Shown here piece by piece: positions 1 to 64,000 of a stretch of DNA of 64,000 nucleotides (position 1 is its first letter; every line of letters starts with the position of its first letter). Under the pieces are notes generated by a model. It was not told the origin of the DNA. It saw nothing but the letters and a program-made list of their open reading frames with translations, and made no database searches. The stretch covers positions 62,001 through 126,000 of the forward strand of contig NZ_CP043420.1 of assembly GCF_008247605.1 (NCBI RefSeq), given 5' to 3'. A program made the position numbers and the translations under genes. This stretch comes from Kushneria phosphatilytica (GTDB lineage Bacteria; Pseudomonadota; Gammaproteobacteria; Pseudomonadales; Halomonadaceae).

Positions 1-1
1 G

Positions 2-607
2 GAAGGCCGGCACTGTCTGCTGCTCGATGGCGATCTGAGCCAGGCGGCATTCTGCCGCGATGTGGTGGCGCGTACCATCGATCAGTTCGACCGGCTTGAT
101 GTCCTGGTCAACAATGCAGCGCGTCAGGAGCTGCATGATGATCCCGAGGCGACTTCGGACGAAGAGTGGCTGACCACCTTCGATGTCAATATCCACGCCT
201 ACTTCTACATGGCGAAGGCAGCGCTGCCGCATTTGCGGCGCAGCGGCGGTACCATCATCAATTCCACCTCGGTCAACGCTTACGCCGGCCATCCGAAACT
301 GCTGGCCTATACCACGACCAAGGGTGCGATTTCGGGCTTCACCCGGGCGTTGTCACAGATGACCGTGGGGGATGGTGTCAGGGTCAATCAGGTCGCCCCG
401 GGACCGATCTGGACGCCGTTGATTCCTTCCACCATGGGGCAGTTCGATACTGATATGGTCGAGGATTTCGGCGCCCAGTCGCCGATGGGCCGCGCCGGCC
501 AGCCCAGTGAACTGGGACCTGCTTATGTCTATCTCGCCAGCCGGGACAGCAGTTATGTCAGCGGTCAGACCATTCACGTCAATGGCGGCATGATCGTCAA
601 CGGCTGA
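2..607 (+). CDS. SDR-family oxidoreductase, 5' end missing
   Basis: This is the C-terminal ~200 residues of a classical short-chain dehydrogenase/reductase, open from the first in-frame codon at position 2, so the start and the TGxxxGxG cofactor loop lie left of the window. Visible SDR landmarks are the NNAA strand motif (NNAG equivalent), the N-S-Y-K active site with Tyr at codon 308-310 and Lys at 320-322 (Y-x3-K), the PGP motif after the catalytic helix, and the terminal SGQ-x3-VNGG. The family performs NAD(P)-dependent oxidation or reduction of alcohols, sugars or ketones. The arrangement resembles the glucose/ribitol dehydrogenase-like subgroup, but the substrate cannot be read from the sequence. 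An internal GTG at 62 is not likely to be the true start because coding sequence continues upstream of it. Confidence 0.9.
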   Translation, partial: EGRHCLLLDGDLSQAAFCRDVVARTIDQFDRLDVLVNNAARQELHDDPEATSDEEWLTTFDVNIHAYFYMAKAALPHLRRSGGTIINSTSVNAYAGHPKLLAYTTTKGAISGFTRALSQMTVGDGVRVNQVAPGPIWTPLIPSTMGQFDTDMVEDFGAQSPMGRAGQPSELGPAYVYLASRDSSYVSGQTIHVNGGMIVNG

Positions 608-615
608 TATCCCGC

Positions 616-639
616 CGATCCGGCCCCCGCGCCGGATCG
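616..639 (+). terminator. hairpin after the SDR gene
   Basis: A perfect 9-bp inverted repeat (CGATCCGGC / GCCGGATCG) with a 6-nt loop begins 8 bp after the SDR stop codon. No T-run follows, so it may be a weak or factor-assisted terminator, or an mRNA 3'-end stabiliser. Confidence 0.45.
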
Positions 640-1019
640 CCTCCGGCACAGCAGCGTGCCTGCTGATGTTTCGATTCGCGCACTTGCCATCAGATGACCC
701 ATCCGAACGAGGCAGCCCACTCGGTTGCGTCTTGCGGCAGGGTGTCAGTACCCATCAGCTGAAGGAAGAAAGTGGCACGACCGGCAGGCAACGTCTCGCT
801 ATCTGCACTGATCAAGGCGTCTTTTGTGGTTTGGGTATGCCGGCCTGTCAGTCTCCAGGGGGAGAGGTTGGTACAGAAAAAGGGACCACACCAGCCACTT
901 CAATATGCTGCGAGGAAACAAAATACTACCCGATGTGACAGGTCAGCGATTGAGCATAATGAGAAAATTAATAAAACTTTAATCTGTTTGTCACAAATCC
1001 ACTGACAAGAGTTCGACCC
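640..1019. other. intergenic stretch with no convincing gene
   Basis: About 380 bp separate the SDR hairpin from the PAP2 gene. Short open frames exist but have no recognisable motifs, no good ribosome binding site and irregular codon use, so none is called. The last 80 bp (about 940-1005) are clearly AT-richer than the surroundings and are the probable promoter region of the PAP2 gene; I could not assign convincing -35/-10 boxes. Confidence 0.4.
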
Positions 1020-1826
1020 ATGTCGTCGATCACCCATATCAAGCATACGGTGAAGCGCCCAGCCGATTCTCGCGATTTACGTACTGGCTCCGTGGCACTG
1101 GCACTGGTGATCCTGACGACCTTTGTCACCGTCGCACTGCCGCTGTTGCCCGTTGAGCGTGATGCCATGCTCTTTATCAACCAGTTTGCCCATCGTAGCG
1201 TGCTGGTGGATCACTTTTTTGGCGTCCTTTCCGGCTACAGCTTTTTCTCCGGGGCACCGTTGCTGGCCCTGGTGTGCTGGGCCTGGTTCGATAATGAAGA
1301 GTTTGCTGAACGAACCCGGATATTGACCGGCATTGTGGCGGCTTTCGGCTCGGCAGCGCTGACGCGGCTGATGCAGATGTTCATGCCGCAGCATCCGCGC
1401 CCGATTCATACCGAGGGGCTGGATTTTACCCTGCCTTACACGGTACATGCCGATACGCTGCAGGGCTGGAGTTCGTTCCCCAGTGATCATGCTGCCGTGT
1501 ACGCCGGGCTGGGGCTGGTACTGTGGCGCACTCTACCGCGATTGCCGGCGACATTTGCCGTACTGCTGGCGGCCCTTTTGTGCTTCACTCGCATCTATCT
1601 CGGCTACCACTTTATTACCGATATCATTGGTGGCGCGGCACTGGGCATGCTGACCGTCTGTATTGCGAGCTGGCAGGGCTTCCAGCAGATCGGAGGCTGG
1701 ATTGCCCAATTCAGCCGCACCCGCCCCGGTGCCTTCTATGCGCTTGCCTTCATGATGGCCTATGGTATTGCCACCCTGTTCATCGGGCTGCGCTCGGTGA
1801 TCTCCGGCCTGTTCGCACATCTCTGA
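1020..1826 (+). CDS. PAP2-superfamily membrane phosphatase
   Basis: A 268-residue polytopic membrane protein with about six hydrophobic segments. It carries the type-2 phosphatidic acid phosphatase motifs: RP at 127-128 (end of the KxxxxxxRP motif), FPSDH at 153-157 (PSGH motif with Asp for Gly) and R191-x5-H197-x3-D201 (SRxxxGxHxxxD motif, Thr for the first Ser). The first motif seems to lack its Lys, with Met or Gln at the expected place. The family dephosphorylates lipid phosphates at the periplasmic face; the PSDH variant occurs in undecaprenyl-diphosphatases of the BcrC/YeiU type, so recycling of the cell-wall lipid carrier or lipid A modification is plausible. It stands alone between an AT-rich promoter region and a convergent gene. 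The ribosome binding site (AAGAG) is weak. Confidence 0.85.
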   Translation: MSSITHIKHTVKRPADSRDLRTGSVALALVILTTFVTVALPLLPVERDAMLFINQFAHRSVLVDHFFGVLSGYSFFSGAPLLALVCWAWFDNEEFAERTRILTGIVAAFGSAALTRLMQMFMPQHPRPIHTEGLDFTLPYTVHADTLQGWSSFPSDHAAVYAGLGLVLWRTLPRLPATFAVLLAALLCFTRIYLGYHFITDIIGGAALGMLTVCIASWQGFQQIGGWIAQFSRTRPGAFYALAFMMAYGIATLFIGLRSVISGLFAHL

Positions 1827-1960
1827 ACCGACGAGCCGGCCGGTTTACGTAATGGGTATACACCGCGTTTATGCTCGGGCTGCTATGCCGTGCATGATCA
1901 TGAACTCTATCGGGAAGCCATGGCCGCAATCAGGGCGCGTCATTCCGACCTGAAGGTATT

Positions 1961-1996
1961 CCTGACCCGGCGCCTGAAGGGCGCCGGGCAATCAGG
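1961..1996. terminator. strong hairpin between convergent genes
   Basis: A perfect 9-bp stem (CCCGGCGCC at 1966-1974 with GGCGCCGGG at 1980-1988, loop TGAAG) is extended by an outer 5-bp pairing CCTGA/TCAGG across a 3-nt bulge. It lies between the PAP2 stop and the stop of the minus-strand dehydrogenase, so it can serve both. No T-run is present on either side. Confidence 0.5.
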
Positions 1997-2017
1997 GGGG
2001 AGGCTGAAACGCCGCGC

Positions 2018-2896
2018 TCAGCCGCGGTTTTTCAGGTAGTGATAGATGATCGAGATATCGGCGTCACCATGGCCGGCATCGACGGCCTTCGACCAGGTCT
2101 CGCTGATGCGTCTGAGCGCAGGCATGTCGAGATCGCCGGCTGCTTCCAGGGCCAGTCGGGCGTCCTTGAGGCCCCACTCCAGCGCCATCTGAGCGTCGAA
2201 ATTGCCGCTGTCGATCATGCCCAGCTTGACCTTCACGTAGGGTGCAGCCAGCGGCCCGCCGTCCAGGGTGTTCCAGAAATCATCGATGGAGAAGCCGAGC
2301 TGCTCGGCGAGCTGCGCGGTTTCGGCCACGCCTTCCATCATGTGGATCAGCCAGGCGTTGACGACCAGCTTCATGCGTGAGCCGGCACCGGCCTGACCCT
2401 GCCATTTGACGGCCTTGCTGATGGCTTCGAATACCGGTTCGATGCCGGGTGCAGCGTCGCGATCACCGCTGGCCAGCACCACCACCTGGCCCTGTTCGGC
2501 CGGTGCCTTGGTGCCCGACACGGGGGCATCAATGAACACTACATCCGGGCGCTTATCCTTGACCCGGCGAATCAGCTGTTCGGTGGGCTCAACGCCGATG
2601 GTGCCCATCTGGGCGACCACGCCCTGCTGTTTCAGACCCTCCAGGGCGCCGTTATCGCCCAGCAGCACTTCTTCAGTGGTAGGCGCGTCGGGGACCATGG
2701 TGATCACCACATCAGCGCTCTCAGCCGCTTCACGGGGGCTGTTGCAGACGGTGGCGCCGTTGCGCCCGAGGTTCTCCGCCTTGCTGCGGGTGCGATTCCA
2801 GACGCGAGTGGGCAGGCCGGCACTGATCAGGTTGGCAGCAAAGGCGTAGCCCATGGCGCCCAGGCCCAGTACGGCCACGGTGGGTTGTGTACTCAT
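2018..2896 (-). CDS. NAD(P)-dependent beta-hydroxyacid dehydrogenase (GarR/HIBADH family)
   Basis: A 292-residue protein of the 3-hydroxyisobutyrate dehydrogenase family, which oxidises or reduces short beta-hydroxy acids such as tartronate semialdehyde or 3-hydroxyisobutyrate with NAD(P). It has the Rossmann motif GLGAMG (11-16), the substrate motif DAPVSG (123-128) with Thr where Gly is usual next, and the catalytic Lys176 with Asn180 in G-x3-K-x3-N. The start at 2896 is chosen because GAGGAG lies 6-7 nt upstream and the conserved Rossmann strand begins directly afterwards; the frame stays open upstream to about 3067 without motifs. It is followed upstream on the same strand by an NhaC antiporter gene 184 bp away. 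The exact substrate is unknown. Confidence 0.88.
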   Translation of the reverse strand: MSTQPTVAVLGLGAMGYAFAANLISAGLPTRVWNRTRSKAENLGRNGATVCNSPREAAESADVVITMVPDAPTTEEVLLGDNGALEGLKQQGVVAQMGTIGVEPTEQLIRRVKDKRPDVVFIDAPVSGTKAPAEQGQVVVLASGDRDAAPGIEPVFEAISKAVKWQGQAGAGSRMKLVVNAWLIHMMEGVAETAQLAEQLGFSIDDFWNTLDGGPLAAPYVKVKLGMIDSGNFDAQMALEWGLKDARLALEAAGDLDMPALRRISETWSKAVDAGHGDADISIIYHYLKNRG

Positions 2897-3080
2897 GAAC
2901 TCCTCTCGGTAACGGTTCTCTCGCCGAACAGTCTGGCCCGCTCGGGGCAATTCGGCCAGTCCGGACAGAAAGGAGGGAGACATGATGATCATTGCAGCGG
3001 GGGCAGGCGGAGGCCTTGTGCGCACACTGCATGGCGAGGCCCGGCCTTTGGCCGCAGCCCCGCTCAAGGGTGGGGCTGCG

Positions 3081-4565
3081 TTATGAGTCGGTGACCGGAC
3101 GTGTGCTCATCTCGTTGCCCTGGCGATCCTCGAACGTCAATCCCCAGCTGGTCAAAGCGGCAAACAGCATGATGAACAGCAAAAACCAGCCCTGAAAGAC
3201 AAACGGGAAGACCGACGTCGGCGCAACCACCGGCAGCCAGTCATACTGTTGCTGCATGGTCTGGATCGTACTCCAGCCCAGCAGTACCGGTGCGCCCCAG
3301 GGGAAGATATAGCCGAGGGCCGAAGTCACGGCATCCAGCATGTTGGCACGCCGGTAGCGGTGAATGTTGTAGCGCTTGCCCAGTTCCCGAACGAAGGGGG
3401 CAGCAGCGATTTCGGCTGCGGTATTGATGGTGATGGCCGTATTGAGTAGCGCCACGATGGCCCAGTTGGCCAGTTCTGCCCGGCGTACCGAGGTTTTGAT
3501 CCATTGGATCAGGCGCTGGGTCAAGGCTTCCATGGTGCCGCCCAGCTTCATCAGGTGCGATGCCGCCACGATCAGCAGGATCAGAATGGCCATGTTGACG
3601 TAGCCCGACACCCCCTGGACCAGGGCGCCGGTGATCATGCTGTCACTACTGCGATCAAAGGCCAGTATCCGGTCGGCGGCCCCGAAGTCCGGAAGGATGA
3701 TGAGTGCCGAGGCAGCCAGAATGCCCCAGGTCAGCGAGGTGATCAGATGCTGCCCGGTCAGCGCCAGAGCCAGCACCAGTGCAAACGGTATCAGCATGAT
3801 CAGGCCGGAGGGATCGACCGACTGCATGACATCCTGTAATGCGCCGGCTTCGGCAGCATTATTGTGACCCCCGCCACCCAGCAGCAGGAACAGCAGCAGG
3901 CTGGGCAGGGCGGCCATGATGGAATATTTGAAGCGGCTGCGAACCACGCCCGGGACATCAGCCTCCTGGGTGGCCGCGGAAACGATGGTGGTATCGGAGA
4001 CGGGCGCCAGATTGTCCCCGAAAATGGCGCCGGCCAGAATCGCGCCGAACAGGATGACGGGATCGCAATTCAGTGCCACACCCGCCGGATACATGAGCGT
4101 GCAGAAGGCGACCGTGGTGCCGTAACCGGTACCCACGGCGGTCGAAAATATCGCGGCCAGCAGAAAGGTCAGCGCCGTGAACCAGCCACCGGTAGCCCCC
4201 GATATGCCGCCCAGCCAGACCAGACCGTCAACCAGTCCGCCGGCCTGCAGCACCTGGGCAAACATGCCGGCATAAAACCAGGCCACCACGGCCACGACAC
4301 CGACTGATTGGGTCATACCGCTGAAAAGCCCCTGAGCGTAGGCTTCCCAGCGACTTTTACAGAAAAACAGCCCCAGGGTCAGGCCCAGAATGGCCCCCAT
4401 GACCAGGCCGATTTCCGAGGAAAGTTTCAGGATACTGGTCGTAATGGCCCAGATGACAAAAAAGATCAGGGGGATGGCTGCACCAAGAGCGCCGAGTCGA
4501 AAACTCAGCGTCGGCAGCTCGGCGCCCTTGTCAGGATCGGCGCCGCGCTGTGCCTCTGGATTCAT
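3081..4565 (-). CDS. NhaC-family Na+/H+ antiporter
   Basis: A 494-residue inner-membrane protein with about 11-12 hydrophobic segments and the NhaC signature GDNLAPVSDTT near residues 183-193, which carries acidic residues and a Ser/Thr cluster typical of the ion path. NhaC proteins exchange cytoplasmic Na+ for H+, or related solutes; some members exchange malate or lactate with ions, so a solute-coupled role cannot be excluded. The start is supported by AGGA 7 nt upstream of the ATG. A TATAAT box and a 14-bp palindrome stand 44-60 bp upstream. The next gene on the same strand is a beta-hydroxyacid dehydrogenase, so both may belong to one transcript. Confidence 0.85.
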   Translation of the reverse strand: MNPEAQRGADPDKGAELPTLSFRLGALGAAIPLIFFVIWAITTSILKLSSEIGLVMGAILGLTLGLFFCKSRWEAYAQGLFSGMTQSVGVVAVVAWFYAGMFAQVLQAGGLVDGLVWLGGISGATGGWFTALTFLLAAIFSTAVGTGYGTTVAFCTLMYPAGVALNCDPVILFGAILAGAIFGDNLAPVSDTTIVSAATQEADVPGVVRSRFKYSIMAALPSLLLFLLLGGGGHNNAAEAGALQDVMQSVDPSGLIMLIPFALVLALALTGQHLITSLTWGILAASALIILPDFGAADRILAFDRSSDSMITGALVQGVSGYVNMAILILLIVAASHLMKLGGTMEALTQRLIQWIKTSVRRAELANWAIVALLNTAITINTAAEIAAAPFVRELGKRYNIHRYRRANMLDAVTSALGYIFPWGAPVLLGWSTIQTMQQQYDWLPVVAPTSVFPFVFQGWFLLFIMLFAALTSWGLTFEDRQGNEMSTRPVTDS

Positions 4566-4608
4566 TCCGGTTCCTCGTCTGGATGATGGGGGGAGCGGGG
4601 CCGACGAT

Positions 4609-4625
4609 ATTATATGAGCTCATAT
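4609..4625 (-). promoter_or_regulatory. -10 box with overlapping palindromic operator, NhaC gene
   Basis: On the minus strand a perfect -10 hexamer TATAAT occupies 4614-4609, and the 14-bp perfect palindrome ATATGAGCTCATAT (4612-4625) overlaps its upstream edge. No good -35 box is visible at 17 bp. The placement between -35 and -10 is typical for a repressor site or a MerR-type activator site. The predicted leader to the ATG at 4565 is about 37 nt. Confidence 0.5.
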
Positions 4626-4847
4626 GCAGCAAATGCCGCTGGCAGGGCGCCATCGGTCGTCAAAAGCACGATAGCGACGAGCGTGAATCGCGATATGTCG
4701 TCATGGTCGAATCGGCCGATGTCACATTCGGGATGCTTCAGGGCAGGGTAGGCCGTGAGTCAGCGATTGCCGATCCTCCAAACGTGGCATTCAGGCCTGC
4801 CAGAGGACAGCCAGTGCCTGGATAAAGGCTGCGGCGGCAGTCCATTG

Positions 4848-4878
4848 AAAAACGCCGCCCGGCCTGAACCGGACGGCG
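4848..4878 (-). terminator. intrinsic terminator of serA
   Basis: On the minus strand a 10-bp GC-rich stem (one G-T pair) with loop TTCAGG is followed by five T residues. It lies 29 bp after the serA stop codon. Confidence 0.85.
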
Positions 4879-4906
4879 CTGTCGGATCGACGATCCTGTT
4901 ACGGGA

Positions 4907-6154
4907 TCAGTGGTGGTCGAGACCCGAGTAGAGCACCCGCGTGCGCAGGGTATGCTCGACCTCGCGCAGCGCATGCAGCGCCTGCTGACCATAGGCCTTG
5001 TCGACGTCGATGACGACATAGCCGACCTTCTCGTTGGTCTGCAGGTACTGGGCGGAGATGTTGATGCCCTCGTTGCCAAGCACCCGGTTGATCTCGGACA
5101 GTACGCCGGGCACGTTCTTGTGAATGTGCAGCAGGCGGTGCTTGTCGGGGTGGGAGGGCAGGGCCACCTCGGGGAAGTTGACCGAGGTAATGGTGGTGCC
5201 ATTATCGGAGAAGGTGACCAGTTTTTCGGAGACTTCGACGCCGATATTCTCCTGGGCTTCTACTGTGGAACCACCGATGTGCGGCGTAATGATGACATTG
5301 TCGAAACGGCGCAACGGAGAGACGAACTCTTCGCCATTGCCCTTGGGCTCGACCGGAAAGACATCGACAGCGGCGCCCAGCAGCTGGCCGGAATCAAGCA
5401 CTTCGGCGAGCGCTTCGATATCGACCACGGTGCCACGCGAGGCGTTGATGAAATAGCTGCCCTGCTTCATCAGTGCCAGTTGCTCGCGCCCGATCATCCA
5501 CCGGGTGGAAGGTGTTTCCGGTACGTGCAGGGTGACAATATCGGCACGGGCCAGCAGCTCCTCGAGGCTACCAACCTGACGGGCATTACCCATGCCCAGT
5601 TTGGTCACCACGTCATAATAAATGACATTGAGGCCAACCGATTCTGCCATTACCGAGAGCTGGGCGCCGATGCTGCCATAGCCCACGATGCCCAGTGTCT
5701 TGCCGCGTGCCTCGAACGAGTTGCTGGCGGATTTCAGCCAGCCGCCCTCATGAGCGCGGGCATTCTTTTCGGGAATACCTCGCAGCATCATGATGCTTTC
5801 GGCGAGCACCAGTTCTGCTACCGAGCGGGTATTGGAGAAGGGGGCATTGAAGACCGGGATGCCGCGCTCCAGTGCTGCATCGAGATCGACCTGGTTGGTG
5901 CCGATGCAGAAGCAGCCGATGGCGGTCAGCTTGTCCGCCGCAGCAATGACGCGTTCGTTCAATTGCGTCCGCGAACGGATACCGATGAAATGAACATCGT
6001 GGATCTTCTCGATCAGATCCTCTTCGTTCAGTGACGTCGACAGTCGCTCGATGTTGGTATAACCGGCGTTGTGCAGGTTGTCCACGGCGGACTGGTGAAT
6101 GCCCTCGAGCAGCAGAATCCGGATCTTGCTCTTGTCCAGAGACGTTTTAGCCAT
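4907..6154 (-). CDS. serA: D-3-phosphoglycerate dehydrogenase
   Basis: SerA catalyses the first step of serine biosynthesis, NAD-dependent oxidation of 3-phosphoglycerate to 3-phosphohydroxypyruvate; many homologues also reduce 2-oxoglutarate. The 415-residue protein matches the E. coli form in length. It shows the NAD-binding GxGxxG (G158, G160, G163) and the catalytic triad R240, E269 and H292. A C-terminal ACT domain (about 341-415), where serine binds in allosteric feedback, includes the typical HKNVPGVL segment. It is transcribed alone from the minus strand, divergent from xseB-ispA-dxs, and ends at a clear intrinsic terminator. Confidence 0.97.
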   Translation of the reverse strand: MAKTSLDKSKIRILLLEGIHQSAVDNLHNAGYTNIERLSTSLNEEDLIEKIHDVHFIGIRSRTQLNERVIAAADKLTAIGCFCIGTNQVDLDAALERGIPVFNAPFSNTRSVAELVLAESIMMLRGIPEKNARAHEGGWLKSASNSFEARGKTLGIVGYGSIGAQLSVMAESVGLNVIYYDVVTKLGMGNARQVGSLEELLARADIVTLHVPETPSTRWMIGREQLALMKQGSYFINASRGTVVDIEALAEVLDSGQLLGAAVDVFPVEPKGNGEEFVSPLRRFDNVIITPHIGGSTVEAQENIGVEVSEKLVTFSDNGTTITSVNFPEVALPSHPDKHRLLHIHKNVPGVLSEINRVLGNEGINISAQYLQTNEKVGYVVIDVDKAYGQQALHALREVEHTLRTRVLYSGLDHH

Positions 6155-6486
6155 TGTGCATCAACCCTTGGGTCGGCAGGACCGACGGTGTCTTCGGTAA
6201 CGGTGTGCTCGCAACACCCGTTGTCAGCGGCAGGTCGCGATAGTGAAGGCGTGTCATGCCGATACGGTGCGCGATGATTCGGGGGGCGTATCCTAACACA
6301 ACCGGGCCGCGAGCGCCGCGCCTGCGTGCATGCCCTGTCATCCATGTGATGGCGGCGTCAAAGCCGGTTGTGACGTGTATACTGAGGCGTTCGGGAGCAG
6401 GGCGGTCGGCGCCGCCCACTGCCCGCCATTCATCAGCGTTGCAGGCCCTTGTGACGGCATTTGATGCAACGTGGAGGCGAGAGGCA
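6155..6486. promoter_or_regulatory. divergent promoter region between serA and xseB
   Basis: These 332 bp separate the two divergent start codons and hold no supportable gene. A TATACT hexamer at 6378-6383 on the plus strand is a possible -10 box for xseB-ispA-dxs, but the matching -35 region is poor. Nothing distinctive was found for serA. Confidence 0.35.
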
Positions 6487-6780
6487 ATGACGGAGCAGGA
6501 TCATACTACCGTCCCAGGCGATGAGCACTCCGGTGGGGATCGGGATTTTGCGGCCACGCTGGCCGAGCTCGAGCGACTGGTAGAACAACTGGAAGGTGGC
6601 GAACTGAGTCTCGAGGCCTCGCTGGGTGCCTTTGAGCGCGGCATCCGTCTGACGCGTGAGGCGCAGACCCGTCTTGATCAGGCCGAGTTGCGCGTCAGCC
6701 GATTGCTGGAGCGTAGTGACGCCACGCTTGAACAGGCGCCTGACAGCGCGACAGGGTACGAGGGAGAGTCGACGCCATGA
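6487..6780 (+). CDS. xseB: exodeoxyribonuclease VII small subunit
   Basis: XseB is the small subunit that binds along the coiled arms of XseA to make exonuclease VII, a single-strand DNA nuclease. The 97-residue product has the family core (about 21-80), with the pattern [32 protein letters not shown] and a following helix rich in Glu and Arg. N- and C-terminal extensions make it somewhat longer than the 80-residue E. coli protein. The start at 6487 follows a GGAGGCGAGAGG purine tract, while the frame upstream has no family similarity. Its TGA overlaps the ispA ATG (ATGA), so the two are translationally coupled. XseA is not in this window. Confidence 0.93.
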
Positions 6781-7676
6781 GTCGGACGATGCAGGACCCT
6801 GCGGCGCGGCGCATCGAGGCGTTGGTGCAGCACTGCCGGGCACGCTGCGAGCGCGGCCTGGAGCAGCTGTTCGAGGATGCCGCGGGTCCGGCACAGCGGC
6901 TTGAGCAGGCCATGCGCTATGGCGTGCTGGGCGGTGGCAAGCGGTTGCGACCCGTGCTGGTTTATGCCGCCGGGCGGGCCCTTGGCGCCGATGATGAAGC
7001 GCTCGATGCGCCGGCGGTAGCGGTTGAGCTGATTCATGCCTATTCGCTGGTGCATGACGATCTGCCCAGCATGGATGATGACGACCTGCGCCGCGGGCAG
7101 CCAACCTGTCATCGGGCATTTGACGAGGCCACGGCGCTGCTGGCCGGCGATGCGTTGCAATCACTGGCCTTCGAGGTCCTGACGGCGGGCGACCCGCCCC
7201 GCGCTGGCGCCATGGTGGCCACACTTGCTCATGCTGCCGGCCGGGCCGGCATGGCGGGTGGCCAGGCGCTCGATCTGGCGGCGGTGGGTCGCCGTGCAGA
7301 TGTCGAACAGCTGATGGCGATGCATCGTCACAAGACCGGGGCGCTGATTCGGGCCGCCGTCCGGCTGGGTGGCCTGACCGCGGCAGCCGATGACGATCCG
7401 CGCCTCGCGGCGCTGGATCGCTATGCGGCAGCCATTGGGCTGGCGTTTCAGATTCAGGACGACATTCTGGATGTCACCGGCGATGCCGCGGTGACCGGCA
7501 AGACCCAGGGCGCGGATGCCGCGCGCGACAAGCCGACCTATCCCGCTCTGCTGGGACTGGATGAAGCGAACCGCCAGGCGCAGGCGCTGGTTGATGAAGC
7601 CTGCTCGTCACTGGCCGGACTCGATGCACAACCGTTGATCGATCTGGCCCGCTACATGGTCGAGCGCAATCACTGA
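6777..7676 (+). CDS. ispA: farnesyl diphosphate synthase
   Basis: IspA condenses dimethylallyl diphosphate with two isopentenyl diphosphates to give (2E,6E)-farnesyl diphosphate, the precursor of undecaprenyl phosphate and the quinone tail. The 299-residue protein carries the first aspartate-rich motif starting at D94-D95 ([10 protein letters not shown]), the second, DDILD, at 228-232, and the GGGKRLRP substrate segment near 52-59. The small residues before the first motif fit a C15-product enzyme. It is coupled to xseB by an ATGA overlap and followed by dxs, the same order as in E. coli. Confidence 0.96.
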
Positions 7677-7748
7677 CCGGCGTTCATTTACTGCAGTGTC
7701 CCGATGCCATGGGCATCGTGCGGACCATGGATGGATTTTCGAGCCAAT

Positions 7749-9713
7749 ATGAAGCTGTTTGATGATATCCCCACCACTCGCCCGCTGACGCCACTGCTGG
7801 ATCGCGTTCGGGAACCCTCGGATCTGCGCAGTCTCAACGAGACCCAGTTGCTGACACTGGCCGATGAGCTGCGCGCCTATCTGCTGTATAGCGTGGGGCG
7901 TACCGGCGGCCACTTCGGTGCCGGTCTCGGGGTCGTCGAACTGACCGTGGCGCTGCATCAGCAGTACAACACACCGCATGATCGGCTGGTCTGGGATGTC
8001 GGTCACCAGACTTATCCGCACAAGATCCTTACCGGTCGGCGCGACGCCATGGACACCATGCGTCAGTACGGGGGCCTGGCGCCATTCCCGCGCCGGGCCG
8101 AATCCGAGTACGACACCTTTGGTGTCGGACACTCCAGCACTTCGCTGTCGGCAGCGCTGGGCATGGCACTGGCGGCGCGCGCCCGGGGGGATAACCGTCG
8201 GGTCTGCGCGGTGCTTGGTGACGGGGCGCTGACTGCCGGCATGGCGTTCGAGGCGCTGGCGCACGCCGGCCATGTCGATGCCAACATGCTGGTGGTCCTC
8301 AACGACAACGAGATGTCGATCTCGGAGAATGTCGGCGGGATCGCCACCTACCTGTCGCGCATCCTCACCAGCGGCCCTTACGTGGCGGCCCGCGAGGGCG
8401 GCAAACGGGTCCTGTCGCATCTGCCTGGTGCCCTCGATCTGGCCCGGCGTACCGAGGGGCACGTCAAGGGCATGTTCAGTCCGGCGACCCTGTTCGAGGA
8501 GATGGGCTTTAATTATGTCGGTCCCATCGATGGCCATGATCTGCCACTGCTGATTCGTACCCTGCGTGATCTGAAGAACCGTCAGGGCCCACAGTTCCTG
8601 CATATCGTGACCCGCAAGGGGAAGGGCTATCAGTCGGCCGAAGGCGATCCCATCGGCTACCATGCCATCACCAAGCTGGAAAGAGAGAAGCCCGCCGATC
8701 CTGCGCCCTCCGGTGCGGAGCAGCAGCAGTTCAGCGCGCCGCCGGCACCGAAGAAGCTCAAGTACTGCAATGTCTTCGGCGAGTGGATCTGCGATACCGC
8801 AGCTGCTGATCCGAGGTTGATCGGCATTACGCCTGCGATGCGCGAAGGCTCCGACCTGATCCGGTTTTCGAAGGAGTATCCCGAGCGTTATTACGATGTA
8901 GCGATTGCCGAGCAGCATGCCGTAACTCTGGCGGCAGGCATGGCGTGCGAAGGCGGCAAGCCGGTAGTGGCGATCTACTCCACCTTCCTGCAGCGTGGTT
9001 ACGATCAGCTGGTTCACGATGTGGCGGTACAGGGGCTTGATGTCACTTTTGCCATCGATCGCGCCGGCCTGGTGGGCGAGGATGGCTCGACTCACCACGG
9101 TGCCTTTGATCTTTCCTATCTGCGCTGTCTGCCGGAGATGGTGATCATGGCCCCTTCAGACGAGCGTGAATGCTATCGCATGTTGACCACGGCCTACCGT
9201 CATCCAGGGCCGGCCGCCGTGCGCTATCCCCGGGGGACCGGCCCTGGCGCGGCCATTGATCGCTCGCTCGAACCGCTGGAGATTGGTCGTGCCGAGCTGC
9301 GACGCGAAGCCGGGAGCGACAGCAAACCGCGTGTGGCACTGCTGGCGTTTGGCAGCCTGGTGGGGCCGGCAATGGAAGTGGCCGATCGGCTTGATGCCAC
9401 CGTCTACGACATGCGTTTCGTCAAACCGCTCGATCGCGAGGCGATACTTCAGGCAGCTGCCGGCCATGAGCTGCTGGTGACGCTGGAAGAGAGTGCGGTC
9501 TTGGGGGGTGCCGGCAGTGGTGTCAATGAGCTGCTGGCGGCCGAGCGGGTGCTGGTCGAGGTGCTCAACCTGGGTATTCCCGATCGGTTCATCGAACATG
9601 GCACACCGAAGGAACTGCTCACCGAGTGCGGGCTGGATGCTGATGGGATTGAAGCTTCCATTCAGGCACGCCTGACGGAAATGTCGCATCATGTGCCTCG
9701 AGTGACGCAGTAA
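7749..9713 (+). CDS. dxs: 1-deoxy-D-xylulose-5-phosphate synthase
   Basis: Dxs joins pyruvate and glyceraldehyde 3-phosphate in a thiamine diphosphate-dependent reaction, the entry step of the MEP isoprenoid pathway. The ~654-residue protein has the transketolase-like layout: N-terminal TPP domain with VGHQ and GDGALTAG (157-164) ending in NDN (185-187), a middle pyrimidine-binding domain with the AEQHAV glutamate, and a C-terminal transketolase domain. ATG 7749 is chosen because family members begin shortly before this segment; an in-frame ATG at 7731 is possible and neither has a strong ribosome binding site. It lies 72 bp after ispA in the xseB-ispA-dxs cluster. Confidence 0.96.
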
Positions 9714-9779
9714 CCCACGTCGCATTGCCGGCCATCTCGGGTGAGAGGGTCGGCCCATTCATCGGGTAGTGGATATTTC

Positions 9780-10550
9780 ATGCTGATTGTCATCATCATC
9801 ACGGCGGGGCTCGGTTATCTGTTCGCGCGCCTGCCGGGACTCATCATTGGCGGGCTGCTGGGCTACTGGCTGGTACGCCGGTTGCAGCGGCTGGTGCGTG
9901 AGAAGATTGTCGACCGACAGGCGCAGTTTCTGGACGCCACCTTTGCTGTCATGGGCTGCCTGAGTCAGGTGGATGGTGAAGTATCCGATCATGAAGTCCG
10001 CACCGCCGAGGCCGTGTTCGATCGTCTCGGCCTGAATGACGCCCAGCGTGAGCGCTGCCGGGCCGCGTTCAATCGCGGCCAGCAGCCCGATTTCGATCTT
10101 GATGCCGAGCTGGCCCGGGTGCGCCAGGTGGCGGGCCTGCAGCGTGGTCTGTTGCAGGTTTTTCTGCAGGTGCAGCTCTCGGCGATTGCCGCCGATGGCG
10201 AACTCCACCAGGCCGAGCATGACATGCTGCTGCGTGTGGCGCGCGGGCTGGGCTTCTCCGAGGCGGAGATCCGTCAGATCGAAGCCATGCTGCGTGGCGG
10301 CGCCGGTCAGGCAGGCGCTGATACCTCCGGGCCATCACTCGAGGAGGCCTATGAGGTATTGGGTGTGGAGCAGAGCGCCAGCGATGCCGAGGTCAAGCGT
10401 GCCTATCGCCGGCTGATGAGCCAGAACCACCCCGACAAGCTGGCCGGCAAGGGACTGCCGGAGAACATGCGCGAAATGGCGGAAAAGCGTACCCGGGAGA
10501 TCGGTAACGCCTATGAGCGCATTCGCAAGGCACGCGCCGAGCACGCCTGA
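9780..10550 (+). CDS. djlA: DjlA-type membrane-anchored J-domain co-chaperone
   Basis: A 256-residue type III membrane co-chaperone that recruits and activates DnaK at the inner membrane. Visible parts are an N-terminal membrane segment (1-31) with the glycine-rich pattern typical of DjlA, a TerB-like helical domain (about 45-172), a Gly/Ala/Ser linker, and a C-terminal J domain (about 187-253) with HPD at 217-219. The ATG at 9780 places the membrane anchor directly at the N-terminus, as in known DjlA proteins; the frame is open further upstream but adds only a polar tail. It ends before a good hairpin terminator. Confidence 0.92.
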   Translation: MLIVIIITAGLGYLFARLPGLIIGGLLGYWLVRRLQRLVREKIVDRQAQFLDATFAVMGCLSQVDGEVSDHEVRTAEAVFDRLGLNDAQRERCRAAFNRGQQPDFDLDAELARVRQVAGLQRGLLQVFLQVQLSAIAADGELHQAEHDMLLRVARGLGFSEAEIRQIEAMLRGGAGQAGADTSGPSLEEAYEVLGVEQSASDAEVKRAYRRLMSQNHPDKLAGKGLPENMREMAEKRTREIGNAYERIRKARAEHA

Positions 10551-10572
10551 GTTCGCAGTCAGCCTCTCTTGC

Positions 10573-10600
10573 ATGAAGCCGGCTTGTGCGCCGGCTTCAT
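10573..10600 (+). terminator. terminator after djlA
   Basis: A perfect 11-bp inverted repeat (ATGAAGCCGGC / GCCGGCTTCAT) with loop TTGTGC lies 23 bp after the djlA stop. The T content after it is only moderate. Confidence 0.7.
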
Positions 10601-10849
10601 TGTATTCGCACACTTGTGTCTGCGCGCTATGCTGTAGGCCCTTGTTATCGTCTCCCGAGCATTTTCCGGGACAGGAGCCTCATGCGCATGACGGCAATAC
10701 CGACGTCGCTGCCGGTGCTGCAGTCTTTGGCATTGCCCTGGCAGAGGTCTGTTTCCTGTAACGCCGATGACCACTTCGTGACGCTGCCCACCGAGTTGCG
10801 GCGGTGTGCTGCGTCTGTTGTTCACCCCCTGCGCCCGTGGAGCGCCTTC

Positions 10850-12052
10850 ATGACCGCTGTATCGACCAGCCATCAGCATTCTGCCCGTTATCTGTCACTC
10901 TATGTGCTGATCATGTGGGTAGGGCTGAATCTGCGTCCGTCGATTGCTGCGGTAGGCCCCTTGCTTGATCGCATCCAGCATTCGCTGGGGATGAGCTACA
11001 GTCAGGCATCGCTGTTGACGACCCTGCCATTCGTGGCCATGGGACTGGCCTGCTTCCAGGGCATGCGCCTGGTACGGCGTTTCAATCGCCACCGGCTGAT
11101 CATGCTGGCCCTGGGGCTGATCACCCTGGCGAATCTGGCACGATTCTGGACTGACAGCCTGCTCGGGCTGGCGCTGACAGCACTCTCCGGGGGCGTCGGT
11201 ATTGCCGTGATCCAGGCACTGATGCCTGCCCTGATCAAGGCGACCCTGCCTGATCGCGTCTCTTCGGCGACCGGGCTGTACATTGGCGCCATTCTCGGTG
11301 GCGGGGCGCTGGCGTCCATGATGGCAGCCCCTCTGACCAACCTGCTGGATAGCTGGCATGTGGGGCTGGCGGCATGGAGTCTGCTGGGGCCGCTGGCGCT
11401 CTGGCAGTGGCATCGCCATGGGGGCGCCATGCTTTCGCCGGTCCCGCGTGAGGGGCGGGGCAACAATACAGCGCTGCATCGGCTGCCTCGTGCCTGGTCG
11501 CTGACCCTGTTTTTCGGGTTCGGTACGGCCGGTTATGCCTGTGTCCTGGCCTGGCTGCCGCCGTACTATCTGACGCGAGGCTGGTCGGCAGGCGGTGTCG
11601 GCTGGCTGCTGGGGTATGCCACCCTGCTGCAGGTGCTGGCCAGCGTGGCACTGCCCTGGCTGATGCGCTATCGCATCGATCGGCGTCCGGCACTATATGG
11701 CGTGGTCGGGGCGTCACTGGCGGGCTTCATGGGGCTGCTGATGGCGCCTGCCGGCGCGGCAGCCTGGTTGTGGGCCACCCTGCTGGGCCTGGGGATCGGT
11801 GGCGTGTTTCCTCTGTCGGTACTCGTGCCCATGGATCACCATCGCGATCCGGCGCGGGCCGGCGATCTGGCCGCCTTTGTGCAGGGCTACGGCTATCTGA
11901 TTGCTGCGGCCGGCACGATGGGGGCGGCCGTGGCGCGTGATCTGCTCTCGGGCTTTGGGCCCGCCTGGCTGGCGTTGATCATCCTGTTTGCCTGGATGCT
12001 GATGATCAGCACCCGTTTCGATCCCGCCCGTTATAGCCGTCTGATTGATTGA
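10850..12052 (+). CDS. CynX/NimT-family MFS transporter
   Basis: A 12-segment major facilitator protein of about 400 residues. The N-terminal signature LRPSIAAVGPLLDRIQ followed by LLTTLPFVAMGL is characteristic of the CynX/NimT (YeaN) group, whose members are linked to cyanate or 2-nitroimidazole transport; the actual substrate here is unknown. ATG 10850 has GGAG about 7 nt upstream and gives a standard N-terminus. An in-frame ATG at 10682 has a better placed AGGAG and would add 56 residues, so the start is uncertain. It stands between djlA and a methyltransferase gene, neither functionally related. Confidence 0.85.
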   Translation: MTAVSTSHQHSARYLSLYVLIMWVGLNLRPSIAAVGPLLDRIQHSLGMSYSQASLLTTLPFVAMGLACFQGMRLVRRFNRHRLIMLALGLITLANLARFWTDSLLGLALTALSGGVGIAVIQALMPALIKATLPDRVSSATGLYIGAILGGGALASMMAAPLTNLLDSWHVGLAAWSLLGPLALWQWHRHGGAMLSPVPREGRGNNTALHRLPRAWSLTLFFGFGTAGYACVLAWLPPYYLTRGWSAGGVGWLLGYATLLQVLASVALPWLMRYRIDRRPALYGVVGASLAGFMGLLMAPAGAAAWLWATLLGLGIGGVFPLSVLVPMDHHRDPARAGDLAAFVQGYGYLIAAAGTMGAAVARDLLSGFGPAWLALIILFAWMLMISTRFDPARYSRLID

Positions 12053-12170
12053 GGCGGCGCCATGCCCTCGTCAGCGTCGATCATCTCTTGCCAGGTGGCC
12101 GGCGCCCTTGGCACTGACGCCTGACGCACGCTACGCTCAGCAATTGCCTCCACCAAAATGAGGGCTACCG

Positions 12171-12839
12171 ATGGTGGATCATCACTCTTTTACACCGGCC
12201 GAACGCACCGAGCGAGACGGCCGCAATCACGTTCAGCAGATGCTGGCGCTGGATGGCGAGGCCCAGAAGCTCAAGGCCCGTTATCGTCAGTGGGCCCAGG
12301 GTGGCGACGAGGCCTATCATGTGCCGGGCCTGCTGTGCGACTTCATGACGGCCCAGACCCAGCATTATTCAATGGGGGCCCCGGGCCGACTGCATATTCT
12401 GGATGCCGGCTGCGGGACCGGTCTGGTGGGCCAGATGCTGTCGACACATGGTTTCACATGGCTGGATGGCTTCGATCTCAACGATAGTGTCATCGTCGAA
12501 GCGCGCAAGTGCGAGGTCTATGACCAGCTGCGCGGTGGTGTGGACATGAATCAGGCACTGGATTATGACACCGGTACCTTTGATGTCGTGGTCTGCTGTG
12601 GGGTCTTTTGCGATGACAATGTGGATCCCGAAGCGCTCAGTGAGCTGCTGCGTATCACTCGACCGGGTGGGCTGGTCATGATCAGCACGCAGAAGGGCTA
12701 CGATGAAAGCCATGGGTTTGAAGCCTGGCTACGCAAGCCCGAGTTCACCCGCATGGCCGAGCGCGTCCATCATCTCGTTGGCGCACCCTATAGCGGCCGG
12801 GTGACGGCCGACTATCATACCTTTCGCATTCACTCGTAA
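12171..12839 (+). CDS. class I SAM-dependent methyltransferase
   Basis: A 222-residue Rossmann-fold methyltransferase. Motif I DAGCGTGLVG lies at about 78-87, the acidic end of strand 2 is GFDLN, and motif IV/post-I gives FDVVVCCGVF followed by ITRPGGLVMIS, the usual strand 5. A helical segment of about 65 residues precedes motif I. The overall arrangement recalls the METTL27/Williams-Beuren-region type methyltransferases of unknown substrate. The ATG follows a modest GAGGG purine stretch. It is flanked by an MFS gene and the convergent ribA gene and gives no operon clue. Confidence 0.85.
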   Translation: MVDHHSFTPAERTERDGRNHVQQMLALDGEAQKLKARYRQWAQGGDEAYHVPGLLCDFMTAQTQHYSMGAPGRLHILDAGCGTGLVGQMLSTHGFTWLDGFDLNDSVIVEARKCEVYDQLRGGVDMNQALDYDTGTFDVVVCCGVFCDDNVDPEALSELLRITRPGGLVMISTQKGYDESHGFEAWLRKPEFTRMAERVHHLVGAPYSGRVTADYHTFRIHS

Positions 12840-12887
12840 CGTCGCGCTGCGACTGTCTGGCGTCTGCGGCGCGTAACGAGGCAGACG

Positions 12888-13523
12888 CTAGCGGCGCCGA
12901 TTCTCATCCACGGGGCCGGCGAACGTAAACTGATCGAGCGCCATCATGTGACCCAGGCGGCCTGCCTTGGTCGTCAGGTACTGCTCGTTGTGCGCATTGA
13001 GGCCGGTGGTCAGTGGCAGTCGCTCGCTGATCTCGATGCCATCGGCGCGCAGTGCTTCGACCTTGCGTGGGTTGTTGGTCATCAGTTTGAGCGAGTGTAC
13101 GCCGAGGTGTTCGAGCATCGGCAGACAGAGGTCGTAACGGCGCATGTCGGCCTCGAAGCCGAGTGCCTCGTTGGCTTCGACCGTATCGGCCCCTTCATCC
13201 TGCAGATGATAGGCGCGAATCTTGTTGAGCAGGCCGATGCCACGACCTTCCTGACGCAGGTAGAGCAACAGGCCACGCCCTTCGTCGGCAATACGCTTGA
13301 GGGCGGCCTGCAACTGATAGCCGCAGTCACAGCGCATTGAAAACAGGGCATCACCGGTCAGACACTCGGAGTGCACTCGGGCCAGTACCGGCGCGCCATC
13401 GTCGATGGTGCCCAGTGACAGAGCCACATGTTCCTTGCCGCTGCGGTCATCCTCGAATCCGTGGAGGGTGAAGGTGGCCCAGGGCGTTGGCAGGCGGGAA
13501 GCCGCAATGAATCGAATCGTCAC
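12888..13523 (-). CDS. ribA: GTP cyclohydrolase II
   Basis: RibA opens the imidazole ring of GTP, releasing formate and pyrophosphate, to give the first riboflavin intermediate. The 211-residue protein has the three zinc-binding cysteines C54, C65 and C67 in the [18 protein letters not shown] segment, matching E. coli numbering, and the substrate motif RQEGRGIGL (90-98). It is a stand-alone cyclohydrolase, not a fusion to DHBP synthase. It is divergent from hemE, with which it shares a 195-bp intergenic region. No FMN riboswitch is apparent upstream. Confidence 0.96.
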
Positions 13524-13718
13524 GTCAGATCTCGTGATGGCGGTGCATCATCATTCGGGGGTGCCCAGTCTAGCAGGCCTGCGTGGATGGCTCATCCCGA
13601 GGTCGAATGTCTTTTTCCATCGCCTCCATTCGATTTCATCGATGCGCAGTGGGTGAGGGCAGTGCGGTCGATCCGCTACAATCGGGGGTACATTTTTTCG
13701 CGGTGAGACGGCAAGCGC

Positions 13719-14780
13719 ATGGCTCTTCAAAATGATCGTTTTCTGCGGGCGCTGGCCCGCCAGCCCGTCGACCGTACTCCGGTCTGGATGATGCGTCAGG
13801 CGGGGCGCTATCTACCGGAGTATCGCGCCACGCGCGAACGTGCCGGCAGCTTCATGGATCTGTGTCGCAATGCCGAGATGGCCTGTGAGGTGACCCTGCA
13901 GCCGATTGACCGGTTCGATCTGGACGCTGCCATCCTGTTCTCCGATATTCTCACCATCCCTGATGCGATGGATATGGGGCTCTACTTCGTGCCGGGAGAG
14001 GGACCGATGTTCCGCAACCCGGTGCGCGATGCTGCGGCCATTGATCGCCTGAGTGCACCAGACGCGGAGCGCGATCTCGATTATGTCATGAATGCAGTGT
14101 CGACCATTCGTCGCGAGCTCAATGGGCGCATGCCGCTGATCGGTTTCTCCGGCAGCCCCTGGACGCTGGCGACCTACATGGTCGAGGGAGGGCCGAGCAA
14201 GGACTTCCGCCATGTGAAGGGGCTGCTCTACAGCGATCCCGAGGCGCTGCATCGTCTGCTATCAGTGCTGGCCGATGCGGTGACCGATTATCTCAATGCC
14301 CAGATTCGCGCCGGGGCCCAGGCGGTACAGATCTTCGATACCTGGGGCGGCGCGCTTACCACGCCGGCCTATCGCGACTTCTCGCTGGCGTACATGCAGC
14401 GCATCGTTGATGGCCTGATCCGCGAGCATGAAGGCCGCCGTGTACCGGTTATCCTGTTCACCAAGAATGGCGGGCAGTGGCTTGAGCAGATCGCTGCGAC
14501 CGGCTGCGATGGCGTCGGGCTGGACTGGACCACCGAGCTTGGTGACGCCCGGGCACGCATCGGTAATCAGGTAGCGCTGCAGGGCAATCTCGATCCCAGT
14601 GCGCTGTTCGGCGCCCCGGCCACCATCCGTGCCGAGGTGGCTCGTATTCTGGAGAGCTTTGGCGCCGGTTCCGGCCATGTCTTCAACCTCGGTCATGGCA
14701 TCTCCCAGTTCACCCCACCGGAAAACGTGACGGCCTTCATCGAGGCTCTGCATGAGCTGAGTCCGCAGTGGCATGAATGA
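13719..14780 (+). CDS. hemE: uroporphyrinogen decarboxylase
   Basis: HemE removes the four acetate carboxyl groups of uroporphyrinogen III to make coproporphyrinogen III in heme biosynthesis. The 353-residue product has the N-terminal signature [16 protein letters not shown] (21-36) with the conserved arginines, the catalytic Asp in [11 protein letters not shown] (76), the [13 protein letters not shown] segment and the C-terminal FNLGHGI motif. Its last codons overlap the start of the following DCC-family gene by 8 nt, so the two are probably co-translated. A TACAAT hexamer in the 195-bp upstream gap may be its -10 box. Confidence 0.97.
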
Positions 14781-15273
14781 AACGCCGCCTCTTCGCGGTC
14801 ACAAGGCGGGGCGCAAGGCTGAGCCCCTCTTCACACAGCTGATCGTATTCGATGGCGGCTGCCCGCTCTGTCGCCGGTCGGTGGCCTGGCTATTGCGTCA
14901 TGAGCGCGCTCCCATCACCGCGCTGGTGACGCTGCAATCCACGCTGGGGCATCGGCTCGGGGAACATTTCGGCGAGAACGCCGATGCGCTCGACAGTGTC
15001 TGGCTGATCCGGGCGGGGCGACTGCATCGTGACAGCGAAGCGCTGTGGCGCACGGCGCAGGTGCTGAAGTCGCCGCTGCAGCTGCTGGCATACCTGCGCT
15101 GGTTGCCCCAGGGGCTGCGTGATGGCTGCTATACCCTGATCGGACGCTATCGTCATCGACTGGCGCGTGACCCGGGGCTGGATGAGGCCGTACAGGCACG
15201 GCTGCTGGCCGGGCTGAGCCCGGCACAGTGCCGGGCTATCGACCTGCCCGAGGCCCTGGCAGCATGCGTCTGA
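14773..15273 (+). CDS. DCC-family thiol-disulfide oxidoreductase-like protein
   Basis: A 166-residue protein of the DUF393/DCC family, named for the conserved D-x-x-C-x-x-C, here D27-G-G-C30-P-L-C33 at the end of the first beta strand, as in thioredoxin-like proteins. The biochemical role of the family is poorly known; a redox function is inferred from the CxxC. The start codon lies inside the 3' end of hemE (8-nt overlap, different frame), so expression is tied to heme synthesis, but no mechanism can be read from that. The residues after the CxxC follow the family pattern of a basic helix and a C-terminal Arg-rich region. Confidence 0.85.
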
Positions 15274-15385
15274 ACGGGGTGCTTTTCATCCTGTCGCTGG
15301 CAGGCTATGTTGCCCGCCCCGGCGGGTCATCCGGCCCGTTATCGCCAGCAGTAGTGACCGGTAGCGACCGGCAGGAGAGAGTGAG

Positions 15386-16249
15386 ATGAGTGAACAGCCC
15401 CTTGATGGCTGGTTCATCGAGCGATTCGATCGTGAGGGCAGTGCCATCGGTCTGAAGGTGCATGAAAAACTGCACGATGAAGTCACGCCCTGGCAGCATC
15501 TCGAAGTCTACGCAACCGAGACCTACGGCAATCTGATGGTGCTCGATGGCTGCGTGATGCTTACTGATCGGGATAATTTCCTCTATCACGAGATGATCGC
15601 TCATCCGGCGCTGTTCACGCATGCCGATCCGAAGCGGGTCGTGATCATCGGCGGCGGTGATTGCGGTACGCTACGTGAGGTACTGCGCCATCCCGGGGTC
15701 GAAAAGGTCACCCAGATCGATATCGACGAAGCCGTGACCCGTGCGGCCGAACGCTTCTTTCCCCAATTGACCGAATCCAATCATGATCCGCGCGCCGAGT
15801 TGCTGTTTGCTGATGGTGTCCAGTGGGTCGATGATTGTCCGGAAGGCAGTGTCGATGTCCTGATCATCGATTCCACGGACCCGGTGGGGCCCGCGGAAGG
15901 GCTTTTTCAGCAGGATTTCCTGGCGCGCTGTCAGCGCCTGCTGCGTGAAGGCGGCGTAATGGTGCAGCAGAGTGAATCGCCGCTCTATCACAGCGGCTCG
16001 ATCATTCGCGATCTGCGCACCGCCATGACGCAGGCCGGATTCGACAGTGTGGCGACTCTGGTCTTTCCGCAGCCGACTTATCCCTCCGGTTGGTGGAGTG
16101 TAACCCTGGCCGGCAAACACTGCCCGGCCGATCGCTTCCGCGAAGCCGCCGCGCGTGACCGCGCCTTCGCGACCGAGTATTACAGCGAGGCCCAGCACTT
16201 TGCTGCACTGACCCTCCCTCCTTTCATGACCCGTTTGCTCGCTGATTGA
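15386..16249 (+). CDS. speE: spermidine synthase
   Basis: SpeE transfers an aminopropyl group from decarboxylated S-adenosylmethionine to putrescine, giving spermidine. The 287-residue protein matches the E. coli family size. It has the N-terminal beta domain, the nucleotide-binding motif GGGDCGTLRE (89-98), the acidic residue at the end of the next strand (IDIDE), and the catalytic DSTDPVGP (162-169), which positions the aminopropyl acceptor. GGAGAG lies 8-9 nt before the ATG. A short hairpin terminator follows. No speD gene is nearby. Confidence 0.96.
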   Translation: MSEQPLDGWFIERFDREGSAIGLKVHEKLHDEVTPWQHLEVYATETYGNLMVLDGCVMLTDRDNFLYHEMIAHPALFTHADPKRVVIIGGGDCGTLREVLRHPGVEKVTQIDIDEAVTRAAERFFPQLTESNHDPRAELLFADGVQWVDDCPEGSVDVLIIDSTDPVGPAEGLFQQDFLARCQRLLREGGVMVQQSESPLYHSGSIIRDLRTAMTQAGFDSVATLVFPQPTYPSGWWSVTLAGKHCPADRFREAAARDRAFATEYYSEAQHFAALTLPPFMTRLLAD

Positions 16250-16257
16250 TCCTCTCT

Positions 16258-16283
16258 GACCCGGTGATTGCCGGGTCATCTTT
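16258..16283 (+). terminator. terminator after speE
   Basis: A 7-bp stem GACCCGG/CCGGGTC with loop TGATTG is followed by ATCTTTC. It starts 9 bp after the speE stop codon. Confidence 0.7.
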
Positions 16284-16476
16284 CACTCTCCAAAGATGAT
16301 TTCCGCTCGGCCTTTTACATGCCGTTACGCTTTGCGCCGAACTGGTGCGCCAGCGTATCGCCGCACGTCCTCATGCGCTTTAACAGTGCAGATTCATGCC
16401 CAAAGCAGCATTTTCCTGGCTGTTAAAAGTTATTAAATAATTGAGCAAAAAGGCTTTTTATAGTCATGAGCCTTTC

Positions 16477-16492
16477 TGGAACACTCCTTGCA
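16477..16492 (+). promoter_or_regulatory. sigma-54 promoter of aapJQMP
   Basis: The 16-mer TGGAACACTCCTTGCA matches the -24/-12 consensus TGGCACG-N4-TTGCW in spacing and in all invariant positions (GG and GC). It stands about 115 bp upstream of the aapJ ATG, in a 320-bp noncoding stretch (16284-16606) that is AT-rich just upstream, where an activator and IHF could bind. Start of transcription would be near 16504. Acidic amino-acid uptake under sigma-54 control is known in pseudomonads. Confidence 0.75.
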
Positions 16493-16606
16493 ACTTTCGA
16501 CCAGTGGCAGGGCATGCTGCTGCTCGATCATGATAAGTCGTCGCAGTGAGCAGGCGACATGCTTTTCCCGAACCTCCACAAACATGAACAATCAGGGAAA
16601 TTTTCC

Positions 16607-17638
16607 ATGGGAACTTACAAGTCCGCCTTGATGGCGCTGGCCGCTGGCACCACGCTTGCCTTCACCCTGACGCACGCCGCCCAGGCAGCTACCCTGGATG
16701 ACGTCAAGAGCCGTGGGCAACTGCGCTGCGGGGTCAGTGATGGCCTCCCCGGTTTCTCCAACCCCGATGCCAACGGCAAATGGCAGGGCATCGATGTCGA
16801 AACATGTCGCGCCGTGGCCGCCGCCGTGCTCGACGATCCCGGTAAGGTGGCCTTTTCGCCGTTGACGGCCAAGGAGCGTTTTACCGCGGTGCAGTCCGGC
16901 GAGGTCGATATGCTTTCGCGTAACACTACCTGGACCGCCTCGCGTGACAACTCCATGGGGCTGAACTTCACCGGCGTGAATTTCTATGACGGCCAGGGCT
17001 TCATGATCCGCAAGGATCTCGGCATCAACAGTGCCAAGGAGCTGGATGGTGCTTCGGTTTGTGTGAATTCCGGTACCACCACCGAGCTCAATCTGGCGGA
17101 TTACTTCCGCGCCAACAACATGCAGTATCAGGCGGTCAGCTTCGATGAGATGAATCAGACTGCGGCCGGCTTTGATAGCGGGCGCTGTGATGTATTGACC
17201 TCGGACTCCTCGCAGCTGGCAGCGCTGCGCCTGCAGCTTTCCGATCCCGACAGCGTCAAGATCCTGCCCGAGCGAATCTCCAAGGAACCGCTGGGTCCGG
17301 TGGTGCGCCAGGGCGATGACCAGTGGTTCGATATCGTCAAATGGACCCTGTTCGCCATGGTCAACGCCGAGGAACTGGGCGTGACCAGCCAGAACGTCGA
17401 TCAGATGCGTGACAACCCGCCCAACCCCAACGTGGCGCGCCTGCTCGGCAAGGATGGCAACTTCGGTCAGCAGATGGGCCTGACCAATGACTGGGCCTAC
17501 AACATCGTCAAGAAGGTCGGCAACTACGGTGAAGTCTACGCCAAAACCGTTGGTGCCCAATCTCCGCTCAAGATCGACCGCGGTATCAATGCACTGTGGA
17601 ACCAGGGCGGCGTCATGTATGCCCCGCCAGTGCGCTGA
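16607..17638 (+). CDS. aapJ: amino-acid ABC transporter, periplasmic binding protein
   Basis: A 343-residue periplasmic solute-binding protein of the polar amino-acid uptake (PAAT) family, AapJ/BztA type. Residues 1-24 form a signal peptide ending in a signal peptidase I site (THAAQA/A). The mature part begins with the typical TLDDVKSRGQLRCGVSDGLPGFS segment and includes the ligand-contact stretch SRNTTWT. The ATG at 16607 gives a clean signal peptide and has AGGGAA 6 nt upstream; the frame is open from 16559 without signal features. It heads aapJQMP behind a sigma-54 promoter and is separated from aapQ by two hairpins. General L-amino acids or glutamate/aspartate are the likely ligands. Confidence 0.93.
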   Translation: MGTYKSALMALAAGTTLAFTLTHAAQAATLDDVKSRGQLRCGVSDGLPGFSNPDANGKWQGIDVETCRAVAAAVLDDPGKVAFSPLTAKERFTAVQSGEVDMLSRNTTWTASRDNSMGLNFTGVNFYDGQGFMIRKDLGINSAKELDGASVCVNSGTTTELNLADYFRANNMQYQAVSFDEMNQTAAGFDSGRCDVLTSDSSQLAALRLQLSDPDSVKILPERISKEPLGPVVRQGDDQWFDIVKWTLFAMVNAEELGVTSQNVDQMRDNPPNPNVARLLGKDGNFGQQMGLTNDWAYNIVKKVGNYGEVYAKTVGAQSPLKIDRGINALWNQGGVMYAPPVR

Positions 17639-17664
17639 GCGCGTCTGAACGATCGACTTGCTGG

Positions 17665-17731
17665 CGCCGCATCGCCAATGCGGCGTTTCGAGTCGCAAGC
17701 TTCGTGACCTGTCGGGCCAAGTCCGACAGGT
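17665..17731 (+). repeat. two tandem hairpins between aapJ and aapQ
   Basis: Two independent perfect inverted repeats occupy most of the 123-bp gap. The first is an 8-bp stem CGCCGCAT/ATGCGGCG (17665-17685) followed by TTT; the second is a 9-bp stem ACCTGTCGG/CCGACAGGT (17707-17731). Such structures commonly protect the upstream binding-protein mRNA or partly terminate, so that AapJ is made in excess over the permease. Confidence 0.65.
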
Positions 17732-17761
17732 TGCCGGATCGATCCAGGCGGAGAACCGTCA

Positions 17762-18952
17762 ATGCTGCGTCCTTCCACGTCCATTCCCCGCCGCGGTCAC
17801 GGACCGCTGTGGCGTAACCCGGCCGTACGGGCACTGGCCACCCAGGTGATCCTGCTGATCGCGCTGGTGGTGGTGATCGGACTGCTGATTCATAACACCC
17901 TGATCAATCTTGATGCCCGCGGCATCAATACCGGCTTCGATTTCCTGGACAGGCGCGCGGGATTTCCCATTTCGCAGACACTGATTCAATACACCAGTGA
18001 CAGCACCTATGGCCGCACCTTTGTGGTCGGCTTGCTCAATACCCTGCTGGTATCGGCGCTCGGTATTGTGGCGGCGACCATTATCGGCTTTCTGGTCGGC
18101 ATTGCCCGACTGTCACCGAACTGGCTGCTGGCAAGGCTGGCCGCCTGTTATGTCGAAATCTTCCGCAATATTCCGCTGCTGTTGCAGATCCTCTTCTGGT
18201 ACTTCGCGGTACTGCGTTCACTGCCCTCACCCCGCCAGAGTATCTCCCTGTTCGATGCCTTCTTTTTCAACGTGCGTGGACTGATCATGCCGGCCCCCGA
18301 CACTCAGCCTGCTTTTGTCGCCGTGTGGGGCGCGCTGCTGGCGGCGATTGTCGCCACCGTGGGGCTGGTTGTTTACGGTCGGCGTCGCCAGGCCGCCACC
18401 GGCAAGGCACTCCCGAGTGGCAGGATCGGGATGGTGCTGATCATTGGTCTGCCGATCGTGGTCTACTTCCTGGCTGGTCGCCCGCTGAGCTGGTCCATGC
18501 CCGAACTGGGCGGTTTCAACTTCCGCGGTGGGATGAATGTAGTACCGGAGTTGCTGGCGCTGTGGCTGGCCCTGTCGATTTACACCGCGTCGTTCATTGC
18601 CGAGATCGTCCGCTCGGGCATTCAGTCGGTACCGGGCGGGCAGACGGAAGCGGCCCGCTCACTGTCGCTGCCGGGGGGGCTGACCCTGCGCAAGATCGTG
18701 TTGCCTCAGGCGATGCGGGTGATTATTCCGCAGATGACCAGTCAGTATCTCAACCTGATCAAGAACTCCTCGCTGGCTACGGCCATTGGCTACCCCGATC
18801 TGGTAGCGGTCTTTGCCGGTACCACGCTCAACCAGACCGGTCAGTCGATCGAGATCATCGCCATGACCATGGCGGTCTATCTGGTCATCAGTCTGCTGAT
18901 TTCGCTGTTGATGAACATCTACAACGCGCGTGTCGCGATCAGGGAGCGCTGA
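17762..18952 (+). CDS. aapQ: amino-acid ABC transporter permease AapQ
   Basis: A 396-residue inner-membrane permease of the HisM/AapQ family. An N-terminal segment (about 25-45) is followed by a periplasmic stretch with the RAGFPISQTLIQY pattern typical of AapQ. The core permease domain ends with the cytoplasmic EAA loop (EAARSLSLPGGLTLRKIVLPQA) that contacts the ATPase. It partners with AapM to form the channel through which amino acids bound by AapJ are imported. It is followed by aapM after a single base, with an AGGGAG ribosome binding site for aapM inside its own end. Confidence 0.93.
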   Translation: MLRPSTSIPRRGHGPLWRNPAVRALATQVILLIALVVVIGLLIHNTLINLDARGINTGFDFLDRRAGFPISQTLIQYTSDSTYGRTFVVGLLNTLLVSALGIVAATIIGFLVGIARLSPNWLLARLAACYVEIFRNIPLLLQILFWYFAVLRSLPSPRQSISLFDAFFFNVRGLIMPAPDTQPAFVAVWGALLAAIVATVGLVVYGRRRQAATGKALPSGRIGMVLIIGLPIVVYFLAGRPLSWSMPELGGFNFRGGMNVVPELLALWLALSIYTASFIAEIVRSGIQSVPGGQTEAARSLSLPGGLTLRKIVLPQAMRVIIPQMTSQYLNLIKNSSLATAIGYPDLVAVFAGTTLNQTGQSIEIIAMTMAVYLVISLLISLLMNIYNARVAIRER

Positions 18953-18953
18953 G

Positions 18954-20048
18954 ATGAGTTCTTCACGGGACATGATTGCTGCGCGTCCGGCACCCGATCA
19001 GCGCCATGGCGTCATCGGCTGGCTACGCATCAACCTCTTCTCCGGACCGATCAACTCGGTGGTGACCCTCGTAGTGCTGGTGCTGCTGGTGCGGTTGCTG
19101 TGGCCGGTCATTGACTGGGCGCTGATAGAGGCCGACTGGGTCGGGAGCACGCGTCAGGCCTGCACCGGTGATGGTGCCTGCTGGGTCTTCATTTCGGTGC
19201 GACTCAACCAGATCGTCTATGGCTTCTATCCGGAGGCGATGCGCTGGCGGGTCGATATCGTGTTTGCGCTGTTTGCATTGCTGGTGGCCTGGCTGGCGAT
19301 CCCGCGGCTGCCGTTCAAGCGCTTTGTGGGACTGTTTGCGCTGATCGGTTTTCCCATCGTGGCCTGGATTCTGCTGCTGGGCGGCATGTTCGGACTCACG
19401 CCGGTGCCTACGCGCCAGTGGGGCGGGTTGATGCTGACGCTGACCATTGCCGCGGTCGGCATCGTCGGCTCGCTGCCGATTGGCGTGTTATTGGCGCTGG
19501 GCCGACGCTCGAAGATGCCGCTGGTCAGGGGCGTCTGCGTGGTATTCATCGAGTTCTGGCGGGGCGTGCCACTGATTACTGTGCTGTTCATGGCCTCGGT
19601 GATGCTGCCGCTGTTCGCGCCTGCCGGTGCCGAGTTCGACAAGCTGCTGCGCGCCCTGATCGGCATCATGCTGTTCTGGAGCGCCTACATGGCCGAGGTC
19701 GTGCGAAGCGGGTTGCAGGCGATCCCGAGAGGCCAGGGGGAGGCCGGTGCCGCGCTTGGGCTGAGCTACTGGCAGCGGATGGGGCTGATCATCCTGCCCC
19801 AGGCGCTCAAGCTGGTCATTCCCGGCATCGTCAACACCTTCATCGCGCTGTTCAAGGATACCTCGCTGGTGCTGATCATCGGCCTCTTCGACCTGCTGGC
19901 GGTGATCCAGTCAGGACTGAACGATGCCGACTGGCTGGGTTTCGCCATCGAGGGCTATGTCTTCGCGGCACTGATCTACTGGGTCTTCTGCTTCTCGATG
20001 TCGCGCTACAGCCAGTACATCGAACGGCGGCTGCATACCGGTCACTGA
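18954..20048 (+). CDS. aapM: amino-acid ABC transporter permease AapM
   Basis: A 364-residue inner-membrane permease, the second channel subunit of the AapJQMP importer. It shows the AapM pattern of an N-terminal segment, a periplasmic region with two Cys (CTGDGACW), and a permease core with [24 protein letters not shown] as the EAA loop. ATG 18954 is chosen because it follows the aapQ stop by one base and has AGGGAG 8 nt upstream; an upstream in-frame start inside aapQ is less likely. The aapP gene follows after 61 bp. Confidence 0.92.
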
Positions 20049-20109
20049 TGAACCCGCGGCGGGCAGCTCGCATGGCTACCGCCGCATTGATAACAACAGG
20101 AGTGCTGTG

Positions 20110-20874
20110 ATGAGTGAAGCCAGCGCAACCGCCACCGATCAATCGATGATCACCATCAACCGGCTCAACAAGTGGTACGGCGACTTTCATGTCCTGCGCG
20201 ATATCGATCTCGAGGTGGCAAAGGGCGAGCGTATCGTCATCTGCGGCCCATCGGGGTCGGGCAAATCAACGCTGATCCGCTGCATCAATCATCTGGAACG
20301 CCATCAGCAGGGCGACATTACGGTGGGTGGCGTCCACATGACCAACGATATCAAACGCATCGAGCAGATCCGGCGCAACGTCGGCATGGTGTTCCAGCAC
20401 TTCAATCTGTTTCCCCATCTGACCGTGCTGGAGAACTGCTGCCTGTCGCCCATCTGGGTGCAGAAGAAGCCGCGCCGTGAAGCCGAGAAGACCGCCATGG
20501 AGTACCTGGAGCGGGTACGCATCGCCAACCAGGCGCAGAAGTATCCCGGTCAGCTCTCGGGTGGTCAGCAGCAGCGCGTAGCGATTGCCCGGGCGCTGTG
20601 CATGCATCCCCAGGTGATGCTGTTCGACGAACCGACCTCGGCGCTCGACCCCGAAATGATCAAGGAAGTGCTCGATGTCATGATCGAACTGGCCCGCGAA
20701 GGCATGACCATGCTCTGCGTGACCCATGAGATGGGCTTTGCCAAAACGGTCGCCGACCGGGTGATCTTCATGGACGAGGGGCAGATCGTGGAATCGGCAC
20801 CGCCGCAGGAGCTCTTCAACAATCCGCAGTCGCCGCGCACGAAGGAATTTCTCAGCCAGATTCTGGGCCACTGA
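20110..20874 (+). CDS. aapP: amino-acid ABC transporter ATPase AapP
   Basis: A 254-residue ATPase that drives the AapJQMP importer from the cytoplasm. Motifs in order are Walker [10 protein letters not shown] (46-54), Q-loop FQHFN (about 95-99), signature LSGGQ (149-153), Walker B LFDEP (171-175), D-loop SALD and switch His in VTHE. ATG 20110 has CAGGAG 7 nt upstream; the GTG directly before it is less likely. A perfect 11-bp hairpin follows the stop, then a RidA-family gene. Confidence 0.95.
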
Positions 20875-20885
20875 TCGATACCACT

Positions 20886-20911
20886 GCGCTGCCGTCCCCT
20901 GACGGCAGCGC
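20886..20911 (+). terminator. hairpin between aapP and the RidA-family gene
   Basis: A perfect 11-bp stem GCGCTGCCGTC/GACGGCAGCGC with a CCCT loop begins 11 bp after aapP. No T-run follows, so it is more likely a partial terminator or 3'-end stabiliser than a complete stop. Confidence 0.55.
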
Positions 20912-20929
20912 TCTGTCACGGGAATCCTC

Positions 20930-21322
20930 ATGATTCAGAAGATGATGTGTGCCGGCGCGCCACAGCCGATTGCGCCCTTTTCCCACGCCTGCCGGGTCAA
21001 CGACCTGGTATTCATTACCGGCCAGATGCCGACCGTACCGGAGACCAACGAGATGCTGCTGGGTACCTTTACCGAGCAGACGCATCGAGTGATGCAGAAT
21101 CTCGCCATTGTGCTGGCTGAAGTGGGCACTCACTTCGATTATGTGGTGCAGGCGCGGGTGTTTATTACCAATATGGGGCACTTCGATGAGGTCAATGCCA
21201 TCTACCGCAGCTACTTCAGTGATTCCCTGCCCACCCGCACCTGCATCGGTGTGACCGGCCTGGCCGGTGGCGCCGATGTGGAAGTCGACATGATTGCCTG
21301 GATTCCGCCTGCCTCCCTGTAA
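20930..21322 (+). CDS. RidA-family (YjgF/Rid) protein
   Basis: A 130-residue Rid protein. RidA enzymes hydrolyse reactive enamines and imines (for example 2-aminoacrylate) formed by PLP enzymes and amino-acid oxidases, releasing ketoacids and ammonia. The conserved substrate-carboxylate arginine appears as R103 in PTRTCIGV, followed by the family's terminal LAGGADVEVDMIA block. The N-terminus (APQPIAPFSHACRVNDLVFITGQ) fits the Rid pattern of Ser/Tyr before the G-Q strand. It lies 55 bp behind aapP, so it probably protects against by-products of imported amino acids. Which Rid subgroup it belongs to is uncertain. Confidence 0.88.
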   Translation: MIQKMMCAGAPQPIAPFSHACRVNDLVFITGQMPTVPETNEMLLGTFTEQTHRVMQNLAIVLAEVGTHFDYVVQARVFITNMGHFDEVNAIYRSYFSDSLPTRTCIGVTGLAGGADVEVDMIAWIPPASL

Positions 21323-21503
21323 TCCCGATATATGCGCGCTTGCCGGGTGGTCGCAGATATGAAGTGCATGTTCGGCAGCCGGCCCACCGCCTCTGGCGCG
21401 TCCGATTCATTCCTTGAGAGCAGAGGGCAGAACGCCCTCAAGCTGCCTCGGTTGCGGTCGTTAACAGGATCAAACCCCCGTTGTCTGTCGGTCCGAGGCT
21501 CTC

Positions 21504-23360
21504 ATGCTGCACTCTCTTCGTGCCCGTATTCTGGCGATCTGTATCGCTATCATTGTGCTGTCGCTGGTGATGACCGGTGCGGCGACCTGGTGGGTGACCG
21601 CCCGTTATAACGATCAGAGCATTGCCAGCAATCTGAAGGCGATTGCCAACGGTCACGTGATGGCGATAGCCGATTGGAGTGATAACCAGAAACGACTGGT
21701 TGAATCGATCGGCGAGCGCGCACTGGGTGTCGATGCCGCCTCGGCCATGGCGCTGATCCAGCAGGCCAGCCGTTTCTCGATGGTTTATGCCGGCTACCCT
21801 GATGATAGCTTCGTGTCGGGCAGTGACTGGACGCCGCCGGATGACTTCCGCCCCACCCAGCGCATCTGGTACCAGCAGGCCGCCGAGGCTGGCCATACCG
21901 TGGCAACCGAGCCCTACATGGACGCGGCCACGCACGCCCTGGCGGTGCCCTTTGCCACGCCCGTGATGCAGTCCGGCCGGGTGGCGGCCGTGGTGGCCGG
22001 TGACATGCCGCTGGATCAGGTGGTGGCCAATGTCACCTCGATTGCGCCAACCGAACACAGCTACGCCTTTCTGGTGGATGACCAGGGCACGCTGATTGCG
22101 CATCCGAATACCGAACTGGCGCTCAAGCCGGCCACTGAGGTCGACAGCAAGCTCACCGCGCAGTGGCTTGCCCAGGCGGCGCAGAGTGGCCGGGTGCAGG
22201 ATGTCACGCTGAATGGCACTGATGAGCGGGTGCTGGCAGAGCAGATTCCCGAGACCAATTGGACGCTGGTGATCGCGCTCAACGAGCGTGAGGCGCTGGC
22301 CGGGCTCTATAGCGCTGCTTCCACCATGCTAGTGGCGCTGTTGATTACCGCACTGATCGCTGCTGGTGTGCTGTGGGCGGCGCTCACTCCGAGCTTTCGC
22401 CGGCTTTCCCGGGTGCGTGATGCCCTTGACGATATCGCCTCCGGTGAAGGGGATCTCTCCCGACGCCTGACCATTCACGGTCGCGATGAGATCGCCGGGA
22501 TTGCCAACGCCTTCAATGCCTTTGCCGAGCGCATCAACGAGGTGCTGCTGCGTGTGCGTCGCAGCAGTGAGTCGGTGCGCATGGCGTCCGATGAAATCAC
22601 CCAGGGCAGTCAGGATCTGTCGCGGCGTACCGAACAGACAGCGGCGAGCCTCGAGGAATCGGCCGCGGCAGTCGAGGAGCTGGCCGGCACCACCGATCAG
22701 TCAGCGCACTCGGCGCGACGTGCCAGCGAAGTCGCCAGCGAGACGACGGCCATGGCGCGCCAGGGGGGCGAGCGCATGGCGGCGGTCAGTCAGGCCATGC
22801 AGCGCATGCGTGACTCTGCCCAGCAGATCGAGGGCATCGTCGAGATGATCGATACGATTGCCTTTCAGACCAACCTGCTGGCCCTTAACGCCTCTGTCGA
22901 AGCGGCGCGAGCCGGGGAGCACGGGCGCGGGTTTGCCGTGGTGGCAGAAGAGGTGCGGGGGCTGGCCAATCGCAGCACCGAAGCCGCCCGCGATATCAAG
23001 TCGCTGATCGCCCGCTCCGGTGAGCAGACCCAGGCTGGTGCTGGCGAAGTGGCAGCGGCAGACAAGGCGATGGGAGAGATCGTGAGCCGTATCGAGGAGG
23101 TCAGCGGCATGCTGGCCGAGCTCAGTGGTGCGGCCGAAGAGCAGGCCACCGGTATCGGCCAGGTCAACCAGGCGGTCTCTCAGCTCGATGGCATGACCCA
23201 GCAGAATGCGGCACTGGTCGAACAGTCGGCGGCGGCCAGTGAAGCCCTGCATCAGCAGGCCCTGGAGCTGGCCGATAGCGTGGCCGCCTTCCGCCTGCGT
23301 GAAGAAGGCGCTGACAGGACTTTGTCCCGGAAGCAGCCGGAGGCCGAAGATGTCGTTTAA
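21504..23360 (+). CDS. methyl-accepting chemotaxis protein with amino-acid type dCache sensor
   Basis: A 618-residue transmembrane chemoreceptor. Membrane segment 1 spans about 10-30, the periplasmic dCache_1 sensor about 35-270, membrane segment 2 about 273-293, HAMP to about 346, then a long cytoplasmic signalling helix with the hairpin tip [20 protein letters not shown]. In the sensor, R120, W122, Y123, D140 and D167 keep the order and spacing of the amino-acid binding residues known from PctA-like receptors (with F115 in place of the first Tyr), so amino-acid ligands are inferred. It overlaps the next chemoreceptor gene by 11 nt and lies just behind an amino-acid importer. Confidence 0.92.
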
Positions 23361-25431
23361 ATCGATTCGTACCTTTGTGGTGGTGACCGCTGGCACCTGT
23401 CTGCTGGCGGTCGTGGTGGCGCTGGTGTTGTACGCCCTGATGGCGATGAATCGCATGCAATCGACCTCGGCCGAGCGTACCGGTGAGGTCATGGAGCAGG
23501 CCATCGGTGATCGTCTGGATGCCCTGGTCAACGACCAGGCCAGTCGCATTCAGCGCAAGCTTGATCATGCCATGACCGTGGCTGCTCAGCTGGCGGCGCT
23601 CAATGAGCTGATGGGCAAGAAGGATGCCGATGGGTGGCCGCAGTTGATGATGACCCGCAAGGAGCTTTCGGCGATGGTGCGCCAGACCCTGGCGACCAAC
23701 CCGGAGCTGCTCGATGTCTTCATCGGCTGGGAGCCCGATGCCTTCGGCAGTGATGCCGAATATACCGGTCGCGAAGAAGACGGCTATGACGGTAGCGGCC
23801 GCTTCATGCCGTGGTGGTATCGCAAGGCTGATGGCAGTCTCGCCGTACTGCCACTGGGTGACACCATGGAGAGTACCAAACGCGACGATGCCGGTATTCG
23901 CGAGGGCGAGTACTATCTCTGCCCGAAGGAGACCGGCAAGCGCTGCGTGATCGATCCGAAGATGTATGACTACAACGGGGTCGAGCAGATGGTGACCTCG
24001 TTCAATGTACCCATCATGGTGAATGGCGAGTTCCGGGGGAGTGCCGGCACCGATCTGTCACTGGCGTTCATCCAGCAGATGCTCGGCGATGCCAATCAGT
24101 CTCTCTATGATGGCGCTGGCAGCCTGGCACTGGTCGCCGGAAATGGACGGATCGTCGCCAACAGTGCCGATGCTGCTTCGCTGGGCAAGCCGGCTGAGGC
24201 GGTCATGGGCCACCAGGTGGCGCAGATGCTGGCTCATGCTGATTCCGGCAAGGTGGTCGCGCCGGAGAGTGGCGAGCAGTCGGACTTCGCCCGTTATCTT
24301 TCCTTCCCCGTAGCGGGAACCGATAGCCACTGGACACTGGTGGCGCGTATTCCACGTGCTGCGGCACTGGCGCCGCTGATGAAGCTGGAACAGACCATGA
24401 CCGCACAGCGCAATCAGGCGGTCACCGCCATGAGTGTGGTGGGGCTGATCATTGCAGCACTGGGGCTGATGGCGATTGCCTGGGTAGGGCATCGTATCGC
24501 TCGGCCGCTGCGTCACCTGGCCGAACGGATGCGCGAGATTGCCTCGGGCGATGGCGATCTCACCCAGCGGCTGCCGGTACACGGTCGCGACGAGTCGGCG
24601 CTGCTGGCGGAACATTTCAACGCCTTCGTGGAGCGCATGCGCGAGCTGCTGGTGGGCATTCGCGCCAGCAGTGAGTCGGTACGTCGCTCGGCCGGCGAAA
24701 TTGCCTCGGGCGGCCAGGAGCTCTCGAAGCGCACCGAGCAGACCGCTGCCAGTCTGGAGGAGTCGGCGGCAGCAATGGAGCAGCTCAGTGGCACGGTCAG
24801 TCAGGCGGCAGATTCGGCGCGTCAGGCCAACGAGATGGCCGATCAGGCTGCGACGGCCGCCCGCGGTGGCGGTGAGGAAATCCAGCAGGTGGTCAGCACC
24901 ATGGATGAAATCCGCGACGCGTCACGTCGGATTGCCGGTATCGTCGAGATGATCGATTCGATTGCCTTCCAGACCAATCTGCTGGCGCTCAACGCGTCGG
25001 TTGAAGCGGCGCGGGCGGGTGAGCACGGGCGCGGGTTTGCCGTGGTGGCAGAAGAGGTGCGGGGGCTGGCAGGGCGCAGCAAGCAGGCAGCCGCCGAGAT
25101 CAAGACCCTGATCAACGATGCCGAATCCCGCACCGAAACGGGTGTCGAGCGAGTGGGGCGGGCCGAGGCGTCGATGCGGGAGATCGTCGCCCGGGTCGAG
25201 CAGGTCAGTGCATCGCTGGCGGAAATCAGTACGGCAGCCGGTGAGCAGGCCGATGGCGTCGGTCAGGTCAACCAGGCCGTTTCCCAGCTGGACAGCATGA
25301 CCCAGCAGAACGCGGCACTGGTCGAGCAGTCGACGGCTGCCAGCGAATCGCTCAGCGATGAGTCCGACCGCCTGGCCGAGGCGGTCAGTACCTTCCGGCT
25401 GGACAGGCAGCCCGACACCGCCGGGGCGTAA
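23350..25431 (+). CDS. methyl-accepting chemotaxis protein, second of a tandem pair
   Basis: A 693-residue transmembrane chemoreceptor. Membrane segment 1 is at about 8-30 and the Cache sensor about 35-365, with the distinctive GWEPDAFG...[10 protein letters not shown] and [12 protein letters not shown] segments. Membrane segment 2 lies around 357-377, then HAMP and a signalling domain with the same hairpin tip as the upstream receptor. Its sensor differs from that receptor and lacks the R-W-Y amino-acid motif, so the ligand is unknown. ATG 23350 has CGGAGG 7 nt upstream and overlaps the end of the preceding gene by 11 nt, indicating translational coupling. Part of its signalling domain is identical at DNA level to its neighbour (25021-25070). 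The stop codon sits in the loop of a hairpin. Confidence 0.92.
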
Positions 25432-25442
25432 CGCCCCGGTGG
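25418..25442. terminator. bidirectional hairpin around the chemoreceptor stop codon
   Basis: The perfect inverted repeat CCGGGGCG-TAA-CGCCCCGG (25421-25439), extended by two flanking pairs across a G-T, has the stop codon TAA as its loop. It lies between convergent genes that end at 25431 (+) and 25445 (-) and probably serves both. Confidence 0.6.
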
Positions 25443-25444
25443 GC

Positions 25445-26485
25445 TCAGTCAACGGAGAGCAGTGTCCAGGGCGCTTCACTGGTATAGCGTTCCTCGCGCT
25501 CCCCTTCGAGGCTGCCCAGCGCCATCTCCCGGTCGTTGTCGTAGGCGACCAGCAATCGATGGGCATCCAGCACGGCCAGACCCTCGGCCTTGTGTTCGAA
25601 GATTCTGGGGGCGCCTTCATCATCGCCGACCAGGCCTGGTGCCCGGCGAGCATGGAAATCCTCGAGCGTCATCACCCAGAGGTAGCCGCCGATGGCGTGC
25701 AGCCCTTCCTCTTCGGTCTCGAAGCTGGTCAGCAGATACAGCCGTCCGTTGTAGGGGTCATACTCCAGGCTCGACAGCCCGCAGACATGACGGACCCCTT
25801 CATGAGCGCCCGGGTCGAAGGCCAGCAGCTCACGGATATCATCAATGAATGTCAGGCGATCCTGCTCATCAACGCGATAGTGAGCACCCACTACACGACT
25901 GACATAATCGAAGTCTTCGTGGGACTGACCCTGTTCGCGGATGCCGAACAGCAGCAGACCGTCACCCTGATCGGCAGGAATGGCTGCGAGCCCTTCGATC
26001 TTGTAATAGGGCAGACCGATGGCTTCATCGAGCCGGCGGCGCAGCTCCAGTGAGCCGGTGACATCATCTCGCGGATCGGGGTCTACCACACTGATCCGTT
26101 CCGGCTGGCCCAGCGGCCAGATCAGCAGGTGATTCCAGGCATTGAGTTCATGGCTGTCTTCGTCGATACGATCAAAGCCGGTGGTCGCCAGTACATGACG
26201 GCCATTCGCGGTGAGGGCGAAGTCTTCGTACTTGGTGGCCCGCTTGATGGCATCGCCGGTAAAATACTCCAGCCCCTCTTCCTGTGGGCCGTTTTCACCC
26301 ATGGGAACGGCAAACACTGCCGAACGCGACTCACCGGGGATCGGCTTGTCGCTGGCAAGAATCAATCTCTCGCCATCAAAGACAGCCGCTGAAATCTCGG
26401 CGTTGACCAGGCGGCCCTGCTCATCACGCAGGCCGGTGGGAAAACAGTGCAGCGTGCCTTCATTGAGGATGCGCGTGCGAATCAT
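25445..26485 (-). CDS. predicted beta-propeller protein, unknown function
   Basis: A 346-residue cytoplasmic protein without signal peptide or membrane segments. I do not recognise a specific family with confidence. Repeated strand patterns with EGLA motifs (YYKIEGLAAIP, HKAEGLAVL), SLEYDPYNGRLYLLTS and YEDFALTANGRHVLATT suggest a beta-propeller related to DUF3616 or phytase-esterase-like proteins. The composition is strongly acidic, as usual for cytoplasmic proteins of halophiles. It is convergent with the chemoreceptor gene and divergent from fpr. The ATG is preceded by AAAGGA about 10 nt upstream. Confidence 0.6.
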   Translation of the reverse strand: MIRTRILNEGTLHCFPTGLRDEQGRLVNAEISAAVFDGERLILASDKPIPGESRSAVFAVPMGENGPQEEGLEYFTGDAIKRATKYEDFALTANGRHVLATTGFDRIDEDSHELNAWNHLLIWPLGQPERISVVDPDPRDDVTGSLELRRRLDEAIGLPYYKIEGLAAIPADQGDGLLLFGIREQGQSHEDFDYVSRVVGAHYRVDEQDRLTFIDDIRELLAFDPGAHEGVRHVCGLSSLEYDPYNGRLYLLTSFETEEEGLHAIGGYLWVMTLEDFHARRAPGLVGDDEGAPRIFEHKAEGLAVLDAHRLLVAYDNDREMALGSLEGEREERYTSEAPWTLLSVD

Positions 26486-26611
26486 GGCGCAGTTTCCTTT
26501 CGCCGAGTCACGACCGGTTGCGGCAGGGCGGTTCCCCCCCTGCGCCGTGACGATTAGAATGTGTACATTGGATTATTTCGCAAATGCGAGTCATTTTTGG
26601 GGGTTACATCC

Positions 26612-27391
26612 GTGTCCAGCAAGTTTGCCACTGCCGAAGTGCTCAGTGTTCATCACTGGAACGAGTCGCTGTTCAGTTTCCGCACTACCCGTGAAGATAG
26701 CCTGCGGTTCAAAAACGGCCAGTTCGTGATGATCGGCCTCGAGGTCGATGGCAAGCCGTTGACACGTGCCTATTCGATCGCCAGTCCCAACTGGGCGGAA
26801 GAGCTCGAATTCTTTTCCATCAAGGTGCCGGACGGACCGCTGACCTCGCGTCTGCAGCATCTTGAGGTCGGCGATCAGATTCTGGTCAGCCGCAAGCCGA
26901 CCGGTACGCTGGTACTGGATGATCTCAAGGCCGGCCGTCATCTCTATCTGCTCTCCACCGGTACGGGTCTGGCGCCGTTTCTGAGCCTGATTCAGGATCC
27001 CGAAGCCTATGAGCGCTTCGACAGGATTGTGGTGGTGCATGGGGTGCGTACCGTCAGCGAGCTGGCCTATCACCATTTCATCACCGAAGAACTGCCGGCG
27101 CATGAGCTGCTCGGCGAGGAGATCAGCGAGAAACTGATCTACTACCCGACGGTGACGCGCGAGGCGTTCCACACCACCGGTCGACTCACCGATCACATTC
27201 GCTCCGGCAAGCTGGCGGCCGATATCGGTCTGCCGCAGCTCGACCCCGAGCATGATCGCGCCATGCTCTGTGGTAGCCCGGCCATGCTGGATGAGACCAG
27301 CACCGTACTCGATGAGCTGGGCTTTGCCATCTCGCCACGCATGGGCGAGCCGGGGGATTACGTCATCGAGCGCGCCTTCGTCGAAAAATAA
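26612..27391 (+). CDS. fpr: ferredoxin/flavodoxin-NADP+ reductase
   Basis: A 259-residue FAD enzyme that moves electrons between NADPH and ferredoxin or flavodoxin and supports Fe-S cluster and oxidative stress metabolism. It has the FAD motif RAYSIAS (R-x-Y-S), the NADP pyrophosphate motif STGTGLAPFLSL, the CGSPAM nicotinamide segment and a C-terminus ending in AFVEK, the VEK-type terminus of the bacterial Fpr group. The start is placed at GTG 26612, because the family's VLSVHHWNESLFSF strand follows closely and a GGGGG tract precedes it; an open extension to 26561 has no family match. An azoreductase gene lies 148 bp downstream. Confidence 0.93.
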   Translation: MSSKFATAEVLSVHHWNESLFSFRTTREDSLRFKNGQFVMIGLEVDGKPLTRAYSIASPNWAEELEFFSIKVPDGPLTSRLQHLEVGDQILVSRKPTGTLVLDDLKAGRHLYLLSTGTGLAPFLSLIQDPEAYERFDRIVVVHGVRTVSELAYHHFITEELPAHELLGEEISEKLIYYPTVTREAFHTTGRLTDHIRSGKLAADIGLPQLDPEHDRAMLCGSPAMLDETSTVLDELGFAISPRMGEPGDYVIERAFVEK

Positions 27392-27539
27392 GGCAGGTGC
27401 CAAAAGTGCCGGGACTGCCCGCCGGATGTTCGAAGAAATCGAATGCCGGCGGCCAATCTATTCGCTTTGGTAGCTCCTCTGGCCGGAGTACAGTGCTGCT
27501 TTTCGCCAGATGGCGTATGACCTTCAGATGGAGATTTTC

Positions 27540-28142
27540 ATGAGCAGCGCCCTGATTCTCAAATCCAGCATACTGGGTGACGCCTCCCAATCGACGGCAC
27601 TGGCCGAACGGCTGGGGGATCGCTTTCGCGCCGAATACGGTGACGATAGCGTGACCGTTCGCGATCTGGCGATCACCCCGGTGGACGTGCTCGATGGTGA
27701 GCTGATGGCGGCCTTGCGGGGCAGCGTCAGTGAGCCGACGCCGGCGCAGCTTGAAGCGCTGGCCCTGTCCGACCGGCTGATCGATGAGATTCACGCGCAC
27801 GATACGCTGATCGTGACTGCGCCGATGTACAACTTCAATATTCCTACCCAGCTCAAGACCTGGTGCGATTTCATCGCCCGGGCGGGACTGACCTTCCGCT
27901 ACACCGAAAACGGTCCTGAAGGGCTGATTCACGGCAAGCGGGTGTTCGTGATCACCACGCGCGGCGGACTGCACCGCAATAGTGAAACCGACCTGGTCAC
28001 GCCGTATCTGACTACCTTCTTCGGGTTTTTGGGTATGCGCGATATCGAGTTCATCTATGCCGAGGGCTTTGGCATGGGTGAGGAGGCTGTGGCCAGCGCG
28101 CAGGCACAGGCCTCTGCCGAAGTGGATGCAGTGGCGCTATAG
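27540..28142 (+). CDS. azoR: FMN-dependent NADH:azo/quinone oxidoreductase
   Basis: A 200-residue flavodoxin-like AzoR protein that reduces quinones and azo compounds with NADH, thought to protect against electrophilic thiol stress. The N-terminal SS...S-phosphate-binding strand is followed by the FMN segment PMYNFNIPTQLKTWCDF (95-111) and TTRGGLH. ATG 27540 has GGAG 6 nt upstream. It follows fpr on the same strand, separated by a gap that holds a long-loop inverted repeat (CCGCCGG...CCGGCGG), and the pair suggests a redox stress context. Confidence 0.92.
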   Translation: MSSALILKSSILGDASQSTALAERLGDRFRAEYGDDSVTVRDLAITPVDVLDGELMAALRGSVSEPTPAQLEALALSDRLIDEIHAHDTLIVTAPMYNFNIPTQLKTWCDFIARAGLTFRYTENGPEGLIHGKRVFVITTRGGLHRNSETDLVTPYLTTFFGFLGMRDIEFIYAEGFGMGEEAVASAQAQASAEVDAVAL

Positions 28143-28375
28143 GTTTACACCAGCCAGGGGCGCCGTTGTGATGGCAGTTGCCTTGAATTCGGGATGATCG
28201 ACATGATGGATGGCAGGACGCTCATCACTCGCGACTCGCCTCGGCGGATGAGCGCCTGCCTGCGCCAGTTGCGCCATGGACTGACGACCACCGAGCTGCT
28301 GAAACAGCGCCCTCTCAATACGCTCATGCCTGACAATCTGCTGCCCGTCCACTGAATAAACCGATCTTTGGTAAC

Positions 28376-28399
28376 CCACGGCATTGAGCCATGCCGTGG
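28376..28399. repeat. perfect inverted repeat upstream of the second NhaC gene
   Basis: CCACGGCAT-TGAGCC-ATGCCGTGG is a perfect 9-bp inverted repeat about 35 bp before the NhaC start. It may be an operator or a leader hairpin; no T-run follows. The preceding 230 bp after azoR hold no convincing gene. Confidence 0.5.
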
Positions 28400-28432
28400 A
28401 TTGCTTCCCAGGCATAATAGCGACAGGACAAC

Positions 28433-29842
28433 GTGAACATGGCGGAAGAAAGACAACACGTTCCTTTATATCTGGCGGCCATTCCCTTTGTCGTGATGAT
28501 GATTGCGATGATGGTCACCATCATCGTCTTTGAAGGCAGTCCCCATATACCGCTGCTGATCGGCGCAGTAACGGCCGGTCTCTTGGCCTGGTGTCGGGGT
28601 TTTTCATGGGGCGAGATCGAGGAGTCCATTTATACGGGGATCAGGAAGGTGCTGCCGGCCGTGGTCATCCTGATGCTGGTCGGCATGCTGATCAGTGCCT
28701 GGGTCGGCGGCGGTATTGTGGGCGCCATGATCTATTACGGACTCGAATTCCTGTCACCCGACTGGTTTCTGCCGGCGCTGATGGTGATCTGTGCCATCAG
28801 TACGCTGATGATGGGCAGCTCGTGGTCGACCATTGGCACGCTGGGGATTGCAGGCATGGCCGCGGGAACCAGTATGGGAATTGCCCCCGCGGCCATAGCC
28901 GGCGTGGTGGTATCGGGTGCCTTTTTCGGCGACAAGATGTCGCCGCTATCGGATACCACCGTGCTGGCCTCGGGCATTGCCGGTGCCAACATCTTCGAGC
29001 ATATCCGCCACATGCTGTATACCACCCTCCCCGGGCTCGCCCTCGCCCTGGTGATCTACGTGCTGATGGCGGGTGATCACTCCGCCAGCGACATGAGTCA
29101 ATCGATCGGGACGGTAACGAACGCGCTGCAGACGAACTACGTGATCTCACCGTGGCTCTTCGTCGTGCCACTGATGATCCCGCTGCTCGCCATCAGCAGG
29201 GTACCGGCCATTCCCACGCTGGTTGTGGGGATCATACTGGGCAGCCTGGCCTGCCTGTGGGTGCAGGGCAGTGATATCGCCACGCTGTTTGATATCCTGC
29301 AGAGCGGCTATGTCGCGCATACCGGGAACGAGACCGTGGATGGTCTGCTCAGCCAGGGCGGGCTGGAGTCGATGATGTATACGGTCTCGCTGGCGATCAT
29401 TGCCATGATCTTCGGCGGCATCATGGAGAGCACCGGCATGCTGAACGCTATTGTCGGCGGCGTGCTGAAACTGGCCAGCAGCGGTCGGCGATTGTGTGCC
29501 GCGACCGTGGTGTCTTCGTTTCTGACCAATATCCTGACGGCCGAGCAGTACATCTCCATTATTCTTCCGGGCAGAATGTACGCCAGGGCCTATCAGCAGC
29601 GAGAATTGCATCCGAAGAACCTGTCCCGGGCGCTCGAGGATGGCGGTACCATTACCTCGGCACTGGTGCCATGGAGCACTGATGCGGTGTTCGTCTACAG
29701 TGCGCTGGGCGTGAGTGCCTGGGCTTATGCGCCCTATGCCGTGCTGAACTACAGCGTGCCGATCATCTCCATTCTGATGTCACTGGCCGGCATCGCCATC
29801 GTTGGTCGACGCGAACAGGCGACCGTGTCGACTGCCGGTTGA
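28433..29842 (+). CDS. NhaC-family Na+/H+ (or solute) antiporter
   Basis: A 469-residue membrane protein with about 11 hydrophobic segments and the NhaC signature GDKMSPLSDTTVLAS near residues 162-176. It is closer to the canonical NhaC form (GDKxSPLSDTT) than the other NhaC-like gene at 3081. It should export Na+ or exchange it with a small carboxylate. The start is ambiguous: GTG 28433 and ATG 28439 are in frame, and ACAGGA lies 4 and 10 nt upstream respectively. It is convergent with the glnK-amtB block. Confidence 0.85.
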   Translation: MNMAEERQHVPLYLAAIPFVVMMIAMMVTIIVFEGSPHIPLLIGAVTAGLLAWCRGFSWGEIEESIYTGIRKVLPAVVILMLVGMLISAWVGGGIVGAMIYYGLEFLSPDWFLPALMVICAISTLMMGSSWSTIGTLGIAGMAAGTSMGIAPAAIAGVVVSGAFFGDKMSPLSDTTVLASGIAGANIFEHIRHMLYTTLPGLALALVIYVLMAGDHSASDMSQSIGTVTNALQTNYVISPWLFVVPLMIPLLAISRVPAIPTLVVGIILGSLACLWVQGSDIATLFDILQSGYVAHTGNETVDGLLSQGGLESMMYTVSLAIIAMIFGGIMESTGMLNAIVGGVLKLASSGRRLCAATVVSSFLTNILTAEQYISIILPGRMYARAYQQRELHPKNLSRALEDGGTITSALVPWSTDAVFVYSALGVSAWAYAPYAVLNYSVPIISILMSLAGIAIVGRREQATVSTAG

Positions 29843-29963
29843 GGCCGGGGACAGCGGTTTTCCGATCATGGGCAGCCCCCGGGGCGGTGCAACTCGCCCT
29901 TTGGTCAGGTGAGCCACGGCCGATGTGGCCGCGCGGTTACTGCAGCGTTCCCTCATTGAAACG

Positions 29964-29994
29964 AAAACCGCCGATCGGCTCTGCCGGTCGGCGG
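29964..29994 (-). terminator. terminator of the downstream glnK
   Basis: On the minus strand an 11-bp stem with one mismatch (CCGCCGACCGG / CCGATCGGCGG) is followed by TTTTCGTTT. It starts 20 bp after the glnK stop at 30015. Confidence 0.8.
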
Positions 29995-30014
29995 GTGTAG
30001 GTGGCTGCCGGTGC

Positions 30015-31768
<1,754 letters not shown>

Positions 31769-31791
31769 GATTGGTTCCTTGACCCTGGGCG

Positions 31792-32136
<345 letters not shown>

Positions 32137-32172
32137 TTATCTCCCTTGTGGCTGGCGCCTGCCCTATCTCAG

Positions 32173-32188
32173 GGCAGAAGCTGTGCCA
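32173..32188 (-). promoter_or_regulatory. sigma-54-like promoter of glnK-amtB
   Basis: On the minus strand TGGCACAGCTTCTGCC keeps the GG and GC of the -24/-12 consensus at exact spacing (TGGCAC-N5, then TGC). Transcription would start near 32161, about 30 nt before the glnK ATG at 32130. Confidence 0.6.
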
Positions 32189-32541
32189 TCAGCCTCACAA
32201 GTGAGCAAAATCAGCGACTTGGAAAGTAAAAAAGTGTTGCCGACGCGGTTCGCCCGATGGCGACGGTGCGCTCGGTGCACCATTTTCGACCCTTTTGGCG
32301 CAGGCCAAGGGCCGCTGGCGCGCTCTTTTGGTGCGCCGGTCAGGTGGGTATGGGTTGCCCGGGCGTTCATGGGCGTGTTCTGCACAGATTTGCATCAGCC
32401 ATGCACTGCACCGGGACATCCAGGGTTTTTCATGTCGGGATCAATGCGTAACTGCGCGGGCTTGCGTATCCTTGTAGGTAGCAGTCGGGTGGCAGGTCAG
32501 TGCTGTCCGGCAGATTGGTCACGAACTCGTGAGGTAGCTTC
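32189..32541. other. noncoding stretch between glnK-amtB and ubiK
   Basis: These 353 bp lie between divergent genes. The part next to glnK is AT-rich and would hold NtrC sites; I could not assign one with confidence. No gene-like frame with a ribosome binding site was found on either strand. The final 60 bp before ubiK contain its promoter or leader, without clear boxes. Confidence 0.35.
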
Positions 32542-32910
32542 ATGGCACGACAGGATGTTTTCGGCCGTCTGGCGCAGCAGATCGGAGAGCGGCTTCAGGA
32601 CGCTTCGCATGCACCGGAAGAGATTCAGCGCACGGTGCACGGCGCCATGCGGGGTGCCTTCGACCGGCTCGAGCTGGTCTCGCGCGAGGATTTCGACGTC
32701 ATGATGGAAGTGTTGCAGCGCACCCGTTCGCGCGTTGAAGCGCTCGAGAAGCAGGTCGCCGATCTCGAAGCAGCACTGGATGAACGGGGGGATCACACCG
32801 CCTCCACGACGACCGCCCAGGCCGAACAGACCAATACGCCGGCGGATGCGCCCGAGAAAAACGCCTCTGCGTCTCCTCATCCGGGCAAGGACGGCGACGA
32901 CACGCGCTGA
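32542..32910 (+). CDS. ubiK: UbiK-type accessory factor (BMFP, former YqiC)
   Basis: A 122-residue protein of the BMFP/DUF526 family. UbiK assists the aerobic ubiquinone biosynthesis complex and binds lipids and UbiJ. The N-terminal amphipathic helix (MARQDVFGRLAQQIGERL) is followed by the conserved core AMRGAFDRLELVSREDFDVM and a C-terminal coiled coil (about 55-82: LQRTRSRVEALEKQVADLEAAL region). The tail from about 85 is a low-complexity Thr/Ala/Ala-Asp extension not needed for the fold and longer than in E. coli (96 residues). It stands alone and ends at a strong terminator. Confidence 0.9.
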   Translation: MARQDVFGRLAQQIGERLQDASHAPEEIQRTVHGAMRGAFDRLELVSREDFDVMMEVLQRTRSRVEALEKQVADLEAALDERGDHTASTTTAQAEQTNTPADAPEKNASASPHPGKDGDDTR

Positions 32911-32922
32911 TTGCCTGCCTCC

Positions 32923-32955
32923 CGAGCCGATGCCGAATCCGCTGGCATCGGCTCG
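32923..32955 (+). terminator. hairpin terminator after ubiK
   Basis: A perfect 12-bp stem CGAGCCGATGCC/GGCATCGGCTCG with a 9-nt loop lies 12 bp after the ubiK stop and is followed by TTAT. Confidence 0.7.
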
Positions 32956-33033
32956 TTATCGCGTTGATAACCCGAATATTCGTTACCCGGCCTCCACCGG
33001 GCCCGCTCGCCTGTCAGGATCTTTCGCAAGACC

Positions 33034-35103
33034 ATGCCGCAATACATTCCCGATGAGACCTCCCTGCCCGAGCTGACGCTGCGTGGCGTACTGCTGGGTG
33101 CCCTGATCACGGTGTTGTTCACCGCCTCCAATGTCTATCTCGGCCTCAAGGTGGGGCTGACCTTCGCCTCTTCGATTCCGGCAGCCGTCATTTCCATGGC
33201 GGTGCTGCGCTATTGTCGTGGTGCCAACGTACTCGAAAACAACATGGTGCAGACCCAGGCCTCGGCGGCGGGGACCCTGTCAGCCATCATCTTCATCCTG
33301 CCGGGGCTTCTGATGGTGGGCTACTGGCAGGGCTTCCCGTTCTGGCAGACCGCCGCCATCTGCGCCATTGGCGGCATTCTCGGGGTGCTCTATACCATTC
33401 CCCTGCGCCGGGTGATGGTGGTGCAGAGCTCGCTGCCCTATCCCGAAGGCGTGGCCGCCGCCGAGATACTCGATGTCGGCAGCCGGCACGCCGCTGAAGA
33501 TCCCTCGCCAACAGATGAACGATCCGCCCCGCAGGCGGCTTCCGGCAGCGAGCCGGGTGCTCGTGAAATTGCGCTGGGTGGCCTCGTGGCGGCGCTGTTC
33601 TCGCTGTGCAGCGGTGGCTTTCGGGTGTTGGCCGAGAGCATCAGTGTCTGGTTCAGCGTCGGGCGCAGTGCCTTTCAGCTCTCTACCGGATTTTCGCTGG
33701 CACTGGTGGGTGCCGGCTACCTGGTCGGCATTGTCGGAGGCATGGCGATTCTGATCGGTACCCTGCTCGCCTGGGGTGTGGCGGTGCCCTGGCTGACGGC
33801 CATTGCGCCGGATCAGGGCGAGTCGCTCAAGGCGCTGGCGATGGCACGCTGGTCCAGCGATGTGCGTTTCATCGGTGCCGGCACCATCGGTATCGCGGCT
33901 GTCTGGACGCTGATCTCGCTGTTTGGCCCCATGGTGACCGGCATCCGTGCCTCATTGGGCGCGATGCGCAACGATGCGGGCCGCAAGGCGCCGGGGCGTA
34001 CCGAGCAGGATCTCTCGCCCCGTATCATTCTGGCACTGCTGGGCGTACTGCTGGTGGCCCTGATTGCGGTCTTCGCCGACTTCCTCGGGGATGCAGCGCC
34101 TGCCATGGCCGCGTTACCGTTCTGGACGCTGGTCGGCGGCTGTGTGCTGTTCGCCTTTGCCTTCGGGTTTCTGATTGCGGCCGCCTGTGGCTATATGGCC
34201 GGGCTGGTAGGCTCGTCCAGCAGTCCCATTTCCGGCATCGGCATCATGGCAGTGATCCTGGTGTCGCTGCTGATTCTGGCCTTTACCGGCGTCAGCGATG
34301 CGCTGAGCCAGCTTGAAGGTTCGGTGGCAGCCAAACTGCCCACCGCCCTGGCGCTGTTCACCACTTCGGTGGTCGTGGCGGTGGCCGCCATCTCCAATGA
34401 CAACCTGCAGGATCTCAAGACCGGGTGGCTGCTCGGGGCAACGCCGCGGCGCCAACAGATCGCGCTGATCATTGGCTGTATCGTCGGTGCGCTGGTGATT
34501 CCACCGGTGCTGTCACTGCTGTATCACGCCTATGGCTTTACCGGAGCGCTGCCGAGCCCCGACATGGACCCGAATCAGGCGCTGGGCGCGCCGCAGGCGA
34601 CCCTGATGACCGCCATCGTGCAGGGCATCTTCTCCCATGACCTCAACTGGCCGATGGTGCTCACCGGCGTGGCACTGGGTGTGGGGCTGATCGTGATCGA
34701 TGAGCTGCTGCGTCGTCGCGGTGGGGTGGCCCGACTGCCGGTACTGGCCGTGGGAATCGGGATTTATCTGCCGCCCTCGATCAACATGCCGCTGGTGATT
34801 GGTGCCGTACTCAGCTGGTTCATTGATCGGCAACTGAAGCGTCGCGCCGCGCGCCAGGGCGAGGTATTCGAATCGGTAGCCGAACAGCCGCGGCGGCGTG
34901 GCGTGCTGCTGGCCTCGGGGCTGATCGTGGGTGAGAGTCTGATGGGCGTGCTGATGGCCGGCATTATCGGCGCGACCGGTGAGAGTGCCCCGCTGGCACT
35001 GGTCGGCGACGGTTTCGAATCGGTGGCGCAGTGGCTCGGTCTGATCGTCTTCGTGCTACTGGGCTTGGCCTTCTATCGACGCATTCTGCGGACCGGGGGC
35101 TGA
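33034..35103 (+). CDS. OPT-family oligopeptide or metal-chelate transporter
   Basis: A 689-residue inner-membrane protein with about 15-16 hydrophobic segments. It is of the bacterial OPT type (EspB/YPL-like): the N-terminus has ELTLRGVLLGALITVLFTASNVYLGLKVGLTF, which is the typical first segment, and SSSPISGIGIMAV and NDNLQDLKTGWLLGATP are characteristic central motifs. OPT proteins move short peptides or metal complexes, probably coupled to protons or sodium; the substrate here is unknown. It has no operon partner, and the gap to comM holds a long nested inverted repeat. Confidence 0.9.
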   Translation: MPQYIPDETSLPELTLRGVLLGALITVLFTASNVYLGLKVGLTFASSIPAAVISMAVLRYCRGANVLENNMVQTQASAAGTLSAIIFILPGLLMVGYWQGFPFWQTAAICAIGGILGVLYTIPLRRVMVVQSSLPYPEGVAAAEILDVGSRHAAEDPSPTDERSAPQAASGSEPGAREIALGGLVAALFSLCSGGFRVLAESISVWFSVGRSAFQLSTGFSLALVGAGYLVGIVGGMAILIGTLLAWGVAVPWLTAIAPDQGESLKALAMARWSSDVRFIGAGTIGIAAVWTLISLFGPMVTGIRASLGAMRNDAGRKAPGRTEQDLSPRIILALLGVLLVALIAVFADFLGDAAPAMAALPFWTLVGGCVLFAFAFGFLIAAACGYMAGLVGSSSSPISGIGIMAVILVSLLILAFTGVSDALSQLEGSVAAKLPTALALFTTSVVVAVAAISNDNLQDLKTGWLLGATPRRQQIALIIGCIVGALVIPPVLSLLYHAYGFTGALPSPDMDPNQALGAPQATLMTAIVQGIFSHDLNWPMVLTGVALGVGLIVIDELLRRRGGVARLPVLAVGIGIYLPPSINMPLVIGAVLSWFIDRQLKRRAARQGEVFESVAEQPRRRGVLLASGLIVGESLMGVLMAGIIGATGESAPLALVGDGFESVAQWLGLIVFVLLGLAFYRRILRTGG

Positions 35104-35110
35104 GGCGCAG

Positions 35111-35183
35111 GCGGGCACGATGCTCAAGCATTTCCATCGGCAGCCGATTCAACAGGAAATGCCGATGGAACATCGGTGCCCGC
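35111..35183. repeat. long nested inverted repeat between the OPT gene and comM
   Basis: Outer arms GCGGGCACGATG (35111-35122) and CATC-G-GTGCCCGC (35171-35183) pair over 12 bp with one bulged base. Inner arms TTCCATCGGCA (35132-35142) and TGCCGATGGAA (35160-35170) pair perfectly over 11 bp. The structure fills most of the 104-bp gap and ends 25 bp before comM. It could be the OPT terminator or a leader structure. Confidence 0.65.
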
Positions 35184-35207
35184 CCAATGCTGCCCACAGG
35201 AGCCGTC

Positions 35208-36719
35208 GTGACGCTTGCCATCATTCCCACTCGCGCCAGTGTGGGGCTCGATGCCCCGGAAGTGCTGGTCGAGGTGCATCTCTCCAATGGTCTGCCGGGG
35301 CTGGCGATTGTCGGATTGCCGGAAACCGCGGTAAAGGAGAGCCGGGAGCGGGTACGCAGCGCGCTGATCAACGCCAACTTCGAGTTTCCCACCAAACGCA
35401 TCACCCTCAATCTGGCGCCGGCCGATCTGCCCAAGGAGGGTGGCCGCTTCGATCTGCCGATCGCCCTGGGCATTCTGGTCGCATCGGGACAGATTCCTCA
35501 TGAGGCGGTAGACCGGCTGGAGTGTCTGGGAGAGCTGGCACTTGATGGTCACCTGCGTCCGGTGCCCGGGGTGCTGCCGGCGGCGATGGCCGCCAGGCGA
35601 GCCGGTCGTGCACTGATGGTGCCCGCGGCCTGTGCCGATGAAGCGGCGCTGGCGGGTGAGCTGACGGTACTGCCGGTGACTCATCTGCTGGATGTGGTGG
35701 CGCATCTGCTGGGGCAGCAGCGTATCGAGCCGCATGTGCTGAGCGAGCCGCCCGCAGCGGCATTACCCCCGTTCGACCTTTGTGAGGTACGCGGCCAGCA
35801 TCAGGCGCGGCGGGCACTGGAGATCGCCGCGGCGGGGGGGCACAACCTGCTGTTTGCCGGCCCTCCCGGGACCGGCAAGACCATGCTGGCCAGTCGCCTG
35901 GCCGGCATTCTGCCACCGCTGCGGGAGAACGAGTGCCTGGAAGTGGCAGCCATTCGTTCGGTCTGCGGGCTGGATATTCTCGAGCGCTGGGGGCAGCGGC
36001 CGTTTCGTGCGCCACACCATGGCGCCAGTGCCGCCGCACTGGTCGGGGGTGGGTCGAAACCCAGGCCCGGCGAGATCTCGCTGGCGCATCACGGCGTGCT
36101 GTTTCTCGATGAGTTGCCGGAGTTCGATCGCAAGGTGCTGGAGGTATTGAGAGAACCGCTGGAGTCCGGTCGAATTCATATCGCTCGTGCCAGCCATCAG
36201 CGCCAGTATCCGGCGCGCTTCCAGCTGGTGGCCGCCATGAATCCGTGTCCCTGCGGCCATCTCGGTGATCCGCGCCAACCCTGTCACTGCACGCCGCAGC
36301 AAGTGCAGCGCTATCAGGCGCGTCTCTCCGGGCCGCTGCTCGATCGTATCGATCTGCAGGTCGAGGTGCCGGCGCTGCCCGCCGAACAGCTCACTGCTCG
36401 CGAGCGTGGCGAGGATTCGGCGACGGTGCGACAACGTGTGCTTGCCGCACGACAAAGACAGCATGCCCGGGGCGGGCTCAACGCCCATATCGATACGTCC
36501 ACGCTGGAGACGGCGTGTGCGCTGGGTGATGACGAGCGGGCCTGGCTCTCCGACGTACTCAATCGACTCAATCTCTCGGCGCGGGCGTATCATCGGGTGC
36601 TACGAGTGGCACTGACCATTGCCGATCTCAGCGAGGCGCCCCGGGTCATGCGCACCCAGTTGATGGAGGCCATCGGCTATCGACAGCTTGATCGCATGAT
36701 GGGGCGCGGCGGGGCGTGA
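35208..36719 (+). CDS. comM: ComM/YifB-family AAA+ ATPase (Mg-chelatase-like)
   Basis: A 503-residue protein of the YifB/ComM family. ComM is a hexameric helicase that promotes branch migration of integrated DNA during natural transformation. The N-terminal Lon-like domain (SVGLDAPEVLVEVHLSNGLPGLAIVGLP) is followed by an AAA+ core with Walker A GPPGTGKT (218-225), Walker B GVLFLDELPEF, and the zinc-finger-like cysteine segment NPCPCGHLGDPRQPCHCT. The start GTG at 35208 has CAGGAG 6 nt upstream and gives the standard MTLAII-type N-terminus; ATG 35187 is in frame but has no good site. No other competence genes are visible. Confidence 0.93.
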   Translation: MTLAIIPTRASVGLDAPEVLVEVHLSNGLPGLAIVGLPETAVKESRERVRSALINANFEFPTKRITLNLAPADLPKEGGRFDLPIALGILVASGQIPHEAVDRLECLGELALDGHLRPVPGVLPAAMAARRAGRALMVPAACADEAALAGELTVLPVTHLLDVVAHLLGQQRIEPHVLSEPPAAALPPFDLCEVRGQHQARRALEIAAAGGHNLLFAGPPGTGKTMLASRLAGILPPLRENECLEVAAIRSVCGLDILERWGQRPFRAPHHGASAAALVGGGSKPRPGEISLAHHGVLFLDELPEFDRKVLEVLREPLESGRIHIARASHQRQYPARFQLVAAMNPCPCGHLGDPRQPCHCTPQQVQRYQARLSGPLLDRIDLQVEVPALPAEQLTARERGEDSATVRQRVLAARQRQHARGGLNAHIDTSTLETACALGDDERAWLSDVLNRLNLSARAYHRVLRVALTIADLSEAPRVMRTQLMEAIGYRQLDRMMGRGGA

Positions 36720-36978
36720 GCTGACATCCGTCAGGGCAGAAGTTCATGCAGTATCGAGCGGAATTTCGGGGGCAGGCCCTTTTTTTTGCAAAACAATGAT
36801 TGACTACTGGCCAGCGCCAGCGCAGACTGCCGCCAGTAGGTTGGCAAGTCGCATATCGTCAGTTGTAATCGAATTATTCGATAGCCTGGTTATATCCCCC
36901 TTGTTTTACCCACTATCATCGGGTGTTACCCGGCAATCGTAATGTAATAAAGCGCATAGCGCTCAAGGAATTCGAAAG
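36720..36978 (+). promoter_or_regulatory. comM 3' end and long leader of the cold-shock gene
   Basis: These 259 bp hold no gene. A run of eight T at 36780-36787 after a short G/C-rich element probably ends comM. The rest is AT-rich, with the palindrome ATCGAATTATTCGAT and a small hairpin CGGGT-GTT-ACCCG, and ends with AAGGAATTCGAAAG before the ATG. A long structured leader is usual for cold-shock mRNAs, but no cold box was identified with confidence. Confidence 0.45.
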
Positions 36979-37182
36979 ATGGCAACTGGCACGGTCAAGT
37001 GGTTCAACGACGCCAAGGGTTTTGGTTTTATCGCACCTTCTGATGGTGGCGATGATCTGTTCGCGCACTTCTCTGAAATTCAGGCTGATGGCTTCAAGTC
37101 CCTTCAGGAAGGTCAGGAAGTTTCCTTCGAAGTGACCCAGGGCAAGAAGGGTCTGCAGGCTTCGAGCATCAAGCCGCTCTGA
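36979..37182 (+). CDS. CspA-family cold-shock protein
   Basis: A 67-residue single-domain OB-fold protein that binds single-stranded RNA and DNA as an RNA chaperone. Both nucleic-acid motifs are present: RNP1 KGFGFI (15-20) and RNP2 DLFAHF (27-32). The protein has the usual acidic composition and ends in SSIKPL. It is transcribed alone with a long leader and a strong intrinsic terminator. Which of the several Csp paralogues it is cannot be said. Confidence 0.96.
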
Positions 37183-37219
37183 GTTTGATCGGATAGCTGC
37201 CTCGGGCAGCGTCCCTTCG

Positions 37220-37254
37220 ACACCCGGGCCCGCTTCGGCGGGCCCGGGTGTTTT
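37220..37254 (+). terminator. strong intrinsic terminator of the cold-shock gene
   Basis: A perfect 14-bp stem ACACCCGGGCCCGC/GCGGGCCCGGGTGT with a TTCG tetraloop is followed by TTTTCG, 37 bp after the stop. Confidence 0.92.
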
Positions 37255-37393
37255 CGTGTGTGCCCATCATGACCGGTGCTTGCCTTCACCCAAAGACTAC
37301 ATGTCACCCGCGGCGTGGCTGACTACCCTCGACTGAAACGGGCAGACCGAATGACTGCTCCGAGATATCAAAAAAGCGTCGAGGGAACAGAGC

Positions 37394-39061
37394 ATGTATC
37401 ACCATCGCATCCAGGGCCTGCGACAGGGCCATGTGGCACTGCTGTTATCGCTATGGCTGGCACTGGCCGGCTGTGCCAGCTCCGGCACACTGACGACCAA
37501 AACCGCTGCCGATTCGCCCGAGCCTACCTGGCAGCCGCTGCTGGCGGATGCGGCGCTGCACCATGTTTATGAAGATGGCAAGACGCTGGTCGACATGATT
37601 CCCGAGCGGCCCATGCCGGAGGTACTGGCTGATTACCGCGCACTGCCCTGCCAGCCCGAGTGCAACACCGAAGAGATTCGGGCCTTCATGCAGCAGAACT
37701 TTCGCAAGCCGCCCACGCCCGATGAGAAACTCAGTGAGCCGGAGAATACGCCGGTCGCGCAGCATATTCGCAATCTCTGGCCGATACTGACTCGCTCTTC
37801 GGAAGACAGTCAGCAGGGCCCACTCAGTACCATGGTGGCGCTGCCGCATCGTTATGTCGTGCCGGGTGGCCGCTTCAACGAGATGTTCTACTGGGACAGC
37901 TACTTCACCATGCTCGGCCTGGCGGCAAGCGATCGCTATGACCTGGTGCGCGACATGGTGGCCAATTTCGCGTGGCTGATCGACACCTACGGTTTTATCC
38001 CCAACGGTACCCGTACCTACTTTCTGAGCCGTTCACAGCCGCCGTTCTTCTCCGCCATGGTCAATCTGCTTGCCGAGCATGATGGGGATGAGGTCTATAC
38101 CCGTTATCTGCCTGAACTGCAAAAGGAGTATGCATTCTGGATGCGCGGTGCCGATCAGCTGGCACCCGGTCAGGCCGGCGAACGCGTGGTGCGGCTTCCC
38201 GATGGCACACTGCTCAACCGATACTTTGGCGGAGAGAATCGGCCTCGCCCGGAAGCCTATGCGGCTGAAATCGACACCGCGGCACAGAGTGATCGGCCGG
38301 CCCCGGTGGTATATGGCAACCTGCGGGCGGCCGCCGAGAGTGGCTGGGATTTCAGTTCCCGCTGGATGGCCGATGGTGAGCATCTGTCTACCATCGAGAC
38401 GCGCGATATCCTGCCGGTGGATCTCAACAGTCTGATGGCCAATCTGGAAAATACGCTGGCACAGGCCTGGCAGGTCGCGGGCAATAATGAGCGCGCGGCC
38501 TTCTACCGTGATCGGGTACAGGCACGCCAGCAGGCGCTCAATACGGTGTTCTGGTCAGACGCCGGCTTTTACAGCGACTACGACTGGTCGCAGCAGACAC
38601 TTACCGGCGAGTTGACGGCCGCGACCAGCTTCCCGCTGTTTCTCGGTCTGGCCACGCCATCGCATGCCGATGCCGTGGCGCAGACCCTGCAAGCCCGGCT
38701 GCTGAAGCCCGGGGGGATTGTCACGACGACTCGCAATACCGGGGAGCAGTGGGATGCGCCCAATGGTTGGGCGCCACTGCAGTGGGCAGCCATCCGCGGC
38801 CTGCAGCGCTACGGTCATGATGCGCTGGCCGGTGAGATCGCGCGGCGCTGGATCGATACCAATGTGTCGGTCTACCGTCAGACCGGCAAGCTGGTGGAGA
38901 AATATAATGTGGTGTCGCCCGGTGTCGGCGGGGGCGGCGAATACGATGTGGTCGATGGTTTTGGCTGGACCAATGGCGTACTGATGCAGCTGCTGGAGCT
39001 TTATCCGCAGGCGGCGCAGAACAGTCGACCACGATCGGCTGCTCAGGAAACCATTCACTGA
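37394..39061 (+). CDS. treA: trehalase, predicted lipoprotein (GH37)
   Basis: A 555-residue glycoside hydrolase family 37 enzyme that splits trehalose into two glucose. Trehalase signature 1, PGGRFNEMFYWDSY (157-170), and signature 2, QWDAPNGWAP (452-461), are intact. The catalytic Asp is probably in SGWDFSSRW and the second acid in GGGGEYDVVDGFGW. The N-terminus has a signal sequence ending in the lipobox LAGC with Cys27, so the enzyme should be a membrane-anchored periplasmic lipoprotein rather than soluble like E. coli TreA. It is transcribed alone after a cold-shock gene. Confidence 0.93.
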   Translation: MYHHRIQGLRQGHVALLLSLWLALAGCASSGTLTTKTAADSPEPTWQPLLADAALHHVYEDGKTLVDMIPERPMPEVLADYRALPCQPECNTEEIRAFMQQNFRKPPTPDEKLSEPENTPVAQHIRNLWPILTRSSEDSQQGPLSTMVALPHRYVVPGGRFNEMFYWDSYFTMLGLAASDRYDLVRDMVANFAWLIDTYGFIPNGTRTYFLSRSQPPFFSAMVNLLAEHDGDEVYTRYLPELQKEYAFWMRGADQLAPGQAGERVVRLPDGTLLNRYFGGENRPRPEAYAAEIDTAAQSDRPAPVVYGNLRAAAESGWDFSSRWMADGEHLSTIETRDILPVDLNSLMANLENTLAQAWQVAGNNERAAFYRDRVQARQQALNTVFWSDAGFYSDYDWSQQTLTGELTAATSFPLFLGLATPSHADAVAQTLQARLLKPGGIVTTTRNTGEQWDAPNGWAPLQWAAIRGLQRYGHDALAGEIARRWIDTNVSVYRQTGKLVEKYNVVSPGVGGGGEYDVVDGFGWTNGVLMQLLELYPQAAQNSRPRSAAQETIH

Positions 39062-39084
39062 TGATCATCCGGTAACAGGCACGC

Positions 39085-39116
39085 AAAAAAAGGGCCTGCC
39101 GGGGGACCGGCAGGCC
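39085..39116 (-). terminator. orphan intrinsic terminator on the minus strand
   Basis: The 10-bp stem GGCCTGCCGG/CCGGCAGGCC has seven A residues before it on the plus strand and no T-run after it, so it terminates minus-strand transcription (stem then TTTTTTT). It lies just behind treA but points the wrong way for it. No confident gene precedes it on the minus strand. Confidence 0.75.
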
Positions 39117-39136
39117 TGCAGAATGCAAGGAATCAT

Positions 39137-39256
39137 TCAAGGGAACACTGACTTTGAAAGATGCCGCGGGAATAAGTTCCCGTCAGTCGCCAAAAAAGGG
39201 TAAGCAAGTGCAAGCAAGCGTAACGTGATGAACGCGGCCGTCCCGAGCATCATCAT
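39137..39256 (-). CDS. possible small hydrophobic protein (39 aa)
   Basis: A short minus-strand frame starting with three ATG codons encodes a hydrophobic stretch (about 4-23) and a short basic tail. Its stop is 21 bp before the orphan minus-strand terminator, which is the main support. The ribosome binding site is poor (TTGAGACAA), codon use is not that of the flanking genes, and no family is recognised. It may instead be part of a small RNA. A 9-bp inverted repeat (GAGCATCAT/ATGATGCTC) covers its start. Confidence 0.25.
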   Translation of the reverse strand: MMMLGTAAFITLRLLALAYPFLATDGNLFPRHLSKSVFP

Positions 39257-39386
39257 TTGTCTCAATGATGCTCTTCGAAAATCATGATGCCGGCGCAGGC
39301 CGTTAGTCTGCAAAACAATATACACTGTGTCCCACTCAACCCGCTGCGGCTGGCAGCGGATCAACGGTAGATCAGAGGACACATAC

Positions 39387-40493
39387 ATGTCTGCTCCCCG
39401 ATTGTTCGAGCCACTACAGCTTGATGATCTCGAACTGCCCAATCGCATCATTATCGCGCCGATGTGCCAGTACTCCGCACAGAATGGCAATGCCACCGAC
39501 TGGCATCTTATCCATCTGGGGCACATGGCGCTTTCCGGTGCCGGCCTGCTGATTCTGGAAGCGACCGCCGTGGCCCCGGAAGGGCGTATCAGCCCCGAGG
39601 ACCTCGGCCTTTACAGCGATGACAACGAGCAGGCGCTGGCACGGACCCTGAAGGCTATCCGTGCCAACTCCGATATGCCGATCGGCATTCAGCTTGGTCA
39701 TGCCGGTCGCAAGGCTTCCACAACTGCCCCCTGGCAAGGCGGCGAGCAGATCCCACCCGGCGCTGATAATGGCTGGCAGACGCTGGCGCCTTCGGCACTG
39801 CCGCATGGCGAGGCGGATCATCCGCCGAGTGCGCTGTCGCTTGAAGAGATCGAACGGATCAAGGGGGATTTCGTTGCAGCGGCAGAACGGTCGGCTCGCC
39901 TGGGTTTGGACGCCATCGAGTTGCACGCGGCGCACGGTTATCTGCTGCATCAGTTTCTGTCGCCACTCTCCAACCGACGTGATGACGAATATGGTGGCAG
40001 TCTGGAAAATCGACTGCGCCTGGTGCTGGAGGTCTTCGACGCGGTACGTGAGGTGTTTCCGAAAGGCAGGCCGGTGGGCGTACGTGTCTCGGCCAGTGAC
40101 TGGGCCGAAGGCGGCTGGGATATCGAGGGGACGCTGGCGCTGGCCAGGGCACTCGACGAGCGGGGCTGCAGCTATATCCATGTTTCCAGTGGCGGCCTGA
40201 CCCCGGTACAACAGATTCCGGTGGGACCCAACTACCAGGTGCCGTTTGCTCGTCAGGTGCGTGAGGTGGTCAACATGCCGGTCATCGCCGTGGGGCTGAT
40301 CAACGAGCCCGAGCAGGCCGAAGCCATTGTTGGCACCGGCGAGGCCGATGCTGTCGCGCTGGCTCGGGCGATGCTCTACGACCCCCGCTGGCCATGGCAC
40401 GCTGCGGCGTCACTGGGCGCGACGGTGAAAGCACCGAACCAGTATCTGCGCTGCCAGCCGCGACAGTATCGTCATCTTTTCGACAATAACTGA
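39387..40493 (+). CDS. Old Yellow Enzyme family NADH:flavin oxidoreductase
   Basis: A 368-residue FMN-dependent ene-reductase of the YqjM/XenA (class II) group, which reduces activated C=C bonds and nitro compounds with NAD(P)H. The N-terminal APMCQYSA segment with Cys27 contacts FMN in this subgroup; IQLGHAGRKAS and ELHAAHGYLLHQFLSPLSN carry the substrate His pair and the conserved loop. GAGGA lies 7 nt before ATG 39387, while the open frame upstream to 39327 lacks similarity. It is followed by a good terminator. Detoxification of electrophiles is the usual role; the real substrate is not known. Confidence 0.92.
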   Translation: MSAPRLFEPLQLDDLELPNRIIIAPMCQYSAQNGNATDWHLIHLGHMALSGAGLLILEATAVAPEGRISPEDLGLYSDDNEQALARTLKAIRANSDMPIGIQLGHAGRKASTTAPWQGGEQIPPGADNGWQTLAPSALPHGEADHPPSALSLEEIERIKGDFVAAAERSARLGLDAIELHAAHGYLLHQFLSPLSNRRDDEYGGSLENRLRLVLEVFDAVREVFPKGRPVGVRVSASDWAEGGWDIEGTLALARALDERGCSYIHVSSGGLTPVQQIPVGPNYQVPFARQVREVVNMPVIAVGLINEPEQAEAIVGTGEADAVALARAMLYDPRWPWHAAASLGATVKAPNQYLRCQPRQYRHLFDNN

Positions 40494-40516
40494 TAAAGTT
40501 CATCAACTGCTCATCA

Positions 40517-40544
40517 AAAGCCGCCCTGAAGAGGCGGCTTTTTT
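40517..40544 (+). terminator. intrinsic terminator after the Old Yellow Enzyme gene
   Basis: The 9-bp stem AAAGCCGCC/GGCGGCTTT with a 7-nt loop runs into six T residues, 24 bp after the stop codon. Confidence 0.92.
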
Positions 40545-40638
40545 CCGTCCGGCACGCACGGGTTAACATGGCAACGCATCGTCTGGGTGGCTAGTCTCTG
40601 CATCGGGGCTGGTCGATCAATTGCTGCCGGAGGCGCTC

Positions 40639-41676
40639 TTGTCCATTGATTTTACCGCGTTTCCCCTGGCGGTCACGCTGGGGCTGTTTGCCGTTTGTGC
40701 GGTCGTCATCGGTACCATTGGTACCTGGTTGACCGGGGTCGTAGACCGGCTGGCCGACCGAACCGGACTGGGCGAGGCCATTGCCGGCTCGGTCATGCTG
40801 GGTGCCGTGACGTCACTGGCCGGCATCATGGTGTCGATTTCTGCTGCCGCCCGCGATCAACCGGGCCTGGCGATGAGCAACGCCCTGGGCGGCATTGCGG
40901 TACAAACCGCTTTTCTGGCACTGGCGGATATTACCTACCGACGGGCCAATCTCGAGCACGCTGCGCCCTCGATCGGCAATCTGATGCAGAGCGCACTGCT
41001 GATCTGTCTGCTCTCGCTGTTGCTGATCGGCGCCTGGACACCGCCCTTTACCCTATATGGCATTCATCCGGTGACACCGTTGCTGCTGGGTGGCTATCTC
41101 TATGGCCTGGTCAAGGTGCGGGGGGCCCAGAATGATCCCATGTGGCGTCCGAAAAAGACCTTCGAGACCTTCGAGGATGTCCCCGCGGAGGATGACGGCA
41201 AGCGCAGTCTGACGTCGCTGTGGATTCGGTTTCTGCTGCTGGCAGCAGTGCTCGGCCTCACCGGCCTAGTGCTTGAGCGGGTTGCCTCGGCGCTCACCCA
41301 GCAGACCGGGCTTTCTGCCACAGCGGTCGGTGCGCTGCTGACGGCGGTGGCGACCTCGCTGCCGGAGCTGGTGACCTCGATTGCGGCAGTCCGCCGGGGG
41401 GCACTGACACTGGCGATCAGTGGCATTATCGGTGGCAATGCCTTCGATACCCTGTTCGCGGCGACGTCCGATATCGCCTATCGCAAGGGGTCGATCTATC
41501 ACGCCATGCCGGACTCGATCCTGCTGTGGACGGCCATCACCCTGCTGATGACCGGCATCCTGCTGATGGGACTGATCCGCCGCGAACGGCATAACTGGGG
41601 CGGTATCGGCTTCGAGAGTGTCATTGTGCTGGTGCTTTATGGACTGGGCGCCGCCCTGACGCTGGTTCGTCCGTAA
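40639..41676 (+). CDS. sodium/calcium exchanger family (CaCA) membrane protein
   Basis: A 345-residue inner-membrane protein with about ten segments in two halves, of the YrbG-like CaCA family that exchanges Ca2+ (or K+) with Na+ or H+. The second half has the alpha-repeat motif TSLPELVTS and GNAFDT. In the first half the matching place reads VTSLAGIMVS, so the ion-binding Pro-Glu is lost there. The start is taken at TTG 40639 because CCGGAGG lies 5 nt upstream; TTG 40621 is also in frame but has no site. It stands between an OYE terminator and a convergent permease. Confidence 0.8.
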   Translation: MSIDFTAFPLAVTLGLFAVCAVVIGTIGTWLTGVVDRLADRTGLGEAIAGSVMLGAVTSLAGIMVSISAAARDQPGLAMSNALGGIAVQTAFLALADITYRRANLEHAAPSIGNLMQSALLICLLSLLLIGAWTPPFTLYGIHPVTPLLLGGYLYGLVKVRGAQNDPMWRPKKTFETFEDVPAEDDGKRSLTSLWIRFLLLAAVLGLTGLVLERVASALTQQTGLSATAVGALLTAVATSLPELVTSIAAVRRGALTLAISGIIGGNAFDTLFAATSDIAYRKGSIYHAMPDSILLWTAITLLMTGILLMGLIRRERHNWGGIGFESVIVLVLYGLGAALTLVRP

Positions 41677-41759
41677 GCGCGTGGGCTCCGGGCAGGCTTT
41701 TACCTGGCGCAGGGTTCAGCAACACCCGACAACAGCCCCCGGAGATTCAGGAAGGTCCT

Positions 41760-41784
41760 GCCGGGAACCTGTAATGCTCCCGGC
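41760..41784. terminator. hairpin between convergent genes
   Basis: A 7-bp stem GCCGGGA/TCCCGGC with an 11-nt loop lies between the exchanger gene (+) and the permease gene (-) and is followed by GTTAAT on the plus strand. Confidence 0.5.
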
Positions 41785-41815
41785 GTTAATGGAGTCTGAT
41801 ACCCGGTTCAGGCTT

Positions 41816-42853
41816 TCATGATCGCGTAGCGGGCTCGGCTACTGCACTGTCATCCAGCATGGGCTCATCTTCGAACTCCTGCTGCGGGTCGATACCCCGC
41901 TTCATCTGCCAGCGATAGATCAGTAGTGCCAGCACCGGGGTGAGAATGGCGGTCGTGACCGTGGAACCGGCTACCTGTGCCGTGGCCGTCGCCTCGATGG
42001 CCTTGTAGGCAGGATCGGCTGCTGCGACGACTGCGGGTGTGGCTACCGCTGCACCAGCCGTGGAGGATTCACAGGCGCCCGAAATGATATTGCGCCGATA
42101 GTGCGGCCGCCGGCGGATACGGTGCACCAGCGCAAGTAGCAGCATGGCGCCGCCGCCGGATACCACCAGCGTCAGCAGCCCCAGCAGCACGCCCGGCAGC
42201 CCCGCTTCGATCAGGGTTTTGAAATCGATACCGGCCCCGAGCGGGAAGGCGAAGAAAGGAATCAGAATGCGCTGACCGGGGGCCAGGAAACGGCGCAGAT
42301 TCTCATCCAGATTGCCGAGGATAAAGCCCAGCAGTACCGGCGCGACCACGCCGATGAAGGTCAACAGTGGAATCGAGGCCAGCCCGGCGGCCCCCAGCAC
42401 CAGCAGGGTGAGAAAGGGACCATCATTGAGCGAGATCACCGAGACGGCGCCGGTGTCGGTCTTGTTGCCGAACTGTTCGGTCAGGGCCACATACATGCCG
42501 CTGTTGGAGTTGGTCATGGCTGCCACGATGGCCAGTGGCGACAGTGCCAGCAGGGTGCCCGAAGGCATCAGGAAGGCGGCAATCAGCGCCACGATCACCC
42601 CGGCCAACAGTTTGCCGATCAGAATGGCGAAGCCCTTTTCGGCGATCGGGCCGGTGGCCCGGATAGGAATCTGGGCGCCCATGCAGAACAGGAAGGCACC
42701 AATGACCGGCAGGGCTCCCTCCTTGAACAGGGCCTGGGTAAAACCACCGATCTCGAGCAGACCGGGAAGAAAGGTATTGACGGTAGCGCCCAGCAGCAGC
42801 GGAATGACCATGATCCCGCCGGGGACCTTTTCGATTGCGCCGAGAATGTTCAT
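41816..42853 (-). CDS. KdgT-like acid-sugar permease
   Basis: A 345-residue membrane protein of the 2-keto-3-deoxygluconate permease family with about ten segments. The family pattern is clear in IEKVPGGIMVIPLLLGATVNTF at the N-terminus and in GFILGNLDENLRRFL in the middle. Its neighbours are a dehydrogenase, an OtnC-like decarboxylase, an OtnK-like kinase and a DeoR regulator on the same strand, so it probably imports the four-carbon (or related) acid sugar that they degrade, coupled to H+ or Na+. The start at 42853 has a GAGG 6-7 nt upstream; the longer open frame to 42910 has no family match. Confidence 0.85.
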   Translation of the reverse strand: MNILGAIEKVPGGIMVIPLLLGATVNTFLPGLLEIGGFTQALFKEGALPVIGAFLFCMGAQIPIRATGPIAEKGFAILIGKLLAGVIVALIAAFLMPSGTLLALSPLAIVAAMTNSNSGMYVALTEQFGNKTDTGAVSVISLNDGPFLTLLVLGAAGLASIPLLTFIGVVAPVLLGFILGNLDENLRRFLAPGQRILIPFFAFPLGAGIDFKTLIEAGLPGVLLGLLTLVVSGGGAMLLLALVHRIRRRPHYRRNIISGACESSTAGAAVATPAVVAAADPAYKAIEATATAQVAGSTVTTAILTPVLALLIYRWQMKRGIDPQQEFEDEPMLDDSAVAEPATRS

Positions 42854-43006
42854 GGCGGACCTCGGGTTGTAGTGAGGCGAAAAATGCCGAATGAACCGAG
42901 CCACGGGCACAGCTTCCCCGGGGCCACGGAAAATGTCTTTTCCGGACCTGTGGTCTGTCGGTTCACCATTGGGTAGCCGGCCCGTGCAGGCGCGCCGGCG
43001 GATGGG

Positions 43007-43939
43007 TCAGGTGGACTGACGCTTTTTCAGAGCGGCCAGAGTGACCAGGTAGCGGTCGCGCCAGGCCATGCGCTCATCGCGCTGGTCGGCGGGCAGTGTT
43101 TCGCGCCGCGCCTGTTCGAGCTGGTCCAGCAGCTGTTCGCTATAGCCATGACGGGGGCGAGCGGAATCGGCGATCTGCTGATACATCGGCCCGAGTCGGG
43201 TCATATAGTCGCGTACACCTTCCGGCGCATTGAGATCGATGGTCTCGATCGGGCCCATGAAGAACCAGCGTGCGCCCAGGCCATCGCTGACCACCCGGTC
43301 GAGGTCATCGACGCTGAGATAGCCATCCTCGATCAGATTGAAGGCTTCATTGAGCAGCGCGCCCTGCAGGCGATTGACGGCAAATCCCGGAATCTCGCCG
43401 CCGAGGGTGATTGGTGACTGACCAATGTCTGCCATCAGTTGCCGGGTACGCTGGAGTACCGCATCAGCAGTCCAGGGTGCGGGAATCAGTTCGACCAGCG
43501 GGATCAGGGCCGGCGGATTGACCGGATGTGCGACCAGGCAGCGTTCACGGTGGGTGAGGGTCTCGGTGAAATCCGAGGCCGGGATGCCCGAAGTTGAACT
43601 GGCCAGCGTGATTTCCGGGGCGGCCAGCTCATCGAGTTGAGCAAACAGCGTCTGCTTGAGTTCCACCCTTTCGGGGATATTCTCCTGGACGTGAATGGCG
43701 CCCTCGAGTGCCTGCGCCAGGTCGCTGCTGGTCCGTACCCGGTCCAGCACGCGCTGCGGTGGCTCGTCGAGCAGCTCATTGGCGGCCAGCTCTTCGAGGG
43801 TCTGTCTGATCAGCTCGCGGGCCTGGGGCAGCACTTCGGCCTGGTTATCGAACAGCACCACATCGTGGCCGCCGCGGGCGAAAACCACCGACCAGCTGCG
43901 CCCGATCAGGCCTGATCCGATAATGGCAACATGACTCAT
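43007..43939 (-). CDS. 3-hydroxyacyl-CoA dehydrogenase-fold enzyme, L-gulonate 3-dehydrogenase (lambda-crystallin)-like
   Basis: A 310-residue NAD-dependent dehydrogenase with Rossmann motif GSGLIG (8-13), SSTSG (114-118), the catalytic His138 in AHPVNPP and Glu150. The C-terminal domain contains GLGARWFFMGPIETIDLNA, which resembles lambda-crystallin/L-gulonate 3-dehydrogenase (CRYL1) rather than fatty-acid HADs; L-carnitine dehydrogenase is another relative. Family members oxidise the C3 hydroxyl of hydroxy acids. It is encoded with an OtnK kinase and OtnC decarboxylase, where oxidation of an acid sugar at C3 would give their 3-oxo substrate directly. The substrate is inferred, not shown. 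Confidence 0.8.
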   Translation of the reverse strand: MSHVAIIGSGLIGRSWSVVFARGGHDVVLFDNQAEVLPQARELIRQTLEELAANELLDEPPQRVLDRVRTSSDLAQALEGAIHVQENIPERVELKQTLFAQLDELAAPEITLASSTSGIPASDFTETLTHRERCLVAHPVNPPALIPLVELIPAPWTADAVLQRTRQLMADIGQSPITLGGEIPGFAVNRLQGALLNEAFNLIEDGYLSVDDLDRVVSDGLGARWFFMGPIETIDLNAPEGVRDYMTRLGPMYQQIADSARPRHGYSEQLLDQLEQARRETLPADQRDERMAWRDRYLVTLAALKKRQST

Positions 43940-44009
43940 CTTCTACCTCCTGGTTGACGGTGCGCGAACGCACCGGGCCGATCCCTGTGCCGGCCAGTGA
44001 TATGGGCGC

Positions 44010-44654
44010 TCAGCTCTCCCACCGGGCGCCGTGGTGTTCGCAGAGTTCGCCGATCTGATCGGCATCAAGGGTGCGATATTCGTGGCCATGCAGTAGCAGA
44101 AAGAGTTTGGCGGTCTCTTCCAGCTCTTCGGCGGCGCTGACGGTCGCGTCGAGATCCCGCCCGGTGACGATCGGGCCGTGATTGGCCAGCATCAGTGCGC
44201 TGTAGTGCGGTGCCAGCCGGGCCACATCGTCGCCGAGTCGTTCGTCCCCCGGGCGGCGATAGGGCACCAGAGGCAGCCGGCCGATGCGCATGACGAAGTA
44301 GGGGGTGATCGGTGGCAGCACACTCGCTTCGTCGACGTTTTTCAGACATGACACGGCGCTGGAATAGCTCGAGTGCAGATGAACGATCGCCTGCGCCTCG
44401 GGGCGATTCTTGTAGTAGGCGAGGTGAAAGAAGTACTCCTTGCTGGGCTTGCTGCCGGAGAGAACATTGCCTTCCCAGTCGAGCCTGGAGATCTCGTCGG
44501 CGTTGAGTTCGCCCATGCAGGAGTTGGTGGGTGTGGTCAGCCAGCCATCGTCCAGCCGCACACTGAGATTGCCACTGGTACCGGGACTGAGGCCGCGGTC
44601 ATAGAGTCGCTTGCCGAGCGTGACCAGACGCTGGCGCAGGGTGTGTTCATTCAT
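44010..44654 (-). CDS. otnC: OtnC-type 3-oxo-tetronate 4-phosphate decarboxylase (class II aldolase family)
   Basis: A 214-residue zinc-dependent class II aldolase/decarboxylase. The phosphate-binding GNLSVRL (28-34), the catalytic Glu73 in SKEYFFH and zinc-binding His92, His94 (VHLHSS) and His159 (ANHGP) are all present. OtnC converts 3-oxo-tetronate 4-phosphate to dihydroxyacetone phosphate and CO2; close relatives act on fuculose or ribulose phosphates, but the OtnK gene next door supports the OtnC role. Its start overlaps the end of otnK by 8 nt, so both are translationally coupled. Confidence 0.85.
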   Translation of the reverse strand: MNEHTLRQRLVTLGKRLYDRGLSPGTSGNLSVRLDDGWLTTPTNSCMGELNADEISRLDWEGNVLSGSKPSKEYFFHLAYYKNRPEAQAIVHLHSSYSSAVSCLKNVDEASVLPPITPYFVMRIGRLPLVPYRRPGDERLGDDVARLAPHYSALMLANHGPIVTGRDLDATVSAAEELEETAKLFLLLHGHEYRTLDADQIGELCEHHGARWES

Positions 44655-45897
44655 CGATAACCTCCCAGGCGCGGGTAAACATGTCGGGAGCGCCGAAGTT
44701 GCCGGATTTCAGCGCCAGATGCAGGGGACCATGCACTGATTCGGTCCAGGTCCAGGGAACGCCGGGGTCGATTTCCGGGCCGATGCGCAGACTCTCGATG
44801 CCCAGCGCACCGACGATGGCGCCTGCCGTTTCACCTCCGGCCACAATCAGACGACCGATGTCCCGGACGATCAGCCGTCTGGCGAGTTCGGCCAGAGCGC
44901 GTTCGACCAGCGCGCCAGCGGCTTCAACACCCAGCTGCTGCTGAGCCTCGCGCACCACTTCGGGGCGGGTGTCGCTGTGAATCAGCAGCGGCTTGCCCAG
45001 CTGTGGCAGGGCCCACTGCTCGATCGCATCGAGTGTGGCGTCAAACTCATGATGCAGTTCGAGCGGTGTCAGTGCCCGGCTTGGCATGTGGGCGCTGGCA
45101 TGGTCGATCTGTTCGCGGGTCCGTTTCGAGGCACTGCCCGCCAGAATCAGCGCGCCACCTGCAGGGGGCGGCAGTGCGGCAGCCTGTCCGCTGGGTGATG
45201 AGTAGAGTGCGCCCAGTCCGAGTGCCAGTCCGGAACCCCCGGTAACCAGCGGCATGTCGCGACTGGCCAGCGCTATGGTGGTCAGATGCGCATCGCGCAG
45301 GGTATCGGTCACGATCAATCGATACCCTTCCGAACGCAGCGCTTCGAGCTGGCGGCGGGCAGCTTCCTCGCCCCGTTCAATGACATCGGCCGGCAGCAGA
45401 CCAACACGTTGTTCGCTCTGGGTATCGAGCCAGCGCACGAGATTGGCATCCGTCATCGGATTGAGCGGGTGGTGCTCCATGCCGCTCTCGTTGAGCAGAC
45501 TGCCGCCCACGAACAGATGGCCCTGATAGACGGTGCGACCGGTGGCCGGGAAGGCCGGGCAGAACAGGGTGCTGTCACAGTCGAGCGCCCCCATCAGCGC
45601 TTCTGCCACCGGGCCGATGTTGCCCTGTGGGGTGGAGTCGAAGGTTGAGCAGTACTTGAAATAGAACTTTTCGCAGCCTTGCGTCTGTAGCCATGTCAGC
45701 GCTTCAAGCGACTGGCGTACCGCGTCGGCGGCCGGAATGCTGCGCGACTTCAACGCCACCACAATGGCATCGACGTCTTCGGGGGCTGTGTCCGGTATCC
45801 CGATGGTCTGGACGGTACGAAAGCCGCTTTTGACCAGGTTGTTGGCCAGGTCCGTGCCGCCGGTGAAATCGTCGGCAATACATCCGATCAGGGCCAT
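44647..45897 (-). CDS. otnK: OtnK-type four-carbon acid sugar kinase (former DUF1537)
   Basis: A 416-residue kinase of the DUF1537/OtnK family, which phosphorylates the 4-OH of 3-oxo-tetronate in threonate and erythronate breakdown. The N-terminal substrate domain has IADDFTGGTDLANNL (7-21) and FKYCSTFDSTPQGNIGP; the C-terminal ATP domain has VAGGETAGAIVGALG and SGNFG. It begins with a very strong ribosome binding site (AAGGAGGT, 4-nt gap) and overlaps the preceding deoR by 10 nt, and overlaps otnC by 8 nt at its end. A related D-threonate kinase (DtnK) works with PdxA2, which is not present here. Confidence 0.88.
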   Translation of the reverse strand: MALIGCIADDFTGGTDLANNLVKSGFRTVQTIGIPDTAPEDVDAIVVALKSRSIPAADAVRQSLEALTWLQTQGCEKFYFKYCSTFDSTPQGNIGPVAEALMGALDCDSTLFCPAFPATGRTVYQGHLFVGGSLLNESGMEHHPLNPMTDANLVRWLDTQSEQRVGLLPADVIERGEEAARRQLEALRSEGYRLIVTDTLRDAHLTTIALASRDMPLVTGGSGLALGLGALYSSPSGQAAALPPPAGGALILAGSASKRTREQIDHASAHMPSRALTPLELHHEFDATLDAIEQWALPQLGKPLLIHSDTRPEVVREAQQQLGVEAAGALVERALAELARRLIVRDIGRLIVAGGETAGAIVGALGIESLRIGPEIDPGVPWTWTESVHGPLHLALKSGNFGAPDMFTRAWEVIDE

Positions 45898-46700
45898 GGG
45901 ACCTCCTTCGGCTCATCGGTCATCTGTGGGGCGGTAATCGGCACCGTTTCGAGTGCGATGTCGCGCTCGACGATGGCTTCGCGGTCGAAAGCGGCCAGGC
46001 CGTCGTCGGTGATGATCAGATCGACATCCTCCAGCGCACAGGCACGGAACATGCCGAAACGGCCGTATTTGGTGCTGTCGGCCACCAGCACGCTTTTGGA
46101 AGCGATCTGTAACAGCTGCTGCTTGATCAGAATCTTTGACTCATCCGGCGTGGTGACGCCGCGCTCGAGATGCCAGGAGCTGCTGCTGAGGAAGGCGATG
46201 TCGACGTTGACCTGACGCAGAAATTCCACCACCGATGGGCCGACAGCCGAGTAATTCTCGTGGTTGACCCGACCCCCGGTATGGAAGAGGTCAATATGGG
46301 GGTACTGCGCCAGTAGCGCCGAGATATGGAAGTTGTTGGTGACGACCGACAGATCGTTGTGTTCGGTAAGCAGGCGGGCCATGGCGAAAGTGGTGGTGCC
46401 GGCATCAAGATAGATCGACATGCCATCGTGGATCATGGCTGCCGCTCGTTGGGCAATCGCTTCCTTGTGACCGATATGAGCGGATGCCTTCTCCTGCCAT
46501 GCAGGCTCATGCCTAAATCGGGCAGCCAGCCGCACGCCACCGGAGACGGAGAGCACTTGCCCTTCCTGTTCGAGCTGGGCGATATCGCGGCGCACCGTCA
46601 TGTGGGACACCCCGAGCAGCTCGGTCAGCTCGTTGATGGTCAGCACGGTCTGCTGATCAAGCAGTTCCAGCAGATAGTCGCGTCTTTGCGTGGGTATCAC
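45888..46700 (-). CDS. DeoR-family transcriptional regulator of the acid-sugar operon
   Basis: A 270-residue regulator with the N-terminal DeoR helix-turn-helix (about 5-55: RRDYLLELL..TVLTINELTELLGVSHMTVRRDIAQLE) and a sugar-phosphate binding domain of the RpiA-like type. That domain has AMIHDGMSIYLDAGTTTF as the phosphate-binding loop. DeoR proteins usually repress catabolic operons until a phosphorylated intermediate binds. Here it is the first gene of its own operon and probably acts on the two TTGATAA repeats in front of it. The substrate phosphate is unknown, but the OtnK product is the natural candidate. Confidence 0.88.
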   Translation of the reverse strand: MIPTQRRDYLLELLDQQTVLTINELTELLGVSHMTVRRDIAQLEQEGQVLSVSGGVRLAARFRHEPAWQEKASAHIGHKEAIAQRAAAMIHDGMSIYLDAGTTTFAMARLLTEHNDLSVVTNNFHISALLAQYPHIDLFHTGGRVNHENYSAVGPSVVEFLRQVNVDIAFLSSSSWHLERGVTTPDESKILIKQQLLQIASKSVLVADSTKYGRFGMFRACALEDVDLIITDDGLAAFDREAIVERDIALETVPITAPQMTDEPKEVPWP

Positions 46701-46715
46701 GATGGCTTCCCGACA

Positions 46716-46739
46716 TTGATAACACGGTAAATTTGATAA
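46716..46739. promoter_or_regulatory. candidate DeoR operator: two direct TTGATAA repeats
   Basis: TTGATAA occurs at 46716-46722 and 46733-46739, with a 17-bp period, 16 bp upstream of the deoR start at 46700 in an AT-rich stretch. Direct repeats of such a size fit DeoR-type operators. The rest of the 256-bp gap to the LysR gene (to 46956) is AT-rich and holds no supportable gene. Confidence 0.45.
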
Positions 46740-46956
46740 ATAACGTTAAAAATTCACGCTAATTACCATGTGAGCCATGGTTGATGGTCCGGCCGAGAAA
46801 GTCAAAGCAGTAGCCGTTAGCTTTTGGTATAAGGAGAAGTAGTAAAAATATCGGGTTTTTGCAGGAATGAGGGCAGATCAGGAAGGAGAAGGTTGGGGTT
46901 CCGCAATGATGTGGCAAGGTGTGAATTGATGTGAAGTTCGCCGTGCACAAGATGGT

Positions 46957-47844
46957 TTACAGGGTGGGTTCCGGTTGCTGACAGAATTCGAGAAAACGGG
47001 CCAGCAACGGACTGATGTACTTGTCGCGATGGGTGATCAGATGAAACTGACGGGGCATCGCCAGATCAATCCCGAGCTCCCTCAACCGGCCATCCGCCAG
47101 TGCATGGCGGGCTTCCAGTTCGGAGACACAGGTCAGCCCCATACCGGCGGCAGTCGCATTGATGATCGCTTCGGTCGCGTTGAGTTCGAGCGCGGTCTGC
47201 CAGTGCTCTAGCCGAGCAGCCAGAAAGTGCATGAACTGTTCCCGGGTGCCGGAACCGGGTTCGCGCAGCACCCACTGCTGATGTTCGAGGTCGGTCACTG
47301 TGGCAACACGTCCGACCAGCGGATGATCCGGAGCCGCCGCCACCAGCATACGATCGTGGCGCCAGGGTCGGGCCATCAGAGGGGCGTGATCGATGCGTCC
47401 CTCGACCATACCGATATCGAGTTCGAAGGCGTTGAGGGCCTCACCAATGGTGGCGCTGTTGACAATGGTGACCTGCTGATCGGTATGGCCGGTAAGACGG
47501 CGAAATCCCTGCAACAGCGCCGGGAGCAACTGGTGACCGATGGTATAGCTGGCACCGATGCGCAACTGACCGGACAGCTGCGTGTTGCGATCGAACAGTT
47601 GCTCAACGGTGGCGGCGCGGCCGAGTAGCTCATCGGCCAGTGGCAACAGCTGGCGCCCCAGATCGTTGATGAACAGCCGGTTGTGGTGGCGGTCGAATAC
47701 CCGGTGGCCGTAGCGCTTCTCGAGTTCGGCCAGGGCTGCGCTCACCGCCGGTTTGGTCAGATGAAGGGATTGCGCGGCAGCGGTCAGCGAGCCCTCGTGC
47801 ACAATGGTCACAAAGACACGCAGCTGGCGCAGGGTAATCGCCAT
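46957..47844 (-). CDS. LysR-family regulator, probably of sulfite oxidation/export
   Basis: A 295-residue LysR-type regulator. The N-terminal winged helix-turn-helix (about 3-62: LRQLRVFVTIVHEGSLTAAAQSLHLTKPAVSAALAELE) resembles the CysB/YeiE subgroup; residues from about 90 form the effector-binding domain. ATG 47844 is chosen for the standard MAITLRQLRVF N-terminus; an upstream open frame lacks similarity. It is the third gene, 4 bp after a sulfite-oxidase-like gene, which follows a TDT transporter gene, and YeiE-type regulators respond to sulfite. The effector is inferred, not shown. Confidence 0.85.
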   Translation of the reverse strand: MAITLRQLRVFVTIVHEGSLTAAAQSLHLTKPAVSAALAELEKRYGHRVFDRHHNRLFINDLGRQLLPLADELLGRAATVEQLFDRNTQLSGQLRIGASYTIGHQLLPALLQGFRRLTGHTDQQVTIVNSATIGEALNAFELDIGMVEGRIDHAPLMARPWRHDRMLVAAAPDHPLVGRVATVTDLEHQQWVLREPGSGTREQFMHFLAARLEHWQTALELNATEAIINATAAGMGLTCVSELEARHALADGRLRELGIDLAMPRQFHLITHRDKYISPLLARFLEFCQQPEPTL

Positions 47845-47848
47845 CGTT

Positions 47849-48922
47849 TCAACGGTCTCCGACGTGAAGCGGCCAGGCGATGACGGCATTGTAGAGACAG
47901 CCATGATCGTTCCATGGCACCTGATCGGGCTGCACATTACCGGCCTCGTCGATGGCGCGCACGCGTAGCTTATGCTCGCCGGGTGCCAGCTCGGTGCTCA
48001 CCGACCAGCGTACCCAGGCAGCGGGCAGGTTGGGCGTCTCCAGCCGGGCTGGTTGCCACTCGCCGTCATCGAGGCGATATTCGACCCGATTGACTCGCCC
48101 CTCACCGGAGAAGGCTCGGCCGCGTATCACCTGGCGGCCGGGGCTGAGTTCAGCCGGCCAGTCGAGTTCGGGCATGCTCATCACCGGCATCATCGTAATG
48201 GGGATGCCATCGGCCTCGCCTTCGGCAGGGTAGTCCGGACCGGCGAGGGTGTAATCCCGGGTGTTCCAGTACGTATTCTGTTCATGGGTCGCCACGCTGA
48301 TGCGTCCCAGCCACTTGATGCTGGCTGCGCCCAGCCAGCCGGAGACCACCAGTCGGGCAGGAGCGCCGTGGTCGAGCGGCAGCGGTTCGCCGTTCATCGC
48401 CAATGCGATCAGGGTGTCATCGGCCAGCGCCTTGTCCAGCGGGAGCGGCCGGGCGAAGCGCCCCTCGTCGAGCCCTTCCGGCAGTACGCTGATGGCCTCT
48501 GCCCGCACGCCGGCCTGCTCGAGTACCTCGCGCAGACGTACGCCGCTCCATTCCGCGACACCGATCGCGCCGCTGCGCCACTGGGCGCCTTCGGCCGGCT
48601 CCCCGAAGTCATGTGCGAAAAAGGCCCGGGCGTTGCCGGCGCACTCGATGGCGCGGATTACCGACACCTGCGGCAGCGCCTGCAGGGCCGCCAGATCAAG
48701 CGTCACCGAGCGCTTGAGTCCATCGCCCTCGAGTTGCAGCGTCCATGTCTGAAGGTCGATCTCGGGTGTGGCGGTATGGTTGCGGATATAGAACAGGGCA
48801 GTAGGCGTCAGATAGCCCGCCAGCTGCGATAAACGGGTTTCGGCATTGGACTCGCCGCCCTGTGGTGGCTGGGTGAAATATCGTGTGGACAGCGACTTGT
48901 AAATGGCGGGACGTTGCGACAT
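47849..48922 (-). CDS. sulfite oxidase-fold molybdopterin enzyme
   Basis: A 357-residue enzyme of the sulfite oxidase family without heme domain. The Mo-cofactor domain (about 40-240) has the molybdenum ligand Cys94 in RAIECAGNARAFF; SGWLGAASIKWLGRI is the conserved Moco-binding stretch. The C-terminal Ig-like dimerisation domain spans about 245-357. No Tat or Sec signal is visible, unlike SorA/SorT or MsrP, so it should be cytoplasmic. The start at 48922 has CAGGAG about 9 nt upstream; the open frame beyond it is Arg-rich and unsupported. The cognate electron acceptor is unknown. It is encoded between a TDT exporter gene and a LysR gene. Confidence 0.87.
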   Translation of the reverse strand: MSQRPAIYKSLSTRYFTQPPQGGESNAETRLSQLAGYLTPTALFYIRNHTATPEIDLQTWTLQLEGDGLKRSVTLDLAALQALPQVSVIRAIECAGNARAFFAHDFGEPAEGAQWRSGAIGVAEWSGVRLREVLEQAGVRAEAISVLPEGLDEGRFARPLPLDKALADDTLIALAMNGEPLPLDHGAPARLVVSGWLGAASIKWLGRISVATHEQNTYWNTRDYTLAGPDYPAEGEADGIPITMMPVMSMPELDWPAELSPGRQVIRGRAFSGEGRVNRVEYRLDDGEWQPARLETPNLPAAWVRWSVSTELAPGEHKLRVRAIDEAGNVQPDQVPWNDHGCLYNAVIAWPLHVGDR

Positions 48923-49071
48923 GCCGGTCGGCTCCTGTTGTCCTCGGGAAGGCTTGCGAGGCTCACCCTGAGCAGTGTAGTGCCGTAATCGCGATGATGC
49001 GTCTGTGCGGACCCACCACCGCGCCCTGTTGCGCTCTGGCACTTGCATGCTTCGGCGGCAGCAGGATGACA

Positions 49072-50052
49072 TCAGCCCGGATGGCCGGAGAGATCGACCA
49101 TTGCAAGACGTTGTCCGTAGTAGGTGGCATAGCGCAGTACGACATAACCCACGACAGCCGTGGCCACAGTGATTTCAATATCGGCCAGGGTCTGCACCTG
49201 CGTGACCAGCGAGGCTGGTACCCCCTGGCTTGCCAGCCATTCGGCGGTCTTCGACATCGCCGTGGCGCCGATCACCATCGGGAAGGTGAAGGCGGCATAA
49301 CCCGGACTGTACGGCAGGCGCAGCAGCCGGAAGAAGGCGAGATAGATCACAACGGTCATCAGCAGCGCGATGCCCCCCAGCAGGGCCACCAGCAGGGGGG
49401 ATGGCTCGGCAGAGACGGTCAGATAGCCGGCCAGACTGAGACTCGCCGGGGCGGCCATGATGGCGATGGTGGGCTTGGCGGCATCCGGGATTTCGGCGGC
49501 AAAGATCAACCGATGCACCATCACGGGCAGCAGCAGAGCGTACATGATCATGCCGAACCACAGCAGACCCAGGGCGAGCGGCTGCAGCGCTGGCACGCCG
49601 GGAAAGGCGACATCGGCAACGATGATCCCGACCGGGGGTACGAACCAGCCCGGCACCATATGGTGCAGTTCGAACTCGCGCAGGCGATGAATGACGAAGG
49701 CACACAGAAAAATCAGGTGCAGCCCCACCGCCAATAGCCAGAGCGCCGTACCGAGGGTGGGTTCCCAGTGACCGAAGGCTTTCGAAACCACCATGAGGGC
49801 CATGGCGAAGGTGGGCACCACACTGCCGACCACCGGGTGAGCCAGGTCCTGGCGCAGTGACTGCGGATGGCGGATGAAGCGGATGGCCAGGATCAGTAGC
49901 AGTACTGCGCCGATGGCAGCCCCGGCTTGCTGGGCAACACCCTCCAGGTCAGCAAAGCTCTCCCAGCTCCACCCGAGACTGGCGATGCCCAGGGCCAGTC
50001 CGGCCATGGGGGTCGGGGCACCACGGATGGCGTCTTCAAGTCGAAGGGACAT
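49072..50052 (-). CDS. TDT/SLAC1-family anion transporter (possible sulfite exporter)
   Basis: A 326-residue membrane protein with ten predicted segments and the tellurite-resistance/dicarboxylate transporter (TehA/Mae1/Ssu1) pattern, including PTPMAGLALGIASLGW at the N-terminus and the YSPGYAAFTFPMVIGATAMSK segment near the end. TDT members include Ssu1, the fungal sulfite exporter, and SLAC1 anion channels. The next two genes on the strand are a sulfite-oxidase-fold enzyme and a LysR regulator, which supports sulfite efflux. ATG 50052 has AGGAG 7 nt upstream. Confidence 0.85.
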   Translation of the reverse strand: MSLRLEDAIRGAPTPMAGLALGIASLGWSWESFADLEGVAQQAGAAIGAVLLLILAIRFIRHPQSLRQDLAHPVVGSVVPTFAMALMVVSKAFGHWEPTLGTALWLLAVGLHLIFLCAFVIHRLREFELHHMVPGWFVPPVGIIVADVAFPGVPALQPLALGLLWFGMIMYALLLPVMVHRLIFAAEIPDAAKPTIAIMAAPASLSLAGYLTVSAEPSPLLVALLGGIALLMTVVIYLAFFRLLRLPYSPGYAAFTFPMVIGATAMSKTAEWLASQGVPASLVTQVQTLADIEITVATAVVGYVVLRYATYYGQRLAMVDLSGHPG

Positions 50053-50107
50053 GGCAAACTCCTGCTGACTGATCAAGGATCGCCATGTTAGGTCGCCAGC
50101 TGCGGTA

Positions 50108-50151
50108 ATTATATTGGAACGTTTTTTACTGCCCGTTCACTGAAATCGAAC
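50108..50151 (-). promoter_or_regulatory. promoter and LysR-type box of the sulfite module
   Basis: On the minus strand TATAAT (50113-50108) is a perfect -10 box, about 50 bp before the transporter start. Upstream lies the palindrome GTTCGATTTCAGTGAAC (50151-50135), which contains T-N11-A inside TTC-N9-GAA and spans roughly -50 to -34. A poor -35 region fits activation by the LysR protein encoded at the end of the operon. Confidence 0.6.
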
Positions 50152-50179
50152 ATCAGTGGGACCATATCGGACACTTGTG

Positions 50180-50204
50180 GCGCGGCGGTGTCAGTCCGCC
50201 GCGC
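50180..50204. terminator. hairpin after the AGCS symporter gene
   Basis: A perfect 9-bp stem GCGCGGCGG/CCGCCGCGC with a 7-nt loop lies 10 bp beyond the symporter stop on the minus strand. There is no T-run. Confidence 0.55.
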
Positions 50205-50213
50205 GCCTGGGGG

Positions 50214-51584
50214 TCAGTCTCGGCCGCCGGAGGTGTTCGAGCTTTCGAGCCCGGCGAAGTGATCGCGTGTCAGCTTGAAGATCAGCGGTGATAGCAGCGC
50301 CAGAGCGATCAGGTTGGGAATGGCCATCAGCGCATTGAAGGTGTCTGCCAATAGCCAGATGAAGTCCAGGTGCGCCATGGCGCCTATCGGAATCATCAGT
50401 ACGAAGGCGATGCGATAGAAATGCGCCGCCCGGGTCCCGAAGAGATACTGAAAGCAGCGTTCGCCATAGTAGGACCAGCCGAGAATGGTGGTAAAGGCGA
50501 AGATCGCCAGTGCGGCGGCCACGATATAGTCGCCCGGTCCGGGCAGCGCGGTGCGAAAGGCCAGTGAGGTCAGTGCCGCACCGGATTCACCCTCGAGCCA
50601 CTGGCCGGAAGTGATGATGGCCAGTGCCGTGATCGAGCAGACCACAATGGTATCAATGAAGGTGCCCAGCATGGCGATCATGCCCTGACGTACCGGGCTG
50701 TTGGTCTGCGCTGCAGCATGAGCGATGGGCGCGCTGCCCAGGCCGGCCTCGTTGGAGAACACGCCGCGGGCGACACCGAAGCGAATGGCGGCTGCCACTG
50801 CCGCGCCGGCAAAGCCGCCAGCCGCCGAGACGGGGGTAAAGGCGTGCGTGAAAATCAGGCCGAACGCATCGGGGATGGCCGCAATATTGATGATCAGCAC
50901 GACCAGTCCGCCCAGCAGGTAGGCAATGGCCATCAGCGGTACCAGGCGGCCGGCGACACTGGAAATACGCTTGATGCCACCAATGATGACAGCGCCTGCC
51001 AGCACCATGATGACCAGACCGGTCAGCCAGGCGGGTATGGCAAAGGACGTCGACAGTGCATCGGCCACCGAGTTGGCCTGCACGGTATTGCCGATACCGA
51101 AGGAGGCCAGGGTGCCGAACAGCGCAAAGAGCACGCCCAGCCAGGCGAAGCGTTTACCCAGCCCATTGCGGATGTAATACATCGGCCCGCCGACGAAGTT
51201 GCCTTCGCTGTCGCGTTCGCGAAAACGTACGGCACAGACCGCCTCGGCATATTTGGTGGCCATGCCGACCAGCGCCGTAATCCACATCCAGAACACGGCC
51301 CCTGGTCCGCCCAGTGCGATGGCAGTGGCGACCCCCGCGATATTGCCGGTACCGATGGTGGCTGAAAGCGAGGTCATCAACGCATTGAACGAGGAGATTT
51401 CACCGCTTTCGCGATCGCCGCTGCGCCCCTGCCAGAGCAGCGCAAAGGCGCGGCCGATATTACGAATCGGCATGGCCTTCAGACCGATCTGCAGATAAAG
51501 CCCCACACCCAGCAGCAGAATGAGCATCAGCGGGCCCCAGACCACGCCATTGATGCTCTTGACAAGACTTGTTACGACTTCCAT
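50214..51584 (-). CDS. sodium:alanine symporter family (AGCS) protein, copy 1
   Basis: A 456-residue AGCS-family symporter that imports alanine or glycine with Na+. It has the family signatures GTGNIAGVATAIALGGPGAVFWMW and FSNEAGLGSAPIAHAAA. It is more divergent than, and in a different gene neighbourhood from, the two plus-strand AGCS genes further right. About ten membrane segments are expected. GGAGCAGGG precedes the ATG. No companion gene hints at its exact substrate. Confidence 0.93.
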   Translation of the reverse strand: MEVVTSLVKSINGVVWGPLMLILLLGVGLYLQIGLKAMPIRNIGRAFALLWQGRSGDRESGEISSFNALMTSLSATIGTGNIAGVATAIALGGPGAVFWMWITALVGMATKYAEAVCAVRFRERDSEGNFVGGPMYYIRNGLGKRFAWLGVLFALFGTLASFGIGNTVQANSVADALSTSFAIPAWLTGLVIMVLAGAVIIGGIKRISSVAGRLVPLMAIAYLLGGLVVLIINIAAIPDAFGLIFTHAFTPVSAAGGFAGAAVAAAIRFGVARGVFSNEAGLGSAPIAHAAAQTNSPVRQGMIAMLGTFIDTIVVCSITALAIITSGQWLEGESGAALTSLAFRTALPGPGDYIVAAALAIFAFTTILGWSYYGERCFQYLFGTRAAHFYRIAFVLMIPIGAMAHLDFIWLLADTFNALMAIPNLIALALLSPLIFKLTRDHFAGLESSNTSGGRD

Positions 51585-51721
51585 GCCCTGCTCCGATATT
51601 GTTGATCGTTTATGAAGTCACGCGGCACTTTCTTCCGACGCCTGTCGGCAATGTACCGCCTGTGACGACAGGTGTCATGGCAGTGTTCGGTTGCCGGGTC
51701 GGACACGGGATCATGTCGGGC

Positions 51722-52825
51722 TCAGAGCGCTGCTTCCAGCGCCGCCAGCCGACCGGGCTCCAGCGCATCCTCGACGGTACTGATGCGCAGCACGTGGCCC
51801 AGTGCGGGGTGGGGCGGACGATGAACAATCACTCCTTCGGTGAGCAGGGCGCGATGCACTTCGGCGGCCTGGTCACTGTCTGCCATGACCACGGCGATGA
51901 AATTGGTCGTACTGGGCACAACCTGAGCCCCCAGGCGGCGCAGATGATCGGAGAGTCGCTCGCGTCGCTCGGTCACATCGCGGATATGTTCGTTGACTTC
52001 CTCTTCGTGCTCGAGCAGTACCGTGGCCGCTTCCAGCGCTACCGAAGAGACGGCATAGTGAATACGCACCTTGTGCATGTCGCTGATCAATGCTGGCGAA
52101 GCCAGGGCGTAGCCTATGCGCAACCCCGCCAGTCCGTGGGCCTTGGAAAAGGTTCGCAGCCGAACGCGGCGCGGGCGCACCCGATTGTCACGACACGCGT
52201 CCGCAAGAAAGTCGTGATAGGCCTCATCGAGCAGCAGGGTGCAGCCATCGGGCAGGGCGTCCTCGAGCGCATCGAGAGTGTCGGCATCATGCCAGTGGCC
52301 ACTCGGATTATCGGGATTGGCCAGATAGACCAGTTGAGCATTGTGCTGGCGGGCGGCTTCGGCCAGGGCGCCGGGGTCAGGGGCCAATACGGGCGCATGT
52401 CCTTCCGTGGCGGGCCCGCCGAGATAGGGCACTTCGACCAGCTGGCAGCCCTGGCCCTCGGCGAAGTAGCCGAAGGTGGGATAGGTGCCGGCGCTGGTAA
52501 CCACCGTGGCGCCCGGATCACAGAGTGTACGCAGCGCCAGGGCGATCAGGCTGTCGGCGCCGGCATCGATGATCATTGCCTCCATGGGAATGCCGAGACG
52601 GTCCTGCAGGCGACTGCGCAGGTCGAAGGCTTCGGCATCCCCATAGGCCCGGGCCAGATGCGCGACGCCTTCTCCCAGCGCCTCGCGCAGTGCCCGGTGG
52701 GGCATGTCCAGGCCCTCGTTGGAGCCCAGCTGATGCGGGACCCGACGGCCCAGTCGGCGCTCCAGTGCGCGCAGGCCTGGGAAGGGATTGGCGGGGCCGT
52801 TGCGATCGAGATGGCGAGCGGTCAT
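51722..52825 (-). CDS. PLP-dependent aminotransferase, histidinol-phosphate aminotransferase-like
   Basis: A 367-residue fold-type I aminotransferase of the HisC/CobD-like group. Visible are LGSNEGLDMP (33-42) at the N-terminus, NPDNPSG (170-176), LLDEAY (198-203) with the PLP Asp, the Schiff-base Lys228 in TFSKAHG and Arg236. HisC transfers an amino group between histidinol phosphate and 2-oxoglutarate; members away from his operons often have other substrates. The start is chosen at 52825, which begins shortly before the conserved SNE motif, but has a weak ribosome binding site; longer starts exist up to 52948. It is followed upstream by a lipoprotein gene 28 bp away. Confidence 0.85.
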   Translation of the reverse strand: MTARHLDRNGPANPFPGLRALERRLGRRVPHQLGSNEGLDMPHRALREALGEGVAHLARAYGDAEAFDLRSRLQDRLGIPMEAMIIDAGADSLIALALRTLCDPGATVVTSAGTYPTFGYFAEGQGCQLVEVPYLGGPATEGHAPVLAPDPGALAEAARQHNAQLVYLANPDNPSGHWHDADTLDALEDALPDGCTLLLDEAYHDFLADACRDNRVRPRRVRLRTFSKAHGLAGLRIGYALASPALISDMHKVRIHYAVSSVALEAATVLLEHEEEVNEHIRDVTERRERLSDHLRRLGAQVVPSTTNFIAVVMADSDQAAEVHRALLTEGVIVHRPPHPALGHVLRISTVEDALEPGRLAALEAAL

Positions 52826-52853
52826 GGCAGTCGTGTCCGAAGCTTGCGAAGTG

Positions 52854-53390
52854 TCAGGGTGTGGCGCCATCGGCGCGTGATGCCTTGATGGACGACAGCA
52901 GAGCGTCGGCATCGAAGGCGCCGTCGATATGCTGTTCCCAGCCGGCACTGACCGCTGTTGGTGACGTCAGACTCAGGGTCAGTCGATAGGGATAGAGCGT
53001 GCGGTCGGAGAGATGCAGTGCCGGCGAAGGCGCGGTCAGCCGGGTGCTCAGGATGCGCTGATTATCAGCCAGGCTCGGTGTGCCGTCGGCGGGTTGCCAG
53101 GCCAAGATCTGAGGGCCGTCAGCGTGCGCCAGCAGTGTTCGTATCAGTGTTTCGCGCAGCCGGTCGGCTTCGATCGGCAGGCTGGCATCGACGGTGGGCG
53201 GTGCGACGAGAATGATGCGTCGGTAAGGGGGTACGGCCCAGTCGTCAGCATCGAGTACCTGTCGGGCGGCGGACTGCCCCAGACTGACGACCGGTGAGCG
53301 CGATTCGAGGGGGGCGCTGTTGCCGAACAGGGCACAGCCGGTGAGCCAGCAGGAGAGCAGCAGCAGGGCAAGCCAGCGAATCGGAGTCAT
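52854..53390 (-). CDS. small lipoprotein of unknown function
   Basis: A 178-residue protein with a lipoprotein signal, LTGC with Cys19 as the lipidated residue, so it should be membrane-anchored in the periplasm. The mature part has alternating strands (RRIILVAPPTVD, YPYRLTLSLTSP) and a conserved-looking EADRLRETLIRTL helix, resembling curli-assembly- or DUF-type sugar-specificity lipoproteins only vaguely; no function is assigned. Its ATG overlaps the stop of the hydrolase gene (ATGA), and it lies 28 bp before the aminotransferase gene, so the three form a minus-strand run. Confidence 0.75.
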   Translation of the reverse strand: MTPIRWLALLLLSCWLTGCALFGNSAPLESRSPVVSLGQSAARQVLDADDWAVPPYRRIILVAPPTVDASLPIEADRLRETLIRTLLAHADGPQILAWQPADGTPSLADNQRILSTRLTAPSPALHLSDRTLYPYRLTLSLTSPTAVSAGWEQHIDGAFDADALLSSIKASRADGATP

Positions 53391-54382
53391 GATGGGATCT
53401 CACAACGGACGGAGGCATTTTCATCGTTGCGCTGTGTTTCGAGAAAGTCGAGCAGTGTTGCGAAAAGTGGCTGACGGATCGATTCATGCTCATTGACCAG
53501 ATGGTGACGCGCGAGAGCATCGCGCCAGATGCGGGCATCCGGGAACCGTCTGGTCAGCACTTCAAGATTCCAGGGCCAGTCAACGGTGGCGTCCTGTTCA
53601 CCCTGCAGGATCAGTACCGGTAGCGAACGGGGCGGCAGCATGCAAAAACGAGTCATCCAGCGGCGCATGGCGCGTACCCAGACCATGGGCAGGCGCTCGG
53701 CCTGCAATGGGTCCCGGTGGCGCAGGAAATCAACGAACTCGGGGTCAGTCGAGTTGGGTCGACGATTGCGCGGAATCGAGCGTATGAAGGGGCCGGCGAT
53801 ATCGTGTAGCCAGCGTGCCCGGTTCCATCCTCGCGGCCGTACCAGCGGAGCCAGCAGCACCAGCGCCTGCCAGGGTGACTGGTCGCCACGGGAAAGTGCA
53901 TCGGTGGCCAGGATAGCGCCGCCGGTACTCTGGCCAATACCGATCCAGGGCGCCAGCATCATGCTGCGCTGTTTTAGAGTGTCCGTCAGTGCCTGCAGGC
54001 AGTGCAGGTAGTCGCTGAAATCGTCGATGGCGGCACGCCGGCCACTGGAGAGGCCGTGCCCCGGCAGATCCCAGAGGATTACCTGCCATCCGGCCGAGAG
54101 CAGCGCCTGCAACAGATGGCGATAGAGGCCGATGTGATCGAAGTAGCCATGCACCACGACCACGGTGCCGCATGCCGGCATCGCGGGGCACCAGCGCTGC
54201 ACCCAGAGTCGGTAGCCGGCGCAGTCGACATGACCGACTTCCAGCCCCAGAGCCAGTGGCAGGACTTCATCGAGTCGATAGTGGCGCAGGTAGGACGCCA
54301 GTGCCCCGTCGAGTGGTTCGGCGACAGGCGCCAGATCGCCATGCTCGAGCAGGGAAGCAAAGGGGAATTGATTAGCGGTCAT
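53387..54382 (-). CDS. alpha/beta hydrolase, lysophospholipase-like
   Basis: A 331-residue alpha/beta hydrolase of the PldB/monoacylglycerol lipase group. The oxyanion segment VVVHGYFDH (75-83) is followed by WDLPGHGLSSGRR. The nucleophile is Ser152 in GQSTGG, the acid probably Asp264 in QGEQDATVD, and the base His293 or His294 in ARHHLVNE. No signal peptide is present. Substrates of this group are lysophospholipids or monoglycerides, but this is not decided by the sequence. It is coupled to the lipoprotein gene by an ATGA overlap and lies 39 bp behind the DUF423 gene. Confidence 0.85.
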   Translation of the reverse strand: MTANQFPFASLLEHGDLAPVAEPLDGALASYLRHYRLDEVLPLALGLEVGHVDCAGYRLWVQRWCPAMPACGTVVVVHGYFDHIGLYRHLLQALLSAGWQVILWDLPGHGLSSGRRAAIDDFSDYLHCLQALTDTLKQRSMMLAPWIGIGQSTGGAILATDALSRGDQSPWQALVLLAPLVRPRGWNRARWLHDIAGPFIRSIPRNRRPNSTDPEFVDFLRHRDPLQAERLPMVWVRAMRRWMTRFCMLPPRSLPVLILQGEQDATVDWPWNLEVLTRRFPDARIWRDALARHHLVNEHESIRQPLFATLLDFLETQRNDENASVRCEIPS

Positions 54383-54421
54383 GATCGGCCATGCTAGCGC
54401 TGCACCGGGACCAGCGCCAGT

Positions 54422-54802
54422 TCAACCATGACGCGCACGAAAACCGGCGATAGCTACCACCAGCCAGCCCAGCATCAGCGCCAGGCCGCCCAGCGGCGTG
54501 ATCGGCCCCAGCCAACCCGGCGCTCCAAGCGAAAGCGCATAAAGTGAACCGGAGAACAGCAGCACGCCGATTCCCCACAGGCACAGCGCCAGCCGTTGCC
54601 CCCGCAGGGGGTGTTGAACGCGCCAGATCAGCACTGCCATGGCGGCCAGGGTATGCCAGGCCTGATAGCGTACACCGGTATGAAAGGCGTTCAGTGCCGT
54701 GGCGTTCAACCGATCGGCGAGACCATGGGCGCCGAGTGCGCCCAGAATCACGGTCAGCAGACCCGAGACTCCGACCAGTGCCCAGGCGTGACGTTGGCTC
54801 AT
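54422..54802 (-). CDS. DUF423 family small membrane protein
   Basis: A 126-residue inner-membrane protein with four hydrophobic segments and the DUF423 pattern GALGAHGL near residue 22, RYQAWHTLAAM, and FSGSLYALSL-x6-LGPITPLGG. The biochemical role of the family (YgdD) is not known. Start at 54802 is preceded by GGGAG about 12 nt upstream; the longer open frame has no family match. It heads the minus-strand run DUF423-hydrolase-lipoprotein-aminotransferase and is divergent from the AGCS pair. Confidence 0.9.
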   Translation of the reverse strand: MSQRHAWALVGVSGLLTVILGALGAHGLADRLNATALNAFHTGVRYQAWHTLAAMAVLIWRVQHPLRGQRLALCLWGIGVLLFSGSLYALSLGAPGWLGPITPLGGLALMLGWLVVAIAGFRARHG

Positions 54803-54976
54803 GATGATGTACACTCCCTGCCCGGCAGCATGCCCGGTCGGCTTTGTACCGGGTACTGCATACTGAAGATTCACGACACTAGCAGGTTTCAAACACTCTA
54901 GTGCCGCCGTCCTACAACAAATGACAGGGTTCTGCTCCCGTTACCGGGCAAGGGTCGAACCCGCCGGAGTGCTGCA

Positions 54977-56455
54977 ATGGAATGGCTTACCGCACTTGAA
55001 TCGGCCATCAACGCCGTTACCGATCCGATCAGCAATTTTATCTGGTCTTTCATTCTGGTCTACCTGCTGCTGGGCGTGGGGCTGCTGTTTACCGTGATGA
55101 CACGCTTCATGCAGTTCCGACTTCTCGGACACATGGCGCGTATCACCTTTACCAGCCGCGGTAGTGGCGATGGGATCAGCGCCTTTCAGGCGTTTGCGAC
55201 CTCGCTGGCCGGACGAGTTGGCACCGGTAACCTGGCCGGAGTGGCACTGGCGCTGTGGGTCGGTGGCCCCGGCGCCATCTTCTGGATGTGGATCACGGCG
55301 CTGGTAGGGCTGGCAACGGCCTTTGTCGAATCCACTCTGGCGCAGGTCTACAAATCCCGTCACGAGGATGGCGCGTTTCGCGGGGGGCCGGCCTATTACA
55401 TCGAGCGTGCACTTGGACAGCGCTGGCTGGGCTGTGTCTTTGCCGTCTTTCTGATCATCGCCTTCGGGCTGGCTTTCTGCGGCGCCCAGGCCAATACCAT
55501 TGCACGGGCCATGGATGGTGCCTTCAGCGTGCCGACCTGGCTGACCGGCCTCATTCTGGTCGCCCTGACGGCGTTGATCATCTATGGCGGCATCCGTTCG
55601 GTCGCACGTGCCGCCGAGCGCATCGTGCCCTTCATGGCGGTGGCCTATCTGCTGGTGGCGCTCTATATCCTCGTGGTCAACATTGGTGAGGTCCCGGCAC
55701 TGCTGGCCCTGATCTTCAAGAGTGCTTTCGGCTTCGGCCCTGCGGCGGGTGGTGCGGCCGGTTTCGCCATCAAGACGGCGATGGAAAATGGCGTCAAGCG
55801 CGGTCTGTTCTCCAACGAGGCGGGCATGGGGTCGGCACCCAATGTGGCGGCGGCCGCTTCGGTTCGCCATCCGGCCGCCCAGGGGCTGGTACAGTCCTTC
55901 GGTGTGGTCTGCGATACTCTGATCATCTGTACCTGCACGGCGATCGTCATCCTGCTTTCCGGGGTCTATCAGACGCTTGTCAGCGGCTCCCCCGGCGCCG
56001 AGATTCAGGGCATTCAGCTTACCCAGGATGCCATGACCGATCACCTTGGTACCTTCGGCACCTGGTTTATCGCTGTAGCGATCTGTCTGTTCGCCTTTAC
56101 CTCGATTCTGGCGGATTACGCCTACTCTTCGATCAATATCGAATATCTCTTTCCCCGGCATGCCGGGATGGCCGATCAGTTGCTGAGGGTTGTGGTGCTG
56201 GCCATGGTCATGATCGGTTCCGTGGCATCGCTGGGATTCATCTGGCACTTTGCCGATCTGGCCATGGGCATGATGGCAACGGTCAACCTGCTCGCCATTG
56301 CGCTGCTGGCACCGATTGCCCTGAAGGTCCTGCGCGACTACGAGCAGCAGCGTCGCCAGGGGGTACGTGAACCGGTCTTCACACCGACTATCCTGACCCG
56401 CCCCGAACAGGTGGATCGCGAGGTCTGGCCGAGCAAAGAAGAGCGTAGCCAATAG
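54977..56455 (+). CDS. sodium:alanine symporter family (AGCS) protein, copy 2
   Basis: A 492-residue AGCS-family symporter. Signatures GTGNLAGVALALWVGGPGAIFWMW and FSNEAGMGSAPNVAAAASV are intact, and about ten membrane segments are expected. It is a tandem duplicate of the following gene, with near-identical segments such as AYLLVALYILVVNIGEVPA, and even the ribosome binding region is shared (GAGTGCTGC before the ATG). Na+-coupled uptake of alanine or glycine is the family role; in a halophile such carriers may exploit a high outside sodium level. Confidence 0.93.
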   Translation: MEWLTALESAINAVTDPISNFIWSFILVYLLLGVGLLFTVMTRFMQFRLLGHMARITFTSRGSGDGISAFQAFATSLAGRVGTGNLAGVALALWVGGPGAIFWMWITALVGLATAFVESTLAQVYKSRHEDGAFRGGPAYYIERALGQRWLGCVFAVFLIIAFGLAFCGAQANTIARAMDGAFSVPTWLTGLILVALTALIIYGGIRSVARAAERIVPFMAVAYLLVALYILVVNIGEVPALLALIFKSAFGFGPAAGGAAGFAIKTAMENGVKRGLFSNEAGMGSAPNVAAAASVRHPAAQGLVQSFGVVCDTLIICTCTAIVILLSGVYQTLVSGSPGAEIQGIQLTQDAMTDHLGTFGTWFIAVAICLFAFTSILADYAYSSINIEYLFPRHAGMADQLLRVVVLAMVMIGSVASLGFIWHFADLAMGMMATVNLLAIALLAPIALKVLRDYEQQRRQGVREPVFTPTILTRPEQVDREVWPSKEERSQ

Positions 56456-56505
56456 CGTTCGCTCCGGGGCCGATACTTTTCAAACGCTGACATCAGAGTG
56501 CTGCC

Positions 56506-57981
56506 ATGGAATTCATCCATACCATTGAAAATGCGATCCGCGTCGTGATGGAGCCGATCAGCGGCTTTATCTGGGGTTATATCCTGCTTTATCTACTGCT
56601 GGGGGCGGGGGTTCTTTTCACCATCATGACGAAATTCATGCAGTTTCGTCTGATGGGACACATGGCGCGGGTCACCTTTGGTGGTCGCGGCGCAGGTGAG
56701 GGCATCAGCGCCTTCCAGGCCTTTGCGACCTCACTGGCCTCACGGGTGGGTACCGGTAATCTGGCCGGGGTGGCGATTGCCCTCTGGGTTGGTGGCCCGG
56801 GGGCCATCTTCTGGATGTGGATGACGGCGCTGGTGGGACTGGCGACCGCCTTTGTCGAGTCCACCCTGGCGCAGGTCTACAAGGTGAAGCATGAGGATGG
56901 CGTCTTCCGGGGCGGGCCGGCCTACTATATCGAGCGTGGCCTGGGACAGCGCTGGATGAGCGTGCTGTTTGCCGTCTTTCTGCTGCTGGCCTATGGCCTG
57001 GCATTCAATGGTGCGCAGTCCAATACCATTGCTCAGGCGATGAACGGTGCCTTCAGCGTGCCCAACTGGTTGACCGGGGTGGTGCTGGTGGCCCTTACCG
57101 CGCTGATCATCTATGGCGGTATTCGTTCGGTGGCTCGCACTGCCGAGAAGATTGTACCGGTCATGGCGGTGGCCTACCTGCTGGTGGCGCTCTATATCCT
57201 GGTCGTTAATATCGGTGAAGTGCCGGCCATGCTGGCGCTGATCGTCAAGAGCGCCTTCGGGCTGGGGCCGGCAGTTGGCGGGGCAGCCGGCTATGCCATC
57301 AAGGCAGCCATGGAGAACGGCGTCAAGCGCGGCCTGTTTTCCAACGAGGCAGGCATGGGGTCGGCGCCCAATGCCGCCGCCACGGCCTCGGTGAAGCATC
57401 CTGCGGCTCAGGGCCTGGTGCAGTCCTTCGGTGTGGTATGCGATACCCTGATCATTTGCAGCTGCACTGCTGTGGTCATCCTGTTGTCGGGGGTCTATGA
57501 CACGCTGATGTCCACTTCGCCCGGCCAGCATATCGAGGGCATCAAGCTGACCCAGGATGCCATGAGCGATCATCTCGGCACCTTCGGTACCTGGTTCATT
57601 GCCGTCGCCATCCTGCTGTTCGCCTTTACGTCGATCATTGGTAATTACGCTTATGGCGAGATCAACATGGGCTATCTGTTCGGCAAGCGCAGCCGTCTTG
57701 CCATTCAGGTACTGCGCCTGGCGGTACTGGCGATGGTGATGATCGGTTCGGTAGCGAAGCTGACCTTCGTCTGGGACTTTGCCGACTTCGCCATGGGCCT
57801 GATGGCGACCACCAACCTGATCGCGATCCTGTTGCTCTCACCGGTGGCCCTGCGGGCGCTGAAGGATTACGAGAAACAGCGGCGCAATGGTGTGCGCGAG
57901 CCGGTATTTGACCCCTCGGTGCTCAAGCGTCCCGAGACACTGGAACCCGGGGTCTGGGACACGCAGGCGGAACATCACTGA
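56506..57981 (+). CDS. sodium:alanine symporter family (AGCS) protein, copy 3
   Basis: A 491-residue AGCS-family symporter 50 bp behind its tandem paralogue. The same signatures occur: GTGNLAGVAIALWVGGPGAIFWMW and FSNEAGMGSAPNAAATASV. Divergence from copy 2 is highest around the outside loop and the C-terminal third (for example residues 330-350 and 380-420), where substrate or ion preference could differ. Both copies probably share one transcript. thiS follows after 71 bp. Confidence 0.93.
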   Translation: MEFIHTIENAIRVVMEPISGFIWGYILLYLLLGAGVLFTIMTKFMQFRLMGHMARVTFGGRGAGEGISAFQAFATSLASRVGTGNLAGVAIALWVGGPGAIFWMWMTALVGLATAFVESTLAQVYKVKHEDGVFRGGPAYYIERGLGQRWMSVLFAVFLLLAYGLAFNGAQSNTIAQAMNGAFSVPNWLTGVVLVALTALIIYGGIRSVARTAEKIVPVMAVAYLLVALYILVVNIGEVPAMLALIVKSAFGLGPAVGGAAGYAIKAAMENGVKRGLFSNEAGMGSAPNAAATASVKHPAAQGLVQSFGVVCDTLIICSCTAVVILLSGVYDTLMSTSPGQHIEGIKLTQDAMSDHLGTFGTWFIAVAILLFAFTSIIGNYAYGEINMGYLFGKRSRLAIQVLRLAVLAMVMIGSVAKLTFVWDFADFAMGLMATTNLIAILLLSPVALRALKDYEKQRRNGVREPVFDPSVLKRPETLEPGVWDTQAEHH

Positions 57982-58052
57982 ACGGGGATCGGCGCTGCCC
58001 CATGGGCAGCGTTATAATGAGGCGAAAGTCGACATCATGAGGAGGACGGCTC

Positions 58053-58253
58053 ATGCAGCTTACGATCAATGGCGAAAGCCGCGCGGTCGACCGGGCAGCC
58101 ACGGTGGCCGAGCTGATCGATCAGCTCGGGCTGGGGCATCGCCGTCTGGCCGTCGAGCTCAACGAAATGATCGTGCCTCGTTCGCAACATGGTGAGACGA
58201 CGCTCAGTGAAGGCGATCGTGTCGAGATCGTGCACGCCATCGGTGGCGGCTGA
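58053..58253 (+). CDS. thiS: sulfur carrier protein ThiS
   Basis: A 66-residue ubiquitin-fold sulfur carrier. The C-terminal Gly-Gly (GGG, 64-66) is adenylated and thiocarboxylated to hand sulfur to ThiG for the thiazole of thiamine. The start has AGGAGG 8-9 nt upstream. It is followed after 103 bp by thiG. ThiE, ThiF, ThiH or ThiO are not visible in this window, so the rest of the pathway lies elsewhere. No TPP riboswitch is recognised upstream. Confidence 0.93.
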
Positions 58254-58356
58254 GGCGTCAACCATCATGCATTTGCCGACACGGTGAGCTCGTTTGCGCT
58301 GGCCGTCTCGGCAATTCAACGCCCTATACCGTGGGCTCGTTTTCCAGGAGAACGCC

Positions 58357-59160
58357 ATGAGTGCTGAAACGCGTCTCGATACGCCGCTGACGATTGCCGG
58401 GCGTACCTATGGTTCGCGGCTGCTGGTGGGGACCGGCAAGTACCGCGATTTTGATGAAACCGGACGTGCGGTTGAGGCCAGCGGGGCCGAGATCGTGACC
58501 GTCGCGGTACGTCGTTCGAACATCGGTCAGTCCCCTGATGAGCCCAGTCTGCTTGATGTCATTTCTCCCGAGCGTTACACCCTGTTGCCCAATACGGCCG
58601 GCTGTTTCAACGCACGTGATGCCGTGCGGACCTGCCAGCTGGCGCGCGAGCTGCTGGATGGGCACTCGTTGGTCAAGCTGGAAGTGCTGGGCGATGAGAG
58701 AACCCTCTATCCCAACGTTATCGAGACGGTCAGCGCCGCTCGCAGTCTGATCGATGATGGTTTCGATGTCATGGTGTACACCAGCGATGATCCCATTGTG
58801 GCGGCTGAGCTGGAGTCCATGGGCTGTTGTGCAGTGATGCCGCTTGGCTCGCTGATCGGATCCGGTCACGGTTTGCTCAATCCGCATAGCCTCTCGCTGA
58901 TTGTCGAGGCTGCGAAGGTGCCGATTCTGGTGGATGCCGGTATCGGTACACCGTCGGATGCGTCGCTGGCGATGGAAATGGGCTGTGATGGTGTGCTGGT
59001 CAATTCCGCCATCGCGCATGCCCGTCAGCCGGTGATGATGGCCTCGGCGATGAGAAAAGCAGTCGAAGCGGGGCGCGAAGCCTGGCTGGCCGAGCGCATG
59101 CCGCGCAAGACCTATGCCGCTGAACCCTCTTCGCCGATGGCCGGTCGTATCAACGGCTGA
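58357..59160 (+). CDS. thiG: thiazole synthase ThiG
   Basis: A 267-residue TIM-barrel enzyme that builds the thiazole phosphate of thiamine from 1-deoxy-D-xylulose 5-phosphate, dehydroglycine and ThiS thiocarboxylate. The Schiff-base Lys107 lies in LVKLEVLGD; the phosphate-binding end is [14 protein letters not shown]. It begins with AGGAG 6-7 nt before ATG 58357; the open frame to 58294 has no similarity. It uses the product of Dxs, which is encoded about 50 kb away in the same window. Confidence 0.96.
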
Positions 59161-59237
59161 TTGTCTTTCAATACCCGTGCAGGTCTGCTCGCCCAAAGGT
59201 GGCCGGCCTGTCTTTATCCGGACAACACGGCATCATC

Positions 59238-59975
59238 ATGTCCCGTAATGAGCAACAACCGATCTCCGCTGAAGCGGATCATCTCAACGACGTCGAGCAG
59301 CGTCCGAAGCGTGGTGTGCGCAGCTATGTGCTACGTGGCGGGAGAATGACCCAGGCCCAGCAGCGAGGCCTTGATGAGGTTTTCCCGCGTATGGGGCTGA
59401 CTCTGGCGCAGGGGCCGATTGATCCCGTCGAAATCTTCGGTCGGCGTGCCCCGCTGGTGGTGGAGATCGGGTTCGGCATGGGCGGGTCGCTGCTGGAGCA
59501 GGCGCTGGCGCATCCACAGACCGATTTCATCGGTATCGAGGTACATCCCCCCGGTGTGGGCAAGCTGCTTGATGAAGCCGACAAGGCAGGCGTGGAGAAT
59601 CTTCGCATCTATCGGGAAGATGCCATGCAGGTGCTTGATGAAGCGCTGCCGGCCGGCATGGTCGATACCCTGCAGCTGTTCTTTCCCGATCCATGGCCGA
59701 AGAAGAAGCACCACAAGCGACGCATTGTTCAGCCTGCCTTCCTGGCGCGCGTTCATCGGGTGCTGCGACCGGAAGGTCGGCTGCACATGGCGACCGATTG
59801 GGCCAATTATGCCGAGCATATGGTGGCTGTCATGCACGAAACGCCGGGCTTTGAAAATACGGCCGAGCAGGGCGATTTCGTACCGCGCCCGGCATTTCGT
59901 CCATTAACCAAGTTCGAGACGCGCGGTGAGCGGCTCGGCCATGGTGTCTGGGACCTGATTTATCGCCGGGTGTGA
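59238..59975 (+). CDS. trmB: tRNA (guanine-N7-)-methyltransferase
   Basis: A 245-residue SAM-dependent enzyme that makes m7G46 in many tRNAs. It has the SAM motif EIGFGMGGSL, the IGIEVHPPGVGKLL segment and the TrmB signature FPDPWPKKKHHKRR, with C-terminal FETRGERLGHGVWDL. Start 59238 (MSRNEQQP) is preferred over upstream codons, but the ribosome binding site is weak. It follows thiG by 77 bp, a common arrangement in gammaproteobacteria. The hairpin behind it at 60050 points to the other strand. Confidence 0.95.
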   Translation: MSRNEQQPISAEADHLNDVEQRPKRGVRSYVLRGGRMTQAQQRGLDEVFPRMGLTLAQGPIDPVEIFGRRAPLVVEIGFGMGGSLLEQALAHPQTDFIGIEVHPPGVGKLLDEADKAGVENLRIYREDAMQVLDEALPAGMVDTLQLFFPDPWPKKKHHKRRIVQPAFLARVHRVLRPEGRLHMATDWANYAEHMVAVMHETPGFENTAEQGDFVPRPAFRPLTKFETRGERLGHGVWDLIYRRV

Positions 59976-60044
59976 CACTTCTGTCATGGCTGTTGGTTCG
60001 TTCAGGCAGGCCAGTAAGCCGCAGTGACTATTGGAACAGACAGT

Positions 60045-60068
60045 AAAAAGCCGCCCCGGTGGGGCGGC
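60045..60068 (-). terminator. orphan intrinsic terminator on the minus strand
   Basis: The 8-bp stem GCCGCCCC/GGGGCGGC (loop ACC on the minus strand) is followed on the minus strand by TTTTT; on the plus strand only GAAAGG follows. It lies behind trmB but is oriented for minus-strand transcripts. No minus-strand gene is called in front of it (60069-60230). Confidence 0.7.
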
Positions 60069-60186
60069 GAAAGGACCGTGACTAGCTTGATGAGGAGATG
60101 ACTACAGATGGGAGGCCTGACCTCCTCCCGTTTGTAGCCATGTGGCGCATGGCAAGCACCACACCTTCAACTCTGGAGGATAGGGC

Positions 60187-60218
60187 TTGATGTGTCAATA
60201 ATAATGAGAATAATTTTC
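60187..60218. promoter_or_regulatory. Fur box over a plus-strand promoter
   Basis: AATAATGAGAATAATTTTC (60200-60218) matches 15 of 19 positions of the Fur consensus GATAATGATAATCATTATC and is nearly palindromic. It overlaps the -10 hexamer AATAAT (60209-60214) of a promoter with -35 TTGATG (60187-60192) and a 16-bp spacer. Iron-dependent repression of the following membrane-protein gene is expected. Confidence 0.65.
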
Positions 60219-60285
60219 ATTGGTATTCATGACCGGAACAACTGCTTTTGGCATGCCGGGCTCACGTCCGAGCCGACAAGCAGGT

Positions 60286-60837
60286 ATGCTGGCAAGCGAT
60301 CAACGAGCCATGGGCATCGGGACTGAATGTAGCATGCGTGCTGTTCGAATCGACCGTCGTAATGAAGACCAAACCCGCCCGCCAGTACTGAATGCACTGA
60401 TTCTGGTGACCCTGGTCACCATCGTCGTGGCGTGCTGGTATCTCGGCTATTACTATCTTGGCAGTGCCGGTGACAGGACTCGCTGGTTACCGCCGGCGCC
60501 CTTCTGCAACGTACTGAAAGGTTCCTGTCACACGCGTCTGGCCCAGCATGGTGCTCTGGAAACCCATGTCGCACTGCATGATCGACGGCTTGATATCACC
60601 GTGCGCACCGAAGACATGGCCGCGCAAACGGTTCAGGGGGTTCTCGGCGGGCGCAATGAATACACCAGGACATGGGATATCGAGCTGCATCAGGTGGCGT
60701 TGCACCACTATACCGGGACGATACCCGTACGCTTCTGCCAGCGCTCGTCACAAAGCTGGCGCCTGCTCATCCGGGTGATCGATCAGGAAGGGCACAGACT
60801 TGGCAGCTGGTACGATTTCGATCAGCCATGTCAATAG
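60286..60837 (+). CDS. single-pass membrane protein of unknown function, probably Fur-regulated
   Basis: A protein of about 183 residues without recognised family. A basic N-terminus is followed by one membrane segment (about 37-58, LNALILVTLVTIVVACWYLG) and an outside domain of about 120 residues with four cysteines (PFCNVLKGSC, RFCQRSS, and C just before the end) that could form disulfides. The start is uncertain: ATG 60286 has a weak GCAGG; ATG 60229, 60310 and 60334 are in frame. A Fur box overlaps the promoter just upstream, so an iron-related role is inferred. It is convergent with the FKBP gene. Confidence 0.55.
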   Translation: MLASDQRAMGIGTECSMRAVRIDRRNEDQTRPPVLNALILVTLVTIVVACWYLGYYYLGSAGDRTRWLPPAPFCNVLKGSCHTRLAQHGALETHVALHDRRLDITVRTEDMAAQTVQGVLGGRNEYTRTWDIELHQVALHHYTGTIPVRFCQRSSQSWRLLIRVIDQEGHRLGSWYDFDQPCQ

Positions 60838-60859
60838 CCTCAAACAACCTTCAAATGAA

Positions 60860-61116
60860 TTATCCACAAATTCAACGCGCGGCCATTTGCCGCCTGTGGG
60901 TAATTGACAGTGCTCGGAAAATTCGTTATCGCGCTTGCCGGGCATGAAATTTTTATTCTTTTATATCAGTGCGTTGCCGGAGATTTGTAAAGGCTTTTTG
61001 CTATGCTGGAACATGGCTGCCGTGCGCCTGCAACCTCTTTTCACGTCTCGCTACTGGTAGAGAATTCATGCTCCCTCACACTTGTTCCACATAATTATCC
61101 ACACCCCTGTGAATCA
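60860..61116. other. noncoding stretch with four DnaA-box-like sites
   Basis: Two perfect DnaA boxes TTATCCACA occur at 60860-60868 and 61095-61103. Each is followed by a one-mismatch box in inverse orientation: TGTGGGTAA (60895-60903) and TGTGAATCA (61108-61116). Between the pairs lies an AT-rich stretch (about 60908-61000). The whole 387-bp gap from 60838 to 61224 contains no supportable gene. Confidence 0.55.
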
Positions 61117-61178
61117 CAATGTGCAAGTGAACATGGGGTGATGGCAGCACGGAAAGGGGCAGGGAAAGGAGAAACAAC

Positions 61179-61205
61179 AACGCCCGGGAAAGTTTCCCGG
61201 GCGTT
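61179..61205 (-). terminator. terminator of the FKBP gene
   Basis: A 12-bp stem (AACGCCCGGGAA / TTCCCGGGCGTT) with a 3-nt loop lies 19 bp after the stop codon on the minus strand and is followed by GTTGTTTC, a T-rich but interrupted tract. Confidence 0.8.
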
Positions 61206-61224
61206 ATCGTGATTGCGCGCTGCT

Positions 61225-62157
61225 TCAGTTCGAGGCTGCCGAAGCCGACGCGTCGCTATCGTTGGCACTGCTGTCGTCATTGGAGCCGGTCTGCGCGGAC
61301 TGGTCTGCGCTTCCCTGAGCGCTGGCAGTGCTGTCATCCGAGCTCTTGACGTCATCGCCGACTGCAATCAGATGCACCTTGAAGATGAGCGTCTGATTGG
61401 GACCGATCGGCCCGGTACCGCCCTGGCCATAGGCCAGATCGGCCGGCACGTAGATCATCCAGGTCGCGCCTTCATGCATCATCTGGAGCGCCTGCTGCCA
61501 GCCCTCGATGACCTGATTGACCTGGAAGGTGACCGGCTGACCACGCTTGTAGGAGCTGTCGAAGACCTTGCCATCGATGGTCTTGCCTTCATAGTCGACC
61601 TTGACCTGGTCATCGGCCGAGGGCTGCGGGCCGTCACCCTGGTCGACCACCTTGTACTGCAGGCCTGAGTCAGTGGTCTTTACGCCATCCTTCTCAGCGT
61701 TCTGCTTGAGAAACTTCTCGCCGGCGGCCTTGTTGTCCTGAGCCTCCTGCTTCTGTTTCTGCTGCTGCTGGGCAATCATCTTCTGCTGATACTGCTTCAG
61801 GGCCTGACTGATCTGGTCCTGGCTCAGCTTGAGTTCCTTGCCGTTGTAGCCGTCGCGAATACCCTGAGTGAAGGTATCGAGATCCAGGTCGCTCATGTCC
61901 TGACTCATGTTCTGAGCCATGGTGGCCCCGATGGCATAGCTCAGTCGGGCCTGGTCGGACTTGAACGGTCCCTTGTCGCCGTCTTTCTGCTGGTTATCGC
62001 CGTTCTCGCTACCGCTGCCGGTATTGTCGGCCTGCTGGCTGCTCTGCTGCTGATCGTTGTTCGACTGATCGGCCTGGTCGTTGTCATCCGACCCGTTGGA
62101 GCAACCGGTCAGGATCAGCAGGGCACTGAGCGTGGCGACGCTCACCAGTTTATTCAT
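61225..62157 (-). CDS. FKBP-type peptidyl-prolyl isomerase lipoprotein (FkpA/Mip-like)
   Basis: A 310-residue periplasmic folding helper. Residues 1-19 form a lipoprotein signal with LTGC (Cys19). A low-complexity Asn/Gln/Ser/Asp linker (20-62) precedes an FKBP_N dimerisation domain (about 65-150), with a Gln/Lys-rich coiled coil, and the FKBP catalytic domain (about 158-267: VKVDYEGKTIDGKVFDSSY, VIEGWQQALQMM, IYVPADLAYG, LIFKVHLI). The C-terminal 43 residues are a second acidic Ser/Asp/Ala tail not found in E. coli FkpA. The acidic flanks suit a high-salt periplasm. A terminator follows. Confidence 0.93.
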   Translation of the reverse strand: MNKLVSVATLSALLILTGCSNGSDDNDQADQSNNDQQQSSQQADNTGSGSENGDNQQKDGDKGPFKSDQARLSYAIGATMAQNMSQDMSDLDLDTFTQGIRDGYNGKELKLSQDQISQALKQYQQKMIAQQQQKQKQEAQDNKAAGEKFLKQNAEKDGVKTTDSGLQYKVVDQGDGPQPSADDQVKVDYEGKTIDGKVFDSSYKRGQPVTFQVNQVIEGWQQALQMMHEGATWMIYVPADLAYGQGGTGPIGPNQTLIFKVHLIAVGDDVKSSDDSTASAQGSADQSAQTGSNDDSSANDSDASASAASN

Positions 62158-62299
62158 GAAGACTCCTGAGACTGAGGACTTTAAACGAATGGCTGCACGG
62201 AGAACCGCAGGATAGCCATTCGCCTGTAGTGGTTTGAGACTTTATCAGGGGGCGTCGAGTTCCGCATCCGTTGTGCATCATTGCCCGCGGGCTAACCGG

Positions 62300-62641
62300 T
62301 TACAGCAGCCGGGTCCCCAGGGGCACCGTAGCGTCCGGGATGCACAGGGCGACCTGTTGCTGTTCGTTGTGAAAGCCGGTGACCAAGCATTCCGACATGA
62401 TCGGCCCGATCTGCCGGGGTGGCAGGTTGGTGACGGCGACCACCAGCCGGTCGACCAGCTGCTCCGGCGTATAGAGTTCAGTGATCTGCGCGCTGGATTT
62501 TTTCACCCCGAGCTTCTCACCGAAATCGATATGAAGGATCAAAGCCGGCTTGCGTGCTTCGGGGAAAGGTTCGGCACTGACGACCCGGCCTACTCTTAGC
62601 TCGACCTTCAGAAAGTCATCCCGGGTGATGGTGTCGCTCAT
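62300..62641 (-). CDS. csaA: CsaA-type tRNA-binding domain protein
   Basis: A 113-residue stand-alone OB-fold tRNA-binding protein (EMAP II-like). The family pattern is complete: FLKVELRVGRVVSAEPFPEARKPALILHIDFGEKLGVKKSSAQIT and NLPPRQIGPIMSECLVTGF. CsaA has been linked to chaperone-like and secretion roles in Bacillus, but the bacterial function is not well defined; YgjH of E. coli is a relative. Start 62641 has GGAG about 9 nt upstream, while the open frame to 62722 lacks similarity. It is transcribed towards the FKBP gene, 142 bp away. Confidence 0.9.
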   Translation of the reverse strand: MSDTITRDDFLKVELRVGRVVSAEPFPEARKPALILHIDFGEKLGVKKSSAQITELYTPEQLVDRLVVAVTNLPPRQIGPIMSECLVTGFHNEQQQVALCIPDATVPLGTRLL

Positions 62642-62780
62642 CGATGCTTCTCCGATCGGTGATGGATCGCTGAGCTTACCCCGTCGAATGGCACAGATCA
62701 TGTCGTGGCGACATCGAGTCATCCCCCGATGCTATCCGCCAGCAAAGGATGAGCGCAGCGCGAGTGATCCGAACGCCTGA

Positions 62781-64000
62781 TTACTTCAGTGCCAGCCGAT
62801 GTGCCAGCCGATGCAGGTTTCCGCTGTTCATCTGCAGGGCACGTGCCGTGGCGGCCCAGTTGTGATTGTGCGCTGCCAACGCCCGGGCAATGTGCTGGCG
62901 TTGAAAGTCATCGACCGCATCGCGCAGGGAGCGCCAGTCGGACTCGGTGTCATCAGCCCTCGGCAGGGCGCTGACAGTCGATGGCGCCGTTTCGGTTGGG
63001 GCGGATGCCGGATCCGGGTCCGGCAGCTCCAGATGTTCAGCGCGAATGCGCACGATACTCTGGCGGCGGGTTTCGGCGCTGCCGGGCACTTGCGCCCCCA
63101 GAGCGCGTAATGCAGCTCGCCCGAGGGTATGTTCGAGTTCTCGCACATTACCCGGCCAGTGCCAGTTCATCAGGGTGCGTTCGGCAGCCTCGTCGAGGCG
63201 CAGATTGGCCACTCCCAGCCGGATCCGGTTGTCCTCCAGGAAGTGACCCGCCAGCAGGGCAATATCCTCGCGGCGGTCACGCAGCGCCGGGATCTCCAGA
63301 GGGAAGACACCCAGCCGGTGGTAGAGGTCCTCGCGAAAGCGTCCGGCCGCCACTTCGGCACGCAGGTCGCGATTGGTCACCGCCACCACTCGCACATCGA
63401 TTTTTACGCTCTTCTCGCTGCCCAGTGGCTGGATCTCGCCTTCCTGAAGCACTCGCAGCAGCTTGGGCTGCAGGTTCAGTGGCAGCTCGCCGATCTCGTC
63501 GAGCATCAGGGTGCCGCCATCGGCCATGGCGAAGTGTCCGCGATGGTCACGCACTGCGCCGGAAAAGGCCCCCCGGCGGTGACCGAACAGCTCGCTCTCC
63601 ACCAATGCTTCGGGCAGGGTGGCGCAATTGACCCGTACCAGCGGGGCATGGCTGCGCGAGGAGAGTTCGTGCAGCCGCCGGGTGATCAACTCCTTGCCGA
63701 CGCCGGTTTCACCGTGCAGCAATACGCTCATATCGGTGGGTGCTACCAGCGCCAGGCTCTCTTCGAGTCGCCGCATGGCGGGACTGAGCCATTGCGGGGT
63801 GTGGCTCGGCAGTGAGGACTCCGGTGCCAGTGCCTCATTGAGCCGCGAGCGGGTGTCACTGAGCTGCCAGGCAAGCCGCAGACAGGTGCCAAGCAGGCCG
63901 GCGGCGGCCAGCAGCTCATCATCATCGATGGTGGCGAGCCGGCCGGGTTCGAGGGCGTCAAGCGTCAACATGCCGATCAGTCGTTCGCCATCACGCAGGG
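62781..64000 (-). CDS. norR: NorR-type nitric-oxide-responsive sigma-54 activator, 5' end missing
   Basis: The C-terminal ~406 residues of a NorR-like enhancer-binding protein; the frame continues past the right edge with the end of the GAF sensor domain (DGERLIGMLTLDALEP). The AAA+ domain has Walker A GETGVGKE, the sigma-54 loop GAFSGA (normally GAFTGA), Walker B LMLDEIGEL and the R-finger region. The C-terminal Fis-type helix-turn-helix ending HNHNWAATARALQMNSGNLHRLAHRL is very close to E. coli NorR. NorR binds NO through GAF-domain iron and activates NO-detoxifying genes. The apparent ATG at 63971 is internal. Its targets are not in the window. Confidence 0.9.
   Translation of the reverse strand, partial: LRDGERLIGMLTLDALEPGRLATIDDDELLAAAGLLGTCLRLAWQLSDTRSRLNEALAPESSLPSHTPQWLSPAMRRLEESLALVAPTDMSVLLHGETGVGKELITRRLHELSSRSHAPLVRVNCATLPEALVESELFGHRRGAFSGAVRDHRGHFAMADGGTLMLDEIGELPLNLQPKLLRVLQEGEIQPLGSEKSVKIDVRVVAVTNRDLRAEVAAGRFREDLYHRLGVFPLEIPALRDRREDIALLAGHFLEDNRIRLGVANLRLDEAAERTLMNWHWPGNVRELEHTLGRAALRALGAQVPGSAETRRQSIVRIRAEHLELPDPDPASAPTETAPSTVSALPRADDTESDWRSLRDAVDDFQRQHIARALAAHNHNWAATARALQMNSGNLHRLAHRLALK

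Follow-up and report, generated by a model that had tools for sequence, protein, structure and literature searches.

Five minus-strand genes of Kushneria phosphatilytica form a tight operon that probably acts on a four-carbon sugar acid (a tetronate), oxidising it at C3 by means of a dehydrogenase (DH) to give 3-oxo-tetronate for the operon's own OtnK and OtnC, possibly with one step of the established pathway left out; a distant DenD and OtnI would serve D-erythronate. The established four-step pathway for L-threonate and D-erythronate runs through LtnD, OtnI, OtnK and OtnC (Zhang et al. 2016, as excerpted in PMC12540250). DenD can take the place of LtnD as first enzyme. Compared with this pathway, the operon has an OtnK and an OtnC that belong to identical curated families, the same predicted last two steps and a YgbI-like regulator, but differs in its 3HCDH/lambda-crystallin first enzyme, in having no OtnI within the operon and in its KdgT-type carrier.

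The operon and its products

Kushneria phosphatilytica is a salt-loving bacterium, and the whole stretch of its DNA analysed here (the window) is 64,000 nucleotides long. The features of the operon, in window positions, are as follows:

45888-46700, minus strand: deoR, DeoR-family regulator, 270 aa, nearest YgbI (NF040890, PF00455, PF08220)
44647-45897, minus strand: otnK, 3-oxo-tetronate kinase OtnK (DUF1537 family), 416 aa (NF043035)
44010-44654, minus strand: otnC, OtnC, 214 aa (NF043034, PF00596)
43007-43939, minus strand: DH, dehydrogenase of the 3HCDH/lambda-crystallin (L-gulonate 3-dehydrogenase-like) group, 310 aa, predicted to oxidise a tetronate at C3
41816-42853 (ORF extends to 42910), minus strand: kdgT, KdgT-family permease (PF03812)
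46701-46900, minus strand: leader 5' of deoR, A+T-richer, presumed promoter/operator

The sequence-only reading had proposed a tight five-gene unit with overlaps of 8-10 nt between deoR, otnK and otnC; all five ORFs were recovered with family assignments, and the overlaps measured 10 nt (deoR/otnK) and 8 nt (otnK/otnC). The DH start follows otnC after a gap of 70 nt, and about 150 nt separate DH from kdgT, for which an in-frame ATG at 42853 is a better fit than the ORF limit at 42910. The GC content is 0.548 in 46000-46999 vs 0.63 in the operon, and a sigma-70-like scan of 41500-47200 gave a single match (46935-46906), one being the chance expectation. The DeoR protein would control the five-gene unit; its nearest relative is YgbI, which regulates the ygb cluster in E. 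coli (NF040890, 268 bits, under the cut-off of 400).

The kinase carries both DUF1537 domains (PF07005 and PF17042) and scores 563 bits against an NF043035 cut-off of 350, which places it in the OtnK family; OtnC has an Aldolase_II domain (PF00596) and scores 304 bits against an NF043034 cut-off of 250. In a search of the genome the window OtnK was the only one over its cut-off, and the window OtnC was the sole match, also over cut-off. The permease belongs to the KdgT family of Pfam (PF03812, 359 bits vs a cut-off of 25) and falls below the cut-off of the 2-keto-3-deoxygluconate transporter equivalog (TIGR00793, 264 bits vs 453.8). A carrier of the KdgT type had been thought an unusual partner for an acid-sugar kinase, but the combination is not unique: the same genome encodes a DUF1537-PdxA fusion with another KdgT paralogue in its vicinity.

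The DH is a member of NF004783 (428 bits, cut-off 347), a model whose name, 3-hydroxyacyl-CoA dehydrogenase PRK06129, is an annotation rather than a tested function. Its nearest solved structure is rabbit lambda-crystallin (3ado, E 7.9e-71, residues 4-307 of 310), and the second-best structural match has an E-value of 6e-37. Residues S117, H138, E150, N189 and D31 align to 3ado and are conserved; we take the Ser, His, Glu and Asn to be catalytic and the Asp to be NAD-binding. With full-length homology and these residues in place, the DH falls in the lambda-crystallin/L-gulonate 3-dehydrogenase group, and the likeness suggested earlier from sequence is borne out (top structural match E 8e-71 when rounded, catalytic residues kept). 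The homology and residues are shared with the animal L-gulonate 3-dehydrogenase/lambda-crystallin (CRYL1, 3ado, 3f3s), whereas the window DH stands in a bacterial kinase/decarboxylase operon, where the substrate is predicted to have four carbons and to be phosphorylated before it is decarboxylated. Its catalytic residues are compatible with a sugar-acid substrate but do not prove one, and homology and gene context together suggest that it acts at C3. The DH clade has its own specific residues at 231 and 266 (in alignment counts that left out one very long row, L060), and in the DH tree the placement of the animal proteins is unsure owing to long branches. Members of NF004783 over cut-off numbered 11 in 117 relatives, three with OtnK/OtnC and eight elsewhere. 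On plasmids, DH relatives directly adjoin a '3-keto-5-aminohexanoate cleavage protein' gene in four of the six regions read, a neighbour that would make sense for a family producing 3-oxo acids.

OtnI, DenD and LtnD in the genus

The absence of an OtnI gene, claimed from the sequence alone, holds within the window and fails for the genome, as does any picture of an organism devoid of both OtnI and DenD. The same chromosome encodes OtnI (403 bits vs a cut-off of 325; hydroxypyruvate isomerase score 342, under the cut-off of 353) and DenD (456 bits vs 325), which we take to be the alternative first enzyme of the four-step tetronate pathway. Both lie at C1:1299454-1302110, about 1.2 Mb from the window (C1:62001-126000); genes for a GntP carrier and a GntR regulator accompany them, but no OtnK or OtnC adjoins. 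The genome search found no LtnD over cut-off (best 139 bits vs 350). The genes are thus not arranged as a canonical LtnD/DenD-OtnI-OtnK-OtnC operon, and at genome level all four members of the D-erythronate pathway (DenD, OtnI, OtnK, OtnC) are encoded. Of the idea that the DH stands in place of the LtnD/DenD and OtnI steps there survives, perhaps, a replacement of LtnD plus OtnI for one substrate, as DenD and OtnI remain and probably depend on the OtnK and OtnC of the window operon.

At the canonical cluster, two congeners (genomes G001 and G003) have the order GntP-DenD | GntR-LtnD-OtnK-OtnC-OtnI, and the window genome and Kushneria sinocarnis have GntP-DenD | GntR-OtnI; both carriers of the operon thus miss ltnD-otnK-otnC and retain denD and otnI. 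No convincing remnants of ltnD, otnK or otnC were found between denD and otnI (tblastn, best E 0.9). We infer that the three genes were lost from the cluster; the replacement argument is limited to a single Kushneria lineage, since Salinicola corii keeps LtnD. The operon did not arise by relocation of half the canonical cluster of the genus: in the trees, its OtnK and OtnC group with those of the K. sinocarnis and S. corii operons in clades separate from the canonical copies of Kushneria and Salinicola. An old duplication may lie behind the two types, since the two OtnC clades are sisters (support 99/87) and the OtnK copies fall in one weakly supported group. The stems of the window OtnK and OtnC are long (0.78 and 0.65 changes per site), and with such stems their substrate may have drifted.

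The DH-OtnK-OtnC module in other genomes

As had been proposed, genomes were surveyed for the same gene order, and the identical set and order recurs in K. sinocarnis and S. corii, so that the five-gene unit is not a product of chance; the DeoR proteins of these two operons are 90% and 94% identical to that of the window. In both genomes OtnI again exceeds its own cut-off and stays short of that for hydroxypyruvate isomerase. S. corii has, besides the operon, clustered LtnD (451 bits, cut-off 350), OtnK, OtnC, OtnI, DenD and GntP; the operon therefore looks self-contained and no mere split-off half. Among the best 10 DH homologues outside the window (P0001-P0010), six come from contigs equal in length to that of a 71-90%-identical OtnK homologue (566358, 410792, 14460, 3271, 51099 and a chromosome-sized 4332356), and an OtnC homologue among those listed also matches 410792, 14460, 3271 and 51099; the other four are without a contig match to the OtnK homologues listed. 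The three homologues keep company across 64-92% DH identity, and by such matches and the recurring gene order DH-OtnK-OtnC is a conserved module. Some Salinicola carry OtnK/OtnC homologues (66-73% identity) on contigs that have no counterpart among the 120 listed DH homologues. No OtnI adjoins DH-OtnK-OtnC in any of the four loci read. A single-sequence scan of genome contigs gave six loci, with the operon in the two close ones only. A plasmid search with the DH returned 37 records, all below 60% identity, and comparison with 60 of the 259 OtnK records gave two plasmids encoding DH and OtnK together, at distances of about 264 kb and 39 kb. Gene presence at GC-rich loci was judged by tblastn, because a simple ORF caller lost genes there to antisense ORFs.

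An alphaproteobacterium (G556) has a cluster in the order DH-GntR-OtnK-DctP-DctQ-DctM-OtnC, with DH, OtnK and OtnC all over cut-off, and this DH-OtnK-TRAP-OtnC arrangement is independent of the halophile module. The single OtnI match in its genome scores above the cut-off for hydroxypyruvate isomerase as well and adjoins genes for tartronate-semialdehyde reductase, formyl-CoA transferase and oxalyl-CoA decarboxylase (an oxalate/glyoxylate locus); it looks like a hydroxypyruvate isomerase. The gene beside it had been considered LtnD-like; it scores 179 bits against the LtnD cut-off of 350 but clears those for 2-hydroxy-3-oxopropionate (tartronate semialdehyde) reductase. On both counts OtnI is doubtful in G556, which leaves one point fewer against C3 oxidation. 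In a survey of 391 genomes around G556, OtnC was present in 223. OtnK and OtnC without a nearby OtnI are not remarkable in themselves: among the OtnC loci fetched (mostly about 8 kb per side, some cut by contig ends), 23 of 94 had no OtnI match of at least 100 bits, and some of the 71 matches could be hydroxypyruvate isomerases. Iso_dh, GFO/IDH/MocA or DRL and Tct genes lie near some of the OtnI-free loci (8 proteins, 5 loci), and a remote HIBADH query, a rough proxy for LtnD, matched at 60 of 94.

Substrate, alternatives and meaning

The favoured reading has the KdgT-type carrier importing a four-carbon sugar acid, whose C3 hydroxyl the DH would oxidise with NAD+ to 3-oxo-tetronate in a single step; OtnK would phosphorylate this at C4, and OtnC would decarboxylate the product to dihydroxyacetone phosphate (DHAP). 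D-erythronate would be handled by DenD and OtnI, together with the GntP carrier and GntR regulator, and this route would rely on the same OtnK and OtnC. The operon's substrate is most likely L-threonate, because the C3 hydroxyls oxidised by relatives of the L-gulonate 3-dehydrogenase type have the L configuration, because C3 oxidation of L-threonate gives 3-oxo-tetronate, and because the Kushneria carriers are without exactly ltnD, otnK and otnC at the canonical cluster.

The best-placed competitor, in our view an unlikely one, is a split canonical pathway, in which the DH would be a non-homologous replacement of LtnD at C2, its 2-oxo product would pass to the distant OtnI and then to OtnK and OtnC, and no step would be skipped. 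Such OtnI-dependent use is possible, as OtnI is clearly present in all three genomes with the five-gene order and both Kushneria carriers retain otnI without ltnD-otnK-otnC. However, denD beside otnI explains that retention, the DH superfamily oxidises the beta (C3) hydroxyl, OtnI adjoins the module in none of the loci read, and the match in G556 is hydroxypyruvate-isomerase-like. Slightly less probable again is a longer or branched acid (e.g. L-gulonate or another aldonate) undergoing 3-oxidation, phosphorylation and decarboxylation by OtnK and OtnC of shifted specificity. This would fit the hexonate substrate of the DH's nearest characterised relative, the C6 acid from which the KdgT family takes its name, the long OtnK/OtnC stems and residues 231 and 266; against it, OtnK and OtnC score 213 and 54 bits above what their tetronate equivalog models require, and a C5 ketose phosphate, unlike DHAP, needs enzymes absent from the operon. 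Very improbable is a DH that is in the operon by chance, as an unrelated dehydrogenase or one acting broadly on 3-hydroxyacids or acyl-CoA, with OtnK and OtnC serving the DenD-OtnI locus only: its NCBIfam name, the lack of any other OtnK or OtnC above its cut-off elsewhere in the genome and the location of most DH-model members elsewhere would suit it, but the three homologues stay together, S. corii has the canonical set as well and there is a second, independent cluster.

An extended form of the C3-oxidation reading is tentative, and we put it at a little under an even chance: a shortcut for L-threonate/L-erythronate, reaching DHAP in three steps without OtnI, would have at least two origins, one for the halophile module and one for the TRAP cluster of the alphaproteobacterium, would have passed from halophile to halophile and would have let one Kushneria lineage lose ltnD-otnK-otnC, with OtnK and OtnC as a hub for several front ends. 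A published three-step bypass also avoids OtnI, through LtnD, 2-OtnK and 2-OtnC (Guo et al. 2024, as excerpted in PMC12540250). As excerpted, it starts with LtnD (2-oxo product) and uses an F_bP_aldolase-type 2-OtnC, whereas the window has an Aldolase_II-type OtnC and predicted C3 oxidation; no F_bP_aldolase match was found among the five operon proteins. For deoxyribonate, PMC6365646 likewise proposes that an aldonate is oxidised at C3, giving a beta-keto acid that is then cleaved, but with an SDR enzyme, CoA-dependent cleavage and no 3-oxo acid kinase. A literature search of limited extent found no description of such a DH front end feeding OtnK and OtnC.

The missing step sat elsewhere on the chromosome, a warning against inferring pathway gaps from one window. 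If the C3-oxidation reading is true, it would provide another chemistry by which OtnI is avoided, besides the published one, a loss experiment made by nature, in which ltnD is gone while denD and otnI persist and from which substrate use can be predicted, and a function for bacterial dehydrogenases now mostly named 3-hydroxyacyl-CoA dehydrogenase.

The operon and its dehydrogenase

The sequence-only reading described a tight minus-strand unit of five genes, and open reading frames were confirmed at each of its places.

Genes of the operon (window coordinates; the window DNA spans 62001-126000 on a single contig of 3.62 Mb)
45888-46700, minus strand, YgbI-like DeoR, below the YgbI equivalog cut-off
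44647-45897, minus strand, OtnK, passes the NCBIfam equivalog (563 bits, cut-off 350)
44010-44654, minus strand, OtnC, passes the NCBIfam equivalog (304 bits, cut-off 250)
43007-43939, minus strand, dehydrogenase, passes NF004783 '3-hydroxyacyl-CoA dehydrogenase' (428 bits, cut-off 347)
41816-42910, minus strand, KdgT-family permease, below the kdgT equivalog cut-off

The overlaps are 10 nt (deoR/otnK) and 8 nt (otnK/otnC), the dehydrogenase gene lies 70 nt downstream of otnC, and kdgT follows ~150 nt downstream of the dehydrogenase gene. The proposed likeness of the dehydrogenase to lambda-crystallin/L-gulonate 3-dehydrogenase also held, as its nearest solved relatives by sequence are rabbit and human lambda-crystallin, aligned over residues 4-307 of 310 (E 8e-71 for 3ado and 7e-67 for 3f3s, against 6e-37 for the next solved structure). 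Its close orthologues P0001 and P0003 are named 'L-gulonate 3-dehydrogenase' in UniRef but 3-hydroxyacyl-CoA dehydrogenase by NCBI. In the rabbit enzyme, the catalytic Ser, His, Glu and Asn and the NAD-binding Asp align with S117, H138, E150, N189 and D31 of the window dehydrogenase; across the 98 alignment rows that were kept (one of 99 was dropped), these residues are unchanged in 97, 98, 98, 92 and 98 rows, respectively. In 9/9 members of the core clade, position 231 is I and position 266 is Y; the other rows mostly carry F (64/79) and W (73/79) there. In four of six plasmid regions read, relatives of the dehydrogenase (~50% identity) directly adjoin a '3-keto-5-aminohexanoate cleavage protein', presumably of the beta-keto acid cleavage family; one of the other two has a cleavage protein ~5 kb from the relative, and none is listed in the other. 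For deoxyribonate, C3 oxidation by an SDR enzyme followed by beta-keto acid cleavage has been proposed (PMC6365646, available portion). The lambda-crystallin likeness, the kept residues, the cleavage-protein neighbours and the deoxyribonate precedent favour a dehydrogenase that would oxidise C3 of a free hydroxy acid. The chemistry first suggested for it is plausible.

OtnI, DenD and LtnD in carriers and congeners

The canonical four-step route (Zhang et al. 2016, as cited in PMC12540250) runs from LtnD through OtnI and OtnK to OtnC. DenD can take the place of LtnD as first enzyme. OtnI had been thought absent, which is wrong for the genome: a whole-genome search found OtnI (403 bits, cut-off 325) and DenD (456 bits, cut-off 325) as near neighbours at 1.30 Mb, some 1.2 Mb away from the operon, and no LtnD match over the cut-off (best 139 vs 350 bits). 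The OtnI falls under the hydroxypyruvate isomerase cut-off (342 vs 353 bits). OtnK and OtnC each exceed their cut-offs once in the whole genome, both inside the window, and the genome encodes a full DenD-OtnI-OtnK-OtnC set in two pieces. A HIBADH-family dehydrogenase in the window (2018-3067, minus strand) is not LtnD (130 bits, cut-off 350).

Two further loci lie on the same chromosome. OtnI has a DRL-type oxidoreductase as its neighbour, together with TctA and TctC (fetched locus L048, 12190-16958, minus strand). This DRL is 45% identical to that of L113, which lies with Tct and OtnK/OtnC in another family genome, and the locus may serve as yet another front end dependent on the window's OtnK/OtnC. 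A second acid-sugar locus at 0.63 Mb (C1 ~625500-635300; L065 8553-18284) holds DeoR, a HIBADH-family dehydrogenase, the genome's second DUF1537 protein, a kinase-PdxA fusion (779 aa), a LarC-like nickel-insertion protein, AIRC and NAD-synthase-like genes (presumably LarB/LarE-like), a LarA-family (lactate racemase) gene and a paralogue of the window's KdgT that shares 42-43% identity with it. D-threonate pathways are known to use kinase/PdxA pairs.

In two Kushneria congeners (G001, G003) and Salinicola corii, a canonical cluster has GntP-DenD in one direction and GntR-LtnD-OtnK-OtnC-OtnI in the opposite one, with LtnD at 451-454 bits (cut-off 350) in all three. The same place in the window genome and in K. 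sinocarnis holds GntP-DenD and GntR-OtnI; the GntR gene aligns with that of the congeners and OtnI directly follows it. No convincing ltnD-otnK-otnC remnant was found at this denD/otnI place of the Kushneria carriers, and we infer that the three genes were lost in these two genomes, not gained in the congeners (for OtnK/OtnC, the window genome was searched whole and K. sinocarnis at its loci only).

Proposed route, substrate and origin

A KdgT-type carrier would import an acid sugar, the dehydrogenase would oxidise C3, OtnK would phosphorylate the product and OtnC would decarboxylate it to DHAP. The C3 hydroxyl on which L-gulonate 3-dehydrogenase works is in the L configuration; L-threonate and L-erythronate carry such a hydroxyl, D-erythronate does not. 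By analogy with this stereochemistry, the most likely substrate would be L-threonate, with L-erythronate second. L-threonate is also suggested by the missing ltnD and the retained denD and otnI, a pattern that fits a dehydrogenase making LtnD, not DenD, redundant. Two points count against this reading: S. corii keeps LtnD, and each of the three carriers of the five-gene order has an OtnI, over its own cut-off and under that for hydroxypyruvate isomerase. In the main rival, which seems unlikely, the dehydrogenase would oxidise C2 and its product would be fed to the distant OtnI.

S. corii has both systems, five-gene operon and canonical cluster. Over a 19-kb stretch its match to the window is confined to the operon (41865-46770), at 81% nucleotide identity; the single genes reach 76-89%, against 69-76% for four denD/otnI-locus genes, the ranges overlapping at the dehydrogenase gene (76%) and gntP (76%). 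This pattern hints at horizontal transfer. In K. sinocarnis, ~3.8 kb without match to the window (L055 4725-8587) lies beside kdgT, in otherwise collinear flanks.

Spread of the module and a distant carrier

The five-gene order was met again in K. sinocarnis (proteins 90-99% identical to the window's) and S. corii (76-94%). A dehydrogenase of at least 76% identity occurs in 3 of 275 family genomes, the window's included, and in 2 of 10 genomes of the genus; the remaining matches in the 275 reach at most 53% among the matches listed. NF004783 exceeds its cut-off at 11 places in 117 relatives, three with OtnK/OtnC and eight without. Taking contigs of equal length as the same contig, six of the ten best dehydrogenase homologues outside the window (P0001-P0010) share a presumed contig with an OtnK homologue that has 71-90% identity to the OtnK of the window, and four of these six also with a listed OtnC; one such contig is only 3,271 bp, which three such genes would almost fill. 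The other four share no presumed contig with a listed OtnK, one of the contigs being merely 1,301 bp. Class (12/369 genomes positive) and phylum (76/398) surveys yielded 94 OtnC loci, a set that leaves out the window's place and the five-gene place of S. corii. Among these, a dehydrogenase of this type lies near OtnC in G556 alone, a KdgT like the window's in none; OtnI is missing from the fetched stretch in 23, and OtnI, HIBADH-like and DenD matches are all missing in 19. Where the stretch lacks OtnI (L113, L126, L152, L154, L181 and others), OtnK/OtnC neighbours vary: DRL with Tct, Iso_dh or GFO/IDH/MocA.

G556 is alphaproteobacterium-like, of the same phylum as the window genome and another class. 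Its cluster runs on one strand as dehydrogenase, GntR, OtnK, DctP, DctQ, DctM and OtnC (dehydrogenase 382 vs 347, OtnK 569 vs 350, OtnC 274 vs 250 bits); its dehydrogenase and OtnK are placed elsewhere in the trees than the window's, and the association is separate from the window module. Its one OtnI match (L275 9362-10147) passes both the OtnI (403 vs 325 bits) and the hydroxypyruvate isomerase (398 vs 353) cut-offs, so that NF043033 alone cannot separate OtnI from Hyi. The match adjoins a tartronate-semialdehyde reductase (411 vs 341 bits), has genes for formyl-CoA transferase and oxalyl-CoA decarboxylase nearby, and is probably a hydroxypyruvate isomerase. If so, G556 is left without a dedicated OtnI, and the absence of OtnI, wrong for the window genome, may hold for this distant carrier.

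A three-step OtnI-free bypass has been described, with LtnD, 2-OtnK and an F_bP_aldolase-type 2-OtnC (Guo et al. 2024, as cited in PMC12540250). The window differs in that its OtnC is of Aldolase_II type and its front enzyme is not the LtnD with which the bypass begins. No description of this dehydrogenase with OtnK/OtnC was found among the matches listed in mostly open-access literature, and the combination may perhaps be new. The window operon is real, conserved and rare, its front enzyme is unlike those of the pathways found described, and the OtnK/OtnC pair looks like a reusable module.
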